NCBI GenBank assembly: GCA_040754075.1
Contig: JBFMDH010000003.1
Span: 78,307-142,306 of the forward strand
Length of the DNA stretch: 64,000 nucleotides
DNA from: Acidobacteriota bacterium
GTDB taxonomy: Bacteria; Acidobacteriota; Blastocatellia; UBA7656
Direction of reading: 5' to 3'
This document shows positions 1 through 64,000 of this stretch, piece after piece; position 1 is the first letter of the stretch; each line of letters opens with the position of its first letter. The position numbers were made by a program, and so were the translations under genes. Under the pieces are notes generated by a model. That model did not search any database. It was not told the origin of the DNA and saw nothing but the letters and a program-made list of their open reading frames with translations.

Positions 1-1265
1 AAAGCGGCAATGACCGCGCCATCAGCGGGCAAAGCAGCGGGGCAATCTGCGCCTTTACGGTGGCGTGGGAACGACCCGATGCTTTTACTCGCGTCTTCAG
101 TGCCATCGGTACTTATGTAGGACTGCGCGGCGGCGACCGTTACGCAACACTCGTTCGCAAATACGAACCGAAACCGATTCGCATTTTTTTACAGGATGGC
201 GCAAACGATTTGAACATTTATGCGGGCGATTGGTGGATGGCAAATCAAACCCTGGAACGCGCGCTAGTGTTTGCCGGCTACGAAGTGCAACACCTCTGGG
301 GCGAAGGCGCGCATAATGGCAAACACGCGACGGCAATTTTCCCTGATGCCATGCGCTGGCTTTGGAAGGATTGGCCTCAGCCTGTTAAAGCCGGACAATC
401 GAAAAACGCCACGCTTACGGCGATTCTCGCGCCCAATGAAACCTGGCAACTGGTCAGCGAAGGTTACGGCTACAGCGAAGGCGCGGCGGTCAACTCTAAA
501 GGCGAAGTGTTTTTCAATGATGTAGCAAAAAATAAGACCTACAAAATCGGACTGGACGGAAAAGTAGGCGAAGCGTTTGCCGATGCAAAAAAGAGCAACG
601 GGCAGGCATTTGGTCCTGACGGCAAACTTTATGCGGTCGCGGGCATTGACCAGAAAATTTTCGCTTTTGACGCCGATGGCAAAGCCAAACTGATTGCCGA
701 TAAAATTGCCTGCAATGATATTGTGGTCGCGCACAATGGCAACATCTATGTCACCAATCCGCCGCTCGGCAACGCGAACGAATCGAGCAACGTCTGGCTC
801 ATCAAGCCGACAGGTGAAAGGCTGTTGGTGGACAGCGGGTTGAAATACGCCAATGGCATCACCTTATCGCCCGACCAGACCTTGCTTTATGTCACCGATT
901 ATCGTTCGCACTGGATTTATAGTTATTCAATAAAACCGGATGGATCGTTGCAATACAAGCAGCGATATTACTGGTTGCATGTGCCCGACACCGATGATGA
1001 AAGCGCTGCCGATGGCATTCGCGCAGACCGCGACGGCAGGCTGTATGTGGCGTCGGCTTTAGGTGTGCAGGTGTGCGACCAGGCTGGACGTGTGCAATGC
1101 ATTTTGCCAACGCCCAACGGCAAAGTTTCAAATCTCTGTTTTGGTGGCGAGAATTTCGATACCTTGTTTGCCACCTGTGGCGACAAAATTTATAAACGCA
1201 AATTGAATGTCAAAGGCGCGCAAAGTTGGGCTGCGCCCATCAAACCCGCTCCACCGCGATTGTAA
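1..1265 (+). CDS. Esterase / SMP-30 (gluconolactonase-like) fusion, 5' end outside window
   Basis: The frame is open from base 3, so the gene begins upstream and the GTG at 60 is not its start. The N-terminal part is the end of an alpha/beta-hydrolase of the feruloyl esterase D type (PF00756). It has a nucleophile elbow GQSSG, with the serine at bases 33-35, and a late His segment (GAHNGKHA) before PDAMRWLW that fits the catalytic His. From about base 420 the rest is an SMP-30/gluconolactonase-like beta-propeller, with repeated segments such as GPDGKLYAV, ANGITLSPDQTLLYVTDY and GIRADRDGRLYVA. Such fusions are expected to be secreted carbohydrate-ester or lactone hydrolases; the signal peptide would lie outside the window. 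The next gene is convergent. The domain calls are firm; the substrate is unknown. Confidence 0.85.
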   Translation, partial: SGNDRAISGQSSGAICAFTVAWERPDAFTRVFSAIGTYVGLRGGDRYATLVRKYEPKPIRIFLQDGANDLNIYAGDWWMANQTLERALVFAGYEVQHLWGEGAHNGKHATAIFPDAMRWLWKDWPQPVKAGQSKNATLTAILAPNETWQLVSEGYGYSEGAAVNSKGEVFFNDVAKNKTYKIGLDGKVGEAFADAKKSNGQAFGPDGKLYAVAGIDQKIFAFDADGKAKLIADKIACNDIVVAHNGNIYVTNPPLGNANESSNVWLIKPTGERLLVDSGLKYANGITLSPDQTLLYVTDYRSHWIYSYSIKPDGSLQYKQRYYWLHVPDTDDESAADGIRADRDGRLYVASALGVQVCDQAGRVQCILPTPNGKVSNLCFGGENFDTLFATCGDKIYKRKLNVKGAQSWAAPIKPAPPRL

Positions 1266-1295
1266 AAAGTAAGTATTTCAAACTCCCTACAAACA

Positions 1296-3716
1296 TTAAC
1301 CGAACATTGCCGAGGGCGGATAATTCGGGAAACGGTTGCCGCCCGGCATCATCGGCGACGAGGGTTGGCTCTTGATTTTGAATTGCGAGACCGCTTGATT
1401 CAATTGCTCCGAAAGATCCGCCATGCCTTGCAAGGTTTGCACGGTTTCGTGAACCCCTGTTGAGGTTTCCATCGTGATTCCTGAAATCGTCTGCATGGCG
1501 CTCGCCAGGTTCGTGGTGATGCGCGCCTGTTCATCCGACGATGTCGAAATCTCTTCGATTAAAACCGTAGATAACTGCACGGCTTCGGAAATTTCTTTGA
1601 GCGCGTTGGAGGCTTCTTCGGCGACCTCCGTGCCGCCTTGAACCTTTTTGCAACCCGCTTCCATCGCTGAGGCAACCCCGGCAATTTCGCTCTGTACGGT
1701 TTTAATTAAATTGGCAACATCTTTGGTGGCTTGCGAGGTTCGTTCGGCAAGTTTGCGAATTTCATCGGCGACGACGCTGAAACCGACACCGGCTTGCCCG
1801 GCGTGAGCCGCTTCGATTGCCGCATTCAATGCCAACAAATTGGTCTGCGCGGCGATGTCATCAATCATGTCAATAATTTCGGAAACCTGTGTGCTGCGGG
1901 TGCCGAGCACCTCCATCTTTTCAGCGGTTTCGAGAACCGCAGTTTCAATCTCGCGCATGGCATCGGTGGCAAATTGCACCGAGCGGTCGCCTTTTTGAGC
2001 AATCTCTAAAGCGCGTTGCGCTGCATCAACCGATTGACTGGCATTTCTTGAAACCTGGGTCATTGACGCGGCAATCTCTTCGACGGATTTCGAGGTGTGA
2101 CTGATTTCGTCTGCCTGACGTTGCGAACCGACGGCAATCTGTTCGGACGCGGCAAGAATTTCAATGGCGCTTGAGGAAACCGTCAAGCTGATGTTTTGCA
2201 CTTCGGTCAACATCCGGCTGAAATTATCCAACATGCGATTGACTTCGCCGATGATTCTGCCGAGGGTGTCTTCGCCGGGATTGGCGCGCATGGTTAAATC
2301 GCCCTGTGAAACTGCGGAAGCGATATTAAGAAATCCTTTGAGGTTTTCTTCCAATGCCTTTTCGGCTTCTCGCCGTTCGGTAATATCGCGCAACAAGCCG
2401 CGAAAGCCAATGGCTTGCCCTTCGAGATTTTTTACCAGCGACACGGAAGCTTCAACGGTTCTTGCCGTCCCATCTTTTTGTATAATCGGATAAGAGAAAT
2501 TGCGTTTGGCGGTGTTGGTGCGAAAGACTTCATTGAAACCCTTCTTGACCTCTGCGGCGACCTCGGCATCGGTGTATGCCGCATAATGCAAGCCCAGCAT
2601 TTCTTCGGCAGGGTAGCCGAAAAGTTTTAAGGTCGCTTCATTAAAAAAGATCACCCTTCCGGCAAGGTCAACTTCGTAATAGGCATCTTCGATATTGGCG
2701 AGAATGTCGCGGAATTTGGATTCCGATTCCTGTAACGACCGGTTGATTTCCGTATGCTCCTGTATGCGGTTTTCCAATTGCTCATTGGTGGCGAGGAGTT
2801 CTTCATTGGCAGCGCGCAATTTTTCCTGAGCGACCAGTAATTCGTGATTGGCGGCGCGCGAAGCTTCCTGAGCCGCATTCAATTCGTGATTGGCGGCGCG
2901 CAATTCTTCATGCGCCAGGTTGATTTCCAGATTTGAAGCCCGCAATTGTTCCTGAGCGAGGCTTAATTCTTTGATGGATTCATCGCGTTCATGTGCCTGA
3001 GTATCCAGACGTTTTTTCGCTTGCCAGCCGTAAAACGTCGCCGCGCAAATCAATACCAGTACCAGTAGCGCAATCAAATATTCGAGTTTCTGGACGCTCG
3101 CCGTATGCTGTCTGTCCTCGTCAAAAAGTTTTTGTTGAATGCCGGTGACCGTCAAGCGCAGTTGTTCGATGGCAGCGCCCAGTGCCGCATATTTCCGATC
3201 CATAGTCGCCATGCGTTGTCCGGCAAGCTGGGGTTGATTTTGCCGGAAATAAGTGAAGATGCGGCTGGCTTCGTCGGTCATCTCAGTCATTGCCAGTTGC
3301 ACGGCGCTCAGATTGTCATTGATGCGCGCAACCTCTGCGCTCACTGTCGGATGGGGATTTGCCATTTGCGCTTTGGCTTCGCGTTCAAGCCTGGAAAGGT
3401 GATTGTTGAAATTATACAAAGCCTCGCGCATACGGTTTTCTTCACCTTCAACATTGAGCGAGTCGAAAACATCGTTACCGGGCGCGTTCACAGCGGTGGC
3501 GAAGGTAGCAAGTTTGAGATAATCCGAAAGCCTGGTCGCCCATTCCTGATTATTTTTAATCGAATTTTCATAGTTGCTGACAATCTGATGGTTGATCAGT
3601 AAACTGAAAACCACTGTGCAAATCGAAAACCCGACGACGAGAAAATAGACGTGATGCAAACGGGTTTTTTTGTTTGGTGAAACCACCAATCCATCATTGA
3701 CTGACTCTTGCTGCAT
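1296..3716 (-). CDS. Methyl-accepting chemotaxis protein with PAS domain
   Basis: An 806-residue membrane chemoreceptor. It has TM1 at about 23-41, a helical periplasmic segment of about 165 residues, and TM2 near 208-228 (LIALLVLVLICAATF). Then comes a cytoplasmic coiled coil made of near-identical units (LRAANHEL, SRAANHEL, LRAANEEL), a PAS domain (about 335-450, ending in the typical LLRDITERREAEKALEE), a HAMP-like segment and the MCP signalling hairpin. The hairpin tip reads AAQTNLLALNAAIEAAHAG. The protein should pass a signal to CheA/CheW, but no che genes are nearby, so it is an orphan receptor. The ATG at 3716 is preceded by AGGAGG (3723-3728). The ligand is unknown; the PAS could bind haem, flavin or a small molecule. 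Confidence 0.95.
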   Translation of the reverse strand: MQQESVNDGLVVSPNKKTRLHHVYFLVVGFSICTVVFSLLINHQIVSNYENSIKNNQEWATRLSDYLKLATFATAVNAPGNDVFDSLNVEGEENRMREALYNFNNHLSRLEREAKAQMANPHPTVSAEVARINDNLSAVQLAMTEMTDEASRIFTYFRQNQPQLAGQRMATMDRKYAALGAAIEQLRLTVTGIQQKLFDEDRQHTASVQKLEYLIALLVLVLICAATFYGWQAKKRLDTQAHERDESIKELSLAQEQLRASNLEINLAHEELRAANHELNAAQEASRAANHELLVAQEKLRAANEELLATNEQLENRIQEHTEINRSLQESESKFRDILANIEDAYYEVDLAGRVIFFNEATLKLFGYPAEEMLGLHYAAYTDAEVAAEVKKGFNEVFRTNTAKRNFSYPIIQKDGTARTVEASVSLVKNLEGQAIGFRGLLRDITERREAEKALEENLKGFLNIASAVSQGDLTMRANPGEDTLGRIIGEVNRMLDNFSRMLTEVQNISLTVSSSAIEILAASEQIAVGSQRQADEISHTSKSVEEIAASMTQVSRNASQSVDAAQRALEIAQKGDRSVQFATDAMREIETAVLETAEKMEVLGTRSTQVSEIIDMIDDIAAQTNLLALNAAIEAAHAGQAGVGFSVVADEIRKLAERTSQATKDVANLIKTVQSEIAGVASAMEAGCKKVQGGTEVAEEASNALKEISEAVQLSTVLIEEISTSSDEQARITTNLASAMQTISGITMETSTGVHETVQTLQGMADLSEQLNQAVSQFKIKSQPSSPMMPGGNRFPNYPPSAMFG

Positions 3717-4352
3717 GGCGCACCCTCCTATCGGGATGATTGCTCGAAGTCGGATTACTTCGAGAAAAAGGCGAAGAGAGCAAAGGGCTGAATGACCCCA
3801 ATGGGGTTTTCAACAAAGTATTGGGTATTGCTTGAAATAATCGAAAAAGAAAACCGTTATGATGATTACTGAAAAAGGTTTTCCGGTTCAGACAGCAATT
3901 TTAATGGAGGCAGACACCCCTGATTCGCAGGGCTTAAAGCTCAGACAGTCGCTTTCGTAAACTTTGCTTAATTCTCGCCGAATGACGGATAAAGTCAACG
4001 CTTTTCTTGATTCACCGGGATGCCGGTGAAATTCTACCTTAAACCGTAAGCGAAGGTTTGCAGCACGCCTGAGATCAGCTTGGGAAAAATGACCGCGAAG
4101 CAATGAATCCTCCTAAATCTGTATGGTCTGCCTGACCTGGGCGTAAACCTTCCCGTTGATTCATGAGCGCAACGGTTAATCAGTAAAACTTGAGGTGCTG
4201 ACCGTTGCTGCAAGTGAGCTTGCGAATGCCCTGGGAATGCTTCAAAGCACGTTTATCGGTAAGTCGGTTAAGCTGAAATCCGGTTGACCGGATTTGCAAA
4301 AAACGGTTTTACGGGTACGCAAAAAGCCCTCTATAATTGAGGTTGATAAAGT
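3717..4352. other. Long intergenic region between divergent mcp and smc
   Basis: About 640 bases with no gene that can be supported. The only reading frame (minus strand, about 3888-4103) starts with TTG, has no ribosome site and resembles nothing. A small inverted repeat (AAATCCGG / CCGGATTT) lies near 4275-4294. The stretch probably carries the upstream control regions of both flanking genes. Confidence 0.5.
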
Positions 4353-4381
4353 TTGACACAAAGACCCCTCTACCCTATAGT
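4353..4381 (+). promoter_or_regulatory. Sigma-70 type promoter of smc
   Basis: TTGACA at 4353-4358, a 17-base spacer and TATAGT at 4376-4381 match the vegetative promoter consensus closely. The smc ATG lies 62 bases further on and is preceded by GGAG at 4434-4437. Confidence 0.8.
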
Positions 4382-4443
4382 GTGGAACTCTTTTAGCAAC
4401 TGACTATTGGTTGTGGTCGTGCACAGCGATCACGGAGCAAAGC

Positions 4444-7400
4444 ATGTTCAAATTAGAAAAACTTGAAATACACGGTTTTAAATCATTCGCAGATAAAACG
4501 ACACTGATTTTCGGCGAAGGCATCACCGGCATCGTCGGTCCCAACGGCTGTGGCAAATGCGTAACCGGTGACACACTTATCACTTTAGCTGATGGACGCG
4601 ATGTGCCGATTCGCCAACTGGTTGAGGATGCCATAGCAGACTCTGCCACTATTGAATTTTTCGATGATGGGTTAGTCGCACATGAAAACCCGCTTGGTAT
4701 AGAGATTCTTACGCTCAATCCGGAGACCTTACGGCTTGAACCTCGCCCGGTCAAAGCCTTTGTGAAGCGAAAAACCACACCTTATCTTTTGCGGGTGCGC
4801 ACACGTTCGGGACGCGAAGTCACGGCAACGCCCTATCATCCGTTGTTTACACTCGAAAATGGCGCACTGCGAACGCTGAAAGCCGAAGACTTAAAAAGCG
4901 GATTAAAAATTGCCGTTCCTCGTCGGTTGCCGGTTTCGAGCCGTCAGGTAAACATTGGTTCCCTCAATGAAGAGCGCGTAAGCAGCAATCGTAAATCAAT
5001 TGAGCTACCGATGACCTTCACGCCAGAGTTGGCGCGATTTTTGGGCTTGTTGATTGCTGAAGGTCGAAATACCAGCGCCAATCAAGTGTGGTTTGTAAAT
5101 TCCGATGAGGCGGTTATTAATGACTATGAGAGACTGGCAAATCAGCTTTTTGCGTTGGAAGTTCGTCGTAATCATTATAAACCTAATGCCGAAGATGCTT
5201 TGATTTACTCGCGGACATGGTGCAAAGCCCTTGAACAACTGTTTAATTTCCCGATTAATTCCGTCTCGGCGGAAAAAGAAATCCCCCAGCCCTTATTTGA
5301 ATCCGATGAAGCAACCCAATGGGCATTTCTTTCAGGTCTCTTTGAAGGCGATGCTTATATCTCAGGAGTATCGCGTTACGGAAATCAACGCCCGCCCTAC
5401 ATAGAATTCGCGACAGCCAGTAAAAAGCTTGCCGAACAGGTGATGGCTTTGCTGCTTAGGCAAAACGTCTTTGCACTTCTCAGAAAGAAAGAAAAATACG
5501 CCAGCAACACAGTTGAAAAACGCCGGAAATTCTATTATTCGGTTTATATCTATGGAACCGAACAATTGCGCCACGTTGCTAACCACCTCTCATTTGTCGG
5601 CGAGAAAAAACAGGCGTTGCAAACCTTGCGTGAGTTACCCTCTGCCGCCAATCCCAATCAAGATGTAATTCCCGGTATCACCCACTTAGTTAAAGAAGCT
5701 GTCAAACTCGCTGGCGTGAAAATGAAACCTCATCGCCGCAATCATCCGAAACTTGCGGCTTATGTGGAAAATCGTTGTGATGCCAGCCGTGGCGGATTGC
5801 TTGAAGTTGTTGAACAAATTCAAAGACTAGGCGTGTCAACCCACCTTGCCCAAGCGCACCTCAATGCCATCAATAAATTGGCAACCTCTGATGTTTACTG
5901 GGACGAAATTGTCAGCATTGACCGGGTCGAACCGATTGACAAGTTTGTATATGACTTGAGCATTGATGAGACTCATAATTTTGTAGCAGGAAATATTATT
6001 GTTCATAACAGCAACGTTTCAGAATCCATCTCCTGGGTTTTAGGTGAACAATCGGCAAAGACCTTGCGTGGCGGCAAAATGGAAGATGTCATTTTTAACG
6101 GTACGCGCGACCGCAAACCGCAGGGCATGGCAGAAGTCGTCTTGACGCTCATCGCCACCCAGGATGTCGTGTCACGCGATGCGGATGAAGAACCGCAAAG
6201 CGACGAAGCCGAATATCAAGAGGCGTTAGAGAATGCCGAACGCGCCGCGGCTGTGGCAAAAACTCTGGTCGCTGAGTATGCCCCGAAAACTGAAGAAGCG
6301 CAGGCGGAACCCGCTTTGCAAACCGCCGAGGCAACTCAACCGGAAGCCACCGGAGCAACCGGCGATGCCAATGCTTTAGCAACTGAATCAACGGTTGAGA
6401 ACCAAGTCAGCGCGTCGGTAAGTGAATCCCATCAAACCTCGCCTCTGGCTCTGGAAAATCAGCAATCGACAAATGACGCCGCAACCGCATCAACCGCCGT
6501 CGAATCGGCAACCGACACCAAAAGCGAATTGACCACAGCCCAATCCGCAATCGTAGAAGAAGCGAACGCCGACAAAAAAGCCAAAGTCAAACCGCGTAAA
6601 CGTAAAGCGGTTTCCGTAATGGCAGGCGAACGCATCACCATCGGGCGCAGGCTCTATCGCACGGGCGACAGCGATTACCTGATGAACGGGCGACTCTGTT
6701 TGCTGCGCGACATTCAAGACCTGTTTGCCGGCACAGGGCTTGGCGGCGCGCATTATGCCATCATCGAACAGGGACGCATCGGGCAGATTCTGTCATCAAA
6801 ACCTCTAGACCGCCGCGCGCTCATCGAAGAAGCCGCAGGCATCACCAAATTCAAATCGCGCAAACGCACGACCGAACTCCGTTTGGAATCTGCCAAACAG
6901 AATCTCACGCGACTCAATGACATCATCAGCGAAGTCGAACGACAGGTGAATAGCCTGAAACGACAGGCGCAAAAAGCGCGGCGCTACAAACGATTGCGTG
7001 AAGAGATGCGGGCGTTGCAATTTTCGGTTTACACGGCGGACTATTACCGTTTGAACGAAGCCGCTGAACGCCTGCTTGATGAACTCAACGCGGCTGAACA
7101 AAATCAACAACAACTCGACGCCTCGCTTGCCGAACTGGAAACCGAATATCGCGTCGTCGCGAGTGAATCGCGCACCGCCGAAGACAAGCTCACTGAACTC
7201 AAAGAAGAAGCCGCGACCATCGAACTCGAAGCCGACCGCATTCGCAACCGCCGCGCTTTTGAATCCAAACAGATTGACGAACTCACGGAGCGCATCGAAA
7301 AACTCAAAAGCGAACAACAGGAATTGGAAAATCGCCTGACGCAGATTGAATCCGAAAGCGAGCAGCGGTTGGCAAATTTACAGGCGCTCGAACAAGAACA

Positions 7401-10182
7401 CGCCGCCACACAAGCGGAACTTCGCAACCATGAGAGCGATTATCAAACGGAAGTCGCGAAATTGCGCGAGGCGGAAAACGGCATAGAAGTTTTACGCCAG
7501 CAGTTGCTCAAAGAAATCGGTTCCACCGAACGGCTCAAAAATTTGCACACCAATCTCGAAGATGGCATCCGTCGGACGGATTTGCGTCTTGTCAATTTGG
7601 GCAATGAATTGGAAAAAGCCACCAGGCGACGCGACGAAGTTTCCGCTGAATATGTGCGTGTCGGTGATGAGGTTGAAGGCGGACGGCTGCATCTTGCAGA
7701 ACTCACAACCAAAATCAATGAACGAACCCAGGCGTTTAACGAACTCCGCGAGCAAGCCAATACCAATAACAACGAATTGAATGTTCTGCGTTCGGAAATC
7801 GCCGCCGCCGAACACCGTTTGAAATCTCTGGAGGATTTGGATTCGCATCACGCCTATTATTCGGACGCCGTGCAACAGATACTTTCGCCCGAACAGCGCG
7901 CTCGCATGAATGCGCTCGGCACGCTTGCCGATTTCGTTGAAGTCGAACCGCAATATGAAATGTTAGTCGAAAGTTTGTTCAGCCGTGAATTGCAATGCGT
8001 TCTGGTGCCCACTATTGATGATGCGCTTGCCGGCGTTGAATTCATCAAATCGGAAGATTTGAGTCGCGGCGCTTTTCTGGTTGTCGGCTTGCACGGCGGC
8101 GAAGACGATTCATCGGAAAGTCGAGAGTCCGGAATCTGGAGTCTGGAGTCGCACGACGACAACGACGATGACAACGACAACAATAATGGCTTTAAGAGTC
8201 AGGATGCCGAATCAAAAGATGATGACCATAAATCTGATGAGCAACGACGCCAGACGCCAGACTCTCGACTCCAGACTTCTTATTTTGAACTCGAAGTTTT
8301 GAGCGCAATTGACCTGTTGGGACTTAGACCCGAAATCAAAGCGGTTGTTGAGCGCGCCTTCCCCGAACGTTGCGCAGCGTCCGTAGTGCCCGATATGGAA
8401 GCCGCTTTGCAGCTTTCGATTGAAAATCCGTCACGGGTTTATGTGACGCTCGAAGGCGAACAGGTCGTCAACGGTCGGTTGATTGTTACGGGTGGACAGG
8501 CTGGACAAAAAGGCACATCGCTGCTGGCGCTCAAACGCGAAATCAAACAACTGCGCGTGCAGACGCAAATTCTGCTCGAAGAAGAATCGCGCGCGGTTGC
8601 CGATTTGAGTGAAACCCAAAAACAACTTGAAATTATCGAAAATCAGAAACTATCGCTGGATAGCGAACTGCGCGAAAAAGAGAAAGAGGCTGCCGCCCGC
8701 GATTCGCATTTTGCGGCTTTAGCCAAAGAACTCGAACGCGCCGAACAGTACGTTCGGGTAGTCGAAGCGGAAATCGAACAGGCGCGTCTTGAACATCGGG
8801 ATTTGCAATCGCGCATCGAACAGTTAGCCATTGAACTGACCGCCGCCGAAGCCTCGCGCAACAACGCTGAACAGGCAGTCACGGCGGCACAAGCGGCTTT
8901 TGTAGCGTTGCGCGCGGAAGTTGAACAATTTGCCGAACGCCTGTCGGCAATGCGCGCCGAAGTTGCCGCGCGCGCCGAACGCTTGCAGGGGGCGCGCACC
9001 GAAATGCGCCGCACCGAAACCGAAGCGCAGGAGTTGCAAGCTCGCATTAATCGCAATCGCACGGAAATTTATGAAAGCCACACGCGCATTGATGAACTTT
9101 CAACCTCGCACTTAGAAGGTGAAGACGCGGCTATCCGGTTCGATGAGGAACGCGCTACGCTGGTGGAAGCGATTCAAGCGGCGAGCGCACAGCTAATGAC
9201 GGCGCGCGCCCGCACCGATGAACTCGAAAAGACCTTGAGCCAACTCCGCCAAGATGCGAACGTCGCGCGTGACCGCCGCAGCGCAACGGAAATCGAACTC
9301 ACGCGGGTGAAATCCGACGCCGAGCATCTGTCACGCACCTGTTTTTCGGAACTGGCGATGACGCTTGAAGAAGTCGTCGCGAAACAGGCGTCAGGCGTCA
9401 GGCGTCAGGAGTCAGGCGTCGAAGCACAAGATTCATACGAAAACGGTGAATCCGTTGCACAACCGATTGCCGATGAAGCAACCGGCAACGCCGCGACCGG
9501 CGACCAGCCACCGGCTACCGATGACCAACCTTTCGACCTGGAAACCGCCAAGAGCCGTTTGGATGAATTGCGCGTCAAACTCGATGACATCGGCCCGGTG
9601 AATATGATGGCGCTTGAAGAACTGGAAGAAGCCGACGAACGTTTCAAGTTTTTATCCGAACAGCGCCGCGATATTCTCGAATCCATCAGCCTCACGGAAG
9701 AGACGCTTGCGGAAATCAAGCGCCGTTCGCGCGAACGTTTCCGTCACGCCTTCGCCCACATCAATGAAAATTTCCAACGGATGTTCGTTGAACTGTTTGG
9801 CGGCGGACGCGGCGAGATGATTTTGATTGATGAGGATGACGTTTTGGAATCGGGTATTGATATAATTGCTCAGCCGCCCGGCAAGCGTTTGCAAAATGTG
9901 ATGCTGCTTTCAGGCGGTGAAAAAGCCATGTCGGCGATATCGCTCGTGCTCGCGATATTCCAGTATAAACCGTCGCCGTTTTGTATTCTCGACGAAGTCG
10001 ATGCGCCGCTTGATGAAATGAACGTCGGACGTTTTGCCCAAAAGGTTGCAGAGATGAGCAACGAAACCCAATTCCTGGTCATCACCCACAACAAAACGAC
10101 GATGGAAGCGGCGCAGGCGCTTTACGGCGTGACGATGGAAGAACCCGGCATATCCAAATTAGTATCGGTGAAATTTGAGTAG
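4444..10182 (+). CDS. smc: Chromosome partition protein SMC, intein-containing precursor
   Basis: The 1912-residue precursor of the SMC condensin ATPase, which compacts and segregates the chromosome. The start is the ATG at 4444 with GGAG at 4434-4437; a TTG at 4411 also keeps the frame but has no site. The N-terminal head begins FKSFADKTTLIFGEGITGIVG and the P-loop GPNGCGK is interrupted after its Lys (residue 38) by an intein (residues 39-522). The extein resumes SNVSESISWVLGEQS. Two long coiled coils flank a hinge (about 1130-1310). The signature LSGGEK is at 1822-1827 and Walker B (FCILDEVDAP) at 1846-1855. After splicing about 1428 residues remain, some 230 more than usual. Three insertions explain this: an acidic Ala/Thr-rich stretch in the head (about 572-722), a heptamer-repeat insertion in the hinge (1225-1279) and another in the returning coil (1648-1695). 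scpA and scpB are not nearby. Confidence 0.97.
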   Translation: MFKLEKLEIHGFKSFADKTTLIFGEGITGIVGPNGCGKCVTGDTLITLADGRDVPIRQLVEDAIADSATIEFFDDGLVAHENPLGIEILTLNPETLRLEPRPVKAFVKRKTTPYLLRVRTRSGREVTATPYHPLFTLENGALRTLKAEDLKSGLKIAVPRRLPVSSRQVNIGSLNEERVSSNRKSIELPMTFTPELARFLGLLIAEGRNTSANQVWFVNSDEAVINDYERLANQLFALEVRRNHYKPNAEDALIYSRTWCKALEQLFNFPINSVSAEKEIPQPLFESDEATQWAFLSGLFEGDAYISGVSRYGNQRPPYIEFATASKKLAEQVMALLLRQNVFALLRKKEKYASNTVEKRRKFYYSVYIYGTEQLRHVANHLSFVGEKKQALQTLRELPSAANPNQDVIPGITHLVKEAVKLAGVKMKPHRRNHPKLAAYVENRCDASRGGLLEVVEQIQRLGVSTHLAQAHLNAINKLATSDVYWDEIVSIDRVEPIDKFVYDLSIDETHNFVAGNIIVHNSNVSESISWVLGEQSAKTLRGGKMEDVIFNGTRDRKPQGMAEVVLTLIATQDVVSRDADEEPQSDEAEYQEALENAERAAAVAKTLVAEYAPKTEEAQAEPALQTAEATQPEATGATGDANALATESTVENQVSASVSESHQTSPLALENQQSTNDAATASTAVESATDTKSELTTAQSAIVEEANADKKAKVKPRKRKAVSVMAGERITIGRRLYRTGDSDYLMNGRLCLLRDIQDLFAGTGLGGAHYAIIEQGRIGQILSSKPLDRRALIEEAAGITKFKSRKRTTELRLESAKQNLTRLNDIISEVERQVNSLKRQAQKARRYKRLREEMRALQFSVYTADYYRLNEAAERLLDELNAAEQNQQQLDASLAELETEYRVVASESRTAEDKLTELKEEAATIELEADRIRNRRAFESKQIDELTERIEKLKSEQQELENRLTQIESESEQRLANLQALEQEHAATQAELRNHESDYQTEVAKLREAENGIEVLRQQLLKEIGSTERLKNLHTNLEDGIRRTDLRLVNLGNELEKATRRRDEVSAEYVRVGDEVEGGRLHLAELTTKINERTQAFNELREQANTNNNELNVLRSEIAAAEHRLKSLEDLDSHHAYYSDAVQQILSPEQRARMNALGTLADFVEVEPQYEMLVESLFSRELQCVLVPTIDDALAGVEFIKSEDLSRGAFLVVGLHGGEDDSSESRESGIWSLESHDDNDDDNDNNNGFKSQDAESKDDDHKSDEQRRQTPDSRLQTSYFELEVLSAIDLLGLRPEIKAVVERAFPERCAASVVPDMEAALQLSIENPSRVYVTLEGEQVVNGRLIVTGGQAGQKGTSLLALKREIKQLRVQTQILLEEESRAVADLSETQKQLEIIENQKLSLDSELREKEKEAAARDSHFAALAKELERAEQYVRVVEAEIEQARLEHRDLQSRIEQLAIELTAAEASRNNAEQAVTAAQAAFVALRAEVEQFAERLSAMRAEVAARAERLQGARTEMRRTETEAQELQARINRNRTEIYESHTRIDELSTSHLEGEDAAIRFDEERATLVEAIQAASAQLMTARARTDELEKTLSQLRQDANVARDRRSATEIELTRVKSDAEHLSRTCFSELAMTLEEVVAKQASGVRRQESGVEAQDSYENGESVAQPIADEATGNAATGDQPPATDDQPFDLETAKSRLDELRVKLDDIGPVNMMALEELEEADERFKFLSEQRRDILESISLTEETLAEIKRRSRERFRHAFAHINENFQRMFVELFGGGRGEMILIDEDDVLESGIDIIAQPPGKRLQNVMLLSGGEKAMSAISLVLAIFQYKPSPFCILDEVDAPLDEMNVGRFAQKVAEMSNETQFLVITHNKTTMEAAQALYGVTMEEPGISKLVSVKFE
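4558..6009 (+). mobile_element. Intein with LAGLIDADG homing endonuclease in the SMC P-loop
   Basis: A 484-residue protein intron between Lys38 and Ser of the Walker A motif (GPNGCGK / SN). It starts with Cys (CVTGDTLITLADGRDVPI, block A). The block B Thr/His motif is GREVTATPYHPLF. Block F is YDLSIDETHNFVAG and the end is NIIVHN followed by extein Ser, so Cys1, the block B His, the penultimate His, the terminal Asn and the +1 nucleophile are all present and splicing should work. Between the splicing blocks are two dodecapeptide motifs, LGLLIAEG (near 5040) and LSGLFEGDAY (near 5334), each keeping the catalytic acid (Glu and Asp). The homing endonuclease therefore looks intact. Insertion into a nucleotide-binding loop is the usual choice of inteins. 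Without splicing the ATPase cannot be active. Confidence 0.97.
6157..6624 (+). other. Low-complexity insertion in the SMC head domain
   Basis: Right after the strand GMAEVVLTL of the N-terminal head, about 150 residues rich in Ala, Glu, Thr and Gln are inserted. They end in a basic patch (KKAKVKPRKRKA) before the expected strand ERITIGRRLYRTGDSDY. In ordinary SMCs these two strands are joined by a short loop. No heptamer array is obvious here, so its origin may differ from the other two insertions. It is probably a disordered surface loop. Confidence 0.75.
8116..8280 (+). repeat. Paired heptamer arrays inserted in the SMC hinge
   Basis: Five 7-bp units ending in (A)RTC (GAAAGTC, GAGAGTC, CGGAATC, TGGAGTC, TGGAGTC; 8116-8150) face five units starting with GAC (GACGCCA twice, GACTCTC, GACTCCA, GACTTCT; 8246-8280), with 95 bp between them. 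The right arm is a diverged reverse complement of the left. The whole is 165 bp (55 codons) and begins exactly at a codon boundary. It encodes an Asp/Ser/Asn-rich stretch where normal SMC hinges have none. The outer boundaries are set by the repeat, not by a known target duplication. Confidence 0.85.
9386..9526 (+). repeat. Paired heptamer arrays inserted in the SMC C-terminal coiled coil
   Basis: Five units AGGCGTC/AGGAGTC (9386-9420) are followed 71 bp later by five units ending in ACC (CGCGACC, GGCGACC, AGCCACC, GGCTACC, GATGACC; 9492-9526). The total is 141 bp, 47 codons, in frame. The two arrays are not complements of each other, unlike those in the hinge. The encoded segment (ASGVRRQESGVEAQ... 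to ...PPATDDQP) has no heptad pattern, so it should bulge out of the coiled coil just before DLETAKSRLDELR. Confidence 0.8.
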
Positions 10183-10183
10183 T

Positions 10184-10945
10184 ATGAAAAAGGATTCAGG
10201 ATTCAGGATTCAGGATTCAATTGAACGAAAGGTTCATTTTTTGAAAATTGCAAAAGCGCTGGTTGCTGTTTGCTGGTTGCTGTTTGTCGCGGGTCTTTCG
10301 CCCGCATTCGCTCAAGAAAAAAGCGAATCCGATGATTCGGCAACTTTGCAATTCAGCTACAAATTCGAGCAGCCGCGTTTCTGGATTTCGATTATTGACA
10401 TTCAACTTGACGCAAACGGGGAAGGCGAACTCCGATTCAAACGCGGCGAAGAAGATGAATTGATTGATTTAAAAATGAAGGTGTTGCCCGCAACCCTCAG
10501 TCGCCTTCGCCAGCTTTACGAAAAAACCAATTTTCTCAACTCGGAAGAAAATTATCAGGATAAAAAAGACCACTCGAATTTGGGCACCGTCACCCTGCTG
10601 TTGTCATCCGGCAATCGTCAGCGACAGGCAAAGTTCAATTATACGCCGAATCTCGATATAAAAGAGATTGCCGAAATTTTTCGCGGACTTGCCACCCAGC
10701 GGATTCACCAACTCGATATAGAAAATGCCCAGCAATATCAACCGCTCGATATTCCCAAACGGCTCGAAGAGGTTGAAAACGATCTGCGGCTTGAGCGTAT
10801 CACCGAACCGCCGCAACTCATACCCGTGCTTCGCGAAATTTCCAACAGTAATTTTGCTCCAATCATTGCCCGCAATCAGGCAAAACGCATCGTCGAAAGC
10901 ATCGAAAAACAGAAGTATAAAACTCCAATCAGAGGAGAAAAATAA
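10184..10945 (+). CDS. Secreted protein of unknown function
   Basis: I do not recognise this family. It follows the smc stop by one base. The first ATG is at 10184, but the signal peptide proper (LKIAKALVAVCWLLFVAGLSPAFA) begins at a TTG at 10241 preceded by GAAAGG, so translation may start there. The 19 extra residues are encoded by a heptamer array. The mature part, about 210 residues, has no obvious membrane segment. It looks mixed alpha/beta, with a C-terminal helical half rich in Leu, Ile, Gln and Arg. The close spacing suggests co-transcription with smc, though a functional link is not shown. Confidence 0.6.
   Translation: MKKDSGFRIQDSIERKVHFLKIAKALVAVCWLLFVAGLSPAFAQEKSESDDSATLQFSYKFEQPRFWISIIDIQLDANGEGELRFKRGEEDELIDLKMKVLPATLSRLRQLYEKTNFLNSEENYQDKKDHSNLGTVTLLLSSGNRQRQAKFNYTPNLDIKEIAEIFRGLATQRIHQLDIENAQQYQPLDIPKRLEEVENDLRLERITEPPQLIPVLREISNSNFAPIIARNQAKRIVESIEKQKYKTPIRGEK
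10192..10288 (+). repeat. Paired heptamer arrays across the start of the gene after smc
   Basis: Four perfect units GGATTCA (10192-10219) and, 41 bp on, four units GGTTGCT/GTTTGCT/GGTTGCT/GTTTGTC (10261-10288). The first array lies in the leader or N-terminal extension. The second encodes the hydrophobic core of the signal peptide (VAVCWLLFV). Confidence 0.85.
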
Positions 10946-11116
10946 TCGCCGGAGTCAGATGAAGCGCGGGCGTTTCTTATTGAATCGATAAATTAAACCG
11001 AGCATTTTTCTCGATTCGATTTTTCGCCTTACTAGAAAAACTTTGGCGGTTTGTTATAAAATTCGCCCGCACCCCGAGGCAGGATAAATTAATTTCATTC
11101 CTCACCGGACAGGTCT

Positions 11117-12622
11117 ATGTTTATTCCCAAAGGCAAAGCGGTTTATGAGAACCTTGCAACCAGTTATGTGCTGGTTGACGCGCTGGTGGTTGATTTATGC
11201 GAAGGCGGATTTTCAGGGGTTATCGAAATCACTTTGCGCAACAGCGACAGCCGCATTCTGGTTGAAAGAGGCAATGTCTCTGCGATTATTGAAAAACCTG
11301 TCGGAGCCGAATTTAGCAAAACGACCATCATGAGTCTTGCAAAACGCGCGCGCGCGGAACGCGGACGGGTTTCGGTTTATGCTTATCCACCGGGGATTGC
11401 CGATTCCATTGCCGGTCGAATGATTGCCGAAGCGCTTTACACCAACCTCAGCACCGAATTTGCCGATATTGAAAAGTTGATTTTGAAACTCTGTCGCGAA
11501 GGTGATCGCGAATGGTTTGTCGAAGTCATAACCGGCGGCAAAGAAACCCTCATTCATATTGCCGATGAGCGTTATCGGATTATTTCTGAAAGCCAATTGG
11601 CAGAAGATCGCGTATCGCAGGCATTCGATAAAAACGATACTTCGCCGCTCGGTCAACTGGTTCAGGAATGTCATCGCGCAGGCGGTACATTTGATGTTTA
11701 TTTCAAGTCGTTAAAATTCGATGAACCGGCAATTGAAAACCCGGCAACCGAAGAATCGTTGACAGCGCCGGGAGAACCGCCACTCCTGAATTCACAAGCC
11801 TCGTCAACCACTACCGATTCATCCGACATCGGTTCTGAAACGCCGAATGTGTCAGCACCGGTAATCGCTGAAAAAGATCAGACACCACTGGCAGTCGACG
11901 CGCAGAAGCTGAGCAGCAATCCGCCAAGCAATGAAATCATCACGCCTGCGGTTGAAAAAATCGAAGACCGTCAGTTTGCGCAAGCTCAGCAAAACCTTAA
12001 TGAAACGCTGATAAACGAACCGGTTGTGGACATGGCATTAGCGGTTGAGTCGAAGGGCGCAAATCCAGCAATCAATAGCCAACCGTTAAATAAAATTTCC
12101 TCGCCACAGGCGGTTGCCTCATTGGGTGAAATCGAGAAAGCGACCCCGGTGCCGAGGGTTTTGCCGACACGTGAGTTGATGGCTTTGCCGGGCAACCTTG
12201 AAGAATTGGAAACCGCTATGAAAATGGCAGACCTTCGCCGATTGATGGGCAAAATCATCAAGACCATCGAAGAGGTCAATCGCGGCGTCGAACACCGGGA
12301 CAATTTTCAAATGCACCTGCGCGCGGGACAGTTAAAGGTTGCCGAACAATTTCCTTTCCTTGATCCCTTCGGTTCGGAATTTGAATACTTGGACGGAGAA
12401 ATCGTTTCGGTCGGCAAAATCGAACCGGAAGAATTCATCACCGGTCTTGAAGATGCCCTGATATTTGCGGTAACCGAAGCGACGCAAGCCAGCCCGCAAC
12501 CCCTCAGATTGCGCTCCTTTATTGCCGAAGAGTTGAAAAATTTATTGGAGCGCAACCGCGAAGAATTTACCCACTATGAACTGGATGTTTCCATCAAACG
12601 CATCATTGGCCCACAGATGTGA
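11117..12622 (+). CDS. Uncharacterised cytoplasmic protein with duplicated N-terminal domain
   Basis: 501 residues, no signal peptide and no membrane segment. The N-terminal half seems to hold two related domains: residues about 15-60 (LVDALVVDLCEGGFSGVIEI...ILVERGNVSAII) and about 110-160 (IEKLILKLCREGDREWFVEV...LIHIADERYRII) share the same order of helix, strands and acidic turn. A Pro/Ser/Thr-rich linker (about 210-350) follows. The C-terminal domain (about 365-501: DLRRLMGKIIKTIEEVNRG, then LDPFGSEFEYLDGEIVSVG) is mainly helical. The layout recalls DUF4388-like signalling modules, but the resemblance is too weak to assign. It has its own upstream gap (10946-11116, with a TATAAAA near 11055) and ends 46 bp before convergent miaA. 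Confidence 0.6.
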   Translation: MFIPKGKAVYENLATSYVLVDALVVDLCEGGFSGVIEITLRNSDSRILVERGNVSAIIEKPVGAEFSKTTIMSLAKRARAERGRVSVYAYPPGIADSIAGRMIAEALYTNLSTEFADIEKLILKLCREGDREWFVEVITGGKETLIHIADERYRIISESQLAEDRVSQAFDKNDTSPLGQLVQECHRAGGTFDVYFKSLKFDEPAIENPATEESLTAPGEPPLLNSQASSTTTDSSDIGSETPNVSAPVIAEKDQTPLAVDAQKLSSNPPSNEIITPAVEKIEDRQFAQAQQNLNETLINEPVVDMALAVESKGANPAINSQPLNKISSPQAVASLGEIEKATPVPRVLPTRELMALPGNLEELETAMKMADLRRLMGKIIKTIEEVNRGVEHRDNFQMHLRAGQLKVAEQFPFLDPFGSEFEYLDGEIVSVGKIEPEEFITGLEDALIFAVTEATQASPQPLRLRSFIAEELKNLLERNREEFTHYELDVSIKRIIGPQM

Positions 12623-12668
12623 CAGCAAAATTCCAAAGAGAATCTGCAACTCGGTGTTAGTTTCCTGA

Positions 12669-13607
12669 TTAACAATCAAGCCGTTGACATTCTTCGGTCA
12701 GGTAATCCCGCGCTTCCGCAAAAGCATACGCCTCATCACCGAACCGATGAATCCATTTCACATTGGGTTGCGCGCGCCACCAACTCAGTTGACGCTTGGC
12801 ATAATGGCGGGTATCGAGTTTCATCTGATTGAGCGCGTCTTCAGGTGTGCGTTTGCCTTGCAGGTATTCGACGACACGGCGATAGCCATGCGCCTGAAAA
12901 GCTTTGGCATTTGGTGGGATGCCCGAACCTAAAAGCGCCTCGACCTCTTCGACCAAACCTCGTTCAAACATAATTTCAGCGCGGCGGTTGATTTTTTCAT
13001 AGAGCCGGTCTCGCGGCGGATTGAGGGCAATGATACGAATGCGGCGCGCCAGCGCAGGCGGCGGCAGCAAATTTTTTTGCGCTACCGATATGCGTGTGCC
13101 GGTTTGCAGATAAAATTCGATGGCGCGCATCGCGCGCGACCAATCACGCGGGCTGATGGCGGCGGCGGCTTGCGGGTCTAGGCGTTTGAGAATGTCATGC
13201 AAATGTTCCGCGCCTTTTTTATCGCGCAGTTTTTCCAGGCGTTCACGCAAGGCTAAATCGGTTGGCGGCGCTTCAAAAATCGGATTCATGATGGCGCGCA
13301 GGTAAAACCCTGTGCCGCCGACCAGTAGCGCCATTCGCCCGCGCGCTTCAATCGCCGCGATGGTTTCCAGGGCAAGACGCGCAAAATCCCCGGCGGTAAA
13401 ATTTTCGGTGGGTTCGACAATATCAATCAAATGATGCGGAATGCCGCACTGTTCTTCGGGTGGAACTTTAGCCGTAGCGACCTCGATGCCGCGATAGACC
13501 TGCACCGAATCGAGATTGATAATCTCGCCATCGAAATGTAGAGCGAGTTTGATACCTAAATCACTTTTGCCGGAAGCCGTCGGCCCGACAATTGCTGGAA
13601 TAATCAT
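12669..13607 (-). CDS. miaA: tRNA dimethylallyltransferase
   Basis: Transfers a dimethylallyl group to N6 of A37 in tRNAs that read codons starting with U. The P-loop GPTASGKS is at residues 8-15, followed by the DSVQVYRG motif (usually DSMQVYRG), LIDIVEP, the LVGGTGFYLRA motif and a C-terminal basic region with TRHYAKRQLSWWR. The start ATG at 13607 gives 312 residues, normal for the family. An in-frame extension to 13703 has no family counterpart. Convergent with the gene ending at 12622 and divergent from the efflux operon at 13830. Confidence 0.95.
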   Translation of the reverse strand: MIIPAIVGPTASGKSDLGIKLALHFDGEIINLDSVQVYRGIEVATAKVPPEEQCGIPHHLIDIVEPTENFTAGDFARLALETIAAIEARGRMALLVGGTGFYLRAIMNPIFEAPPTDLALRERLEKLRDKKGAEHLHDILKRLDPQAAAAISPRDWSRAMRAIEFYLQTGTRISVAQKNLLPPPALARRIRIIALNPPRDRLYEKINRRAEIMFERGLVEEVEALLGSGIPPNAKAFQAHGYRRVVEYLQGKRTPEDALNQMKLDTRHYAKRQLSWWRAQPNVKWIHRFGDEAYAFAEARDYLTEECQRLDC

Positions 13608-13829
13608 ATGAGTTCTTAAATTACCAGGACGTTTTGAATTTACCAGAAACCGATTAAAACCCAAATGGCTTCTGCCGGAGTGTAAATGACCAATACAAAT
13701 CAAAATATTTGTTCGAGTGAAAAACCGGGTTTGGTGTAACCGTCTGCGTCAGGAAAGCGTCTAACTGACAGGAGAGATTTTCAAAAGCTGTTTTTTAGTA
13801 GAACAGAGTAGATTTAGCGCGAGGATAAA

Positions 13830-15449
13830 ATGGCAGAGAGATTTAAAAAATTAATGGAATTTATTAAACGTCGCAACGCAGCAATCGCGGCAATCATATT
13901 GTTGGCTGCGGCTGGTGTAGCCGCTTTTTTCTTTTGGAATAACAAAGCCAGTGCCAGCGATTACATTACGGCAAAGGTTGAGCGTGGGAATGTTGAAGTG
14001 ACCGTGTCGGCAACCGGCACGGTGCAGGCGGTGACCACCGTGCAGGTTGGTTCGCAGGTTTCCGGCACGGTGCAATGGCTTGGCGCGGATTTTAATACCG
14101 ATGTTAAACGCGGGCAGGTGATTGCCAGGCTTGACCCGTCCATCATCCAGGCGCAGGTTGATAATGCGCGCGCCAATGTTGCCAACGCCGAAGCGGCAAT
14201 TCAGGCAGCAGAAACCGAAATTACCAATCAACAGGCAAATCTGGCGGCTTCGCAGGCAAACCTGGAAGTCACCCGTGTACAACGCGACGATGCGGTTGCC
14301 GTGGTTAAACGTTATCAGGAAATTAAAGAGGTCATCGCCGGTCGCGATATTGAACTCGCGCAAGCCAACGCCAATGCTGCCGCGGCGCGTTATCAACAAG
14401 CCGCCGCACAGGTCAAACAGGTGCAGGCTGCGAATGCCTCTGCAAAAGCTAAACTTGCTCAATCGAAAGCTTCACTTGCACAAGCCAAAGCCCAGCTTGA
14501 ACAATCCGCGGCTAACCTTGATCATACCATCATTACCTCACCGATTGATGGCGTCGTGATTTCGCGAAACGTCGATGTCGGACAAACGGTTGCCGCAAGT
14601 TTGCAAGCGCCCACGCTGTTTACGATTGCCAACGACCTGACCAAAATGCAGGTACTGGCTTCGATTGACGAAGCCGATGTCGGACAAATCAAACAGGGCA
14701 TCAAAGCCAATTTCACGGTCGATGCGTTTCCCAATGAAACCTTCACCGGTGAAATCACCCAGTTGCGGTTGAATGCCCAGACACTGCAAAACGTCGTCAC
14801 TTACAGTGCGGTGATCGAGGTCGCAAATCCCGATTTGAAATTGCGTCCGGGAATGACCACGAATATCACTATTCCGGTGGCGCGACGCGAGAATGTGTTG
14901 ACGGTTCCGAATGCGGCGCTGAGATTCAAACCAACGCTTTCGGAAAAAGAGGAACAGGATTTACGCGCAAAGATGGAAGAGCGTCGCAAACAACGCGAAG
15001 CTGAACGCGGCGGTCAGGAAGGTCAGGCGCAGCCTACAGGCGAACAGGCAACGCCAGCAACCGCACAGGAAGGAGCGCAAAGCGGAGAACGTCGCGGCAA
15101 CCGCAATGGTCAACCATCGCCCGCGCCTCAAGCAGGGCAGGCAAACCAACAAGGACAGCAAAGCCAATCTCCGCAAAGCGGCGCAGGTGAACAACAGACC
15201 GGACAGCAAAGCGGGCAACGCCGACAAGGTGGACAAATGGTTTGGGTGCTGACGGGTACGAAAACCATTGAACCGCGATTTGTGCGCACGGGACTCACAA
15301 ACGGGCGAATGACGGAAATCATCGCCGGGGATTTACATGAAGGCGATACCATCGTCACAGGTCAAAACGATACGGGCAACAGCAATCGCCCGCAACAAAC
15401 AACTTCGCCGTTCAATCAAAGAGGTCCAACGCCGGGACGCGGAAGATAG
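13830..15449 (+). CDS. Efflux periplasmic adaptor subunit (HlyD/MacA type)
   Basis: 539 residues. There is an N-terminal membrane anchor (about 16-36) and a first half of the lipoyl domain (VSATGTVQAVTTVQVGSQVSG). A very Ala/Gln-rich coiled-coil hairpin (about 105-225) is followed by the second lipoyl half (ITSPIDGVVISRNVDVGQTV) and beta-barrel and membrane-proximal domains (about 270-350). A long disordered Gln/Gly/Pro linker (about 375-475) follows, and the end is VRTGLTNGRMTEIIAGDLHEGD. Its place before an ABC ATPase and a MacB-type permease identifies it as the adaptor of a tripartite pump or lipoprotein/antibiotic exporter. GAGG lies six bases before the ATG. The linker interrupts the membrane-proximal domain and is unusual for MacA. 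No outer-membrane TolC gene is adjacent. Confidence 0.92.
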   Translation: MAERFKKLMEFIKRRNAAIAAIILLAAAGVAAFFFWNNKASASDYITAKVERGNVEVTVSATGTVQAVTTVQVGSQVSGTVQWLGADFNTDVKRGQVIARLDPSIIQAQVDNARANVANAEAAIQAAETEITNQQANLAASQANLEVTRVQRDDAVAVVKRYQEIKEVIAGRDIELAQANANAAAARYQQAAAQVKQVQAANASAKAKLAQSKASLAQAKAQLEQSAANLDHTIITSPIDGVVISRNVDVGQTVAASLQAPTLFTIANDLTKMQVLASIDEADVGQIKQGIKANFTVDAFPNETFTGEITQLRLNAQTLQNVVTYSAVIEVANPDLKLRPGMTTNITIPVARRENVLTVPNAALRFKPTLSEKEEQDLRAKMEERRKQREAERGGQEGQAQPTGEQATPATAQEGAQSGERRGNRNGQPSPAPQAGQANQQGQQSQSPQSGAGEQQTGQQSGQRRQGGQMVWVLTGTKTIEPRFVRTGLTNGRMTEIIAGDLHEGDTIVTGQNDTGNSNRPQQTTSPFNQRGPTPGRGR

Positions 15450-15455
15450 GAAGTT

Positions 15456-15591
15456 AGGATTCAGGAAGAAGAAAGTATGAAGTAGGAACGATGAACGATG
15501 AACAAAAAGAATTTCACCTTGTTCATCCTTCAGCCTTCCGTCTTCATCGCTATCCTAAACTCTAAATCCTAAACCCTGAATCTTGTATCCT
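15456..15591. repeat. Paired heptamer arrays between the efflux adaptor and ATPase genes
   Basis: Seven units of seven bases with core A-G/T-G/A-A (AGGATTC, AGGAAGA, AGAAAGT, ATGAAGT, AGGAACG, ATGAACG, ATGAACA; 15456-15504) face about ten complementary-type units (GTTCATC, CTTCAGC, CTTCCGT, CTTCATC, one 8-mer, AAACTCT, AAATCCT, AAACCCT, GAATCTT, GTATCCT; 15521-15591) across a 16-bp loop. The transcript could fold into a long imperfect hairpin in the operon, between the adaptor stop and the ATPase start. Confidence 0.85.
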
Positions 15592-15612
15592 GACAAAGAG
15601 GTTCAGAACAAA

Positions 15613-16425
15613 GTGGAAACGCAAGTATCAATACAAAGAGAGCAGGTCGAGGCAGAGGTTGCGCCCGCCATTATCACGCTCGACCATGTTCATAAAATTT
15701 ATAAAATGGGCGATGTTGAAATTCATGCCTTGCGCGGCATTTCGCTGAGAATCAAAGCCGGTGAATTCATCGCCATTATGGGCACCAGCGGTTCCGGGAA
15801 ATCAACAACCATGAATATCATCGGTTGCCTCGATAAACCGACGCGCGGTCATTATTACCTGGATGGCGAAGATGTCTCGAAACTCTCGCGCGATGAACTG
15901 GCAGACATTCGCAATCGCAAAATCGGTTTCGTTTTTCAAGGCTTTAATCTTTTGTCGAGAACCTCGGCGCTTGAAAATGTCGAATTGCCGATGTTGTATC
16001 TGGGCATTAAACCCAAAGAGCGCATCGAACGCGCCAAAGAAGCTTTGGAAATCGTCGGACTCAGTGAGCGCATGCACAATATGCCGAATCAATTGTCAGG
16101 CGGGCAGCAACAGCGCGTTGCCATCGCGCGCGCCCTGGTCAACCGTCCATCCATCATTCTAGCTGACGAACCGACCGGAAATTTGGATAGCCGCACGTCG
16201 ATTGAAGTGATGGATATTTTTCAACGGCTCAATGAAGAACATGGGATTACCATCGCCCTGGTTACTCACGAACATGACATTGCCGAATACACTCGCCGTG
16301 CGGTGATTTTCAAAGATGGTCGGATTAGAAGGGATGAGTATTTGATGGCGCGACGCGCGGCGCGTGAAGAGTTGGAAAATTTACCGCCTCTCGAAGCGGA
16401 CGATGAGGAGGATGAAGAAGAATGA
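15613..16425 (+). CDS. ABC transporter ATP-binding protein (MacB/LolD type)
   Basis: ATPase of the efflux operon. Walker A is [10 protein letters not shown]-loop FVFQGFNLL, signature [15 protein letters not shown], Walker [13 protein letters not shown] and the H-loop is in LVTHEHD. I take the GTG at 15613, with GAGG about 12 bases upstream. A TTG at 15583 is in frame but lies inside the heptamer array. This leaves an N-terminal tail of about 20 residues and a very acidic C-terminal tail (ADDEEDEEE). The stop overlaps the permease start by four bases, which indicates translational coupling. Confidence 0.93.
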
Positions 16426-17645
16426 ATCTTTGGGCTACATTTAAAATCGCGCTTCGCGCTCTGTCGCGAAATAAATTGCGTTCGTCGCTGACTATGCTTG
16501 GCATTATTATCGGTGTCGGCGCAGTCATTGCGATGGTCGGCATCGGGCAGGGGGCTTCGGCTTCGATTCAAGCGCAAATCGCCAACCTCGGCAATAATAT
16601 GCTCAACATCTTTTCGGGTTCGGCAAATACCGGCGGAATGCGCGGCGGCTTCGGTTCATCAAACACCTTGACCCCCGAAGACATCATTGCCGTCGAACAG
16701 GAATGTCCAGCCGTTAAAGCCGCTTCGCCCACTGTGAGAGCCAATGGGCAACTGGTATTCGGCAATCAGAACTGGGCAGCCTCAAGCGGCATTCAAGGGA
16801 CGAATGAAAAATTTCCGGAAATCCGCGCCTGGCCCGTGGCATCCGGCGAATTTTTTACCGAAGGTGATGTGCGTAATGCGGCGCGGGTCTGTGTAATCGG
16901 CAAAACCGTCGCCGATAACCTGTTTGCCGGAAACGACCCGGTCGGACAAACCTTGCGGGTTCGCAATCTGCCGTTTCGCGTGGTCGGGGTACTGTCTTCT
17001 AAAGGACCCAATCAATTCGGACAAGACCAGGACGACACGGTCATCGTTCCCTACACCACGGCACAGAAAAAGATGTTGACCATCACTCACGTTCATGGGG
17101 CGATTATATCGGCTATCAGCGCTTCGGCAACCTTTACTGCGGAAAAACAGATTACCGATTTATTGCGTCAGCGTCATAAGCTCACGGCAAATCAGGAGAA
17201 TGATTTCACGGTTCGCAACCTCACAGATGTTGCCGAAGCTGCAAACCAAACCTCAAGCATTATGACCAACCTGCTGGCGTCAATTGCCGGAGTATCGCTC
17301 CTGGTTGGCGGCATCGGCATTATGAACATCATGCTGGTTTCAGTAACCGAACGCACACGCGAAATCGGCATCCGCATGGCGATTGGCGCGCGTAGCGGCG
17401 CGATTCGCCGTCAATTTTTAATCGAATCGATTACTTTATCGGTGGTCGGCGGTGTGCTTGGTATCCTCTTCGGAGTGGGCGCGTCGATAATCATCTCTAA
17501 GACCTTGAACTGGCCCACACTCATTGAACCGATTTCCATTTTTGCTTCGGTGATTTTCTCTGTGCTGGTCGGCGTGGGTTTCGGTTATTACCCGGCGCGC
17601 AAAGCCGCATCCTTAGACCCGATAGATGCGCTGAGATACGAATAA
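16422..17645 (+). CDS. ABC transporter permease (FtsX/MacB family)
   Basis: 407 residues. TM1 is at about 18-40 ([20 protein letters not shown]). A large periplasmic MacB_PCD domain follows to about residue 280. Three C-terminal helices (around 283-310, 330-360 and 370-395) contain the family motif [16 protein letters not shown] and end [19 protein letters not shown]. Unlike E. coli MacB, the ATPase is a separate protein here. With the adaptor and ATPase it should form a MacAB-like exporter of peptides, macrolides or lipids; the sequence does not show which. Confidence 0.94.
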
Positions 17646-17667
17646 ATTTCAAATAACCTTCCGATAA

Positions 17668-17706
17668 TAAAGCGGCGCTGTTGAAGTGCCGCTCTTATTT
17701 TTTTGA
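17668..17706 (+). terminator. Rho-independent terminator of the efflux operon
   Basis: AGCGGC and GCCGCT (17671-17676, 17688-17693) form the stem, followed by TCTTATTTTTTTG. It lies 22 bases after the permease stop. Confidence 0.8.
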
Positions 17707-17918
17707 GGAAGCAATCATCCGGTTTAAAACCCGTTCATTGGTCACTATCGCTTTCACTCGATTTTCTTCAAATATTTTTTCAAACAAAATTAAAACTTTT
17801 TTAAACCACCTTCTGTCTTATGCCCTGTTAAGGTTAGCGGGCAACGTCAGCAAGCGTGACCCGCGATGATTGAATTGAAGATTGAATATAAAAATGTCTA
17901 TTAGAAGCGAGGTATAAC

Positions 17919-18326
17919 ATGAACGTATTGAAACAACATTCAACAATAACCCTTCAGGCGGTTTTCATTGCACTGGCGCTAGTGATGATAAGCGCAATGG
18001 AAGTGAAGGCTCACAAATTTGACCGGGGATTTTTGCCGCCGTCTGCCAAAGCGCGACGCGCTGCTCCCTTGCATGTCGGAACTCAGAGCGGCGTTTATCG
18101 AACCGGTGCAGTCAGGGTCGCAACCGGAGATGTAAATGGCGATGGCAGAGCAGACATACAGGGCAGACGAAACCGAATGCGCGGCGTCAGTCAAAACCAA
18201 TCTGCCAGCAGCGAAGTGTGGAATCAACCCGTTGTTGGTTACAGACAAAACCGACGCGGTGGAACTCAACAAACCAACCTCTTACCCTACATCGAACAAG
18301 ACAACCTCTACTACCGCAGAAGGTAA
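17919..18326 (+). CDS. Small secreted protein, unknown function
   Basis: 135 residues, ATG preceded by GAGG at eight bases. It has an N-terminal signal peptide (LQAVFIALALVMISAMEVKA). Then comes a segment VYRTGAVRVATGDVNGDGRADI that matches a single FG-GAP/dockerin-like calcium loop. The tail is Gln/Asn/Arg-rich and ends LLPYIEQDNLYYRRR, reminiscent of the LLPYIEQ motif of DUF1559 proteins. The following gene is a DUF1559-like pseudopilin, so the two may work together, or this could be a decayed relative. The region 18327-18622 after it holds only overlapping short frames without ribosome sites, so I see no further gene there. Confidence 0.5.
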   Translation: MNVLKQHSTITLQAVFIALALVMISAMEVKAHKFDRGFLPPSAKARRAAPLHVGTQSGVYRTGAVRVATGDVNGDGRADIQGRRNRMRGVSQNQSASSEVWNQPVVGYRQNRRGGTQQTNLLPYIEQDNLYYRRR

Positions 18327-18622
18327 CTCGACAATTGCGGAAACGATTTCCGCTTCCCTTAACCATTGACAGGCGCTGTACACAGTCCGTTGCAGTCAAG
18401 GTGTATTTAAAATCGGTTGCTCTTGACCCGGTGGCGCACACCTTTGCGACTACCTGCTATGCAACACCGAACCGGTATGACCCTATGCCGCAACCGGTTT
18501 GCAGCGTCGCTTAACAGAACCGGATTGACTCAAAAAAGCTGGGAAAGCGATAACCGCTTTCTTACAGGAGAACTATATTCAAAATGCCGCACAGACGGCG
18601 CATAAACGAAGGAGAGATAAAA

Positions 18623-19714
18623 ATGAAACGCTTGAAAAACTCAACATCAAATCATTTCACATTAACAACAACCGCGAACGATAAAACGCGAGGTTTTACC
18701 TTGATTGAATTGCTCTTCGTTTTGGGAATTATTGCCATTCTCATCGGCCTGTTGCTCCCGGCAATTCAGGAGCGGCGCGAAGCCTTTGCTCATAACGAAG
18801 CGAATGCCACAGTCAATCAATTACTCATCGCGTCGAATGAATACCGGCGTCAGGTTGGCACTTACCCGGATTCGCTTGATGATTTAATCGGATGGAACGC
18901 CACGAATCCGGGCAGCGCTTCACTTGACTCGCAACTGGCAACCGGCAGAAAAAACGGCTATCTCTACGCTATAGTTGAAAACGACGCAAACCATGTGGTC
19001 ATCGAAGCCGAGCCGGAATTTCCCGGCATTACGGGATCAAATACTTATACGGGAACTGTCCAATTTCTGTTAGGCGATGGCAGTGTCAGATTCAGCGAGA
19101 CGCCGGGCGCAGACCAGGCGCGTGAACGCATGTTCAATAACCTTCGCGCCAAAGCTGCCGAAACCGTCGTCAATTTGCTCAATCTCGATAGCTCTGCCAT
19201 CACACAAGTACGGGACTATACGGAATCGCCTGCCAATGTTGCCGCTATCGTGGATTATATTGATAGCGATGATGACGGCAGGGTGAGCCTTGCTGAAATT
19301 CAATCGATGAATACCAATTTTGGCAATCCTTCAGTGACCGACCTGGTGATGGATTTTCTGACTTATGTCGCTCAGGAGATGAAATGGAATAGTTTGAGCG
19401 ATGAAGCGAGGATGCTTATCAGAGTGGACACATCGAATCCAAGTGATTCTTTGACGAGCGACCAACCGCCGCTCTTTTCTTACGACGGGCTTTCTGTCCT
19501 GACCGAAACAATGATTTCCGATGGCACCAGCAATACCATTCTTGTCGCTCTGCTGGAAAAGTTGGAAGAAGCCGAAACTGCCGAAGCGAACGGCAATGAG
19601 CAGGGCAAAATGAAAGCGATTAAAAATTATCAAAAGCAGGTCAAGGCGCTGATTGGACAGAACATCACCCGCAACTCTTCCAAAATCCTGATTACCCTCT
19701 CTAAAACTTTGTGA
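18623..19714 (+). CDS. Prepilin-type pseudopilin, DUF1559-like, with EF-hand loop
   Basis: The start is the ATG at 18623 with AAGGAGAG just upstream. It has a class III prepilin signal: the cleavage site G/FTLIELL is followed by a hydrophobic helix (FVLGIIAILIGLLLPAI) and QERREA. Family hallmarks of DUF1559 are LLGDGSVRF (the H-X9-DG region without its His) and ISDGTSNTILV. Inside sits DSDDDGRVSLAE (near residue 216), a canonical EF-hand calcium loop. It is expected to be processed by a prepilin peptidase and to sit in the inner membrane or a type II-like pseudopilus. No other pilus genes are in the window. Confidence 0.75.
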   Translation: MKRLKNSTSNHFTLTTTANDKTRGFTLIELLFVLGIIAILIGLLLPAIQERREAFAHNEANATVNQLLIASNEYRRQVGTYPDSLDDLIGWNATNPGSASLDSQLATGRKNGYLYAIVENDANHVVIEAEPEFPGITGSNTYTGTVQFLLGDGSVRFSETPGADQARERMFNNLRAKAAETVVNLLNLDSSAITQVRDYTESPANVAAIVDYIDSDDDGRVSLAEIQSMNTNFGNPSVTDLVMDFLTYVAQEMKWNSLSDEARMLIRVDTSNPSDSLTSDQPPLFSYDGLSVLTETMISDGTSNTILVALLEKLEEAETAEANGNEQGKMKAIKNYQKQVKALIGQNITRNSSKILITLSKTL

Positions 19715-19833
19715 AGCGGACATTGCCCAAAGCAGGTTCTTAAAAACAAGCGCGATTGGCAAATCTCCAGGCGCTTTGGGACAGCCATACTGCTTTTTGG
19801 AGATTGCCAGATCGAAAGCGCGCAAATTGAAGT

Positions 19834-19890
19834 GGCGGATACGCCTGTCGAAGCGGAAAGATTGCGTCCGCTTCGACAGGCGTATCCGCC
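19834..19890. repeat. Perfect 24-bp hairpin between convergent genes
   Basis: Arms 19834-19857 and 19867-19890 are exact reverse complements with a nine-base loop. There is no T-run on either side, so it is not a classical terminator, although its place between convergent genes would suit a bidirectional stop. Confidence 0.85.
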
Positions 19891-19916
19891 AGCTTCAGAT
19901 TCACGGTTGGTAACGA

Positions 19917-21485
19917 TTAGCGATTGTTAAATTCATCTGAAGGGTTTTTCGCTGACCCGTCGTTTTCAGGAGGCTTTTCGGCTTTCGGTTTTTGCAATTC
20001 GTATTGGTTATCAATCGAATATTTTTTGTAGTCGCTATATCTGGTCACGACGTTCTTTTTAAATTTCGCGAGCAGAAAAACCCGCGCCGAGATATTGACT
20101 TCGGCAAGCGAAGGCAACCAGACTTCATCGCCGACCTTTTGTTGTTCCATTACAACTGCGGTCGAAGGCGAAACTGATGCCAGCAAGCCACCGGCGAATT
20201 TGAACCCCTCAACGAATCGCGCTTCCAGACGAACAATCTGTTTTGCCTCTTCATCAATCCACATCGTACCCGCGAGTTTGTTGACGACGGATTCAATGCG
20301 ATTTTTCGGTTTGATGCCTTTTTTCGGCTCGAAATCAAACGCTATCACTTCATGCCCGCGAAACTGTTCGCGCCGCACCGAAGTTACTTCGCTCAGTCGC
20401 AGAATGCCGAGGATGGTAAAGTTGCTGCGCTCTTCATAGGTATCTTCGGCTTTGACGCGGTCGCGACCTTCGCCGAGTCGTTTGCGTTCACGTTTCTCTT
20501 TTTCTTCAAGAATCTCCTGAATCTCTTTTTGCACGCGCCGGTCTTCATCAGCCTGCTCTTTTTCGGAAAGCGGTTTGCCGTTTTTACTCACCAATCGTTC
20601 AACAAATCGCCCGGCAACCGGGGTGATTTCCGAAACCCGTTCTTCGCTTTTTTTGACCTGCCCTTTGTCGTTGTATTCGTACTCGGTTTCAATCTGTTTG
20701 AAGGTATATTTTTCGCGCAGTTCTTCAATCTTTTCCTGATTCGCCACCACCGCTTTCATCACCGCTTCAACGTCGGGCAGCGGTCTTTCACTATCAAGTT
20801 TCGGGTAGAGGAAAGCCGATTCGTCAGTTAAGCGGTTGTGTTCGACTTTATCAATGGTGATCGTGAGTTCATTTGCGGCGGTTTTAATTTTGATGGCAAA
20901 TGGTTCCATCACTCTATCGACAGCGCGATAATCGCTAAAGAAAGTCTCTTCAATTCCAGCTAAGGTTTCGCGCTCCCGTTTAATGACGAGATAGGTTTTG
21001 GCGTCGAAATAGAGTTTGATTTTTGCATTTTCTCTGAGAAATTCGATAGCCAAGGCTTCCCGATTATCAACAGAAGTTTTTACCGGCGTTTGTGGATAGA
21101 TGCGGCTTTTCGATAAGTCGCGAAATCTGCCTGTGGTCAGCAATGCATTCAAGCGCACCTGTTTGGCTTCGTTGCCCAAGAGGGTTCTTAGTCCCGCCGC
21201 ATCCAATCGCCAGGCAGACTTGCCGTTGTAACATTCGCTGGCTTTCAACTGTCCGATTTCGATATCTGTGCGTAAGCGGTCGGGCGCAGATGCTTGTTGC
21301 GTGAACCGACCGGTTTGGTCGTCTGTGGTCTTGATTATTCCGGTGATGGTTGTGCTTTTGATTTTTTTTACGACATCGCCGCCTACCGCTTTTTTGTAAC
21401 GGTCAATGATTTTATCAGCCGATTGTGCAGATGCCGTTAGCGCAAAAATAATTAATAAGCTGAGCGCAAAAATGATTTTCTTCAT
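19917..21485 (-). CDS. Secreted protein with LolA/LolB-like outer-membrane lipoprotein-sorting folds
   Basis: 522 residues. Signal peptide MKKIIFALSLLIIFALTASAQ, start with GGAGAGG upstream. Residues about 25-230 have the strand pattern of outer-membrane lipoprotein-sorting (LolA-like) proteins: ADKIIDRYKKAVGG, then YNGKSAWRLD, then IKLYFDAKTYLVIKRERE. A charged helical linker (about 255-350, with EIQEILEEKEKRERKRLG) leads into a second similar beta domain (HEVIAFDFEPKKG, GTMWIDEEAKQIVRLEARFV). It probably works in the periplasm. The role is inferred from fold resemblance only, and the two-domain build may be an internal duplication. Confidence 0.65.
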   Translation of the reverse strand: MKKIIFALSLLIIFALTASAQSADKIIDRYKKAVGGDVVKKIKSTTITGIIKTTDDQTGRFTQQASAPDRLRTDIEIGQLKASECYNGKSAWRLDAAGLRTLLGNEAKQVRLNALLTTGRFRDLSKSRIYPQTPVKTSVDNREALAIEFLRENAKIKLYFDAKTYLVIKRERETLAGIEETFFSDYRAVDRVMEPFAIKIKTAANELTITIDKVEHNRLTDESAFLYPKLDSERPLPDVEAVMKAVVANQEKIEELREKYTFKQIETEYEYNDKGQVKKSEERVSEITPVAGRFVERLVSKNGKPLSEKEQADEDRRVQKEIQEILEEKEKRERKRLGEGRDRVKAEDTYEERSNFTILGILRLSEVTSVRREQFRGHEVIAFDFEPKKGIKPKNRIESVVNKLAGTMWIDEEAKQIVRLEARFVEGFKFAGGLLASVSPSTAVVMEQQKVGDEVWLPSLAEVNISARVFLLAKFKKNVVTRYSDYKKYSIDNQYELQKPKAEKPPENDGSAKNPSDEFNNR

Positions 21486-21610
21486 TACCTCTCCAGGTGT
21501 TCTGATTGATGGGCACGGATTGCTGGTAAAAAATAAGCTAACTTTGTAACATCGCTTCGGTAAATTTAAAGCAGCGCGACGATGTTTGATTGTACGTCAA
21601 TTATTTCGAG

Positions 21611-22180
21611 ATGGTTCAGATGAATATGAATGGTAAAGAGATAGAAGTAACGCGAACTTATTTGCAGATTAACGACCCCGGTGAATTCACGCCGACGTAT
21701 GTTGAAGATGCTCGCCTTCGCATCGAAGAAGTGAAAAATTGCCCTGCGTCGTTTCATCGTTTCCTGTATCGCGAAGTCGGCAGGTTTTATCACTGGACGG
21801 ACAGGCTGGCGTGGACGGATGAAGAGACTCGCGCTTATCTTGCGCAAGCGAGTTTGAGTTTATATGTGATGTATTACGCAGGCGCGCCCGCCGGTTATTT
21901 TGAATTGAATAAAGAAACGGATGGCGCAACTGAAATTGCTTATTTCGGATTGTTGCCCGAATTCATCGGGAAAGGGTTGGGCAAACATCTATTGAGTGTA
22001 GCGATTCAAAAGGCGTGGATGCAGGGAGCCTCGCGCGTGTGGTTGCACACCTGCACATTGGATGATGCAGCGGCGTTACCGAATTATTTGAAACGCGGTT
22101 TTAAAGCGTTCAAAGAAGAGAAATATTGCACTACCATCGCGCCTGATGAAGAGTTACGCGCGAAGATTACCGGCAGTTGA
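21611..22180 (+). CDS. GNAT family N-acetyltransferase
   Basis: About 190 residues. The acetyl-CoA loop is FIGKGLGKHLL after the strand ATEIAYFGLLPE, followed by VWLHTCTLDDAAALPNYLKRGF, the usual last strand and helix of the fold. The N-terminal region includes RLAWTDEETRAYL. The start is uncertain: ATGs at 21611, 21620 and 21626 are possible. The upstream TTG at 21590 is less likely. The substrate is not known. It stands alone between divergent and convergent neighbours. Confidence 0.85.
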   Translation: MVQMNMNGKEIEVTRTYLQINDPGEFTPTYVEDARLRIEEVKNCPASFHRFLYREVGRFYHWTDRLAWTDEETRAYLAQASLSLYVMYYAGAPAGYFELNKETDGATEIAYFGLLPEFIGKGLGKHLLSVAIQKAWMQGASRVWLHTCTLDDAAALPNYLKRGFKAFKEEKYCTTIAPDEELRAKITGS

Positions 22181-22240
22181 TTGCAAGATTAAAATCAGTT
22201 GTTGGCTGGAAGTCCCCGACAGGTTTGATGTCAATTTGAA

Positions 22241-22302
22241 TTCCCAACGGATGCGGCGGATGTTGCGGATAAAGACGGAAAATCCGCCGCATCCTCTGGG
22301 AA
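22241..22302. repeat. Imperfect 21-bp hairpin, family shared with 24472-24492
   Basis: Arms 22241-22261 and 22282-22302 pair with two mismatches around a 20-base loop. The right arm recurs with one mismatch at 24472-24492, on the other side of lysS and in the same orientation. It lies between the convergent acetyltransferase and lysS genes. Confidence 0.8.
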
Positions 22303-22392
22303 TGAACCTTGCGGATGAGTTCAAGCAATTTTGTAAGCCCTGCGATACGCTGATGGAAATGATTGAACGTTGCCGCCAATATCAAGCACTTC

Positions 22393-24258
22393 CTACTCAT
22401 CTTCGAGAAATTTAAATTTACAATCGCTGAATCTTTCTTTCACCTTGACGATGAAATTTTTAATCGCGAATTGTTTGAGTGCCTGATATGCCTCAACTTT
22501 GTTGGGCTGCTCGGTTGATTCACTGTTGTAGCCGGTGATTTTCAATCGCTTGTTTTTCAAAAAGCCATTGGCTTCGACATAACCAGTTGCCTTCCAGTTG
22601 CCTTCCGCCGTTGGATGTTCCCAGATGCGAAAATGCAGCCGCAAATTAATCTGCGAACTTTGCGGCACGAGGACACCTTCGGCAAGTAACGTTTCAAATT
22701 CTTCCTGCGATAATAAAACGTCTTCTTTGAAACCGAACTTAGGCAGTTCATCAATGCCGAAAATCGCCGCGTTGGCTTGCGACAAAACGGGCTTCATCAT
22801 CGGGAAAAAGATGATGTTGTAAATGTCATCTTCGCCCGTGAAAATCATCGCCATGCGTTCAATGCCGGGACCGATACCCGTGGTTGGCGGCATGCCGTGT
22901 TCGAGCATTTCAATGAAATCGTAATCCAGCGGATGAAATTTCTCTTCATCCAAATCTTCAACCGTGATTGCCGTTTGCCAGCGGTCAAGCAGTGCTACGG
23001 GGTCGTTTTGTTCAGACCAGTTGTCGCCGCATTCCATCCCGGCAATGAAAATTTCAAAACGCTCGACGAAATTGGGGTTTTCATCCATCGGTTTGGCGAG
23101 CGGCGAAATATCAATCGGATGCCCGTAAATAAACGTCGGATGAATGAGCGTCTCTTCGACCTTCATCTCAAAGGCTTTGGCGATGACCAGACCTATCGTC
23201 GGTTGCGGTTCATTGATGCCTAAGCCGACAAGCTTTTCATTGGCTTCTTCAACCGATGCGCACTCGCGAAAATCAACGCCGGTGATTTCTTTTACGGCAT
23301 CCGCCATTGAAATGCGTTTCCACTTTTTGCCGAAATCGATTTTATGACCGCGCACCTCGAATTCGGTTTTGTTGAACACGGTTTCGGCAATATGGCGAAA
23401 CATATCTTCGATTAAATCCATGTTGTATTCGTAATTTTCATAAGCGGTCATGGTTTCAATCATCGAAAATTCGGGATGATGCGAGCGGTCAATGCCTTCG
23501 TTACGAAAATACCTGCCGATGGTGAATACCTTGTCATAACCTGCGGCAATCAAACGCTTCAAATACAACTCGTGCGAAATCGCCAGAAACATATCGGTAT
23601 CGAGCGCGTTGACGTGCGTCAAAAAAGGTTTAGCGGTGCCGCCGCCGTATTGCGGTTGAATGATCGGCGTTTGAAATTCGATGAAGCCGCGCCCATATAA
23701 AAACTGGCGAACGGCAAACAGCATCTGCCCGACTTTTTCAAATACCGCTTTGTGTTCAGGCGACATGGTGGTGTCGAGATAACGGCGGCGCAAAATGGCT
23801 TCACGGTCTTTGAGTCCAGCCCATTTGTCAGGCAGCGGACGCAAGGATTTTGTGAGAATGCGCAAAGTAGTCGGTGAAACGGAAATCTCGCCGCGTTTGG
23901 TTTTGGTTACGGTGCCGGTCGCTTCAACGAAATCGCCGAGGTCGAGCAGGTGCAAATCTTCAAATGCGAGTGTGCCTGTCGATTCGGTGAGGGTGTCCTG
24001 GCGAATGTAGAGTTGAATGCGTCCGGTCTGGTCTTGAATATGACCGAAACTGAGTGCGCCTTGCGGACGAAAAGACATCAACCGCCCGGCAACCGTCACG
24101 GTTTGCCCCTCGCGCGCTTCATAATTGTCGAGAATGTCTTTGGCGAAGTGAGTGCGGTGTGAACGCGAAGGATACGGGTTGATGCCTTTGGCGCGAAGCT
24201 GTGCTACTTTGCTCAACCGGGCATTGCGAAGTTCGATGATAGGTGGAACGCTGGACAA
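22393..24258 (-). CDS. lysS: Lysyl-tRNA synthetase, class II, with C-terminal extension
   Basis: 621 residues; bacterial LysRS usually has about 500. The N-terminal OB-fold (QTVTVAGRLMSFRPQGALSF) binds the anticodon. The class II core has motif 2 (FRNEGIDRSHHPEFSMIE) and motif 3 (GIGPGIERMAMIFTG), ending with IIFFPMMKP at residue 490. A further 131 residues follow, with a strand-rich region (INLRLHFRIWEHP, WKATGYVEANGFLKN) and a basic helix near the end. I do not recognise this extension. The start is TTG at 24258, set by GGAG about nine bases upstream; no ATG fits the family's start. Downstream is a hairpin and a convergent acetyltransferase. Confidence 0.95.
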   Translation of the reverse strand: MSSVPPIIELRNARLSKVAQLRAKGINPYPSRSHRTHFAKDILDNYEAREGQTVTVAGRLMSFRPQGALSFGHIQDQTGRIQLYIRQDTLTESTGTLAFEDLHLLDLGDFVEATGTVTKTKRGEISVSPTTLRILTKSLRPLPDKWAGLKDREAILRRRYLDTTMSPEHKAVFEKVGQMLFAVRQFLYGRGFIEFQTPIIQPQYGGGTAKPFLTHVNALDTDMFLAISHELYLKRLIAAGYDKVFTIGRYFRNEGIDRSHHPEFSMIETMTAYENYEYNMDLIEDMFRHIAETVFNKTEFEVRGHKIDFGKKWKRISMADAVKEITGVDFRECASVEEANEKLVGLGINEPQPTIGLVIAKAFEMKVEETLIHPTFIYGHPIDISPLAKPMDENPNFVERFEIFIAGMECGDNWSEQNDPVALLDRWQTAITVEDLDEEKFHPLDYDFIEMLEHGMPPTTGIGPGIERMAMIFTGEDDIYNIIFFPMMKPVLSQANAAIFGIDELPKFGFKEDVLLSQEEFETLLAEGVLVPQSSQINLRLHFRIWEHPTAEGNWKATGYVEANGFLKNKRLKITGYNSESTEQPNKVEAYQALKQFAIKNFIVKVKERFSDCKFKFLEDE

Positions 24259-24686
24259 TTTCTTTTCTCCATCTAGTGTAATGAATTTTATTGATTGTGT
24301 AAGTTTTTGAGTTTCGCATTAAACCGCGATGAGTGACAAGTGCGAGACGATTGGTATTTGAATGGTTTTACTAAGCAAGACTGCTGATTCGATGAAAGTA
24401 GAAATTTATCTTCGGCGGATGAAACAGGTTGCGCGGATAGGTTGTGGGATTTATCCGCCCTCATCCGCGCGATCCGCCGCATCCGCTGGGAAATCCAACT
24501 TGTGAATCAAGCGCGGTGGTTTTCCGTAAGAATATTAAATTCAAAAAATAAGGACGAATCTAATCCAAATCCTAAATCTATTGCTGCAACCAGAAAGTAA
24601 GCAGAATACAGACTCTCATTTGTTGACAAAGTTTCTCTTAAATCAACTTTCTCAAGTCTTCCGAATCCAATCATAGATTTTTTTAA
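24259..24686. other. Intergenic region upstream of lysS with repeat copy
   Basis: About 430 bases without a credible gene. It includes a block (24410-24492) of imperfect inverted copies of a CGGATGAAA / ATCCGCC type sequence, ending in the 21-bp arm shared with the hairpin at 22282-22302. The rest is AT-rich and should contain the lysS promoter and the end of the next transcript. Confidence 0.55.
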
Positions 24687-25679
24687 TCAATTAAAATGCG
24701 GGACGATTTCTTTGGCATAAATATCAAGCTGTTCTTCTTCGTCGCCGCTCATCAGGTAAATGTTAAATTGCGTGACGCCAATCTCTTTTAACTCCTGCAA
24801 GCGGCGTTTATGTTCTTCAACGGTTCCGACGATGGCAAAGCGGTCAACGATTTCATCGGTCACAAATTCGGCATTGGAACTGCCGACCTCCGCGTGATGC
24901 AGATAGTTATACCCTTGACGATTTTGCACATATGAAGTCAAAGCTTCGGGCAACGCATCCATGCCGTATTTCGCAATCAAATCGACGACGTGATTGGAAA
25001 CGAGCGCCGGAAACCAACGCACCTGTTCGCGGGCTTTGGCTAAATCATCTGACACCCAGGCGGGCGCGGCGCTCATCACGCGATATTTGGAAAAATCCTT
25101 GCCCGCTTCTTCGCAACCTTCTTTGACATACCCCAGACACCAGCGAATCAAATCCGGGTCGGCGAATTGCAAAATTACACCATCGCCCGCGCGACCCGCG
25201 CAACGCAAAGCTTTCGGCCCGTAGCCGGCAACCCAGACCGGCGGCACATCTCCGGTCGTCCAGTTGAATTGCAAATCGCGCCCTTCGTAATTGACGGTAT
25301 CGCCCGCGCATAAATGTCTAACGACATTCACGGTTTCTTCCAAACGCTCAAGCGTCAAAGGTTTTTTGCCCATCACGCGGCGCGAACTGTCGCCACGCCC
25401 TATCCCCAAATCCATGCGCCCGCCAGTGATGCGATTTATAGTCGCAAGCAAACTCGCGGTCACCGTCGCATCGCGCACGCCGGGATTGGTTACACAAGTG
25501 CCAAAACGCATTCGCTCGGTATTTGCGCCCATCAAAGTGAGCAACGGATAAGGCTCTTGCCAGAGGACGTGCGAATCGAACATCCAGCCGTAAGCGAACC
25601 CTCCGGCTTCGGCTTGTTTGGTGAGCGCAATGATTCTTTCAACAGGCATATCGGGTTTGAAGGTGATTGCGAATTCCAT
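24687..25679 (-). CDS. Luciferase-like (LLM class) F420/flavin-dependent oxidoreductase
   Basis: 330 residues with the TIM-barrel pattern of the LLM superfamily: GWMFDSHVLWQEPYPLL, RMRFGTCVTNPGVRDAT, DLGIGRGDSSRRVMG, PPVWVAGYGPKALR and GDGVILQFADPD. The start ATG is preceded by AAGGAG, which sits right against the left heptamer array. The substrate is unknown. Its companions (a beta-ureidopropionase-like amidase and an NCS1 permease) make a role in uptake and breakdown of a nitrogen heterocycle plausible, but this is inference. Confidence 0.88.
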   Translation of the reverse strand: MEFAITFKPDMPVERIIALTKQAEAGGFAYGWMFDSHVLWQEPYPLLTLMGANTERMRFGTCVTNPGVRDATVTASLLATINRITGGRMDLGIGRGDSSRRVMGKKPLTLERLEETVNVVRHLCAGDTVNYEGRDLQFNWTTGDVPPVWVAGYGPKALRCAGRAGDGVILQFADPDLIRWCLGYVKEGCEEAGKDFSKYRVMSAAPAWVSDDLAKAREQVRWFPALVSNHVVDLIAKYGMDALPEALTSYVQNRQGYNYLHHAEVGSSNAEFVTDEIVDRFAIVGTVEEHKRRLQELKEIGVTQFNIYLMSGDEEEQLDIYAKEIVPHFN

Positions 25680-25693
25680 AAGCTCCTTTTAGT

Positions 25694-25721
25694 GCTGAGG
25701 ACTGAGGACTGAGGACTGAGT
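25694..25721. repeat. Left heptamer array of the cassette
   Basis: GCTGAGG followed by three ACTGAGG/ACTGAGT units, preceded by AGT. It is the inverted counterpart of 26130-26160. Confidence 0.9.
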
Positions 25722-26108
25722 TCAAGCAGTTCTTTGCTCATTTCGCTGTTTTTCAACGGATGAACGCAATCCACCGATTATTCGTCCAACTTCTTCAGCT
25801 TGTACTAATAATTGGTTAAATTCATCTTGATTAAGGTAGCCGACATCAAAGGCTATATAAAGTTGAGAGCGAACTTCAGCGCAAGAGGCTTTTGCTGTTG
25901 ATAGAAATTGATGAAATTCCGTTCTACGCCCTCTTTTAAACCCTTCAGCGATGTTCGACATTATTGAAACTGAAGCGCGTTGAATCTGAGACGAGAGTCC
26001 AAAGTCTTTAGCCCAACTCCCACGTCGTGTGGATTTATAAATTCGACAAGTCAATAAGCGAGCTTTCTGCCAAGCTATCAAATCTTCAAAACGTTCTACT
26101 CTACCCAT
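25722..26108 (-). CDS. Four-helix-bundle protein (S23/IVP, Avd-like family)
   Basis: 128 residues, strong site AAGGAGG before the ATG. It has the family pattern: [13 protein letters not shown] at the N-terminus, then [43 protein letters not shown] and a final helix [16 protein letters not shown]. Relatives are encoded in intervening sequences of 23S rRNA genes and, as Avd, beside diversity-generating retroelements, where they form basic pentamers that bind nucleic acid. Neither rRNA nor reverse transcriptase is present here. The gene sits alone between inverted heptamer arrays within a catabolic gene group. It may bind the hairpin formed by those arrays, which is an inference. The exact function of the solitary members is not known to me. 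Confidence 0.92.
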
Positions 26109-26129
26109 TGCTTGCCTCCTTGTTTGACA

Positions 26130-26160
26130 ACTCAGTCCTCAGTCCTCAGCACTCAGTCCT
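26130..26160. repeat. Right heptamer array of the cassette
   Basis: Units CTCAGTC, CTCAGTC, CTCAGCA, CTCAGTC. It is the reverse complement of the left array apart from the unit order at the outer edge, and it ends at the stop codon of the next gene. Confidence 0.9.
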
Positions 26161-27029
26161 TATTCTTCAACTAACTCAAGGTAGGTTTCCGGTCTTCTAT
26201 CGCGGAAAAATTGCCAGGTATTGCGCACTTCGCGAATTTCATCCAGATTCAAATCGGCGACCACGAGTTCATCTTTATCGCGTGAAGCCTGGGCGATGAT
26301 TTTGCCGCGCGGGTTGCAGAAATAGCTCTTGCCGTAAAATTCGCCGATGTCCCAGGGCTGTTCGTGCCCGACGCGATTGATAGCGCCGATGAAATAACCG
26401 TTGGCAACCGCGTGCGCCGGTTGTTCGAGTTCCCATAAATATTCCGAAAGTCCCGCAACCGTTGCCGAAGGATTGAAGACAATCTCTGCGCCGTTCAAAC
26501 CTAAAGCGCGCGCGCCTTCGGGAAAGTGCCGGTCATAGCAAATGTAGACGCCAACCTGCGCAAAGGCTGTGCGAAACGTCGGGTAGCCGAGATTGCCCGG
26601 TTTGAAGTAGAACTTTTCCCAAAAACCCGGCGCAACGTGCGGAATATGATTTTTGCGATATTTGCCGAGATAAGTGCCGTCTGCATCAATTACCGCGGCG
26701 GTGTTGTAATAAACGCCGGTAATCTCTTCTTCGTAAATCGGCACGATGATGACCATGCCATGTTTTTTGGCGACCTCCTGCATGAGCTTAACCGTAGGTC
26801 CATCGGGAATGCGTTCAACCGCGTCATACCAGCGCGTGGTTTGCTCGGCGCAAAAATACGGGGTGGTGAACACTTCCTGCATACAGATTATCTGCACGCC
26901 CTGACGGGCAGCCGCTTCAATGAAGCCCAAATTCTTTTCGATATTTGCCTGTTTGATTTTTTCAAGCGGCTCCTCAGTCGAACAAGCGTTGGTCGCTTGA
27001 ATGAGTCCGCACTTAACAATCTTTGCCAT
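26160..27029 (-). CDS. Nitrilase-superfamily amidase, beta-ureidopropionase-like
   Basis: 289 residues from the ATG at 27029 (GAGAGGAG eight bases upstream). The catalytic Glu-Lys-Cys set is visible: E52 (CMQEVF), K126 (YRKNHIPH) and C164 (YICYDRHFPEGARALG). The stretch GAEIVFNPSATVAGLSEYLWELE and the end AINRVGHEQPW...FYGKSYFCNPRGK resemble beta-ureidopropionase, which hydrolyses N-carbamoyl-beta-alanine to beta-alanine, CO2 and ammonia in reductive pyrimidine breakdown. N-carbamoyl-putrescine or other carbamoyl substrates remain possible. Dihydropyrimidinase and dihydropyrimidine dehydrogenase are not in the window. The permease of the NCS1 family nearby fits the reading. Confidence 0.9.
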   Translation of the reverse strand: MAKIVKCGLIQATNACSTEEPLEKIKQANIEKNLGFIEAAARQGVQIICMQEVFTTPYFCAEQTTRWYDAVERIPDGPTVKLMQEVAKKHGMVIIVPIYEEEITGVYYNTAAVIDADGTYLGKYRKNHIPHVAPGFWEKFYFKPGNLGYPTFRTAFAQVGVYICYDRHFPEGARALGLNGAEIVFNPSATVAGLSEYLWELEQPAHAVANGYFIGAINRVGHEQPWDIGEFYGKSYFCNPRGKIIAQASRDKDELVVADLNLDEIREVRNTWQFFRDRRPETYLELVEE

Positions 27030-27092
27030 GACAATTGCTCCTCTCAATGGTTTGAAGAAATCTCAAGACCGGTTATTCATACCCAATCAGAT

Positions 27093-27899
27093 TCATTTTT
27101 TCACTTTGAAAACCAACGCCTGCAATTTAGTTTTCAAAGGCTTATCGCCTAATTGTTTTGCAAGCTTTTCGGCGACTGCTTCGATAACTTTTTCTTTATC
27201 TACACCGCGCTCATTGATGGCATTGATGATCGGATTTCCTTCAACCGTCCCACGCGCGGCGTCCTGCGCTGTTGGACTTTCGCCGGTCATCGTGACGATG
27301 TCCATTTGTATATCAATGAAACCGGCCTCTTTTAAAAACGCTTGAACCCCTTCGGGATTGTCGAGACTAAAAGGAATTTCATAAAAAGCGGGTGGGTCAT
27401 TATCAAAAAAACTTTGAATCGTTTCATGGGCAATCTGTGCCATTTCATTTTTTTCAATCGCATCCCAGACGCTGAATAAAAAAATACCTCCGGGTTTCAA
27501 CACGCGCTTCACTTCACATAAAGCGGTAACTTTATCGGGAACAAACATCAAGCCGAATTGACAGATGGCGGCGTCAAACGTTTCATCCGCAAAAGGCAGG
27601 TTCATCGCATCGGCTTGTTGCCATTCAATAATTTCATCAGCAGTGAATTTGCGTTTTGCGACCTCCATCATCTCCGGGTTGAGGTCGGTCGCCACCAGTC
27701 GCGCGGTTGCAGGCAGCGTGTCTTTCAGTTTGCGCGTCACCATTCCCGTCCCGCAGGCGATTTCAAGGACGGCAGCATTTTCTTGAACGGTTATGCGCCG
27801 AACCAGGTCTCGCGCATAAGGCGCGAAGAAAACCGGGACAAGAAAACGGTCGTAGTTTTCAGGAATCGAACCGGCGAATGCCACGTTTGCGTCAGCCAT
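27093..27899 (-). CDS. Class I SAM-dependent methyltransferase
   Basis: 268 residues, GAGAGG before the ATG. Motif I is VLEIACGTG (44-52), followed by ATDLNPEMMEVA, the QQADAMNLPFADETFDAAICQFGLMFV stretch and VLKPGGIFLFSVWD, as in the UbiE/Methyltransf_11 group. The acceptor is unknown. It is in the same direction as its neighbours but separated by 63 and 9 bases, so it may be part of their transcript. Confidence 0.9.
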   Translation of the reverse strand: MADANVAFAGSIPENYDRFLVPVFFAPYARDLVRRITVQENAAVLEIACGTGMVTRKLKDTLPATARLVATDLNPEMMEVAKRKFTADEIIEWQQADAMNLPFADETFDAAICQFGLMFVPDKVTALCEVKRVLKPGGIFLFSVWDAIEKNEMAQIAHETIQSFFDNDPPAFYEIPFSLDNPEGVQAFLKEAGFIDIQMDIVTMTGESPTAQDAARGTVEGNPIINAINERGVDKEKVIEAVAEKLAKQLGDKPLKTKLQALVFKVKK

Positions 27900-27908
27900 A
27901 AAAACCTC

Positions 27909-28916
27909 TCAAAATTTTATATCGATGAAAATCCAGCCGGTTTGCGGCATTCCTGAAATCAACGAAGGTTCAAATTTGTATTGCATCACGGATTGCAAAG
28001 CCCGTTGGTCTAAGCCATTGCCGGCGCGTTTCAATACATAAGCGCGGGCGGCACGACCATCGGCGGCAACCAAAATCTTCAACTTTACGGTGCCGCTCAA
28101 TTTGCCTGTGCGGGCGCGTTCCGATGGCAATAATTTAACCGATTGACGAATGCCTATGGGATTCGATTCGTTACCATAACGGTTCGGATAGATTGCGCCT
28201 TCGGTGGTTTTACGCGGGCGGGTCGCCACGCCGGTTTCCTGGGCGCGAATGCGTTCGATGGCGTTTTGTACGGCAAGACGAAACTCTTCGCGCAAGGTAT
28301 TGTCCGGCGTCACCGCATCGATGCCGACCATTGCGACCTGTAATTGGTCAATGGCATCTTCCGCGCCGATTTGCCCCAAAGCCCACACCGCATCATAACG
28401 CACATCGAATGACACATCGTTTAGCGCATCGAGCAATTCATCAACTGCGGCGTCATCCTGCATCAAGCCAAGCGCCGTGACGGCTGCCGACCGCACGATT
28501 GCCGAACCATCATCAAGCATATTGGAAATGGCGACGGCGCTTTTGCGTTCGCCAATCATGCCAAGCGCAAAGACGGCGGCGGCGCGCACTTCGGAATCTT
28601 TATCGGCAAGAGCTTTGGTGAGCGCCGGAACCGCGCGCGGGTCGGTGATTTGCCCAAGCGCAAAAGCCACGGCTTCACGCACGGTTTCGTCTTTATCAAA
28701 CAAAGCGGCATTGAGTTGAGGCACTGCTTCTCTGGCACGCAACGCGCCCAGGTCGTTGGCAGCTTCGCGACGTTTAAACGGGTCAGAGCTTTTTAAATCG
28801 GCAAGCAATCGCGAAGGCGCGGGGGATGCAGAAACAGATTTTTGCGCCAGGGTTTGAGTTGAAAAATTGATCAGGCAAAGCGCAAGCGCGATGATGACGG
28901 TGATTGATTTGCTCAT
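27909..28916 (-). CDS. Secreted HEAT-repeat protein with TonB-like C-terminal domain
   Basis: 335 residues from the ATG at 28916, which gives a normal signal peptide (SITVIIALALCLINFSTQTLAQ); an ATG at 28949 is also in frame. Residues about 45-200 are five HEAT/PBS-lyase repeats of about 31 residues (SDPFKRREAANDLGALRAREAV, then KDETVREAVAFALGQI and so on). The C-terminal 80 residues form a TonB_C-like domain (SGTVKLKILVAADGRAARAYVLKRAGNGLDQRALQSVMQYKFEP). Such fusions are periplasmic and may support TonB-type transport or bind proteins. A Tyr-less C-terminus and lack of a membrane helix argue against a true TonB. Confidence 0.85.
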   Translation of the reverse strand: MSKSITVIIALALCLINFSTQTLAQKSVSASPAPSRLLADLKSSDPFKRREAANDLGALRAREAVPQLNAALFDKDETVREAVAFALGQITDPRAVPALTKALADKDSEVRAAAVFALGMIGERKSAVAISNMLDDGSAIVRSAAVTALGLMQDDAAVDELLDALNDVSFDVRYDAVWALGQIGAEDAIDQLQVAMVGIDAVTPDNTLREEFRLAVQNAIERIRAQETGVATRPRKTTEGAIYPNRYGNESNPIGIRQSVKLLPSERARTGKLSGTVKLKILVAADGRAARAYVLKRAGNGLDQRALQSVMQYKFEPSLISGMPQTGWIFIDIKF

Positions 28917-28954
28917 CACAGATATTTTATTTGTTGCATTGAGAATCATAAATT

Positions 28955-30451
28955 TTATTCGCTGGTTTGAGTTTTGATTTCACTTTGCATCAAGGCAAAG
29001 TAGACCACGAAGCTGATAGCAAAGGTTACAAACCAGGCATAAGTATAGATGCTATCAAAAAAAATCGGATTCGCCACCAGACCGTTCGGCGTTGTCGCGG
29101 CTCGGATGAAGCCCGGAAAGACCGGGATAATCGCGACACCCATAGCAATCACGGCTCGCCAGTTGATGCCATTCGCGTAACTGTAAATGCCGTTTTCCAA
29201 AAATAAATCCGGTAGCGAAAGTTTCTGTTTGCGCAGAATCCAGTAATCGCAAATCATCACTCCACCGATTGCCCCCATCAGCCCCGAATAACCAATCAGC
29301 CAGGTGAAAATATATGCCGCCGCATCTCTGTATAATTTCCACGGCATCATCAACACGCCGATGATTGCCGTAATTAACCCGCCCGTCACATAAGAGATTT
29401 TTTGCGGATTGAGATTGGAAAAATCATTTGAAGGCGACACTACATTGGCTGCCATATTGGTCGTCAGTTGCGCAGCAAAAATTACGATGGTGGCAAACAG
29501 CACAATCACCACACTATTAAACTGCCCGACAAGTTCAACCGGATTGGCAATCGGGCGACCGAAAATCAACACGGTTGCCGAGGTGGTCGCAACCCCGATA
29601 AAGGCGAATGCCGTCATCGTCGTCGGCAGCCCCAAGGCCTGTCCGAGCATTTGTGAACGCTGGCTTCTGGCATAGCGCGTAAAATCGGGAATGTTCAAAC
29701 TGAGCGTCGCCCAGTAACCGACGCTTGCGGTAAGCGCAGGTGGAAACATTTGCCAGAATGACGGGCGCGGGTTGGTCGGGTCTGTGTGTTGTAAAAGCGA
29801 AACGGAATCGAGCACGCGACCCATGCCACCGGCTTCATTCGTCGCCCAAAAAAGTAAAATCGCGCCGCCCGCAAGCAGCAAGGGCGCTGACCAGCTTTCG
29901 AGATATTTGATGCCTTCGATGCCGCGCACAATGATAAAGACCTGAATCAACCAGAAAACGAAAAACATAATAAAGGTGTGACCGGGCACTGATGCCCAAC
30001 CGCTCCACATGACCCGCATGAGTCCATCGAAAGCTTCGCCGCCAATCCAGGTTTGAATGCCGAACCATCCGCAAGCAACCAACGCCCGCGCCATCGCCGC
30101 GAGGTTTGCTCCTTTCGTGCCAAACGAGGCGCGACACAAAACCGGAAACGACACGCCGTATTTGGTTCCGGCATGGGCGTTCAAAATCATGGGGATTAAC
30201 ACAATGGTATTGCCAAGCAAAATCGTAATCATCGCTTGCCACCAGTTCATCCCCTGTTCGATGAAACCTCCGGCAAGCGTATAGGTAGTAATCACCACGC
30301 TCATGCCGATCCACAAGGCGGCGATGTTATACGTTGACCAGGTGCGTTCTTTGATGGTCGTTGGTGCAAGGTCAGGGTTCCAGAGCGACGAATGCGAAAC
30401 CTCCTGGGTGAGTTCAACGAAATCATGCTCACCTTCTGTTTGAACAGCCAT
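28955..30451 (-). CDS. NCS1 family nucleobase/hydantoin/allantoin permease
   Basis: 498 residues, about 12 membrane helices. NCS1 features: the N-terminal NPDLAPTTIKERTWSTYNIAALWIGM, then GTKYGVSFPVLCRASFG, GIQTWIGGEAF, and PDFTRYARSQRSQ with the cation-site region. GAGGTAAGAC precedes the ATG. The family imports uracil, cytosine, thiamine, hydantoins or allantoin with Na+ or H+. Next to a beta-ureidopropionase-like amidase, a pyrimidine or hydantoin substrate is most likely. Confidence 0.94.
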   Translation of the reverse strand: MAVQTEGEHDFVELTQEVSHSSLWNPDLAPTTIKERTWSTYNIAALWIGMSVVITTYTLAGGFIEQGMNWWQAMITILLGNTIVLIPMILNAHAGTKYGVSFPVLCRASFGTKGANLAAMARALVACGWFGIQTWIGGEAFDGLMRVMWSGWASVPGHTFIMFFVFWLIQVFIIVRGIEGIKYLESWSAPLLLAGGAILLFWATNEAGGMGRVLDSVSLLQHTDPTNPRPSFWQMFPPALTASVGYWATLSLNIPDFTRYARSQRSQMLGQALGLPTTMTAFAFIGVATTSATVLIFGRPIANPVELVGQFNSVVIVLFATIVIFAAQLTTNMAANVVSPSNDFSNLNPQKISYVTGGLITAIIGVLMMPWKLYRDAAAYIFTWLIGYSGLMGAIGGVMICDYWILRKQKLSLPDLFLENGIYSYANGINWRAVIAMGVAIIPVFPGFIRAATTPNGLVANPIFFDSIYTYAWFVTFAISFVVYFALMQSEIKTQTSE

Positions 30452-30639
30452 GTCTTACCTCAAATGGGGTTGGGATATGGGGCGTTGTTTCGCTGCCTAG
30501 GCATCATACTTGAATTAACGCGAATATAAAACCTCGGAGGCTTACAAAAACTCTTCGCAATCTCAACGGCAATGCTACAATGTCGAACTGAAAATCCGGC
30601 TTTGCAGTTAATTTTTAAAGGAATAATTTTTCAACTTAG

Positions 30640-31356
30640 ATGAGCACACTCACGCTGATAAGACATGGGCAGGCAACCCCGTTTGAAAAAATTACCGACC
30701 GGCTTTCCGAAATTGGCGAAGCGCAATCCCGCAAACTCGCCGATTACTGGCTGCGTTACGGTGTGCAATTTGACGAAGTGTATGTGGGTACGCTCACCCG
30801 CCATCACCGCACGGCGGAAATCGTTTATGAGGGCTACAGTCAAGCGGGACTTCCGCTGCCTGAGCCGGTGGTGATGAGTGAGTTCAATGAATATGATGCC
30901 GATGGCATTTTGCATCGCCTGCGTCCCGCGCTCGCCGAAAAAAATCCCGAATTTCGCAGGCTTTGTGTAGAGTTTGACGCCAACAAAGACACCCCCAACC
31001 GCAATCGCTATTTCCAAAAAATGTTTGAAGCATTGATGACCATCTGGCTTGAAGGTCACATTCATCTGTCGGATGTCGAATCGTGGCTGTCGTTCAGCGC
31101 GCGGGTTGAACGGGGGTTGAAAAAAATCATTCAAGGCGGCAGCCGTCGTCGCATCGCGGTGTTTACTTCGGGCGGACCCATCGGCGTGATGGTGCAAATC
31201 GCCGTTAATGCGACGGAACAAAGCGCCCTTGACCTCAACTGGCGCATCCGCAATTGTTCAATCACCGAACTGCTTTTCAATCGCAATAAATTATCGCTTG
31301 ATTGGTTCAACGCGACTCCGCATCTTGACGAACCGCATTTGCGCACCTATCGATGA
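30640..31356 (+). CDS. Histidine phosphatase (phosphoglycerate mutase-like)
   Basis: 238 residues. The phosphohistidine motif LIRHGQA is at residues 6-12. A second Arg/His set (GTLTRHHRTAEIVYEG) and the late FTSGGPIGVMVQIAVN region, where the catalytic His of this superfamily normally sits, follow. In that last motif the usual GH is replaced by GG, so one active-site His may be missing or shifted. Only a distant AAGGA is seen upstream. The function (sugar phosphate or other phosphatase) is not determined. Confidence 0.88.
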   Translation: MSTLTLIRHGQATPFEKITDRLSEIGEAQSRKLADYWLRYGVQFDEVYVGTLTRHHRTAEIVYEGYSQAGLPLPEPVVMSEFNEYDADGILHRLRPALAEKNPEFRRLCVEFDANKDTPNRNRYFQKMFEALMTIWLEGHIHLSDVESWLSFSARVERGLKKIIQGGSRRRIAVFTSGGPIGVMVQIAVNATEQSALDLNWRIRNCSITELLFNRNKLSLDWFNATPHLDEPHLRTYR

Positions 31357-31378
31357 CGTAAGCGAGTAGCGACAATAA

Positions 31379-31582
31379 TTATTCGCTGGCGTCGCTTTCG
31401 CTTTCTTCCGTGACAACTGTGTAGCCGGTTACAATATGCCAGAAGGTGTCGCCGTCGTTTAAAAACCTATCGCCAATATTGATGGCAAGCAACAGGCAAC
31501 AGATGAATACCGCTTCGCTCAAAGAAGGCGCAAAGCTGCGCTTCGTTTTAGCGGCGCTCTGAGGCAGGGCGTCGGCAGTCAC
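31379..31582 (-). pseudogene. Remnant of a larger membrane protein
   Basis: A 67-residue frame with one membrane helix (EAVFICCLLLAINIGDRFL) followed by NDGDTFWHIVTG. That motif is typical of the N-terminus of long polytopic membrane proteins in this group of bacteria. The frame then turns into an acidic tail and stops, so it seems to be a truncated copy. It could also be a real small membrane protein. Apart from it and the hairpin at 31690, the gap 31357-31778 holds nothing recognisable. Confidence 0.35.
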
Positions 31583-31689
31583 CGACTGAGCAAATGATAA
31601 AGGCGAATCGAAAGCGGATTTGAGGTTTTTCAGGTTATTGGAAATCGACGGATAAGGCTGATGGCAAATGTCAGGAGGGCTGTTGATGC

Positions 31690-31740
31690 AATTCTAAAGC
31701 GACCGCGAGTTTGAACACGGTCGCTTTAGAATTAGCTTTT
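31690..31740 (+). terminator. Perfect 16-bp hairpin with T-run
   Basis: Arms 31690-31705 and 31718-31733 are exact complements and are followed on the plus strand by AGCTTTTTTC. It could end transcripts from the phosphatase gene and separates it from the minus-strand oxidoreductase gene. Confidence 0.75.
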
Positions 31741-31778
31741 TTCGGCGATGAACACAAGACTTTAATTCTGCACGAGGG

Positions 31779-32795
31779 TTAATCGGCAGCGGTTTTAACC
31801 AGTTGTTTGCCGGTGTTTTTACCCTGTAGCATTGAGAGAAAGGCTTTCGGCATGTTTTCAAAGCCAGGTTCGATGGTCTCTTCGTATTTCAACTTGCCTT
31901 GGTTGAGCCACGTCGCCATTTGCGCGATGCCTTCCGGGAAGCGGTCAGCGAAACGCGAAACGATGAAGCCTTCGGCGCGCGCCTGTTTGACAAGCAGGGT
32001 TCCCAAAATCAATCGCGGACCCATTTCAGGTTTTTCAAGATTGTATTGCGAAATCTGCCCGCAGATTGAAACCCGCGCAAACGGATTGAGATTGATGAAG
32101 ACCGCGTCACTAATTGCCCCGCCGACATTATCGAAATAACCATCAATGCCATTCGGGCAAAGTTCCCTGAGTTTGGCGACGTAGTTTTCTGTGGTTTTAT
32201 AATTGAACGCCGCGTCGAATCCGAGTTGGTTGGTAAGCCACGCGACTTTATCATCGGTTCCGGCAATGCCGACCGCGCGACAGCCTTTAATTTTGGCGAT
32301 TTGTCCGACGAATGAACCGACGGCTCCGGCTGCGCCTGAAACGACGACGGTGTCGCCCGCCTTCGGTTGGCAAAGTTCCAGAAAGCCGAAATAGGCAGTC
32401 ATTCCCGGCATGCCTAAAATGCCAAGCGCAGTTGAGATGGGCGCTAGATTGGGGTCAAGTTTTCTCACGCCTTCGCCACTGGTGACGGCATATTCCTGCC
32501 AGCCGAAATAGCCTTCGACATAATCGCCGGAGTGGTACTGCGCATTTTTCGATTCGATGACTTTGCCGACCACGCCGCCGACCATCACGCCGCCGATTTT
32601 TACGGGTTCGGCGTAAGATTTGGCATCGTTCATACGCCCGCGCATATACGGGTCAACCGAAAGGTAAATGGACTGAACCAAAAACTCGCCGTCTTTAAGT
32701 TCAGGAATCGGCGTCTCAACTAAATTAAAATCGGATTCTTTGGGAAACCCGACCGGACGCGCCGCAAGCGTAAATTGTCTATTAATTTGTGGCAT
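31779..32795 (-). CDS. NADP-dependent MDR oxidoreductase (CurA/leukotriene B4 dehydrogenase-like)
   Basis: 338 residues, GGGAGAA before the ATG. The family pattern is complete: LVETPIPELKDGEFLVQSIY, SVDPYMRGRM, GGVMVGGVVGKVIES, the nucleotide-binding motif VVSGAAGAVGSFVGQIAK, and DGYFDNVGG. It reduces double bonds of enones with NADPH and lacks the zinc ligands of alcohol dehydrogenases. The role in this genome is likely detoxification of reactive carbonyls. It is a single gene. Confidence 0.93.
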   Translation of the reverse strand: MPQINRQFTLAARPVGFPKESDFNLVETPIPELKDGEFLVQSIYLSVDPYMRGRMNDAKSYAEPVKIGGVMVGGVVGKVIESKNAQYHSGDYVEGYFGWQEYAVTSGEGVRKLDPNLAPISTALGILGMPGMTAYFGFLELCQPKAGDTVVVSGAAGAVGSFVGQIAKIKGCRAVGIAGTDDKVAWLTNQLGFDAAFNYKTTENYVAKLRELCPNGIDGYFDNVGGAISDAVFINLNPFARVSICGQISQYNLEKPEMGPRLILGTLLVKQARAEGFIVSRFADRFPEGIAQMATWLNQGKLKYEETIEPGFENMPKAFLSMLQGKNTGKQLVKTAAD

Positions 32796-32842
32796 AGATT
32801 TCTCCCTTAAATAGTTTTGACGGCATTATAGCGTAAACAAAA

Positions 32843-33727
32843 TTATTGGCTCAGGCTGTATTTGATTTTCAGATACAGCGTGCATTGCACAATCGGTTCG
32901 ATGCCGATGGGGTTCATCACCGCGTCGAAATTACTGATGTCGAGCGCATTGTAAAAAAAGGTTTTGGTCTTGCGTTGTTCAAGGATGCGCATATCGTAGC
33001 GATTACCCACATTGCCGGTTTCATAAGCGGTATAGACGTTATACAAATCCGACGGGTAAAAGGTGTTGTATTTTTCCTGAAAGACGAGGCTGGGGCGCAA
33101 CTTGATATTCAACAACCGCGCATAATTTTCCTCTTTTTTCTTAATGATTTTCGCGGCTTCTTCCAGCAATTGCTGACGCGCGGCGGTCATATCGCTGATG
33201 ACATACTCGACTTTGATTAAATCGAAAATCGCGGCTTTGGCGGCGGCGGTCAATAGCTTATCCAACACCGCGCGGTCTTTATAACGAACGGCAATATTTT
33301 TTTTGGTTTCAAACCCGGATAATTCTTCTTTCGCCAGAGTTCCGGCAACCGTGTAATCATAGACGCGATTCTGAGTGATGAAATCAACGAAGACATCGCT
33401 CGGTTTTATGCCGAGAGCTTCTATTGCCGTTTGAAAGGTTTTAATCTGGGCGTTGATTTTTGTCGCGCTGTCGGCAAGCGTGGTGCCCTCCTGGGCGATG
33501 CCGAACACCGCGATAAATTCATCGGGTTTGAGATTGAGCAACACATAAGCCTCGATGAAGGGCGAACCGGCAGCATCTTTGGCTTCGGTGCTGTAAAGAT
33601 TTCCGAGTTGCGGCACGGTTTCACGTTGCCTTTGATTGTTGCCATAAACCCGATTGCCGCTTTCTTGCGCGAGGCTTGCGAAGTTGAAAACCAAAAGCAT
33701 TGAAAAAGCCAAGAGGAATTTTTTCAT
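32843..33727 (-). CDS. Secreted SIMPL-domain (DUF541) protein
   Basis: 294 residues from the ATG at 33727 (AAGGTG seven bases upstream); the open frame extends to 33835 without family support. Signal peptide MKKFLLAFSMLLVFNFASLAQ. The middle part (AYVLLNLKPDEFIAVFGIAQEG, then ALGIKPSDVFVDFITQNRVYDY and VRYKDRAVLDKLLTAAAKAAIFDL) follows the SIMPL pattern of repeated beta-alpha units. The function is poorly known in general. A hairpin terminator lies upstream. Confidence 0.75.
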   Translation of the reverse strand: MKKFLLAFSMLLVFNFASLAQESGNRVYGNNQRQRETVPQLGNLYSTEAKDAAGSPFIEAYVLLNLKPDEFIAVFGIAQEGTTLADSATKINAQIKTFQTAIEALGIKPSDVFVDFITQNRVYDYTVAGTLAKEELSGFETKKNIAVRYKDRAVLDKLLTAAAKAAIFDLIKVEYVISDMTAARQQLLEEAAKIIKKKEENYARLLNIKLRPSLVFQEKYNTFYPSDLYNVYTAYETGNVGNRYDMRILEQRKTKTFFYNALDISNFDAVMNPIGIEPIVQCTLYLKIKYSLSQ

Positions 33728-33761
33728 AACAAGCACCTTCGATTCAAAATGGTTTGAAAAA

Positions 33762-33838
33762 TAAAAAGGCGGATGAGGCAAGCGAAAGATTAACATGAAC
33801 CACAGGGTTCGTGTACTCTCTCGCGCTTGCTTCATCCG
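33762..33838 (-). terminator. Large hairpin ending the VIT/vWA transcript
   Basis: Arms 33770-33784 and 33824-33838 pair with one mismatch. On the minus strand the stem is followed by CCTTTTTATTTTTC. A smaller hairpin (GAACCctgtGGTTC) is nested in the loop. Confidence 0.7.
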
Positions 33839-33883
33839 TTGACAGAGATTGGCGTTTAACCAACTCTAAGGAAGAGATGTTCG

Positions 33884-36337
33884 CTAATTGCTGTTTAACG
33901 GCGCGATGTAAATCACCGTGTTGAGTTTCGCCAAAGCATCAAGTTTTTCAATGCTGAGGCGACCGGTGATGACATTCGAGCCATTTACCTGGGTAAGCAT
34001 TTCAAATCCGAGTTGCCTGAGTTGCGCAAGCGTTCCCTTGGAAAGGTTCGCGAGGTGAACGCGCAACTCGGCTTTACCGGCTTTGACGAATTTCGTTTCC
34101 TCGGCTGATGCCGGTAAACGCTTCTTCAAACGGTCAATGATAGCCGCAACCGATGGATGCAATTTGGAACCGGCAGGCGTTTTTATCTTCGTTGCATCAT
34201 CTTTTTCTTTCGCCGGTTCGGCTGTGGGAAGAGGCGATGAGACAGTTGGCGCAGAAGCGCGGCCTACACCGCCGCCACCGCCGCCGCCAATACCATAGCT
34301 TCTCGCAGACATCTTGCCCACCGCAGCCTGTCCGTTTAGCGATGGGCTTCTTTCTTCTTTATCTTCACCAAAGATGCCTTTGTGGCTCACGCCTTCGGGC
34401 ATCTCAACCGGCACTTGAACGGTACGAGGCACGCCGCCTTCGGTGATGATTTTTTCCTCAACCGCAACGAATGAAGTGAACTGCGTCATCAAGCGATACT
34501 CCAAACCCACCTGCGTGACGGTTTCGCGCAACTCGGCATTCATTGAACCGTTTTGTGCACCGGCATAATCCTGCGACATTAAATCTTCGATGCGGGTTCG
34601 CGCCCATAACTTCGCTAAAACATCGCGACTCGGTTCCTCGCCGGGCAACTCAACGGCTATCTCTTTGACCACATCGCGCCCAGCCATTTTGCCTTTGAGA
34701 TAAATCACCCCTTTGCCGCTTGTCGTATAACGACCGGTGACGACCACAGGTTTGGCGCTGAACAAATCGGGAATGCGTTTTGGATAAACGTCTGCGACTG
34801 CCAATCCATTCCAATCGATTGAAATGTCTGTGAGCAGAGGACTGTGCATGCGTTCGTGCAGACGTTTTGCGGCAGCCGAACCCTCATCCTGCAACGTGAC
34901 ATATTCGACTTCGCCGCGTCCGTGTTCCGCCATTTTGTCAAGCAGGAAACGGTTTACCGATGAACCAATTCCGAAAGAAAAGACGCGGGCGTTCGGATGT
35001 TTCTGCACTTCGGAAATAATTTCCATATCGTTGCCGACATAACCATCGGTCATAAAACAGACGATGCGGATGTGGTCTTGTTTATCGGATGGGTCAAGCG
35101 CGGCGCGAATCGCTTTCATCATTTCAGTGCCGCCGCTGCCTGAACGCGATTGCAGGAAAGCCTGCGCGCGAGCTAAATTCTGGCGCGTTGCCGGGACGGG
35201 CGCATTAAATAAAATATGAGTATCGCCTGCGAAGGTGATGAGGTTGAAGGTGTCTTGCGGATAGAGATTATCGAGCGCGAGTTTCATGCACTCTTTGGCT
35301 TTTTCAATCGGATAGCCCATCATCGACCCCGAAGTGTCGAGAACGAAAACAATCTCTTTCGGAGTGACATCTTCGGCAGTGACGCGCTCCGGCGGTTGCA
35401 TAATAAAAGTGAAAAAGCCGCCTTGCGCGCCGCGATGAGTCATCAACGCGTCTTCGATTTTTCGCCCTGCGACATCGTATTTCAAAATAAAATCCTTATT
35501 GGGAATTTCATTTTTGCTGCGTAGCGTAATGCTTGCCGTGTGGGCGTCACGTTTATCAATATCAACGTCGTGAAGCGTCGATTTGATATTGTCAATCGGC
35601 ACCCCGGCGTCGAGTTTCACTTCGATGGAAATATCGTGACCGGCGCGTGTGTTGGGGGCAGCAACCGGCGGCGTGATGCGCGACGCATCCGGCACGCGGT
35701 CAGTATCGGGCGCGAAACCGCCACCCTGTTTTCCGGTTGGCGTGCCGGGAATGTAACGCGGGCCGACGACCATTGGGAAAACGAACTCATAAGACCCGGC
35801 TTCATATTTCAAGGTTTCAACATAGCTGATGGTGATGTTGATTTTTTCGCCCGGCATGATGTTGGCGACCGATTGGGTGAAAATATTCGGACGTTCCTGG
35901 TCTAATAAACTGGCGACCTGACCGGCGTTGCGTGCCGCTTCATAGATTTTACGGGCTTCTTCGCGGCGTTTGATTTGCCCGCGAATGATGCGTTCGCCGA
36001 TGTGCATGGTCATTTCATCAATCGCGGCGTTTTGCGGAAGTGGGAAAGTGTAGATGGCTTCGATTTTATCTTTAAACGGATTTTCAAATTCCTGGGTGAC
36101 AAAAACGCGCGACAGAAAGCCGTTGATTTCGGCTTTAACTTCGGTATGTTTCAGTGGACAGTCGCCAATGGTGTTGCCTTCGGCGCTGACGGCGTGAAGC
36201 GAACCCTGGGTAACTTTGGTTGAAGCTGAAGAGGTAAATCCCAATCCATTATTTTCTTCGATGTTGGCAATGCTGATGTAAGCGCCAAGGCAAGCGACTG
36301 TTAGACATATAAAAAACAGGTAAACTTTGCGGTGCAT
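33884..36337 (-). CDS. VIT and von Willebrand factor A domain protein
   Basis: 817 residues. There is an N-terminal signal/anchor helix (VYLFFICLTVACLGAYISI). The VIT domain (about 50-180) contains VKAEINGFLSRVFVTQEFENP and IYTFPLPQNAAIDEMTMHIG. The vWA domain has its MIDAS motif DTSGS at about 334-338 (EIVFVLDTSGSMMGYP) and later FMTDGYVGND, so metal binding is intact. A Gly-rich linker (GGGGGGG) precedes a C-terminal domain of about 70 residues (LRVHLANLSKGTLAQLRQLG). AAGGAG precedes the ATG. It is probably surface-exposed or periplasmic. The family is often associated with marine/soil sortase-type anchoring, but no sortase motif is seen here. Confidence 0.93.
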   Translation of the reverse strand: MHRKVYLFFICLTVACLGAYISIANIEENNGLGFTSSASTKVTQGSLHAVSAEGNTIGDCPLKHTEVKAEINGFLSRVFVTQEFENPFKDKIEAIYTFPLPQNAAIDEMTMHIGERIIRGQIKRREEARKIYEAARNAGQVASLLDQERPNIFTQSVANIMPGEKINITISYVETLKYEAGSYEFVFPMVVGPRYIPGTPTGKQGGGFAPDTDRVPDASRITPPVAAPNTRAGHDISIEVKLDAGVPIDNIKSTLHDVDIDKRDAHTASITLRSKNEIPNKDFILKYDVAGRKIEDALMTHRGAQGGFFTFIMQPPERVTAEDVTPKEIVFVLDTSGSMMGYPIEKAKECMKLALDNLYPQDTFNLITFAGDTHILFNAPVPATRQNLARAQAFLQSRSGSGGTEMMKAIRAALDPSDKQDHIRIVCFMTDGYVGNDMEIISEVQKHPNARVFSFGIGSSVNRFLLDKMAEHGRGEVEYVTLQDEGSAAAKRLHERMHSPLLTDISIDWNGLAVADVYPKRIPDLFSAKPVVVTGRYTTSGKGVIYLKGKMAGRDVVKEIAVELPGEEPSRDVLAKLWARTRIEDLMSQDYAGAQNGSMNAELRETVTQVGLEYRLMTQFTSFVAVEEKIITEGGVPRTVQVPVEMPEGVSHKGIFGEDKEERSPSLNGQAAVGKMSARSYGIGGGGGGGVGRASAPTVSSPLPTAEPAKEKDDATKIKTPAGSKLHPSVAAIIDRLKKRLPASAEETKFVKAGKAELRVHLANLSKGTLAQLRQLGFEMLTQVNGSNVITGRLSIEKLDALAKLNTVIYIAPLNSN

Positions 36338-36409
36338 AAATCTCCTTCTTCGCCGGTTAGCGATGCAGTTTGAATTTTTAGATTGTCGTTAAATGAGATA
36401 GTTGTAATT

Positions 36410-36444
36410 GAAAACTAAAAACTAAAAACTGAAAACTGAAAACT
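36410..36444. repeat. Single heptamer array upstream of the VIT/vWA gene
   Basis: Five units (GAAAACT, AAAAACT, AAAAACT, GAAAACT, GAAAACT) in strict 7-bp register. No facing partner array was found within a few hundred bases. The intergenic region 36338-36928 also holds the MITE-like palindrome and a terminator, and no credible gene. Confidence 0.85.
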
Positions 36445-36679
36445 AAATTGGCGAACCCATTCTGATTCTGGCAGCACGGTGCGAATTTTTTGTTGTTTGA
36501 TTGACGGGCTTCTATGTTTGGGGCGCTCAAGGTTTCGGCACAGAAGCCCACGGTTTATTTGGTTGAAAGCTTTCACATACAGAATGCGAGAGCGGCAGCG
36601 GCTTGCAGATTTGCGGTAAAAATTTTTGTGGACGAGCAAGGCAGGTAGAATGATTTCAAGAAAATATTTTTAAGCAGCT

Positions 36680-36807
36680 ATTTAGAGCGATTTGCAATTG
36701 AGTTTACTCAGCATCTGTTGAGAGAGCGGTCTTTGACCGCGACTGCTTAACGACGCGGTCAAAGACCGCTTGTTCAACCTCAGTAAATCGTTTTGCAAAC
36801 CGCTATA
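36680..36807. mobile_element. MITE-like palindrome, copy A
   Basis: About 127 bp. The inner stem of 17 bp is perfect (36725-36741 with 36754-36770; AGCGGTCTTTGACCGCG). The outer arms (AGCGATTTGCAATTGAGTTTACT... against ...AGTAAATCGTTTTGCAAACCGCT) pair with some mismatches. It is highly similar to copy B at 50576-50700. The left-end sequence TAGAGCGATTTGCAATTGA recurs directly after the right end (36806-36824). It lies downstream of a TonB-receptor gene. Confidence 0.85.
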
Positions 36808-36861
36808 GAGCGATTTGCAATTGATTTCACTTTGAAGCGGTTGGCAACCCGTTATCGTTTT

Positions 36862-36904
36862 GAAAAATAAAAAAGCGGTGATGAGTTTAAACTCATCACC
36901 GCTT
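36862..36904 (-). terminator. Terminator of the first TonB-receptor gene
   Basis: A 32-bp perfect palindrome (36873-36904) followed on the minus strand by TTTTATTTTTC, 25 bases after the stop codon. Confidence 0.85.
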
Positions 36905-36928
36905 GGTTGTTGAAGGGCGCGAAAAAAC

Positions 36929-39900
36929 CTAGAAAGTGAAACGCGCGCCGAGTTGCATTTGGAATGGCGCACCCGGATTATTCGTCAACAATAAACTTCC
37001 ACGTCGCGATGAAGCAGGATTCAAATCATAGAGCGACAGGAAATTCGGATTGGATGGCGCAAGAAATCCGCAATCACGTTGCGTCGTAGTCGCGCAGTAA
37101 TTGGTTACTTGAGAACCGGAAAGTTGAATATTTTCGAGGTTGAAAATATTGAAAATTTCCGCCGAAACTACCAACTTTCGGGTTTCCGCACCGAGGTTGA
37201 AGCGTTTCTGAACCCGCAGGTCAACATTATATTGTGGACGGTTGCGGAAGGAGTTGCGCAAGAACGGCACGCCGGGCGCTCTGAATGGGCGATCCGGTCC
37301 GCCACGGTCTTCGTTGGCATCGCTGCCGAATGTGGCATCAATCGGCAACCCGGAAAGCAAACGAATGGCGCTTGAAATTTCAAAATCAAACGGCGTGGTG
37401 AATACCGGATTGGCAACGAATTGATGTTTACGATCTAAACGCGAGAGGAAATATTCCGAGCTTAAATCTCGACCATTTTCATAAGAGATACCGCCCGCGT
37501 CACGCTCGTTGTCATCATCGGAAAGCGATTTTGAACGGGTGTAGAAAGCGTTGAATTGCAAGCGCGATTTCTGGAATTTGGCGCGCAAGGTCAAGGCGCG
37601 ATAAAGCGCTTTGCCCGTCGATTCGCGCACTTGAACCGAACCGAGTGTCGAGATGGGGCGCGGAACCGCCGGACGCGCAGTGCCCGAACCGAGCAGTCCG
37701 TAAAAAGGTCTAAGTGAAACATCACCGGCAAGCAGACCGGGAGAGGGCAGATTTACATCACGATTGCGTTGCAGATAAGTGGTTTTGACGTGGGTGTAAT
37801 CTACACCAACTGTAAAGCCTCTGCGCAATTCCCGCTCAATGCCAAGTCCGAACTGGAATGATTGAGGATTTTTGAAATCCGAAGCCATGGCAATCGGCGC
37901 AACTCCTGTGAAGGGGTCGAAACCGGAAATGCCAAGCGCCTGGGCAATCGAGCGTACCTTGTCTGCGGAAATTACCGGCAACGAACCAAGCGATGCGGTG
38001 TTGAGGTCAACGCCAATCAATTTCAACTGGCAATAAACCGTGGTACAGGTTTTCAGCGGATTGCCGGCAGCCAGTGATGAGGTTGATAACGGCAATTGAA
38101 TCGACAGGTCGCCTGCCGGGTCACGGAAGTTATTAAACGGCGCAGCCAACAGCAGTAGCGGCGTGCGGGCATAGTAGAGTCCGGTGTAGCCGCGAATAAC
38201 GGTTTTGCCGTCGCTTGACGGGTCATAAGCAAATCCGAAACGCGGGCCGAATTGTTCGGTCGAATCGGGAATCTGCGTCGGATCAATTACATGACCTGAC
38301 GGGAAGCGGAAATCTTTAAGCTTATTAATCAACGCCGTATTGTTGGCTTCCGGGTCGGGATTGTATTGACCTTCCCAACGCAAGCCATAATTGATGGTCA
38401 GGTTCGGACGAATGCGCCAGGCATCCTGCCCGAAGAAAGCGATTTCGTTTGTCGAATAGCTGGCTTGACGATTACCGATTTGGCTGAGATAGGTAACCGA
38501 TGAACTATCGAAACGGTTGACCGTGCCGGTGGTGACGCTCGGCGTATAAGACAAAATATCAAGAATTGTCGAGACCGTAGAGCCTGAAATATTGAAGGTT
38601 CCGAATTGGTTGAAACCGAACAACTGATCAACGAAGATGTGGTTGATTTCGCCGCCGAACTTCACGGTATGGTTGCCCTTGGTCCAGGTCAGGCTGTCAG
38701 CAACCTGGAATCTCCAGTCAAATTGCGTGGTCGGCAGAAAGTTCACCGCGCCGAAACGTCCGATGCTGGTGCTGACGGTCGGAAGTTCCGAGTTGGAAAG
38801 ACGCGGACGCTCTTCGCGTGAGTATTGACTGCGAAGTTCATTGACTAAATTGGTGCTGAAGAAACTCGCGAACTGTCCGACAAAGGTGTTGGTATTATCT
38901 TTTTCCGTTCCGTTGTTGGTCAGCGCGCTGACCGTGGTCGGGAATAAGGCGTTACCGGTTGCGTTGGAATTCAACGCTTCGTTGCGGCTGTAGCTATAGC
39001 GCACATTGAAGCGATGGTTGGAATTGATTTCGTAGTCGAAGCGACCAAGCAAGGCATCGGCATCGTTGGTTGCGGTAAATTGGGTTTCCTGTGATTTAAA
39101 GAAATCGAAAGCTTCCTGAGTGTTGGTCGTTGGGGTAAAGCCACCAAGGTTATTAAAGAAGACTTCGCGTTCGTTACGAAATCGTTGATGTTCGTAAGAG
39201 AAAAAGAAGAACGCTTTGTCTTTTTTGATTGGCCCACCGATTGAACCGCCGAATTGATCCTGACGCGGCGCGGGTCTTACTTTGCGCTCAAACGGCGGTG
39301 GCGATGAAGTCGAGGTTTGCAAAGGTTGAACGGAAAGTTGCAAGGCATCGAAATAGTTATTGTTTCTTGCCAGCTTTTCCGGGCGCAATAAATAGAATAA
39401 TGAACCGTGCCAGTTGTTGGTGCCGGATTTGGTGACGGCATTGATAACGCCGCCGGTCGAGCGCCCGAATTCGGCTGAGTAACCGCCGGCAACGACCTGA
39501 AACTCTTTGATGGATTCCTGAGGAACCGTGAATGCCGTATTCGAGCGTTCACCGCCGCGAATGCCGCCGAAAAACGGTTGGTTGTAATCGACGCCATCAA
39601 CATTGACATTTGCGCCATAAACGCCGCGTTGACCGGAAAGCGAAATCTGTCCGCGTTGCGGGTCAACCTGCGCGGTCGGCGTCAAGGTAACGAAGTCCTG
39701 AAAGCGGCGACCGTTGATGGGTAAGTTTTCAATGGCGCGTTCATTAATCACGGCGTCGGCTTCCGAGCGTGTGGTCTGTACCTGAACCGCGCCTGCCGTT
39801 ACGGTGATGGATTCTTCAACGCCTCCGGTTTTTAATTCGACATTTAAATCGGCGGCGCGACCGACGGTGACTTCGACATCAGCATTAATTTTGGAAAAAC

Positions 39901-40177
39901 CTGAAGCCTCTATCGTCACTTTGTACTTGCCGGGCGGTAACAATAAAATTTGAAACGAACCGCTGTCGTTTGAAGTCGCTGAACTGGTCAAACCGGTTGC
40001 GCTGTTGACGGCTTTGATGGTCGCGCCGGCAATCGCGGCTTTCTGTGGGTCAGTCACGGTGCCGACGATTTGACCGCTGCCTGCCTGTGATTGAGCCAAG
40101 ACGGGAATGGAACTCATTGCCATCACCAACATCAGCATCAATGCACAAAGGGTTTTGTATGAGGATAATTTTGACAT
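36929..40177 (-). CDS. TonB-dependent receptor with carboxypeptidase-regulatory N-domain (Oar-like), no. 1
   Basis: 1082 residues from the ATG at 40177 (GGAGAGG upstream); the frame runs on to 40306 without support. Signal peptide [20 protein letters not shown], then a carboxypeptidase-regulatory-like beta-sandwich (about 30-115: [39 protein letters not shown]). The plug domain ([37 protein letters not shown]) leads into [18 protein letters not shown] and a large beta-barrel ending in Phe (MQLGARFTF). It is an outer-membrane receptor or channel driven by TonB/ExbBD, likely for a large oligomer such as a glycan or peptide. Solitary and followed by a terminator. Confidence 0.92.
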
Positions 40178-40575
40178 TTTGCCTCTCCTGAAGATTAAAG
40201 TCGGGTCACAGATTGTGAGACGCATTTTGCCGTGGCGATTTTCAATCGATGACCATTGTATAAAATGAACTGAGGAGTCGGTGAATGCTTTGCTGAAAAG
40301 CAGCACAACATCTTCTCCATTTTCCTGTCGCCAGAGTGTTAGCGAAATTCTGATTTCGTCTTGCCCGGGCGCGTGTGAGCGTAAGCCAACCTACCCTTTT
40401 TCATCTTTCACAACTGAGAAACTTTGGGGTGGATTTTAAGCTGAAAGGCTACTTTAAGCAGGTGGACAAGTCAAGCAAACTGGGAGTTAATTTTTTGGTA
40501 ATTTTCGGGCAACAATCCGACTTGTGAACCCTCTCAAACAGCGTTCGTAAAGGTCAAAGCGAGTTGTGCCACAGC
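40178..40575. other. Intergenic region upstream of TonB receptor 1
   Basis: Nearly 400 bases without a credible gene; it should hold the promoter of the receptor gene, but I could not define one with confidence. Confidence 0.5.
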
Positions 40576-40616
40576 GATAAAAATTAAGGCGCAGATTGCC
40601 TTAACCTGCGCCTTAA
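40576..40616 (-). terminator. Terminator after the Sm-like/LecA-like gene
   Basis: Eleven-base arms 40584-40594 and 40606-40616 (TTAAGGCGCAG and complement), followed on the minus strand by TTTTTATC. Confidence 0.8.
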
Positions 40617-40637
40617 CCAATCAAATTATTCGTTCGT

Positions 40638-41519
40638 TTATTGTCTTGTCGGGCGGGTCGGAGATTGAATTTCAATCACCGCTTTGTAAGCGCCGGAATT
40701 ATCGGAAAGCGTGCCTTCATTGACCGACAAAAATAATAAACCGTCGCGGGTTGCAGTAAATTCGGCGGCGCGACCGATGAACAGAAAATCATCATTGTCC
40801 GCGCCAATCACGCCAATCAGTGCGCCTGTGGGTTTATCAGCCATCAACTTTCTGGTATCCGGCGTATCGAGACCTTCGGGTCCGCTGGCTTCGCCTGCCG
40901 GGTCGATGTTGATCGTGCCGGTGGCAGTGATGCGAATTTTATCGCCTTTCTTAACAATCAAACCGGTGCTCGTCCAATCGCGTTTCGCGCCCACTTCGAC
41001 GGTCTGGGTTTTGACATTGGCTTTTTTCGGATCGACTTTGGGAATCTCCGGCGTGGTCACTTCAGGTTGCGGGGTTTTTTCAATAGGCGGCGTTTCGACA
41101 ACCTCTTCACGTTTGGGTTCAGGTTCGCGTTTCACCTCAGGCTTTTTCGTATTTTTGGTGTTTTTCAACGAAGGGTCAACCGGCGGCTGACTCTCTTTTG
41201 CCGGTTTGGTCGAGGCTTCTTTAGGGGTCTCTTTAACAGTTGGCGGAGGATTGCTCGAAGCCATAGTCTCTTCCGGTTGCATATCGCCCGCAGTTGCGGC
41301 TTCAAAATCAATCTTGGCAATATCACCGGCATAGATCATCGCTTTGCTGCGGTTGCCGCTCGAACCGGTATTGAGCAGAATAACAAACTGGTCATCGGCA
41401 AAGCTTGAAACTTTGCCTTTAATCACACTGCCATTTTTCAAAGTAATCGTGTCGGCCTGCACGCTTGACGCCGTGAGCGCCAGAACCATCAGCATTTGTA
41501 AAGAAAATATTTTACGCAT
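40638..41519 (-). CDS. Secreted protein with Sm-like N-domain and LecA-like C-domain
   Basis: 293 residues from the ATG at 41519 (GAGGAG upstream). After a signal peptide (IFSLQMLMVLALTASSVQA), residues about 24-70 look like a short five-strand barrel (DTITLKNGSVIKGKVSSFADDQFVIL). A long Pro/Lys/Glu-rich linker (about 85-165) follows. The last 120 residues resemble the PA-IL (LecA) galactose-binding fold: VGAKRDWTSTGLIVKKGDKIRITATGTI, then GALIGVIGADNDDFLFIGRAAEFTA and LSVNEGTLSDNSGAYKAVIEI. Binding of sugars is an inference from the fold. It could be a cell-surface or outer-membrane protein. Confidence 0.7.
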   Translation of the reverse strand: MRKIFSLQMLMVLALTASSVQADTITLKNGSVIKGKVSSFADDQFVILLNTGSSGNRSKAMIYAGDIAKIDFEAATAGDMQPEETMASSNPPPTVKETPKEASTKPAKESQPPVDPSLKNTKNTKKPEVKREPEPKREEVVETPPIEKTPQPEVTTPEIPKVDPKKANVKTQTVEVGAKRDWTSTGLIVKKGDKIRITATGTINIDPAGEASGPEGLDTPDTRKLMADKPTGALIGVIGADNDDFLFIGRAAEFTATRDGLLFLSVNEGTLSDNSGAYKAVIEIQSPTRPTRQ

Positions 41520-41624
41520 TGTACTCCTCACCATTCTGTGATCTTTAGGGTCGCAAATTATAGCAAATCACTTCTCATCGAGAAACTTGATTAAACCTTG
41601 TGAATGATCACAAGAAAAACTTGA

Positions 41625-42005
41625 TTATTCGCCTTCGTGATTGACCCGCTGCTGGTAGTCTTCCGATGATGCCGGGTCGAGTTCCCAGCGATGGCGGTCG
41701 CGCTCTTCAATCTTTTCAGGAGTGTGCAACGGCTCATCGTCGGCATAGCTTAAACCGGCGGCTTCGCCCATCTCATCAACCAGGTCATCATCTGTTGTGG
41801 TTATAAACCCACCGATGGCTTCTTCACCGGACTCGTCCTGATGATGTTCAGCCGCATGCCCTTTGACCGATTCATCGGTGAACAACTCTTTATTCGTAGC
41901 AAAACGTTGGACTTCGGCAAACTCTTCAAGCACCTCTTCGCTGGGTTCGTAGATTTCGCTTTCGACTCTACCGACATCAATAAATTCCTGGTTCGGTTTT
42001 TTCAT
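41625..42005 (-). CDS. DUF6335 family protein
   Basis: 126 residues from the ATG at 42005 (AAGGAGG upstream); longer starts lack a site. It is acidic and without a signal peptide. The family pattern is visible: GEEAIGGFITTTDDDLVDEMGEAAG, then DEPLHTPEKIEERDRHRWELDPASSEDY. The family is found in cyanobacteria and acidobacteria and its function is not known to me. It lies between the LecA-like gene and the cold-shock gene in the same direction, but the terminator of the latter separates them. Confidence 0.8.
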   Translation of the reverse strand: MKKPNQEFIDVGRVESEIYEPSEEVLEEFAEVQRFATNKELFTDESVKGHAAEHHQDESGEEAIGGFITTTDDDLVDEMGEAAGLSYADDEPLHTPEKIEERDRHRWELDPASSEDYQQRVNHEGE

Positions 42006-42160
42006 AGCTGACAGAGCCTCCTTAAAGTTTGCAGAGATAACCATTGCGCATTCGAGGGAGTAAAAGTCTATCACACACGTTGAAAAAATTTGAGCCGAAA
42101 AGCTGGCTTTGCAGGCAAACCTAAGAAGGAAAATCGGGATTTAAGTTAGAAACAGGGAGA

Positions 42161-42196
42161 AGAAAAAAGGAACTCGAAGGGATGATCGAGTTCCTT
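42161..42196 (-). terminator. Terminator of the cold-shock gene
   Basis: Eleven-base arms 42167-42177 and 42186-42196 (AAGGAACTCGA and complement), eight-base loop, followed on the minus strand by TTTTCT. Confidence 0.85.
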
Positions 42197-42210
42197 GCAA
42201 TGTGTTAAAG

Positions 42211-42414
42211 CTAAACAGCCGTTACGTTGGAAGCTGCCAGACCTTTGGGACCTTGAATGAGCGTGAATTCAACCATTTGACCTTCATTCAAGGTCTTGTA
42301 GCCTTCCGACTCGATAGCCGAATAGTGTACAAACACATCATCACCGCTTGAGCGTGTGATAAAACCATAACCTTTTGCGTTGTTAAACCATTTAACGGTG
42401 CCTTGTTCTTTCAA
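42211..42414 (-). CDS. Cold-shock domain protein
   Basis: 67 residues starting at a TTG (42414) that is preceded by AAGGAG at nine bases; no ATG is available at the family's usual start. It has the RNA-binding motifs RNP1 (KGYGFI) and RNP2 (VFVHY), the W in [11 protein letters not shown], and ends [10 protein letters not shown]. It acts as an RNA chaperone. Reading the frame further upstream gives an arginine-rich extension that is not like the family. Confidence 0.93.
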
Positions 42415-42700
42415 TGCTTTTATCTCCTTTTCATCTTGGGTGAATCTCGTAGTGATGATCAGAGCTAGGAGCAGAGAGCGTCTGCGGCTTTTTGTTTTTC
42501 TACAAACGCGCAAAACTTTAACTTCAACTTCAGTTCTCCTCACACTACTTTCAAATAACGGTTCCGCGCTTTTCGAGCGTAGCCTTTATGGACATCAGCC
42601 AACGCATTGCCGTTTCAATGCGGTTGCAAATTAATCTACTTTGGGAAGGTTAGAAGAATTTGAAACGCGCCAATCCTACACGCCGTCCGGCAGGCTGTCA
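42415..42700. other. Leader region of the cold-shock gene
   Basis: Between the cold-shock gene start and the long hairpin at 42701 no gene is supported. A long structured leader is common for cold-shock mRNAs, and this stretch could be one; nothing in the bases proves it. Confidence 0.4.
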
Positions 42701-42769
42701 AATTGATTTTGCATTTTTATAAGACAGATTTCCGACACTTTCTGAACCCATAAAAATGCAAAATCAATT
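42701..42769. repeat. Perfect 20-bp AT-rich hairpin
   Basis: Arms 42701-42720 and 42750-42769 are exact complements (AATTGATTTTGCATTTTTAT) with a 29-base loop. It is directly downstream of the FG-GAP gene, whose stop lies at 42777. On the minus strand the second arm ends without a T-run, so it is either a weak terminator or an element. Confidence 0.85.
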
Positions 42770-42776
42770 CGCTAAA

Positions 42777-45104
42777 TCAAGGCTTTGTAACGGAAAATTC
42801 ATTCGATTGCACACCCCCAGGCGTGGTGACGCGAACCTTCAGTAGGCTTCCTGATGGCGGCGCAAATGCCGGTTTGATAACTGCTGAAATGAAAGTCGCG
42901 GATTCCACAGTCACAGAATTAATCGTCACCCCTTGTCCATTCACAGTTATTGACACGCCCGCGTTGGTTGGGAAATTGGTGCCGGTAATGCGTACAATGG
43001 TTTTACCCGTACCTTTCACTTTCAAGGTCACCACAGTGATTTCCGGTCCAATTAAACGCCCGGCATTCACTTCATTCGATAACGGCGAGTTCGGATTTTT
43101 AACCCGTACCAACAAACTTCCCGCACTGTTTCTAATCGCCAGATTCTCATCCAACTCAACTGTGCGTTGCGTGGCGGCGAGTTGCGCATCAGCCGGAATG
43201 TGCGCAACGACCTGTATGCCATTGATGAATACCTGTGTTGTCGATGTGAAGTTTGTGCCATTGACGATTACGCGCAAGCCACTTTGTCCGGCATTGGCTT
43301 GTTGAACGACTTGCCCGTTCAAGGTTAGAGCAGTCGAAGTAGCGAGCGTCGGCGTGGGGTCAACGGGTGGCGGCAGCAGTCCTAATTTGGCAGAGAGTTT
43401 TTTACCGCTGAAAACATAAACTTGTCCGCCATTGGCAACATTGTCGTTGATGCCATCGCCGTGCATGGCGTTGGCGATGTAATCGACATAACCGTCGCCA
43501 TCAACATCGCCACCCCACAGACGATAGGAAAACTCGTCGCCGCCATCAAAGTTCTGACTGCCTGCCAGCATATAAAGTTTCGGTGAGTCCGGCGGGTCGT
43601 AAAATTTGATTTCCGAAGGCAGAAAATCGCGCTGCCCGAAAATGATTTTCGTATCCCCTGCTTCATCGCGTTCAACGCCACCAAGTTCAAAGGTATGTTC
43701 GGGGCTGCCAATAAAAAGTTCTGCCATGCTGTCTTTGTTAATATCAAAGGCGCGAACCGAATCGCCTGCACAATCGCCCGCGTCCTGTCCGTAAATTTTG
43801 ACGACGCGCAATCCCGATGCTTCCGTATCGGCTAAATCGACGGTCGCGCCAACCACATTCGGCTCGCCATAAATCACATAGACCGCGCCAGTATTGCCGA
43901 TGCCGGGGTCTGGGGCGACGGCTTGCAGCGCGCCACAGATTAAATCGGCGCGACCATCGCCATTGAGGTCTGCACTGTGAACCTGGGAACCGAGCAAATC
44001 ACCGCCCTTTGCGCCGATGATGTGGGTTGCGGTTGCCGGCGGGGTTTGCAGATTGACCATCGCAGGCCAGTTGCGGGTTCCATAGACGACATAAATTTCA
44101 CCGCATCTGGTTCGTTGTCCATTGAAACTTGCGCCGAAGGAATCGTGCCCGTTGTCTTCTGTGGGCGATACATAAGAAGCCGAGTCGCGGAATATCGAAC
44201 CCCCGATAATCACATCACCAATGCCATCATTGTTGATGTCGCCGACTTGCAGAGCTGCGCCCCAATGCTCTTCGGTTCCCGCGCCTAAAATAGTTGCGGT
44301 GCGAACTCCCGCCGGAGGTGCAGCCAGGTCAATGACGTTTGGTAAATTTGCCGAGCCGAAGACAATGTATGCGCCGCCAAGATGGACACGACCGCCATCG
44401 TTGATTTGGTCTGCGCCGATGATAATATCAGCGAACCCGTCACCATCAACATCACCTTCATCAACCCAGATGCCGGCGCGGGCGCTGCTCTGTGGCGCAT
44501 AAATCGCCACGATGCCTGCGGGCGGTGTTCCATTAGGCGTTTGCAAATCAGCGTTCAAATTAAAATTGGTCGCGCCGTAAACCAGATAAACCGCGCCACT
44601 ATTGAAACGCGCATTACCGGGTCCATCATCGACGCCTGCGCCAATCGCCACATCGCGAATGCCGTCACCGTTGACATCGCCATTTGCGGACACGGAAGTG
44701 CCGAGCAAATCGCCGGTGTCTGCGCCGACCAGGGTAAAATTGTTTGCAGGGTTGGTGGCTAAATCGACCGAGCCGGTATCGCGTCCGTCGCTCAGATAAA
44801 AATTGACCAAGCCATTATTGAGACGTATGCCCGCGCCGGCGCTGGCGTACATGGCACACATAATTAAATCGGCGCGACCATCGCCATTGATGTCACCTGC
44901 GCCAACCGGGTAGCCGATTTCGCCGCCCAGACGCAAGCCGCCATAAATCGTCAGCAAGCCGTCTTGCGGCACCGCCGTATCCACAGCAACTTCGATGCTC
45001 GCGGGAGTTTGCGCCGAAGTGATGACGTAACTGAAGGGAAGCAGCAGCAAAAAAAGAATTGCTAAAGATAAACCAACTCGGAACAACCTGTTTTTTTTAT
45101 TCAT
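42777..45104 (-). CDS. Secreted FG-GAP (integrin-alpha-like) propeller protein with IPT-like domains
   Basis: 775 residues. There is a signal peptide (SLAILFLLLLPFSYVITSAQ). Seven FG-GAP repeats have calcium loops such as GDINGDGRADLI, GDVNGDGIRDVAI, GDVDGDGFADIII, GDINNDGIGDVII, ADLNGDGRADLIC, FDINKDSMAELFI and GDVDGDGYVDYIA, enough for a closed seven-blade propeller. The sixth loop has lost Asp residues. After a Pro/Thr linker, two IPT/TIG-like domains follow (about 605-690 and 690-775: VNGTNFTSTTQVFINGI; ITGTNFPTNAGVSITVNG). It is probably a cell-surface adhesion or glycan-binding protein. Divergent from the ECF sigma gene. Confidence 0.92.
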   Translation of the reverse strand: MNKKNRLFRVGLSLAILFLLLLPFSYVITSAQTPASIEVAVDTAVPQDGLLTIYGGLRLGGEIGYPVGAGDINGDGRADLIMCAMYASAGAGIRLNNGLVNFYLSDGRDTGSVDLATNPANNFTLVGADTGDLLGTSVSANGDVNGDGIRDVAIGAGVDDGPGNARFNSGAVYLVYGATNFNLNADLQTPNGTPPAGIVAIYAPQSSARAGIWVDEGDVDGDGFADIIIGADQINDGGRVHLGGAYIVFGSANLPNVIDLAAPPAGVRTATILGAGTEEHWGAALQVGDINNDGIGDVIIGGSIFRDSASYVSPTEDNGHDSFGASFNGQRTRCGEIYVVYGTRNWPAMVNLQTPPATATHIIGAKGGDLLGSQVHSADLNGDGRADLICGALQAVAPDPGIGNTGAVYVIYGEPNVVGATVDLADTEASGLRVVKIYGQDAGDCAGDSVRAFDINKDSMAELFIGSPEHTFELGGVERDEAGDTKIIFGQRDFLPSEIKFYDPPDSPKLYMLAGSQNFDGGDEFSYRLWGGDVDGDGYVDYIANAMHGDGINDNVANGGQVYVFSGKKLSAKLGLLPPPVDPTPTLATSTALTLNGQVVQQANAGQSGLRVIVNGTNFTSTTQVFINGIQVVAHIPADAQLAATQRTVELDENLAIRNSAGSLLVRVKNPNSPLSNEVNAGRLIGPEITVVTLKVKGTGKTIVRITGTNFPTNAGVSITVNGQGVTINSVTVESATFISAVIKPAFAPPSGSLLKVRVTTPGGVQSNEFSVTKP

Positions 45105-45283
45105 TCACACTTCACCAAAAACTGATATACGGTGATTCACGGGGACGGACATTATACAATGCAGTTTGAAAAAAACGCGACTACCCGACGCAATAAAAGA
45201 GGCGTGGATTTTTAAATGAGATAAAAAATGGAAGAAAACCCGCAACCGTTTCGTCTAACGGGCGAATAAACGGAGCGAAACTT

Positions 45284-45868
45284 ATGGAGCGACTCGCGCT
45301 GATGAACCGATGCGATTTGGAGACCGTCATCGTCGATTGCATAGCCGGAAAACGGCAGGCTTTTCATACGCTGTTTGAAGCCTATAAAGATAAGGTCTAT
45401 TCCATCGCATTGCATTTCAGCGGCGAAGAGGCAATGGCAAAAGATATAACCCAGCAGGTCTTTTTGAAATTGTTCACCACCATCAAACAATTTCGCTTTG
45501 ATTCGCAATTTTCGACCTGGCTGTATCGTATCGTTGCCAATGCCTGTATTGATGAACAGCGAAAACGCCGTCGCTTCATTCCCTTTGCTCAGGGCGTAGA
45601 GGTGCGCGACATGATTGCCAGCGGTTCACAGGAAGAACGTTTGATACAAAGACAGATTTCCGATTCGGTAAGGGCAGCCATCGGCGATTTGAGTCCCAAA
45701 TTGCGATTGCCGATTTTACTGAAATATGTCGAAGGATTGTCTTACGAAGAGATTGCCGAAACTCTGGGTTGTTCAATCGGCACGGTCTCTTCGCGCCTCA
45801 ATCGCGGGCACAAGGCACTGGCGCGCAAACTCGGTCATCTGCGCGAGCGGGTCGCAACGGGAGAGTAG
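45284..45868 (+). CDS. ECF-type RNA polymerase sigma factor
   Basis: 194 residues. Region 2 is KDKVYSIALHFSGEEAMAKDITQQVFLKLFTTI with the core-binding and -10 motifs (STWLYRIVANACIDEQRKRRR). Region 4 is LPILLKYVEGLSYEEIAETLGCSIGTVSSRLNRGHKAL. GGAG lies eight bases before the ATG. The anti-sigma gene starts two bases after its stop, so the pair is one operon. Candidate targets are the nearby receptor or FG-GAP genes, but no consensus was derived. Confidence 0.95.
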   Translation: MERLALMNRCDLETVIVDCIAGKRQAFHTLFEAYKDKVYSIALHFSGEEAMAKDITQQVFLKLFTTIKQFRFDSQFSTWLYRIVANACIDEQRKRRRFIPFAQGVEVRDMIASGSQEERLIQRQISDSVRAAIGDLSPKLRLPILLKYVEGLSYEEIAETLGCSIGTVSSRLNRGHKALARKLGHLRERVATGE

Positions 45869-45870
45869 TT

Positions 45871-47025
45871 ATGTTTAGCAAGCACGTATCGGCAAAACTT
45901 TCAGCCTATTGCAATGGCGAACTTTCAAATGATGAGACGAAAGCCATCGCCGAACATCTGCTGGTTTGCAAAGGTTGCCGCAAAGCATACGACGAAATCA
46001 ATCTGGGCGTGCAGCTTGCGCAAAGTTTGCCGCAGGTCGTTGCGCCCGCGTCGCTTTGGAGTGAGATAGAAAACCTGTTGGATGCGCCACAGCCTTTACC
46101 ATCAACACCGCGATTCGGATTTCCATTCACCTGGCAGAAACTCGTTTTCACGGGCGCGCTGGCGATGGCGCTCGTCGCCTGTGGCGTGAGCCTGTGGTTG
46201 TATTTTGAAATGCGCGCGGCAAGCTGGCAGGTGGTGCGACTCGATGGCGCGCCGAAAATTAATAAGAGTTTAGTCAGTGACAGCGAGCGATTTTCGGAAG
46301 GCGAATTGCTCGAAACCGATGCGAATTCGCGAGCGCGCATCAATTTGACCAAAATCGGACACGTTGACATTGATCCGAATTCCCGCGTCAAAGTAATTTC
46401 AACGAAATTCACGGAACAAAGACTGGCGCTTGAACGCGGCAAATTGTCTGCACGAATTTCTGCGCCGCCGCGAATCTTTTTTGTCGATACCCCTTCGGCA
46501 AAAGCGGTGGATTTGGGCTGCGCCTACACCTTGGAAGTTGATGACAACGGACGCGGTTTGTTGCAGGTCACCAGCGGTTGGGTGGCGCTGGAATATCAAG
46601 GGCGCGAAGCGCGTGTGCCTGCGGGGGCGGCTTGCGAAACTCGCCCGCAGGTTGGTCCTGGCACGCCGTTTTTCAGCAATTCAACCGCAGCCTTGCAAAA
46701 AGCCCTTGAACGCTTCGATTTTGAAAATGGCGGGATTGCGGCACTCGAAACCATTCTTGCGGAAGCCACCACCCGCGACACCTTGACGCTCTTTAATTTG
46801 CTCTATCGCGTCGATGGCAAAGAGCGCGCTTCGGTTTATGACAAACTCGCAAGTCTCGTCCTGCCGCCCGATGATGTGACGCGCGACGGCATCTTGACGA
46901 TGAACGCCGAGATGATTGATTCCTATCGCACGGCGCTTGAACCGGTGTGGATTAGCGAAACCTTTCCGGCGCTTCGCAAAGCTTTACGCAACATTTTGGA
47001 TAAACCGCCGGAAAAGAAAAAATGA
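45871..47025 (+). CDS. Anti-sigma factor with zinc finger and FecR-like domain
   Basis: 384 residues. N-terminal anti-sigma zinc finger H29-x3-C33-x2-C36 (HLLVCKGC). One membrane helix is at about 91-112 (LVFTGALAMALVACGVSLWLYF). The periplasmic part has a FecR-like beta domain (ARINLTKIGHVDIDPNSRVKV; LALERGKLSARISAPPRIFFVDTPSAKAVDLGCAYTLEV) and a C-terminal helical region of about 110 residues. It should hold the upstream sigma factor at the membrane and release it on a signal. FecR-type proteins usually receive it from an outer-membrane TonB receptor; three such receptors are in this window. Confidence 0.9.
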   Translation: MFSKHVSAKLSAYCNGELSNDETKAIAEHLLVCKGCRKAYDEINLGVQLAQSLPQVVAPASLWSEIENLLDAPQPLPSTPRFGFPFTWQKLVFTGALAMALVACGVSLWLYFEMRAASWQVVRLDGAPKINKSLVSDSERFSEGELLETDANSRARINLTKIGHVDIDPNSRVKVISTKFTEQRLALERGKLSARISAPPRIFFVDTPSAKAVDLGCAYTLEVDDNGRGLLQVTSGWVALEYQGREARVPAGAACETRPQVGPGTPFFSNSTAALQKALERFDFENGGIAALETILAEATTRDTLTLFNLLYRVDGKERASVYDKLASLVLPPDDVTRDGILTMNAEMIDSYRTALEPVWISETFPALRKALRNILDKPPEKKK

Positions 47026-47174
47026 AGCGTAAAGAGAGCCGCATTCATTTGCCTCCGGTTTGATTTTTTACACCTTTAATCAACCCGAATTTAACTATCA
47101 CTAAAAATTGTGCTGCCGCTTTGCTGACCAGGCAGAGATGAGTAGCCGTGTGTTTAAAATTAAAGGAGAAAATT

Positions 47175-47663
47175 ATGAAAAACATTTTGCGTTGGGCAAT
47201 CATTTCACTGGCGTTGCTTTTCGTTGTTTTGCAATTCGTGCGACCGGCAAAGACCAATCCGATGATTGATGATTCGCGCGCGCTGCACAATCAGACAGAG
47301 ATGAACCAGGAGGTGACAGCCGTGATAAAACGCGCCTGTTACGATTGCCATTCAAACGATACGCGCTGGCCCTGGTACAGCAATATCGCGCCGGTTTCGT
47401 GGTTCGTCATTGACCATGTCAATCACGGACGCAAACACTTGAATTTTTCCAACTGGGCGGATTATGACAAACAACAAAAAGCGACACAGCTTTTTTTGAT
47501 TGGTGAAACCGTCAGGCTTGGTAAGATGCCGATGTCTTCGTACACCTTGATGCACGCGGACGCCCAACTCACGGACGATGATAAAAAATTAATTGCCGAA
47601 TGGGTGAAAGCGGAAAAAGCAAAACTCTTTAATCAACCGCAGGCGCAAAGCTTTGTGCATTGA
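47175..47663 (+). CDS. Haem-binding domain protein (cytochrome c-like CxxCH)
   Basis: 162 residues from the ATG at 47175 with AAAGGAG upstream. An N-terminal membrane helix (LRWAIISLALLFVVLQFV) is followed by a single haem motif CYDCH and the conserved SNDTRWPWYSNIAPVSWFVIDHV, then PMSSYTLMHADAQLTDDDKKLIAEWV. This is the Haem_bd (PF14376) pattern. It is likely a periplasmic or membrane-tethered c-type haem protein; the electron partner is unknown. Confidence 0.9.
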   Translation: MKNILRWAIISLALLFVVLQFVRPAKTNPMIDDSRALHNQTEMNQEVTAVIKRACYDCHSNDTRWPWYSNIAPVSWFVIDHVNHGRKHLNFSNWADYDKQQKATQLFLIGETVRLGKMPMSSYTLMHADAQLTDDDKKLIAEWVKAEKAKLFNQPQAQSFVH

Positions 47664-47778
47664 AGCTTCACTTCATCAATCAGTTTGTGCCTGGAGAGTC
47701 TTAAACTCGCGCTGAAATCTTTTTGGAGCCGCATTCAAATTTAACGGCAAAGCCGCAGATAAACTCGACGAACTTAAC

Positions 47779-47797
47779 GGAGAGGCTCAGCCTCTCC
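47779..47797. repeat. Short GC hairpin
   Basis: GGAGAGGC-TCA-GCCTCTCC. It lies between the convergent haem-binding and fucosidase genes, with no T-run. Confidence 0.6.
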
Positions 47798-47853
47798 GCA
47801 CATCAAAGCGGCAAAGCCGTAAAAACACAGTTAAGAAATTGAGAAGCGTGTCA

Positions 47854-49173
47854 TCACTTTTCCAATACGATGATGGTATCGTCCGCATCAATCATTTTTA
47901 GATTTTTCAACACGACAGCGTTTTGCGTTTGCTCGAACGCAACCTGGCTGCGGTCTTTTCGGTAACGCGCCGATTTGATTTTTTCAGTGAGTGACAACGT
48001 CAAGGTGTCGGTTTTTAAATTCAGCAGGTGAATGAAAATTTTATTGCCTTTCGTAGTTACTGCGCCCCAGTCTTGCGGTGTAATCGCGCCGCCGCGTGTG
48101 CCGTAAATGGTTTCGCCGTTGGCGCGCAGCCACGCGCCGATTTCTTTGAGCGTTGCGACAAACTCCGGTTGAATTTTGCCATTGGGCATCGGTCCCACAT
48201 TCAATAAAAAATTGGCATTGAACCCGGCGGCGCGCACCAGATAATGAATCAAATCGCGTGGGCTTTTAAATTTTTTATCGTTGGCATTATAACCCCATGA
48301 GCCGTTCATGGTTTCGCAGGTTTCCAAAGGCAATGCGCCGATCTCTGCGGTGTTGAACCCGGCGGTATTTTTACCGGGCAAATCTTTTTCAAACATCTGA
48401 AAATCTTCGCCCGCAAAAGGCGCTTTGTGATGGTTGGAACCGACCAGCGCATCGGGTTGCAAATCGTGAATCAATTTATAGGTTTTTTCGAGTCGCCAAT
48501 CGGCCTGCGGTTTATCCCACATGCCATCAAACCAGATGCCGCCGATTTTGCCGTAACCTGTGAGCAATTCCGCGAGCTGCGCGTCCATATAATCGAGGTA
48601 TTTGTACCATTCACCTTTATCGACTCTGCCGGTATATTGTCCGGTTTGTCCGCGCGGAAAATAATCGGGGTGATGCCAGTCGAGTTGCGAATGATAAAAG
48701 AAAAGCTTGATGCCTTGTTTGTGGCATTCATCAGCTAACATTTTCAACACATCTTTTTTGTAAGGCGTGCGGTCAACGATGTCCCAATCGCTCGCTTTGG
48801 AATCGAACATCGCAAAGCCGTCGTGATGTTTGCTGGTGATGGTGATGTATTTCATGCCCGCAGCTTTCGCAATCGCCACCCATTCGGCAGCGTTAAATTC
48901 GGTTGGATTAAATCGCGCCGGTAACTTTTCATATTCGCTGATGGGAAGCTTTTTCACCTGCATCACCCACTCGCCATCTTCGAGGACACTGTAAACGCCC
49001 CAGTGAATGAAGAGTCCGAATTTCGCATCCTGAAACCAACGACGCGACGCCAAGTTGTTTTTCGTCGGCGTGTATTTCGTTTGCGCCGGAACGGTTGATG
49101 AAGCGCAGGAAAAAATCAACACGATGACCAGAAGTTTACAAAGTTTAAGTAGCAGATAGGTTTTGATGTTCAT
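47854..49173 (-). CDS. Alpha-L-fucosidase, glycoside hydrolase family 29
   Basis: 439 residues, secreted: the N-terminal hydrophobic segment ends LIFSC, a possible but imperfect lipobox. GH29 features are KFGLFIHWGVYSV, YITITSKHHDGFAMFDSKASDWDI, and the nucleophile Asp216 in GIWFDGMWD, followed by GFNANFLLNVGPMPNGKIQPE. It removes terminal alpha-L-fucose from glycans. Together with TonB receptors and the LecA-like protein it points to glycan use, but no other sugar-degrading enzymes are adjacent. Confidence 0.95.
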   Translation of the reverse strand: MNIKTYLLLKLCKLLVIVLIFSCASSTVPAQTKYTPTKNNLASRRWFQDAKFGLFIHWGVYSVLEDGEWVMQVKKLPISEYEKLPARFNPTEFNAAEWVAIAKAAGMKYITITSKHHDGFAMFDSKASDWDIVDRTPYKKDVLKMLADECHKQGIKLFFYHSQLDWHHPDYFPRGQTGQYTGRVDKGEWYKYLDYMDAQLAELLTGYGKIGGIWFDGMWDKPQADWRLEKTYKLIHDLQPDALVGSNHHKAPFAGEDFQMFEKDLPGKNTAGFNTAEIGALPLETCETMNGSWGYNANDKKFKSPRDLIHYLVRAAGFNANFLLNVGPMPNGKIQPEFVATLKEIGAWLRANGETIYGTRGGAITPQDWGAVTTKGNKIFIHLLNLKTDTLTLSLTEKIKSARYRKDRSQVAFEQTQNAVVLKNLKMIDADDTIIVLEK

Positions 49174-49263
49174 GGGTTTTGAGCGTCCTTTCGCGTTTTC
49201 TTTTTTCCAGGATTTTTACTAGATTGTCAATGCGAACGAATCTGAAAGGTAGGAATATCAAGG

Positions 49264-50466
49264 ATGGTTAAAAGATTTCTCTCAGGCTTTATCACGATGA
49301 TTTTAGCGGTGAGCATCGTCGCTTGCTCGAATAAAAAAGACACGAATGATGCGCCTTCAGTGGCAACGCAAGCTTCGCCGCAAGCGCCGGATTTGACGCC
49401 GCCCGCCGCGCCTACGCCCACCGGCAAGCTTGTCGAAGCGCCCGCGAAATTCAATAAAACATTGGTTGGCACTTTAAATGGCAACATCGAAATACAAATG
49501 AATCTCACACGCGATGGAAAAAATCTTTCGGGCAGCTATTTTTATGAAAATGTGCGTGAGCCGATTGAACTGAGCGGCACGGTTGAAAAAGACGGGAGTT
49601 GCAAAATCACCGAACTCATTGGCGACCAGGAAACCGGCGTGTTCAAAGGTCGCATCAACGGCGAAGAACTGGGCGGGGTGACCTCGCTGAGATTTGAAGG
49701 CACCTGGGCAAAACCCAACGGCGAAAAAGCCATGTCTTTTGCCTTGCAGGAGCAACGCTTTGTTTTAAACGGTGGCTTGTTGAACATCGTCAACAAAAAA
49801 TTGCAGGAAGAGAACAAAAAGCAGCACTATGAATACGAAGCCAGTTACCCGCAACTCGATGGCGTAAAAGACGCAAAGACCGATGGATTTAATAAAGCCA
49901 TTGCCGGGATGATCAATTCACAGGTAAGCCGCTTTAAGAAAGATGCCCCGGAAAGTTTTAATGCCGACGACCCGGAGCAGGTAAGCGGATTGTGGATTGA
50001 TTACCATGTGACCTTTGCTAGTGACGAGTTAATCAGCGTCGTATTTGATATGTCGGAATACTCAGCGGGCGCTGCCCACCCGAACAGTTATTCAACGACT
50101 TTTAATTATGATTTGCGCAATGGCAAAGAGATTAAATTGCGTGAGCTATTTGCCAATGCCAATTTTTTACAGGTGATTGCCAACCACTGTACCAGAACGC
50201 TTACTGCGAGGTTAAAAAAGATTGAAGCTTACGATGAAACCATGGTGAAAGATGGCGCTAGCGCCAAAGCCGACAATTACAGCAGTTGGAATATCACCCG
50301 CAAAGGCTTGTTATTTAATTTCGACCCTTATCAGGTCGCGGCTTACGCTGTTGGCCCGCAAGAGGTGTTAATCGGTTATGAGAGTTTAAAAGAGGTATTG
50401 AAAAAAGATTCGCCGATTGCTTCATTAATCGGCGGTAACGCAAGTGGCGGCGACATATTGAAATAA
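49264..50466 (+). CDS. Lipoprotein with DUF3298/RsiV-like C-terminal domain
   Basis: 400 residues. Lipobox SIVAC after a hydrophobic stretch (ITMILAVSIVAC), then a Pro/Ala/Thr linker. Residues about 60-170 form a small beta domain (TLVGTLNGNIEIQMNLTRDGKNLSGSYFYE). The C-terminal part carries DUF3298 (IDYHVTFASDELISVVFDMSEYSAGAAHPNSYSTTFNYDLRNGKEIKLRELF and FDPYQVAAYAVGPQEVLI). Related domains occur in RsiV, which binds lysozyme, and PdaC deacetylase, but neither activity can be claimed here. The ATG has AGGA about eight bases upstream. Confidence 0.85.
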   Translation: MVKRFLSGFITMILAVSIVACSNKKDTNDAPSVATQASPQAPDLTPPAAPTPTGKLVEAPAKFNKTLVGTLNGNIEIQMNLTRDGKNLSGSYFYENVREPIELSGTVEKDGSCKITELIGDQETGVFKGRINGEELGGVTSLRFEGTWAKPNGEKAMSFALQEQRFVLNGGLLNIVNKKLQEENKKQHYEYEASYPQLDGVKDAKTDGFNKAIAGMINSQVSRFKKDAPESFNADDPEQVSGLWIDYHVTFASDELISVVFDMSEYSAGAAHPNSYSTTFNYDLRNGKEIKLRELFANANFLQVIANHCTRTLTARLKKIEAYDETMVKDGASAKADNYSSWNITRKGLLFNFDPYQVAAYAVGPQEVLIGYESLKEVLKKDSPIASLIGGNASGGDILK

Positions 50467-50575
50467 TCACAGGCGAAAATTTTTTGGAGTGCTGCGACCA
50501 TTCGCAGCTTTTATTTTGGGAATGGATTTATAGTAAGGAGCCATATAGCCCTGGCGGCTGCCCGGATTTTGCGAT

Positions 50576-50700
50576 GATAGCGGTTTGCAAAAGAGTTTAC
50601 TCAATCTTCGTTGAGAGAGCGGTCTTTGACCGCGTCGTCAGGCAGTCGCGGTCAAAGACCGCTTATTCAACCTCAGTAAATCGTTTTGCAAACCGCTATA
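50576..50700. mobile_element. MITE-like palindrome, copy B
   Basis: 125 bp, near-palindromic end to end. The outer arms are ATAGCGGTTTGCAAAA... and its complement ...TTTTGCAAACCGCTATA. The inner stem of 17 bp (50618-50634 with 50647-50663) is identical to that of copy A at 36725-36741. Only the central loop differs. As in copy A, it lies downstream of a TonB-receptor terminator. Confidence 0.9.
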
Positions 50701-50732
50701 AACAAGTAAATGGATTCTTGGGTTCATAAACA

Positions 50733-50766
50733 AAAAGCGCGAGAGTTGCGTAGCTCTCGCGCTTTT
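50733..50766 (-). terminator. Terminator of TonB receptor 2
   Basis: Thirteen-base arms AAAAGCGCGAGAG and its complement (50733-50745, 50754-50766). On the minus strand the stem ends in TTTTTG, 23 bases after the stop. Confidence 0.85.
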
Positions 50767-50788
50767 CAGGTTAAACGGCAAGTTCAGA

Positions 50789-53700
50789 TTAGAAGCTGAA
50801 CCGACCGCCGATTTGCAAGGCGCGTGGCCCGCCGGTTCCGAAATTCTGACCAACGCGACCGGTCGCCTGACCGAAACTGTTATTGAGCGTACCGCTGAAG
50901 CCTGTGAGATTCGAGATGTTGAAAAGGTTAAAGGCTTCGATGAAAATCGTTGCGTTGTACCTTTCAGCAAACTTGAAATTTTTCGACAAGCGCACATCAT
51001 GTGACCAGAAATCGTCGCCGAACTGGAACTGCGCCGGCAAGGTGATGGTCGGGAAGGTCGCGCCATTGGCGGCAGGTTTCCCGGCAAGGCTTGAGTTGTA
51101 TTCAGCAACCAGACGTCGCAATTCATCGGCATCGGTGCCGCGTCCGAGTGAAAACGGTTTGAGACCCGGCAAGGTATCGCCGCGTGTGCCATCGCCATTG
51201 ACATCAATTGAGCCTGGGATAGTTCCATTGTTAGATGGGGTGCTCTGATAAATGGCAATCAATGAACCTTGCAATCCCCAGGGCAATTCCAGCAGTCCGC
51301 TAACCGTCAGGCTGTGACGGGAACCGGCATCAATGGGATTACCAAACCAGTTGTTCAAGTCAAGCAGCGGGAATTCCGTGCGTTTTTGCAAGGCATAACT
51401 GGCGGTGAGTTGATAACGATTAGAGAATCGTTTATCGAGTTTGACAAGCATGGCGCGGTAATCGTTTCGCCCGTTGCTATTGGTCACGCTGATTGCGCCA
51501 TTGGAGCAGATAGCTGTGGGATTGATGATTTGCGCGCCAACGCAAGCCGGCAATGCCCGTCCACCTTGTGCGGCGACGCGGTCAGTGCGGTTGTAATCGG
51601 AAGCCAACAGCGAATGCACCCGTTTACGCAAAACAAAATCGACGTTGAGCAACATATCTTTAGTCAGTTTACGTTGTACGCCGATAGAAAATTGTTCGGA
51701 GTAAGGGGTTTCCAAATCGGAATCAAGAATGCCGCTGCCGGTCTTAAAGAAATCCAGTCCCGAAAAACCTGCTGCGCCTGCGGCTTGCAAACCGGAAAGG
51801 ATTGCCGCTTTCTGCCCAGCCAGAAGTGACATGAAATTAGCGCCCGTGAATTTGGTTGGATTGGTGACAAAGTTGATCGAAGTGCCTGCCGGAGGACTGA
51901 AACTGGCAACCGCGGCTGCGAGTTGCGCCTGCACGGCTGCCGGCAGACCTGGAATCGTCGGCAATTGCGGGAAAGCAATGTTGTTTTGGAAATAAGCTGT
52001 GGGCACTACGGAACGACCATTGCCTGCCGGGCCGTTGGTGGCGCGTTCCTGCAAACGGGTGACGAAGAGAATGGTGTCGTAGTAAAGACCGGCACCGCCG
52101 CGAATGACCGTGTCACCTTTGCTGCCGACATCCCAGGTAAAGCCGATAGAAGGAGCAAAGTTATTTTTATCCTTCTTAGCTTTATCTGTGCTGCTCAATA
52201 AAGAAGCTAAAAGTCTGGGTTTGGCAAGGTCATGATTGCCCAGATTGGTTTCATATTGATAGGAACCGCCATACAGGAAAGTGAAGTTCGGACGAATACG
52301 CCAGGCATCCTGAACATAGAAGCGATAGCGATTGCCCTGACGTGCAATATCCCCGTTGAATGGCGGGGGTTGTGACGGGTCGCCAATGCCAACTGCGCCA
52401 GCGGCGAGCGGCAGACCAAGAATGTCATTGACCGTCAACTTCGCGCCGGGCGTCGTGAAAGCGGCAGGAAGCGAAAGTTGGGCGGTGCCGATGACGATAT
52501 TTTTAACCGCCTGTGGCAATCCCGGAATGCCATTAATCGCATTAGCGAAAGCCGCGTTGGCAATGCCGACGAATTCCGGGTCATAGAGCACGAGCAGTCC
52601 CGGTTCCAAAAATTCCCATTTGCCAAAACCGTAGTTGTGTTCCCATTCAGCGCCAAATTTCAGGCGATGCGAACCTTTTTCCCAACTTACATTATCAACA
52701 TATTGATAACGGTTGAGCCGACGATTTTGCGGGGCATTGGTGGTATTACCGAATGCCAGGTTGCTGCTGACGAAATTGATATGCACGCCGCCAAGCCCGA
52801 TGCAGCCGACTTCCGAGGACGGACATTGGTCAGCCGATGGAATCAACTCGTCGTTCGTGATGCGCTGGAAATTGAAACGAAAATCGTTGACCAGATTTCT
52901 TGAAATCAGGCTGGTGATACCGGCTTGCGCATTGTGGTCACGGCTCTTGTTATCACGCCATCGCGAGGGCAAGACGTTATTGCCGTCAGGCGCGACGGTG
53001 CTGTTGTCATCGAAGCTGTAGCGAGTGAAGATGTTGTGTTTTTCACCCCATTTATAATCGCCGCGAATGTTGAGGAGAATGCCATCATAGGCGCTTGGGA
53101 AACTAGTGTTGAACTGTTGAAATATCGGGTTGCCGGTGATGTTCGATGAAAACACCGTGTCCTGATTCAACCATTCAACGTTTCCGAAATAAAATGCTTT
53201 ATCTTTTTTGATGGGACCACCAAGCGAACCGCCGTATTGATAACGACGGAAGAAGGGGTCAAATTCTTTCGACGGTTTTTTCAAGGTTGGAATAGCCGAC
53301 AGATTATGGTCGCGGAAATAGAGAAAGGCGCTGCCGTGCATATCGTTGCCACCCTGACGCGAAACGATATTGATGGCACCAACCGAGGTGACCCCGGTCG
53401 AGAGGTCGAAGTTATAGGTTGAGATTTGAAACTCTTGAACGGTTTCCGTAGAGAAGTTTTGCGCCGCACCGCCGCATACCGGATCAACGATGCTGCCGCC
53501 GTCTACTGTGAGTCGCGTAGCCGATGCCGGCCCGCCACCGATAGAGACGTTAAAGAGGTTATTTTGCGCGCCGGGATTATTGGCGGATACCGAAACCCCC
53601 GGTTCAAGCAACGCGAGTTGCAGGAAGTTACGACCATTGAGCGGCAAGGCATCAATCTTTTTCTGGTTGATGACCCCGGCAATCTGGTGATTCTCTTTTT

Positions 53701-54091
53701 CAACTGAAGCTTGTCCGGCAGCGATGTCTACGACTTCGGTGCCGCCGCCTGCCGTCAACGTGACATCACCGGCAAACGATGAACCGACTTCGACAACGGC
53801 GTTGAATGAGGTTCTTGAAAATCCTTGCGCTTCAATAGTGACTTCATATTCGCCGGGTTGCAGGGCCGGAATGGTATAAAGCCCGTCGTCGCCCGTGTTG
53901 CCTTCGCGTTTGTCACCGGTTGCTTTATTTTTAGCCGTGATTTTGGCATTGGTAATAACTGCGCCTTGTTGATCTTTAACCGCGCCGCGAATGGAGCCGG
54001 TCGGGTTTTGCGCAAAAACCGGCAAGGCAAGATTTGCCAGCAACGCAAGCACCGTTAAGATCGGCGGCAAGGCTTTGAACTTTTTAAGCAT
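50789..54091 (-). CDS. TonB-dependent receptor with carboxypeptidase-regulatory N-domain (Oar-like), no. 2
   Basis: 1100 residues from the ATG at 54091 (AAAGGAG upstream). There is a signal peptide (LPPILTVLALLANLALPVFAQ). The beta-sandwich domain has GSIRGAVKDQQGAVITNAKI and GLYTIPALQPGEYEVTIEAQGF. The plug has INQKKIDALPLNGRNFLQLALLEPG and RLTVDGGSIVDP, then SVGAINIVSRQGGNDMHGSAF. The barrel ends GTGGPRALQIGGRFSF, with the terminal Phe needed for BAM insertion. It is closely related to receptor 3 immediately upstream and the two probably arose by tandem duplication; receptor 1 is more distant. Confidence 0.92.
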   Translation of the reverse strand: MLKKFKALPPILTVLALLANLALPVFAQNPTGSIRGAVKDQQGAVITNAKITAKNKATGDKREGNTGDDGLYTIPALQPGEYEVTIEAQGFSRTSFNAVVEVGSSFAGDVTLTAGGGTEVVDIAAGQASVEKENHQIAGVINQKKIDALPLNGRNFLQLALLEPGVSVSANNPGAQNNLFNVSIGGGPASATRLTVDGGSIVDPVCGGAAQNFSTETVQEFQISTYNFDLSTGVTSVGAINIVSRQGGNDMHGSAFLYFRDHNLSAIPTLKKPSKEFDPFFRRYQYGGSLGGPIKKDKAFYFGNVEWLNQDTVFSSNITGNPIFQQFNTSFPSAYDGILLNIRGDYKWGEKHNIFTRYSFDDNSTVAPDGNNVLPSRWRDNKSRDHNAQAGITSLISRNLVNDFRFNFQRITNDELIPSADQCPSSEVGCIGLGGVHINFVSSNLAFGNTTNAPQNRRLNRYQYVDNVSWEKGSHRLKFGAEWEHNYGFGKWEFLEPGLLVLYDPEFVGIANAAFANAINGIPGLPQAVKNIVIGTAQLSLPAAFTTPGAKLTVNDILGLPLAAGAVGIGDPSQPPPFNGDIARQGNRYRFYVQDAWRIRPNFTFLYGGSYQYETNLGNHDLAKPRLLASLLSSTDKAKKDKNNFAPSIGFTWDVGSKGDTVIRGGAGLYYDTILFVTRLQERATNGPAGNGRSVVPTAYFQNNIAFPQLPTIPGLPAAVQAQLAAAVASFSPPAGTSINFVTNPTKFTGANFMSLLAGQKAAILSGLQAAGAAGFSGLDFFKTGSGILDSDLETPYSEQFSIGVQRKLTKDMLLNVDFVLRKRVHSLLASDYNRTDRVAAQGGRALPACVGAQIINPTAICSNGAISVTNSNGRNDYRAMLVKLDKRFSNRYQLTASYALQKRTEFPLLDLNNWFGNPIDAGSRHSLTVSGLLELPWGLQGSLIAIYQSTPSNNGTIPGSIDVNGDGTRGDTLPGLKPFSLGRGTDADELRRLVAEYNSSLAGKPAANGATFPTITLPAQFQFGDDFWSHDVRLSKNFKFAERYNATIFIEAFNLFNISNLTGFSGTLNNSFGQATGRVGQNFGTGGPRALQIGGRFSF

Positions 54092-54623
54092 ACTAATTCT
54101 CCTTTCAACTCTTGTGAGCGGATAGTTTCTTTCAGCTTTGGATTTAAGCTGTTTAGGCCTGCTTTGCAATCATGACCTCACAGTTAAAGCAGGGACAAAC
54201 TGCAAGTCTCGACAATCATAATGACCAGAGCACTGTAAAATCGCCTAATGACAAAACTGCCAACTAAACTTTCAAGACAACGATTAATATTGCTTAGATT
54301 TTGAGATTAAATGTTAGAGTGCCTACGAACGGAGCATATATTCTTTCTTTCAAGTTTGATTGTCAAGCCGTTTCTGAATGCTTTTCATTTTTTGCCGGAA
54401 AGCTGCCGGATACGCCATTTGTAGCATTCACTACCAGGATTTATAAGGCTTAGCCGGTTGGTAGAATGGTGCGGAAATTTAGCAGACACAACTATATTTT
54501 CACCATCCGACGGCTCAGTTGCATATCCTTGCCGTGACCATTTAAACAACTAAACCGCCGGATAGCTGAAACCCCTTGCTGGTTTCTCAATCGAAAAAGT
54601 GAATCCCTTAGCAAACCACCACG
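54092..54623. other. Intergenic region between TonB receptors 2 and 3
   Basis: About 530 bases without a credible gene. It contains the promoter-like element shared with the region upstream of receptor 3. No clear terminator for receptor 3 was found. Confidence 0.5.
54338..54366 (-). promoter_or_regulatory. Promoter-like element of TonB receptor 2
   Basis: On the minus strand TTGACA (54361-54366), 17 bases, GAATAT (54338-54343). The surrounding sequence, including CAGAAACGGCTTGACAA upstream of and across the -35, is conserved at 58257-58285 ahead of receptor 3. The conservation is stronger support than the weak -10. Confidence 0.6.
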
Positions 54624-57600
54624 CTAGAACTGCAACCGCGCCGCCAGTTGAAAGGCGCGCGGCCCCCCCGAACCGAAAACCCCACCGGCGCGTGTACTCG
54701 GTTGCCCGAAATTCGCGCCATTGAGCGTACCGCTGTAACCGGAGAGATTGGAAATGTTAAATATATTGAATGCCTCACCAATAATCTGGAGTTTAACTTT
54801 CTCTCCGATGGAAATAATTCTCGTCACTCGAATATCCTGTGAGATAAAGGTATCGCCGCTATCAAAATTTTTGGGCAGGGTGATTGCCGGAATCACCTGA
54901 TCTCGGGTCGTGCGTTTGCCGGTCACTGCCGTCGGTAAAGTGGTGTTATATTGATTGACCAACCGACGCACATCATCTTGATTAAATTTGCGCCCGAAAC
55001 CTCTGAAAGTTGCGCCGGGCAAAATGAGAGAACTGGTGCCATCACCATCCAAATCCACCCCGGAAATCAACAACGTCAATGCCGGTTTACTGAGCATTTG
55101 ATTGATGAGCGAGACTTGCCAGGTATTGGCGACCGCCTGGATGAATTTGTTATCGCCCTGATAGCTTGGCAATTCCATTGCACCGCTGAAGGTGAAGCGA
55201 TGGCGACGGTCGGAATCCTGATAATCATCCGCTTCATAAAAATTATCGAGATTGTACACGCCATTGCCAACGCCGTTAAAGCCAATGAATTTTGACAAAG
55301 CGTAAGAGGCAGTAAACAGGTAGCGGTCGGAAAAGCGTTTGTCCACTTTGACGTGCAAGCCTGTATAACGATAATTAGCGCCATTTTGAGAGATGGCAAT
55401 CGGCCCGGTTGAACATTGCGCCGTCGGGTTTAAAGATTGTTGTCCGGTACACACCGGAATAATCGGATTCGGGCTTGGGTCGCCGCGTCCGTTCGCGCCA
55501 ACCTGTGAGAGCCGTGCCCGGTTATAACGGTTGCGGTCAATAATGAAGGTGTTATGCAAGCCGCCAAACTTGAGTGAACGCCGCAACACGAAATCCGCTT
55601 GTACGACTAACTCTTGCGCGAGTTTGCGTTGAATGCCGATGCTCGCATTGATGGCATAAGGAACGACGGTGTTTTGGTCGAACAGTCCGCCGAAACCTTG
55701 CTCGCCGGTGGTTTTTACTGCTTGAATCCCGCGCACCGCAAGGTTAGTGCCATCGCCGAGCAAGGCTTGTGCTGTAGCGCGCAAAGTCGGCAATTGCGCT
55801 GCCAGATTGGTGCCGCTATAAGCAGTAGGAAAACTCGCAAACTGGAGATTGAACAAGGTGCCCGGAATGATGTAGCGACCATTGCCGGATGGCCCGGTGT
55901 AGGCGCGCTCGTTGAGGCGCGTCCAGAACAGATTGGAATCATGATAAACGCCGCCGCCGCCGCGAATCACCATATTGCCGTTGCCATGCACATCCCAGGC
56001 AAAACCGATGCTCGGATCGAAATTGTTCTTATCGCGTTTGGGCGCGCTTAAATCGCCGCCAAGCAGTGGAGCGAGCAGAGCGGGACGGTCAAAATCATGA
56101 TTGAGGACATTGTCTTCATACACCCAAGCCACCCCGTAGTTGAAGGTGAACCGCGGGTGCAACCGCCATTGATCGCCGATAAAGATGCGATAACGATTAT
56201 TGTGCGAGGCAGTCTGGAAATTGAAGGGCTGTGGTTGTCCGGGATTGCCTACGCCTGTAGCAAAACCCGCGAGCGGCAGCCGCAAAATATCCGCATAAGT
56301 TGGCAACAAACCCGGAACCGCGGGACCCGTGCCGGTGGCGTTCAACTTCAAACTCAAGGGCAACGCATTATAAAGCGGGAAAAAGGGTGAAGCCGCGCCG
56401 CCGGTAGCCGCGACAAATGCCAGAATGTGCAGCGGATCCCAAAGCGTCACAAATGCCGGTTCAAGATATGCCCAGTGTCCCTGCCCATAAAAATGTTCCC
56501 ACTCGCCGCCAACCCGCATCCGGTGCGTCCCTTTTTGCCAACTCAAAGTGTCGGTCAGTTGATAGGTTCTCAGCACCCGATTCTGCGGCGTATTCAAATT
56601 GTTGCCGATGCCGAAATTGCTGAGCGTCGTGCCAATGCGTGGGCCCCCAACGCCAAGGCAATAAACCGGGTCTTTGCAAGCGTCGGTGGGAATCTTGAGT
56701 CGTCCGCTGTAAAAGCTGTACGAGTAACGGAAATCGTTGACCGTGTTGCTGGTCAACAGAGTGGTCAATCCGCCCAATGCTTGAGTTGAAACATTTTTGG
56801 TAGATACCCAGTTGGAGGGCATAAAAACGCCGTTTGCCGAATTGAAGTTATCGTTATTGTCGGTGCTAAAGCGAACGAAGGCGTTATTTTTGTCATTGAT
56901 TCTGAAATCAACCTTGAGATTTGCCTGATTGAAATCCAACGGTTGTGGAAAAGCGACATCATATTGCGAAAAGATGGGATGGTTGTTGGCGATGGGCACC
57001 ACCCCATCCTGATTCTGATGCTCATAGTTGAAGAAATAAAATACATTATCTCTTTTGATGGGTCCGCCGATAGAACCGCCCATCTGTCGTCGCGCAAAAA
57101 ACGGCTCTCTTAGAGACGGGTCAATCGCCGCGCGCGGATTGCGCTGGAGCGCCGGATAAGCCGCCATGTTGTCATCGCGGTAGTACATAAACAGCGAGCC
57201 ATGCAAATCATTAGTGCCACTGCGCGAGATGACATTGATTGAACCGACGCTGGTAACCGAAGTGGAAATATCATAATTGAAGGTTGAAATCTGAAATTCC
57301 TGCACGGATTCCTGCGAAAAATTCTGCGACGTGCCCCCGGTCACTCGGTCATTAATAGTTGCCCCGTCAACGGAAATGCGGGTCAACGCCTGCGAAGCTC
57401 CGGCGACCGAAACGCGGAAGAAGTTATTCGGACTGGTGCCGGGATTGTCCACGGCTTCAACGCCAACACCGGGTTCGAGCAATGCCAGTTGCAGGAAATT
57501 GCGACCGTTGAGCGGTAAAACTTCAATCTGTCTGCGCCCAACGACGCCATCAATCTTGTGGTCGGTAACATTAATGGTCGGCGTATCGCTAACCACACTA

Positions 57601-57953
57601 ATGGTTTCCGAAGCTTGTCCGATTTCCAGCACAAATTCAATCGTCGCATTTTCGCCGACTTGAACATGTATCATGCTGACGGCGGTTTTAAAGCCCGGCA
57701 TGCTGACTTTGACCTCATATTCGCCGGGCGTCAGGTTGCTGACCTGATACTCACCATCCGAGTTGGTTTTCACCATGCGCGCGGCTCCGGTTGCTTTGCT
57801 GGTAACCGCAATCTTCGCGTCAGTGATGACGGCTTCCTTCGGGTCTTTTACCGTCCCGCGCAATCCGCCGGTAGGAATTTGAGCAAAAACCGGAGAGATG
57901 CTGGTGAAACAAAAGACCCAAAGCATAAATAAACTCAGTTTGGAATGGCGCAT
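54624..57953 (-). CDS. TonB-dependent receptor with carboxypeptidase-regulatory N-domain (Oar-like), no. 3
   Basis: 1109 residues; ATG with AAAGGAG upstream. Signal peptide LSLFMLWVFCFTSISPVFAQ. Beta-sandwich GGLRGTVKDPKEAVITDAKI...GEYQVSNLTPGEYEVKV; plug VVGRRQIEVLPLNGRNFLQLALLEPGVGVE and RISVDGATINDRVTGG; barrel end GSGGPRAFQLAARLQF with terminal Phe. The leader and promoter region is shared with receptor 2. The ligand is unknown; a peptide, glycan or chelate are all possible. It lacks its own distinct terminator. Confidence 0.92.
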   Translation of the reverse strand: MRHSKLSLFMLWVFCFTSISPVFAQIPTGGLRGTVKDPKEAVITDAKIAVTSKATGAARMVKTNSDGEYQVSNLTPGEYEVKVSMPGFKTAVSMIHVQVGENATIEFVLEIGQASETISVVSDTPTINVTDHKIDGVVGRRQIEVLPLNGRNFLQLALLEPGVGVEAVDNPGTSPNNFFRVSVAGASQALTRISVDGATINDRVTGGTSQNFSQESVQEFQISTFNYDISTSVTSVGSINVISRSGTNDLHGSLFMYYRDDNMAAYPALQRNPRAAIDPSLREPFFARRQMGGSIGGPIKRDNVFYFFNYEHQNQDGVVPIANNHPIFSQYDVAFPQPLDFNQANLKVDFRINDKNNAFVRFSTDNNDNFNSANGVFMPSNWVSTKNVSTQALGGLTTLLTSNTVNDFRYSYSFYSGRLKIPTDACKDPVYCLGVGGPRIGTTLSNFGIGNNLNTPQNRVLRTYQLTDTLSWQKGTHRMRVGGEWEHFYGQGHWAYLEPAFVTLWDPLHILAFVAATGGAASPFFPLYNALPLSLKLNATGTGPAVPGLLPTYADILRLPLAGFATGVGNPGQPQPFNFQTASHNNRYRIFIGDQWRLHPRFTFNYGVAWVYEDNVLNHDFDRPALLAPLLGGDLSAPKRDKNNFDPSIGFAWDVHGNGNMVIRGGGGVYHDSNLFWTRLNERAYTGPSGNGRYIIPGTLFNLQFASFPTAYSGTNLAAQLPTLRATAQALLGDGTNLAVRGIQAVKTTGEQGFGGLFDQNTVVPYAINASIGIQRKLAQELVVQADFVLRRSLKFGGLHNTFIIDRNRYNRARLSQVGANGRGDPSPNPIIPVCTGQQSLNPTAQCSTGPIAISQNGANYRYTGLHVKVDKRFSDRYLFTASYALSKFIGFNGVGNGVYNLDNFYEADDYQDSDRRHRFTFSGAMELPSYQGDNKFIQAVANTWQVSLINQMLSKPALTLLISGVDLDGDGTSSLILPGATFRGFGRKFNQDDVRRLVNQYNTTLPTAVTGKRTTRDQVIPAITLPKNFDSGDTFISQDIRVTRIISIGEKVKLQIIGEAFNIFNISNLSGYSGTLNGANFGQPSTRAGGVFGSGGPRAFQLAARLQF

Positions 57954-58411
57954 ATTTTTCTCCTTTCAATTCCTGTGAGCAATGTCAATGAACTAAAACA
58001 GCGGTTTTGTGTTTTCCGGGTATTCAAGTCCCTCACGCTAATGAAAAAGCGAAAAGACGACTACCTGAAATAACCCGACAACGAAACTCGACAGAGGATG
58101 AAAACTTTAACCTGAGTAAAGGCGGGACAATGCGACTGTCTATCATTACATCTGCCGGCTAGTGCTTTAGCCGATAGATGCCATTTTTAACAGCTAGATG
58201 AATAATTCCGAAGTATTGATGAATATGAGAAAAATATGTGCTTTTTGAACGCGCATATCTTCTTGCTTTCCGATTTGCTTGTCAAGCCGTTTCTGATCGC
58301 TTGGCAATTTCAGACTTGCCATTGTAATTGTAGGAGTCAACGGTTGCCGGTCAATGAACCCAAATGCAAGTTGATAAACTGTGACCGAAACGTCAAGCAC
58401 TGAGCGGAAGA
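57954..58411. other. Intergenic region upstream of TonB receptor 3
   Basis: About 460 bases without a credible gene, holding the promoter-like element at 58257-58285. Confidence 0.5.
58257..58285 (-). promoter_or_regulatory. Promoter-like element of TonB receptor 3
   Basis: TTGACA (58280-58285, minus strand), 17 bases, GAAGAT (58257-58262). It is the counterpart of 54338-54366, with the same CAGAAACGGCTTGACAA context. Confidence 0.6.
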
Positions 58412-59479
58412 TTACCGCAAGCCGAGTTCTGCGGCTAAGACCTCATCCACCCGACCGAGCGCATAAGCAATTTTTAGGGTGCTGCGGTTGATGCGGTCAG
58501 TAGCGCGGTCTGCCATTTTGCCGCCAATCATGGTCGCGCCTAACCCTGAGGCTTCGGCTTCTAAAAATGCGCGGGCTTCGTCAATCGCTTTATTGATTTC
58601 GGCATCGGGGAGTTGAAACATTTCAACCGCTAAAGCGGTCTGTTCGGGAATGCCTGTCCATTTACCGGCAAAACCGAAATCAATCGCCAGCCGTGCGTCA
58701 CGTTTAAACTCTTCAATCGCCGCTTCGCGTTCGGCTTCGCTCTTGTTTTTCGTCGGATAGTTGGTGGTCATTTCGGCAATCGCCGGAATGCCTACGGACG
58801 CAGCAGCTTTAACGATTGCCGAACGCAGATGGCTAATCAGCGGATGGTCTGGACGGTAAGTCGAAGCGCGCATGCCGAGGCTCGCCCAGTAATCGTAGGT
58901 TCCCAAGATAAGTCCAACCAGACGCTTCGATGAATGCGCTATGGCGAATAAATTTTCTTCCGCCATCTCGGATTCAATCAACACTTCAATCTTAATTTGG
59001 TTTGGAGCCATACCGAGTTTGGTTTCAAGCGCCGCAAGCGTCGCATCAATCGAGCGCACTTCATCGGCGCTCTCGATTTTCGGATAAATCAAGCCATCGA
59101 GATTCGCGCCTGCCTGTTCGATAATGACCGAGATGTCTTCGTGTGCCGGGTCGAGTTCAAGCCCGCGCGGGCGAAAGAAGCGCAGGCGTTTTCCCCAGTC
59201 GAGTTCATTGAAAGCGCGAATGATGTTGGCGCGTCCCTGTTCGAGAAGTTCCGGGTTATTGCGCGGAATCGAATCTTCCAAATCAAGCATCACGAGATTG
59301 GCTTGCGAGCGGGTCGCCGCCCCTTCCGTATATTTCCACACCGTTGCCGGACAGGTCAGATGCGCCATCTGCACATAATATTTCGGCTCCAGGTCAATGA
59401 GTCGTTCACTGACTCCGGCAAGTAGCTTTTCATTGCGCGCTTTTGCGGCAGCGGTAATCTCTGCGTCAGGGGTTTGCAT
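58412..59479 (-). CDS. CitE-like CoA-ester lyase (HpcH/HpaI family)
   Basis: 355 residues from the ATG at 59479. A longer frame to 59569 would overlap the terminator of the next gene, so I reject it. Family motifs: YYVQMAHLTCPATVWKYTEGAATRSQANLVMLDLEDSIP, RLRFFRPRGLELDPAHEDI, GLIYPKIESADEV and IEVLIESEMAEENLFAIAHSS, which include the Glu/Asp metal ligands. These match the malyl-CoA/citramalyl-CoA lyase branch of the TIM-barrel aldolases. The exact CoA ester is not determined. It stands alone. Confidence 0.88.
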   Translation of the reverse strand: MQTPDAEITAAAKARNEKLLAGVSERLIDLEPKYYVQMAHLTCPATVWKYTEGAATRSQANLVMLDLEDSIPRNNPELLEQGRANIIRAFNELDWGKRLRFFRPRGLELDPAHEDISVIIEQAGANLDGLIYPKIESADEVRSIDATLAALETKLGMAPNQIKIEVLIESEMAEENLFAIAHSSKRLVGLILGTYDYWASLGMRASTYRPDHPLISHLRSAIVKAAASVGIPAIAEMTTNYPTKNKSEAEREAAIEEFKRDARLAIDFGFAGKWTGIPEQTALAVEMFQLPDAEINKAIDEARAFLEAEASGLGATMIGGKMADRATDRINRSTLKIAYALGRVDEVLAAELGLR

Positions 59480-59537
59480 AATTGAATTTCCGTCTCCTGA
59501 AAATTGCATTGTGTGGGTTGAAATTCTAGCGATGAAA

Positions 59538-59581
59538 AGAAAAAAGCGCGAGGCTTGAATAAACTTCAAACGCTCGCGCTT
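59538..59581 (-). terminator. Terminator of the tricorn-like protease gene
   Basis: Arms AAGCGCGAG and CTCGCGCTT (59544-59552, 59573-59581) followed on the minus strand by TTTTCTTTTC. It lies about 120 bases after the stop codon. Confidence 0.8.
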
Positions 59582-59645
59582 CGTGCAACGCTTTATGGAA
59601 AATGTTGCAGGTTAGAGCCGGGTGCAAATGATTTTACTTGACGCC

Positions 59646-59679
59646 GGTTGAGCAAGCGGTCAGTGACCGCGCCTCAACC
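59646..59679. repeat. Short hairpin related to the MITE-like palindrome
   Basis: GGTTGAGCAAGCGGTC-AG-TGACCGCGCCTCAACC, nearly perfect. It keeps the GGTTGA...AAGCGGTC...TGACCGC core of the inner stem at 36725 and 50618 but lacks the outer arms, so it may be a degenerate or minimal copy. It lies just after the protease stop. Confidence 0.6.
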
Positions 59680-59701
59680 TTCAATCGTTTTACCAGCGGC
59701 T

Positions 59702-62700
59702 CTAGTTGTTGCGACCACTGCTCGCGCCGCCCGCCGGGGTCATCGGCGCCGCCACAGGTTTATTGTGATAATTCGGATACGCAGGGCGTTTCGGACGAAC
59801 CACCGGGTTACGTTTCAACGCTGCCATCGCAACTTCAACAGCTTTTTCAAGCTGCGGGTCTTTGCCTTCACGCCACGCTCGCGGGTCCATCTCGACTTCA
59901 ATGTCGGGCGCGACCCCATGATTTTCAACTTCCCATTGGCTTTCAGGATTGTAGAAAGCAAAGTGCGGCGCGGTCACACTGCCACCATCAACCAATGCCG
60001 GATAACCGCCGATGCCGACCAGTCCCCCCCAGGTGCGTTTGCCAATGAGTGGACCAATCTTCATGCGACGGAACATCCACGGCATCAAATCGCCGCCCGA
60101 CCCGGCGTATTCATTGACAATCATGACCTTCGGACCCGGAATCACACCGTGCGGGGTGGTCGCTTCGCCGCCTTCGCGCACCGCCCAGTAACTCATCACC
60201 TGTTTGCGCAGGAAATCAACGATGTAATCGGCAGCCGAACCGCCACCGTTGAAACGTTCGTCAATCACCGCGCCGTCTTTATCGAGTTGGGCAAAGTAAT
60301 AGCGATTGAAATTGGAATAACCGCCGCCCGCCGTATCCGGCAACCAGACATAAGCGAGTTTGCCGCCGCTCATCTGCTCAACTTTGCGACGATTGCCCTC
60401 AATCCACGCGAGATTGCGCAAGCCGCCTTCATTAGCGACCGGCACTACGGTGACTTCCCGCGAAGCCGAACCATCGGGATTTGCGCCGATTTTAATGACC
60501 ACTTGTTTATTCGCGGTGCTCTCAAAAAATTGATAAAGGTTATCGGTTGCCGTGAGATTGCGACCGTTGACCGCAAGCAGGTATTCGCCTTCTTTAACAT
60601 TGACACCGGGTTGCGTCAGCGGGGCGCGGGTCTGCGGGTTCCAGTTTTCGCCGTTGTAAATTTTGGCGAAACGATAACGCCCGTTTTCGATTTTATAATC
60701 TGCGCCAAGCAAGCCGCCGGGCACGAAACCCGGACGCGGCACATCGCCGCCTTGAATGTAAAGATGACCGACCGAAAGTTCGCCGAGCATATCGCTAAAC
60801 AGATAATTCAAATCGGCGCGATGAGCGAGCGCCGCAAGATATGGCTCATATTTTTTCTCTGCGGCTTTCAAATCCAAGCCGTGATAATTGGGCGCGTAAA
60901 AGAAGTCACGCTCCATGCGCCAGACCTCTTTGTACATCTGCGTCCACTCAGACTTAGGGTCAATATAGACTTCCATTTCATCTGTGCGAATGCGTCCTTC
61001 GCCGGGTTTGATGGGCGTCATCGTGGAAGCGATGAACCAATTCTGTCCCTGCACATAAAGAACCTTTTCGCCGTTTGCCGAAAGGTCAAAGGCGTTGATG
61101 CCTTCAATTACCTTATCGAGTTTGCGTTTTTCCAAATCGAATTTATGCAGAATGCCGCCTTGAGTGCCGGGCGCAGTTGCGGCTTCGATGATGAATAAAT
61201 TATTCGGCTTGCCCGCAGCCATGCCGACATAGGTGCGATTCGGAATCGGCAATGCGAGAATGCGTTGACCGATGCCCTCGAAATCAATCGCGACTTTGAC
61301 GGGTTCGGGTTTCGCAGGTGGTTTCGGCGCTTCAGCCGGTTTTTCTTCGCTGACTTTTTCTTCATCGCTTTCCGGTGCCAGCGGTGAAGGCAAATCTTTC
61401 TTGAGCACGCAAACATAAACACTGCGCGTCGGACGGAACGGATAGGCAGACATATCAAGACCTGCGGTAGTGTTCACGGTGTCGGTGCTTGCCGTGAAGT
61501 AAAGATATTTGCCGCTCTTATCGAATGTCGGAAAGCGCGCATCGCTCATGCCATCGGTCACTTGATAGCTCTTGCTCTCTTCAATCGAGTAAACGTGAAC
61601 GGCGCGAATCCACGATTTATTGGCTTTGTTGTAAGCCAGCCAACGACTGTCAGGCGACCACGCGGGGTCAAAGGTTCCTGCGCCTGCATGGGTCGTATCA
61701 ACTTTGGTCGGCGTGCCTTTGGCAAGGTCAACGTACCAGAGATTCAGACGTTTGTCATAAAAGGCAATCTTTTTGCTATCGGGCGACCACGTCGGTGAAT
61801 AATAGAATGACGGGTCAAGGGCAATCTTTTTCACTTCGCCGATTCCCGATTGTTCGCGCAAATGCAAAGCGTATTCACCGGATTCATCGGAAAAATAAGC
61901 CACCCATTTGCCATCAGGTGACCACGAAGGGTCGCGTTCGGCAACCCCCGGCGTGTTGGTCAAATTGCGGGCATTTCCTTTTTCGGCAGGGACGCTCAAA
62001 ATATCGCCACGCGCTTCAAAAACGGCGCGCGCCCCCGTCGGCGAAATCCCGTAGTTGAACATGCGATTACCGATTTTTTCATAGCGGGCGCGAACCGAAG
62101 GCAAATCGCCGTTCAAGGTGATGTTGACTTTCTGGGTCTTGCCCGATTTCAAATCGAAAAGATTAATTACGCCGAATTGTTCGTAAATAATCGCGTCTGC
62201 GCCAAGCGATGCCGCCTTGATGTCATAGCCGGTATTTTGCAGCACCTGATTAACGCGCCTGGTGGTCGTGTCATAAGCAAACAAAGTGACTGCGCCGTTG
62301 CGGTCTGAAAGGAAATAGACTTTGTTGCCAGTCCACATCGGATTGAAATCGTTGGAATCAACCCGCGGGATTTTTTCAATACTCGAATCTTTCAAATCAG
62401 CAATCCAGACAGGGGTAGCGCGTCCGCCGCGATAGCGTTTCCAATTTTGAAAAGCGCGCGGCAACGGCACATACGCAAGACGCTGTCCATCGGTTGAATA
62501 AGCGCCTTCGTAAGCCATCGGCAACGGCACGACAGTTGGAGAGACGCCGTCAACTGACATGGTGAAAAGTTGCCCGGTGCGACCCGATTCGCTGGTGCGC
62601 CCGGAAACGAACAGAACATTTTTGCCATCAGGCGTCCATCCGACCACGCCATCATTCCCCGGATGATAGGTCAAACGACGCGGCACACCGCCGGTGGTCG

Positions 62701-62980
62701 GCACGACATAAACATCTATGTTGCCGTCATATTCGCCCGTGAAAGCGACCATCGACCCATCGGGCGAAAACAGCGGCGAGCTTTCCACACCGACACCAGT
62801 TGTCAGGCGCGAAGCTTCGCCGCCTTCGCGTCCGACGATCCACAAATCACCGGCAAACACAAAAACGATATGGGTTTTGCTCAATGTCGGTTGCCTGAAG
62901 AGCATCGGCTTATCGGTTTGCGCGAGGCCGGCGATTGCCAGCGTCAGCAAAAGAAATAGACTGAGGATTGCTTTTTTCAT
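59702..62980 (-). CDS. Tricorn protease-like S41 peptidase, copy 1
   Basis: 1092 residues, secreted (MKKAILSLFLLLTLAIAGLAQ), AGGAG before the ATG. The N-terminal half is a series of TolB/PD40-like blades with SWSPDGKWVAYFSD, TWSPDSKKIAFYD and AWSPDSRWLAYNK. A Glu/Pro/Lys-rich linker (about 530-555) leads to a second propeller. After the core region (SVGHLYIQGGD, with the base His) and a PDZ-like segment comes the S41 catalytic domain with ERFNGGG and EYAGSGGD. The Ser is at about 961, matching Ser965 of archaeal tricorn. It cleaves peptides, probably in the periplasm. A second copy lies directly upstream. Confidence 0.93.
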   Translation of the reverse strand: MKKAILSLFLLLTLAIAGLAQTDKPMLFRQPTLSKTHIVFVFAGDLWIVGREGGEASRLTTGVGVESSPLFSPDGSMVAFTGEYDGNIDVYVVPTTGGVPRRLTYHPGNDGVVGWTPDGKNVLFVSGRTSESGRTGQLFTMSVDGVSPTVVPLPMAYEGAYSTDGQRLAYVPLPRAFQNWKRYRGGRATPVWIADLKDSSIEKIPRVDSNDFNPMWTGNKVYFLSDRNGAVTLFAYDTTTRRVNQVLQNTGYDIKAASLGADAIIYEQFGVINLFDLKSGKTQKVNITLNGDLPSVRARYEKIGNRMFNYGISPTGARAVFEARGDILSVPAEKGNARNLTNTPGVAERDPSWSPDGKWVAYFSDESGEYALHLREQSGIGEVKKIALDPSFYYSPTWSPDSKKIAFYDKRLNLWYVDLAKGTPTKVDTTHAGAGTFDPAWSPDSRWLAYNKANKSWIRAVHVYSIEESKSYQVTDGMSDARFPTFDKSGKYLYFTASTDTVNTTAGLDMSAYPFRPTRSVYVCVLKKDLPSPLAPESDEEKVSEEKPAEAPKPPAKPEPVKVAIDFEGIGQRILALPIPNRTYVGMAAGKPNNLFIIEAATAPGTQGGILHKFDLEKRKLDKVIEGINAFDLSANGEKVLYVQGQNWFIASTMTPIKPGEGRIRTDEMEVYIDPKSEWTQMYKEVWRMERDFFYAPNYHGLDLKAAEKKYEPYLAALAHRADLNYLFSDMLGELSVGHLYIQGGDVPRPGFVPGGLLGADYKIENGRYRFAKIYNGENWNPQTRAPLTQPGVNVKEGEYLLAVNGRNLTATDNLYQFFESTANKQVVIKIGANPDGSASREVTVVPVANEGGLRNLAWIEGNRRKVEQMSGGKLAYVWLPDTAGGGYSNFNRYYFAQLDKDGAVIDERFNGGGSAADYIVDFLRKQVMSYWAVREGGEATTPHGVIPGPKVMIVNEYAGSGGDLMPWMFRRMKIGPLIGKRTWGGLVGIGGYPALVDGGSVTAPHFAFYNPESQWEVENHGVAPDIEVEMDPRAWREGKDPQLEKAVEVAMAALKRNPVVRPKRPAYPNYHNKPVAAPMTPAGGASSGRNN

Positions 62981-63056
62981 TTCGATTTCTCCTATAAATG
63001 ACCTGTCGGCGTGCCACCTTTAATCCGGTGACCTTGCCTTAAAAGAGCAACAGCGA

Positions 63057-63163
63057 GATTACCGAACAAACCGAAATGAATGAACAAACGGAAGCATCTG
63101 AAACCGTAGATTCAACTAACCATTGAGTAATCTTTTTCATTCATTTCGGTTTGTTCGGTAATC
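63057..63163. repeat. Perfect 27-bp inverted repeat between the tricorn-like genes
   Basis: Arms 63057-63083 and 63137-63163 are exact reverse complements (core ACCGAACAAACCGAAATGAA), separated by 53 bases. No T-run adjoins either arm. Confidence 0.9.
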
Positions 63164-63204
63164 GTTTTACTTTTCCTTAACCACGACGATTCGTAAATTG
63201 AAAG

Positions 63205-64000
63205 CTAATTCGAGCGACCGCCACTTGAGGTCATCGGCATCGCGCCCGTTGGTTTATTTTGATAATTCGGGAAGGGCGGCAATTTGTATTTTTGACGCGG
63301 ATTCTTTTTGAGTTCTTCCATCAAATATTCCACCGCTTTTTCAAGTTGCGGGTCGCGTCCCGCGCGCCACATCGCCGGGTCGAATTCAACTTCGATGTCC
63401 GCCGGAACGCCGACATTTTCGACTTCCCATTCGCCGCTCAGTCCATAAATCGCCGCATCGGGCGCAGTCACGCCGCCGCCATCCATCAACGTCGGCGCGG
63501 GGAATGATGCAATCAAGCCGCCCCAGGTGCGTTTGCCGATGGTCGGGCCAACTTTGGCTTTGCGAAAATACCAGGGCATGGCGTCGCCACCCGAACCCGC
63601 CATTTCATTAATCAACATGGCTTTCGGCCCGTAAATCGCGCCCGCCGGAACCGGCACGTCCTGACCGCCTTCACGATAATGAATCATACTCAGTTGCTGG
63701 CGCGTCAAATGTTGGACGATATAATCGGCAAGCAGCCCGCCCCCGTTGAAACGTTCATCCATCACCACGCCATCTTTATTGGTTTGCGCGAAGAAATAGC
63801 GGTTGAAACTGGTGTAGCCGCCGTTTGCCGTGTCCGGCATATAAACATAAGCGAGTTTGCCGCCGCTCATCTGCTCAACTTTGCGACGATTGCCCTCAAT
63901 CCACGCGAGATTGCGCAAGCCGCCTTCATTAGCGACCGGCACCACGGTGACTTCCCGCGCGCCTGTGCCATCGGGATTTGCGCCGATTTTAATGACCACT
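63205..64000 (-). CDS. Tricorn protease-like S41 peptidase, copy 2, N-terminus outside window
   Basis: Only the last 265 codons are in the window; the frame is open to base 64000. The catalytic domain is complete: ERFNGGG, NEMAGSGGDAMPW with the nucleophile Ser, and GPTIGKRTWGGLIASF. The last residues MTSSGGRSN resemble the Gly/Asn-rich tail of copy 1. It is a paralogue of the preceding gene, with 63840-64000 nearly identical in DNA to 60344-60503 while the rest has diverged. Confidence 0.93.
   Translation of the reverse strand, partial: VVIKIGANPDGTGAREVTVVPVANEGGLRNLAWIEGNRRKVEQMSGGKLAYVYMPDTANGGYTSFNRYFFAQTNKDGVVMDERFNGGGLLADYIVQHLTRQQLSMIHYREGGQDVPVPAGAIYGPKAMLINEMAGSGGDAMPWYFRKAKVGPTIGKRTWGGLIASFPAPTLMDGGGVTAPDAAIYGLSGEWEVENVGVPADIEVEFDPAMWRAGRDPQLEKAVEYLMEELKKNPRQKYKLPPFPNYQNKPTGAMPMTSSGGRSN

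Follow-up and report, generated by a model that had tools for sequence, protein, structure and literature searches.

Short tandem arrays of 7-bp units encode the hydrophobic cores of signal peptides in the genome of an Acidobacteriota bacterium and in relatives within its class. A gene for a predicted exported protein downstream of smc offers a modest but genuine instance of such a core; the general form of the phenomenon is more worth following. The best explanation, and probably the correct one, is that a heptamer array expanded inside a signal peptide that was already there and persisted as its product was still hydrophobic, and that a dispersed heptamer, TTTTGCC, overwrote other signal peptides.

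The window, i.e., the whole stretch of 64,000 nucleotides that was analysed (contig C3 of genome G000, positions 78307–142306), belongs to a host genome of 7.58 Mb; genes were called by open frame, and signal peptides and cleavage sites were assigned by rule. The gene under study (10241–10945, plus strand) encodes a conserved, predicted exported protein of unknown family, for which a Pfam search returned no match, and it has a single orthologue in 56 of 58 relatives. Upstream of it on the same strand is smc (4411–10182; Pfam SMC_N, SMC_hinge and Intein_splicing), which ends with the stop codon TAG at 10180–10182. The Walker A loop of the SMC protein is interrupted by an intein that includes a LAGLIDADG domain (GPNGCGK before the insertion, C...HN as the ends of the intein, SN after it). 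Heptamer arrays also occur within smc (GAGTCTG, GACTCCA, and CAGGCGT at 8125–8150, 8246–8277, and 9385–9420), where their products are hydrophilic linkers, and the linker from the last of them is variable among relatives. Further arrays in the window consist of ATCCTAA, CTGAGGA, CTCAGTC, and AAAACTA units (15552–15582, 25695–25720, 26131–26160, and 36411–36447), and the spacer between smc and the orthologous gene in some relatives (L012, L015, L032) contains other heptamers, GGACTAA and TTCTCAA.

Two arrays are found at the beginning of the gene, and their roles depend on the start codon. The first, AGGATTC repeated 4.1 times with 100% match (10191–10219, plus strand; equivalently, 4.1 units of GGATTCA), lies in the spacer if translation starts at TTG 10241. 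Read from this codon, the protein begins with a canonical signal peptide, MKIAKALVAVCWLLFVAGLSPAFA (10241–10312), with predicted cleavage before QEKS. TTG 10241 is probably the true start, because a candidate Shine-Dalgarno sequence, GAAAGG (10227–10232), is located 8 nt upstream and because the N-termini of orthologues begin near the hydrophobic core. The rival start is ATG 10184, whose open frame begins one base past the smc stop, as in coupled translation; the array would then be read as DSGFRIQ and would code an N-terminal extension, MKKDSGFRIQDSIERKVHF, ahead of the signal peptide. This start is improbable in view of the placement of GAAAGG, the N-termini of the orthologues, and the mainly intergenic distribution of GGATTCA as a dispersed repeat. 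The first-pass annotation had offered an odd N-terminal extension or a leader as the role of these units; a noncoding leader is likely, and the coded extension, which needs ATG 10184, fits less well than TTG 10241.

Heptamer arrays are a general feature of this genome. In 864 kb of it there are 54 period-7 arrays, the majority outside long open frames, and none of period 10, 11, or 13. Two heptamers recur at many sites, in the manner of short tandemly repeated repetitive (STRR) sequences: three exact units of GGATTCA have 48 matches genome-wide versus 0 in the reversed control, and TTTTGCC has 72 matches at no more than one mismatch, in about 37 arrays, versus 0 in the control. Hits to GGATTCA vary sharply among relatives, from 168 in G005 to 0 in its congener G002, and the copy beside the gene is probably an ordinary dispersed heptamer in the leader. 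GGATTCA also forms the outer arms of nested palindromes, with ATGAACG/GTTCATC as inner arms (L071:17939–18099, L048:10678–10781, and L079:4491–4630).

The second array, GCTGGTTGCTGTTT, is a 14-bp unit (GCTGGTT/GCTGTTT) repeated 2.1 times at 10258–10286 on the plus strand, with a match of 100% at period 14 and 86% at period 7. Read from TTG 10241, it codes LVAVCWLLF inside the signal peptide, so the earlier proposal that GGTTGCT/GTTTGCT units encode the hydrophobic core is borne out. When the segment is recoded synonymously according to host codon use, the period-14 run is reached at p = 1e-4 and the period-7 score at p = 2e-5; recoding of a wider segment gives p = 5e-4. None of 200,000 random cores drawn from the genome's own signal-peptide codons reaches the run. 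The sample contains about 212 signal-peptide-like starts, a number from which chance would be expected to produce far fewer than one case of this kind. The two arrays belong to different families, the first dispersed and the second confined, in the host genome, to this gene. No second copy of the GGTTGCT/GTTTGCT array was found in the host genome, GGTTGCT was consequently rejected as a dispersed family there, and an array of it occurs in just 1 other of 162 genomes of the class. The looser pattern of three GGTNGCY units (no more than two mismatches) is enriched, with 71 matches versus 14 in the control, and a loose kinship of the core array with the common GGTAGCC arrays is possible. The tie of the core array to the dispersed families is one of kind, not of sequence.

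A hydrophobic N-terminal segment, similar in length but encoded by unrelated codons, is present in each of the 28 usable orthologues, and apart from the window copy none of their signal peptides is convincingly periodic. The signal peptide of the gene thus appears to be ancestral, and the array to have overwritten or grown within it. The suggestion that a repeat had supplied or replaced an export signal does not hold here in its first part, since the orthologues already possess one; a probable case of replacement is found elsewhere, at ActE (see below). The nearest orthologue, in G001, has the signal peptide MRQCLMVGCLLLVAWCGFGLTTQA; a common origin of the two was rejected, their similarity being no better than that between unrelated signal peptides. 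Coincidence, by which codons of a core rich in Leu, Val, Ala, and Cys merely look periodic and are unrelated to the heptamer arrays of the genome, would agree with the lack of GGTTGCT arrays elsewhere in the genome, with the orthologues that do not have such an array, and with a score for similarity at the DNA level to the signal peptide of G001 (14) that does not exceed the scores for unrelated ones (15, 14, and 14). It is nevertheless an unlikely account, given the p-values of 1e-4 to 2e-5 for recodings of identical residues, the random cores, and the clarity of the phenomenon at many other genes. It had been anticipated that orthologues with different codons would reduce the array to coincidence; this does not follow, as such an array would rarely arise by chance even with the amino acids fixed.

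Elsewhere in the host genome, a TTTTGCC array forms the N-terminal signal-peptide core in six other long reading frames. These encode a SCO1-like protein (signal MIHKSLLPFAFCFLLFAFPVWSFAQ), an ActE-like cytochrome c lipoprotein (signal MKILLTKKRFLPFAFCLLPLAFFSAAC; Pfam Cytochrome_CBB3; named ActE in this analysis from its lipobox cytochrome and its SCO1 neighbour), a PQQ-type beta-propeller protein, a fibronectin-III lipoprotein (signal MLQLRPFAFCLLPFAFCLFFSAC), a fifth protein that is without a Pfam match, and a TPR protein (Pfam). Arrays appear to gather around gene starts in general, since some TTTTGCC arrays directly precede the start codons of non-exported genes. In the host genome (L157) and in G031 (L378), which represent two different families, apparently the same lipoprotein gene follows the same upstream coding end; in both, the left arm comes after the stop of the upstream frame and the signal peptide is written in TTTTGCC units. 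The pattern may reflect an ancient array or repeated invasion. Per 10 kb, the host genome has 2.7 period-7 arrays in signal-peptide cores, compared with 0.25 in the rest of its coding DNA and 4.1 elsewhere. Once the window is excluded, 2 of the 19 arrays in coding DNA fall in signal peptides (p = 0.03); the figure for G031 without its ActE region is 1 of 15 (p = 0.20). By this measure, which is based on samples of 0.84–0.90 Mb of the 7.6-Mb genome, 0.56 Mb of G031, and 0.24 Mb of G020, the excess over other coding DNA is modest; the test on orthologues is stronger.

For that test, 77 signal peptides from three orthologue families (30 of ActE, 19 of SCO1, and 28 of the window gene) were scored against synonymous recodings. 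Period 7 is reached at p < 0.001 in 12 of the 77 (7 ActE, 4 SCO1, and 1 window gene), and the control periods 5, 8, 10, 11, and 13 are reached at this level in none. The units, TTTTGCC, TGTTGCC, CTTCTGT, TCCTCGA, TTTTTAC, and CTACTGC, differ between lineages, and recurrent recruitment thus fits better than one inherited array. Certain signal-peptide repeats in these families are octamers (CTTTGTGC and GTCTCCGC).

What may be the clearest case of repeats replacing an export signal is provided by ActE in one genus. The ActE signal of G046 is plain (MLKARLQKIGLAVCLTMTALGLSAC), and those of G015 and G031, from the same genus, share its start-codon context and the beginning of the mature protein and are about 78 bases longer. 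The extra segment comprises a GTCAAAA/GGCAAAA arm, a loop, and a TTTTGCC arm that codes FLIFAFCLLPFAFLSAAC. Its left arm either codes KSKVKSKKSKGKS or, if translation starts at an ATG after the arm, provides AAAAGG as a ribosome site. The flanks are the same and one orthologue is free of the repeat, so that a plain and a repeat signal occupy one site, with either direction of change possible, since both arms are also present in ActE of G019, from another genus of that family. The SCO1 array is decayed in G031 and kept in G015 and G046.

A scan of GTDB genomes found three TTTTGCC units in at least 118 stretches from many phyla. A coarse N-terminal filter was passed by 13 of 81 arrays read, several of which are probably spurious. 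Convincing cases are LptE (signal MPRSILDFCLLPFAFCLLPFFSSC; Pfam LptE, 4e-11), a beta-propeller lipoprotein (L269), an ankyrin lipoprotein (L274), and a Moheibacter protein (L261, Bacteroidota) whose signal joins GGTTATT/GGTTGCT heptamers, among them the unit of the window array, to TTTTGCC. LptE and the beta-propeller lipoprotein are from other Acidobacteriota. The signal of the latter, MKAKGKGQKAKGKRP-loop-FLIFAFCLLPFAFAAC, coincides with an entire inverted pair and looks like a whole lipoprotein signal made from it.

The proposed mechanism begins with the length of the unit. Since a 7-bp unit is one base longer than two codons, all reading frames of a heptamer array yield a single heptapeptide: GCWLLVA for GGTTGCT and FCLLPFA for TTTTGCC, both good hydrophobic cores. 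GGCAAAA, which is TTTTGCC read on the complementary strand, yields the basic GKRQKAK. Signal peptides would be among the few coding sites where arrays can land, spread, and decay, because only charge followed by hydrophobicity is needed. The window array would have grown by slippage or by a 14-bp duplication inside the DNA of a pre-existing signal peptide, and would have been retained because the encoded peptide was still hydrophobic, a change presumed to be neutral. Dispersed TTTTGCC would repeatedly have overwritten signal peptides in this genome and class, and an inverted pair may sometimes have contributed its left arm as leader or basic n-region and its right arm as core.

The arrangement of neighbouring arrays bears both on this mechanism and on a regulatory alternative. 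In a 904-kb sample of the host genome, all 21 close array pairs (less than 300 bp) are inverted, and 19 have the purine-rich arm first; no mobile element was found behind the inverted pairs. Complementary codons swap charged and hydrophobic residues, so such a pair encodes a basic stretch and then a hydrophobic core in any frame. Purine-first pairs (GGCAAAA...TTTTGCC) could then be ready-made signal-peptide cassettes whose dispersal repeatedly creates or replaces export signals, an extension that is held only tentatively. The arrangement of the pairs is also in keeping with a regulatory element, in which inverted arms at gene starts would form an mRNA hairpin or a site for a translation regulator and the peptide would be a by-product; TTTTGCC arrays before non-exported genes agree with this, as do the TAACTGA heptamers near starts that are proposed as translational regulators in Beggiatoaceae (PMC4679880). 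However, the folds are unremarkable against shuffled sequence (z = −0.62 for actE of G015 and −0.69 for the window leader), on which ground an RNA hairpin was rejected, and neither the window array nor the SCO1 and ActE signal-peptide arrays of the host have an inverted partner, which makes a regulatory element unlikely as the general explanation. Phase variation, in which the exported protein would be switched off or on by a frame shift whenever the core gains or loses a unit of 7 or 14 bp, draws on the unit length, not a multiple of 3, and on the location of the array inside the signal-peptide code, both of which recall opa (PMC3960869, PMC3899988). It appears less likely still, as the arrays are short (two to five units) and often imperfect, and as their carriers include respiratory and LPS-assembly proteins (ActE, SCO1, and LptE) that are unlikely to be switched.

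The preferred reading, growth within or overwriting of existing signals by heptamers, would provide a concrete route from non-coding repeats to working export signals: 7-base units remove the problem of frame, a wide range of hydrophobic sequences can serve in a signal peptide, and the order of charge and then hydrophobicity comes with inverted pairs. It would help to account for the fast change of signal peptides between orthologues, and it is a warning for annotation that N-termini that look like repeats, such as LLPFAFCLLPFAF, can be real.

Repeats that are read as protein have a precedent in Rickettsia palindromic elements, which are in-frame insertions of short palindromic repeats in genes; these are longer, unique elements rather than heptamer arrays and are not known to be tied to signal peptides. 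A literature search returned nothing on dispersed heptamers as signal-peptide code, which is weak evidence, as subscription papers were mostly outside its reach. The dispersed heptamers of Xanthomonas, Nostoc, and other cyanobacteria (GGGNATC and STRR; PMC4692102) resemble GGATTCA and TTTTGCC in being genome-wide, mostly non-coding, variable in copy number, and sometimes arranged as inverted pairs, but no signal-peptide coding role is described for them in the part of that source available here. TAACTGA direct repeats of Beggiatoaceae, arrays of which are also found across Cyanobacteria and Bacteroidetes, are likewise heptamers that often lie directly before start codons and are proposed sites of translational regulators, but they lie outside the coding frame (PMC4679880). 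The closest precedent is Neisseria opa, whose expression is switched through frame shifts caused by CTCTT pentamers in the leader-coding region (PMC3960869, PMC3899988). As in opa, the window array is a short tandem repeat whose unit is not a multiple of 3 and which encodes part of a signal peptide; in opa the repeat number varies and switches expression, whereas here the units are of 7 bp, the arrays are short and impure, and the family is scattered genome-wide.
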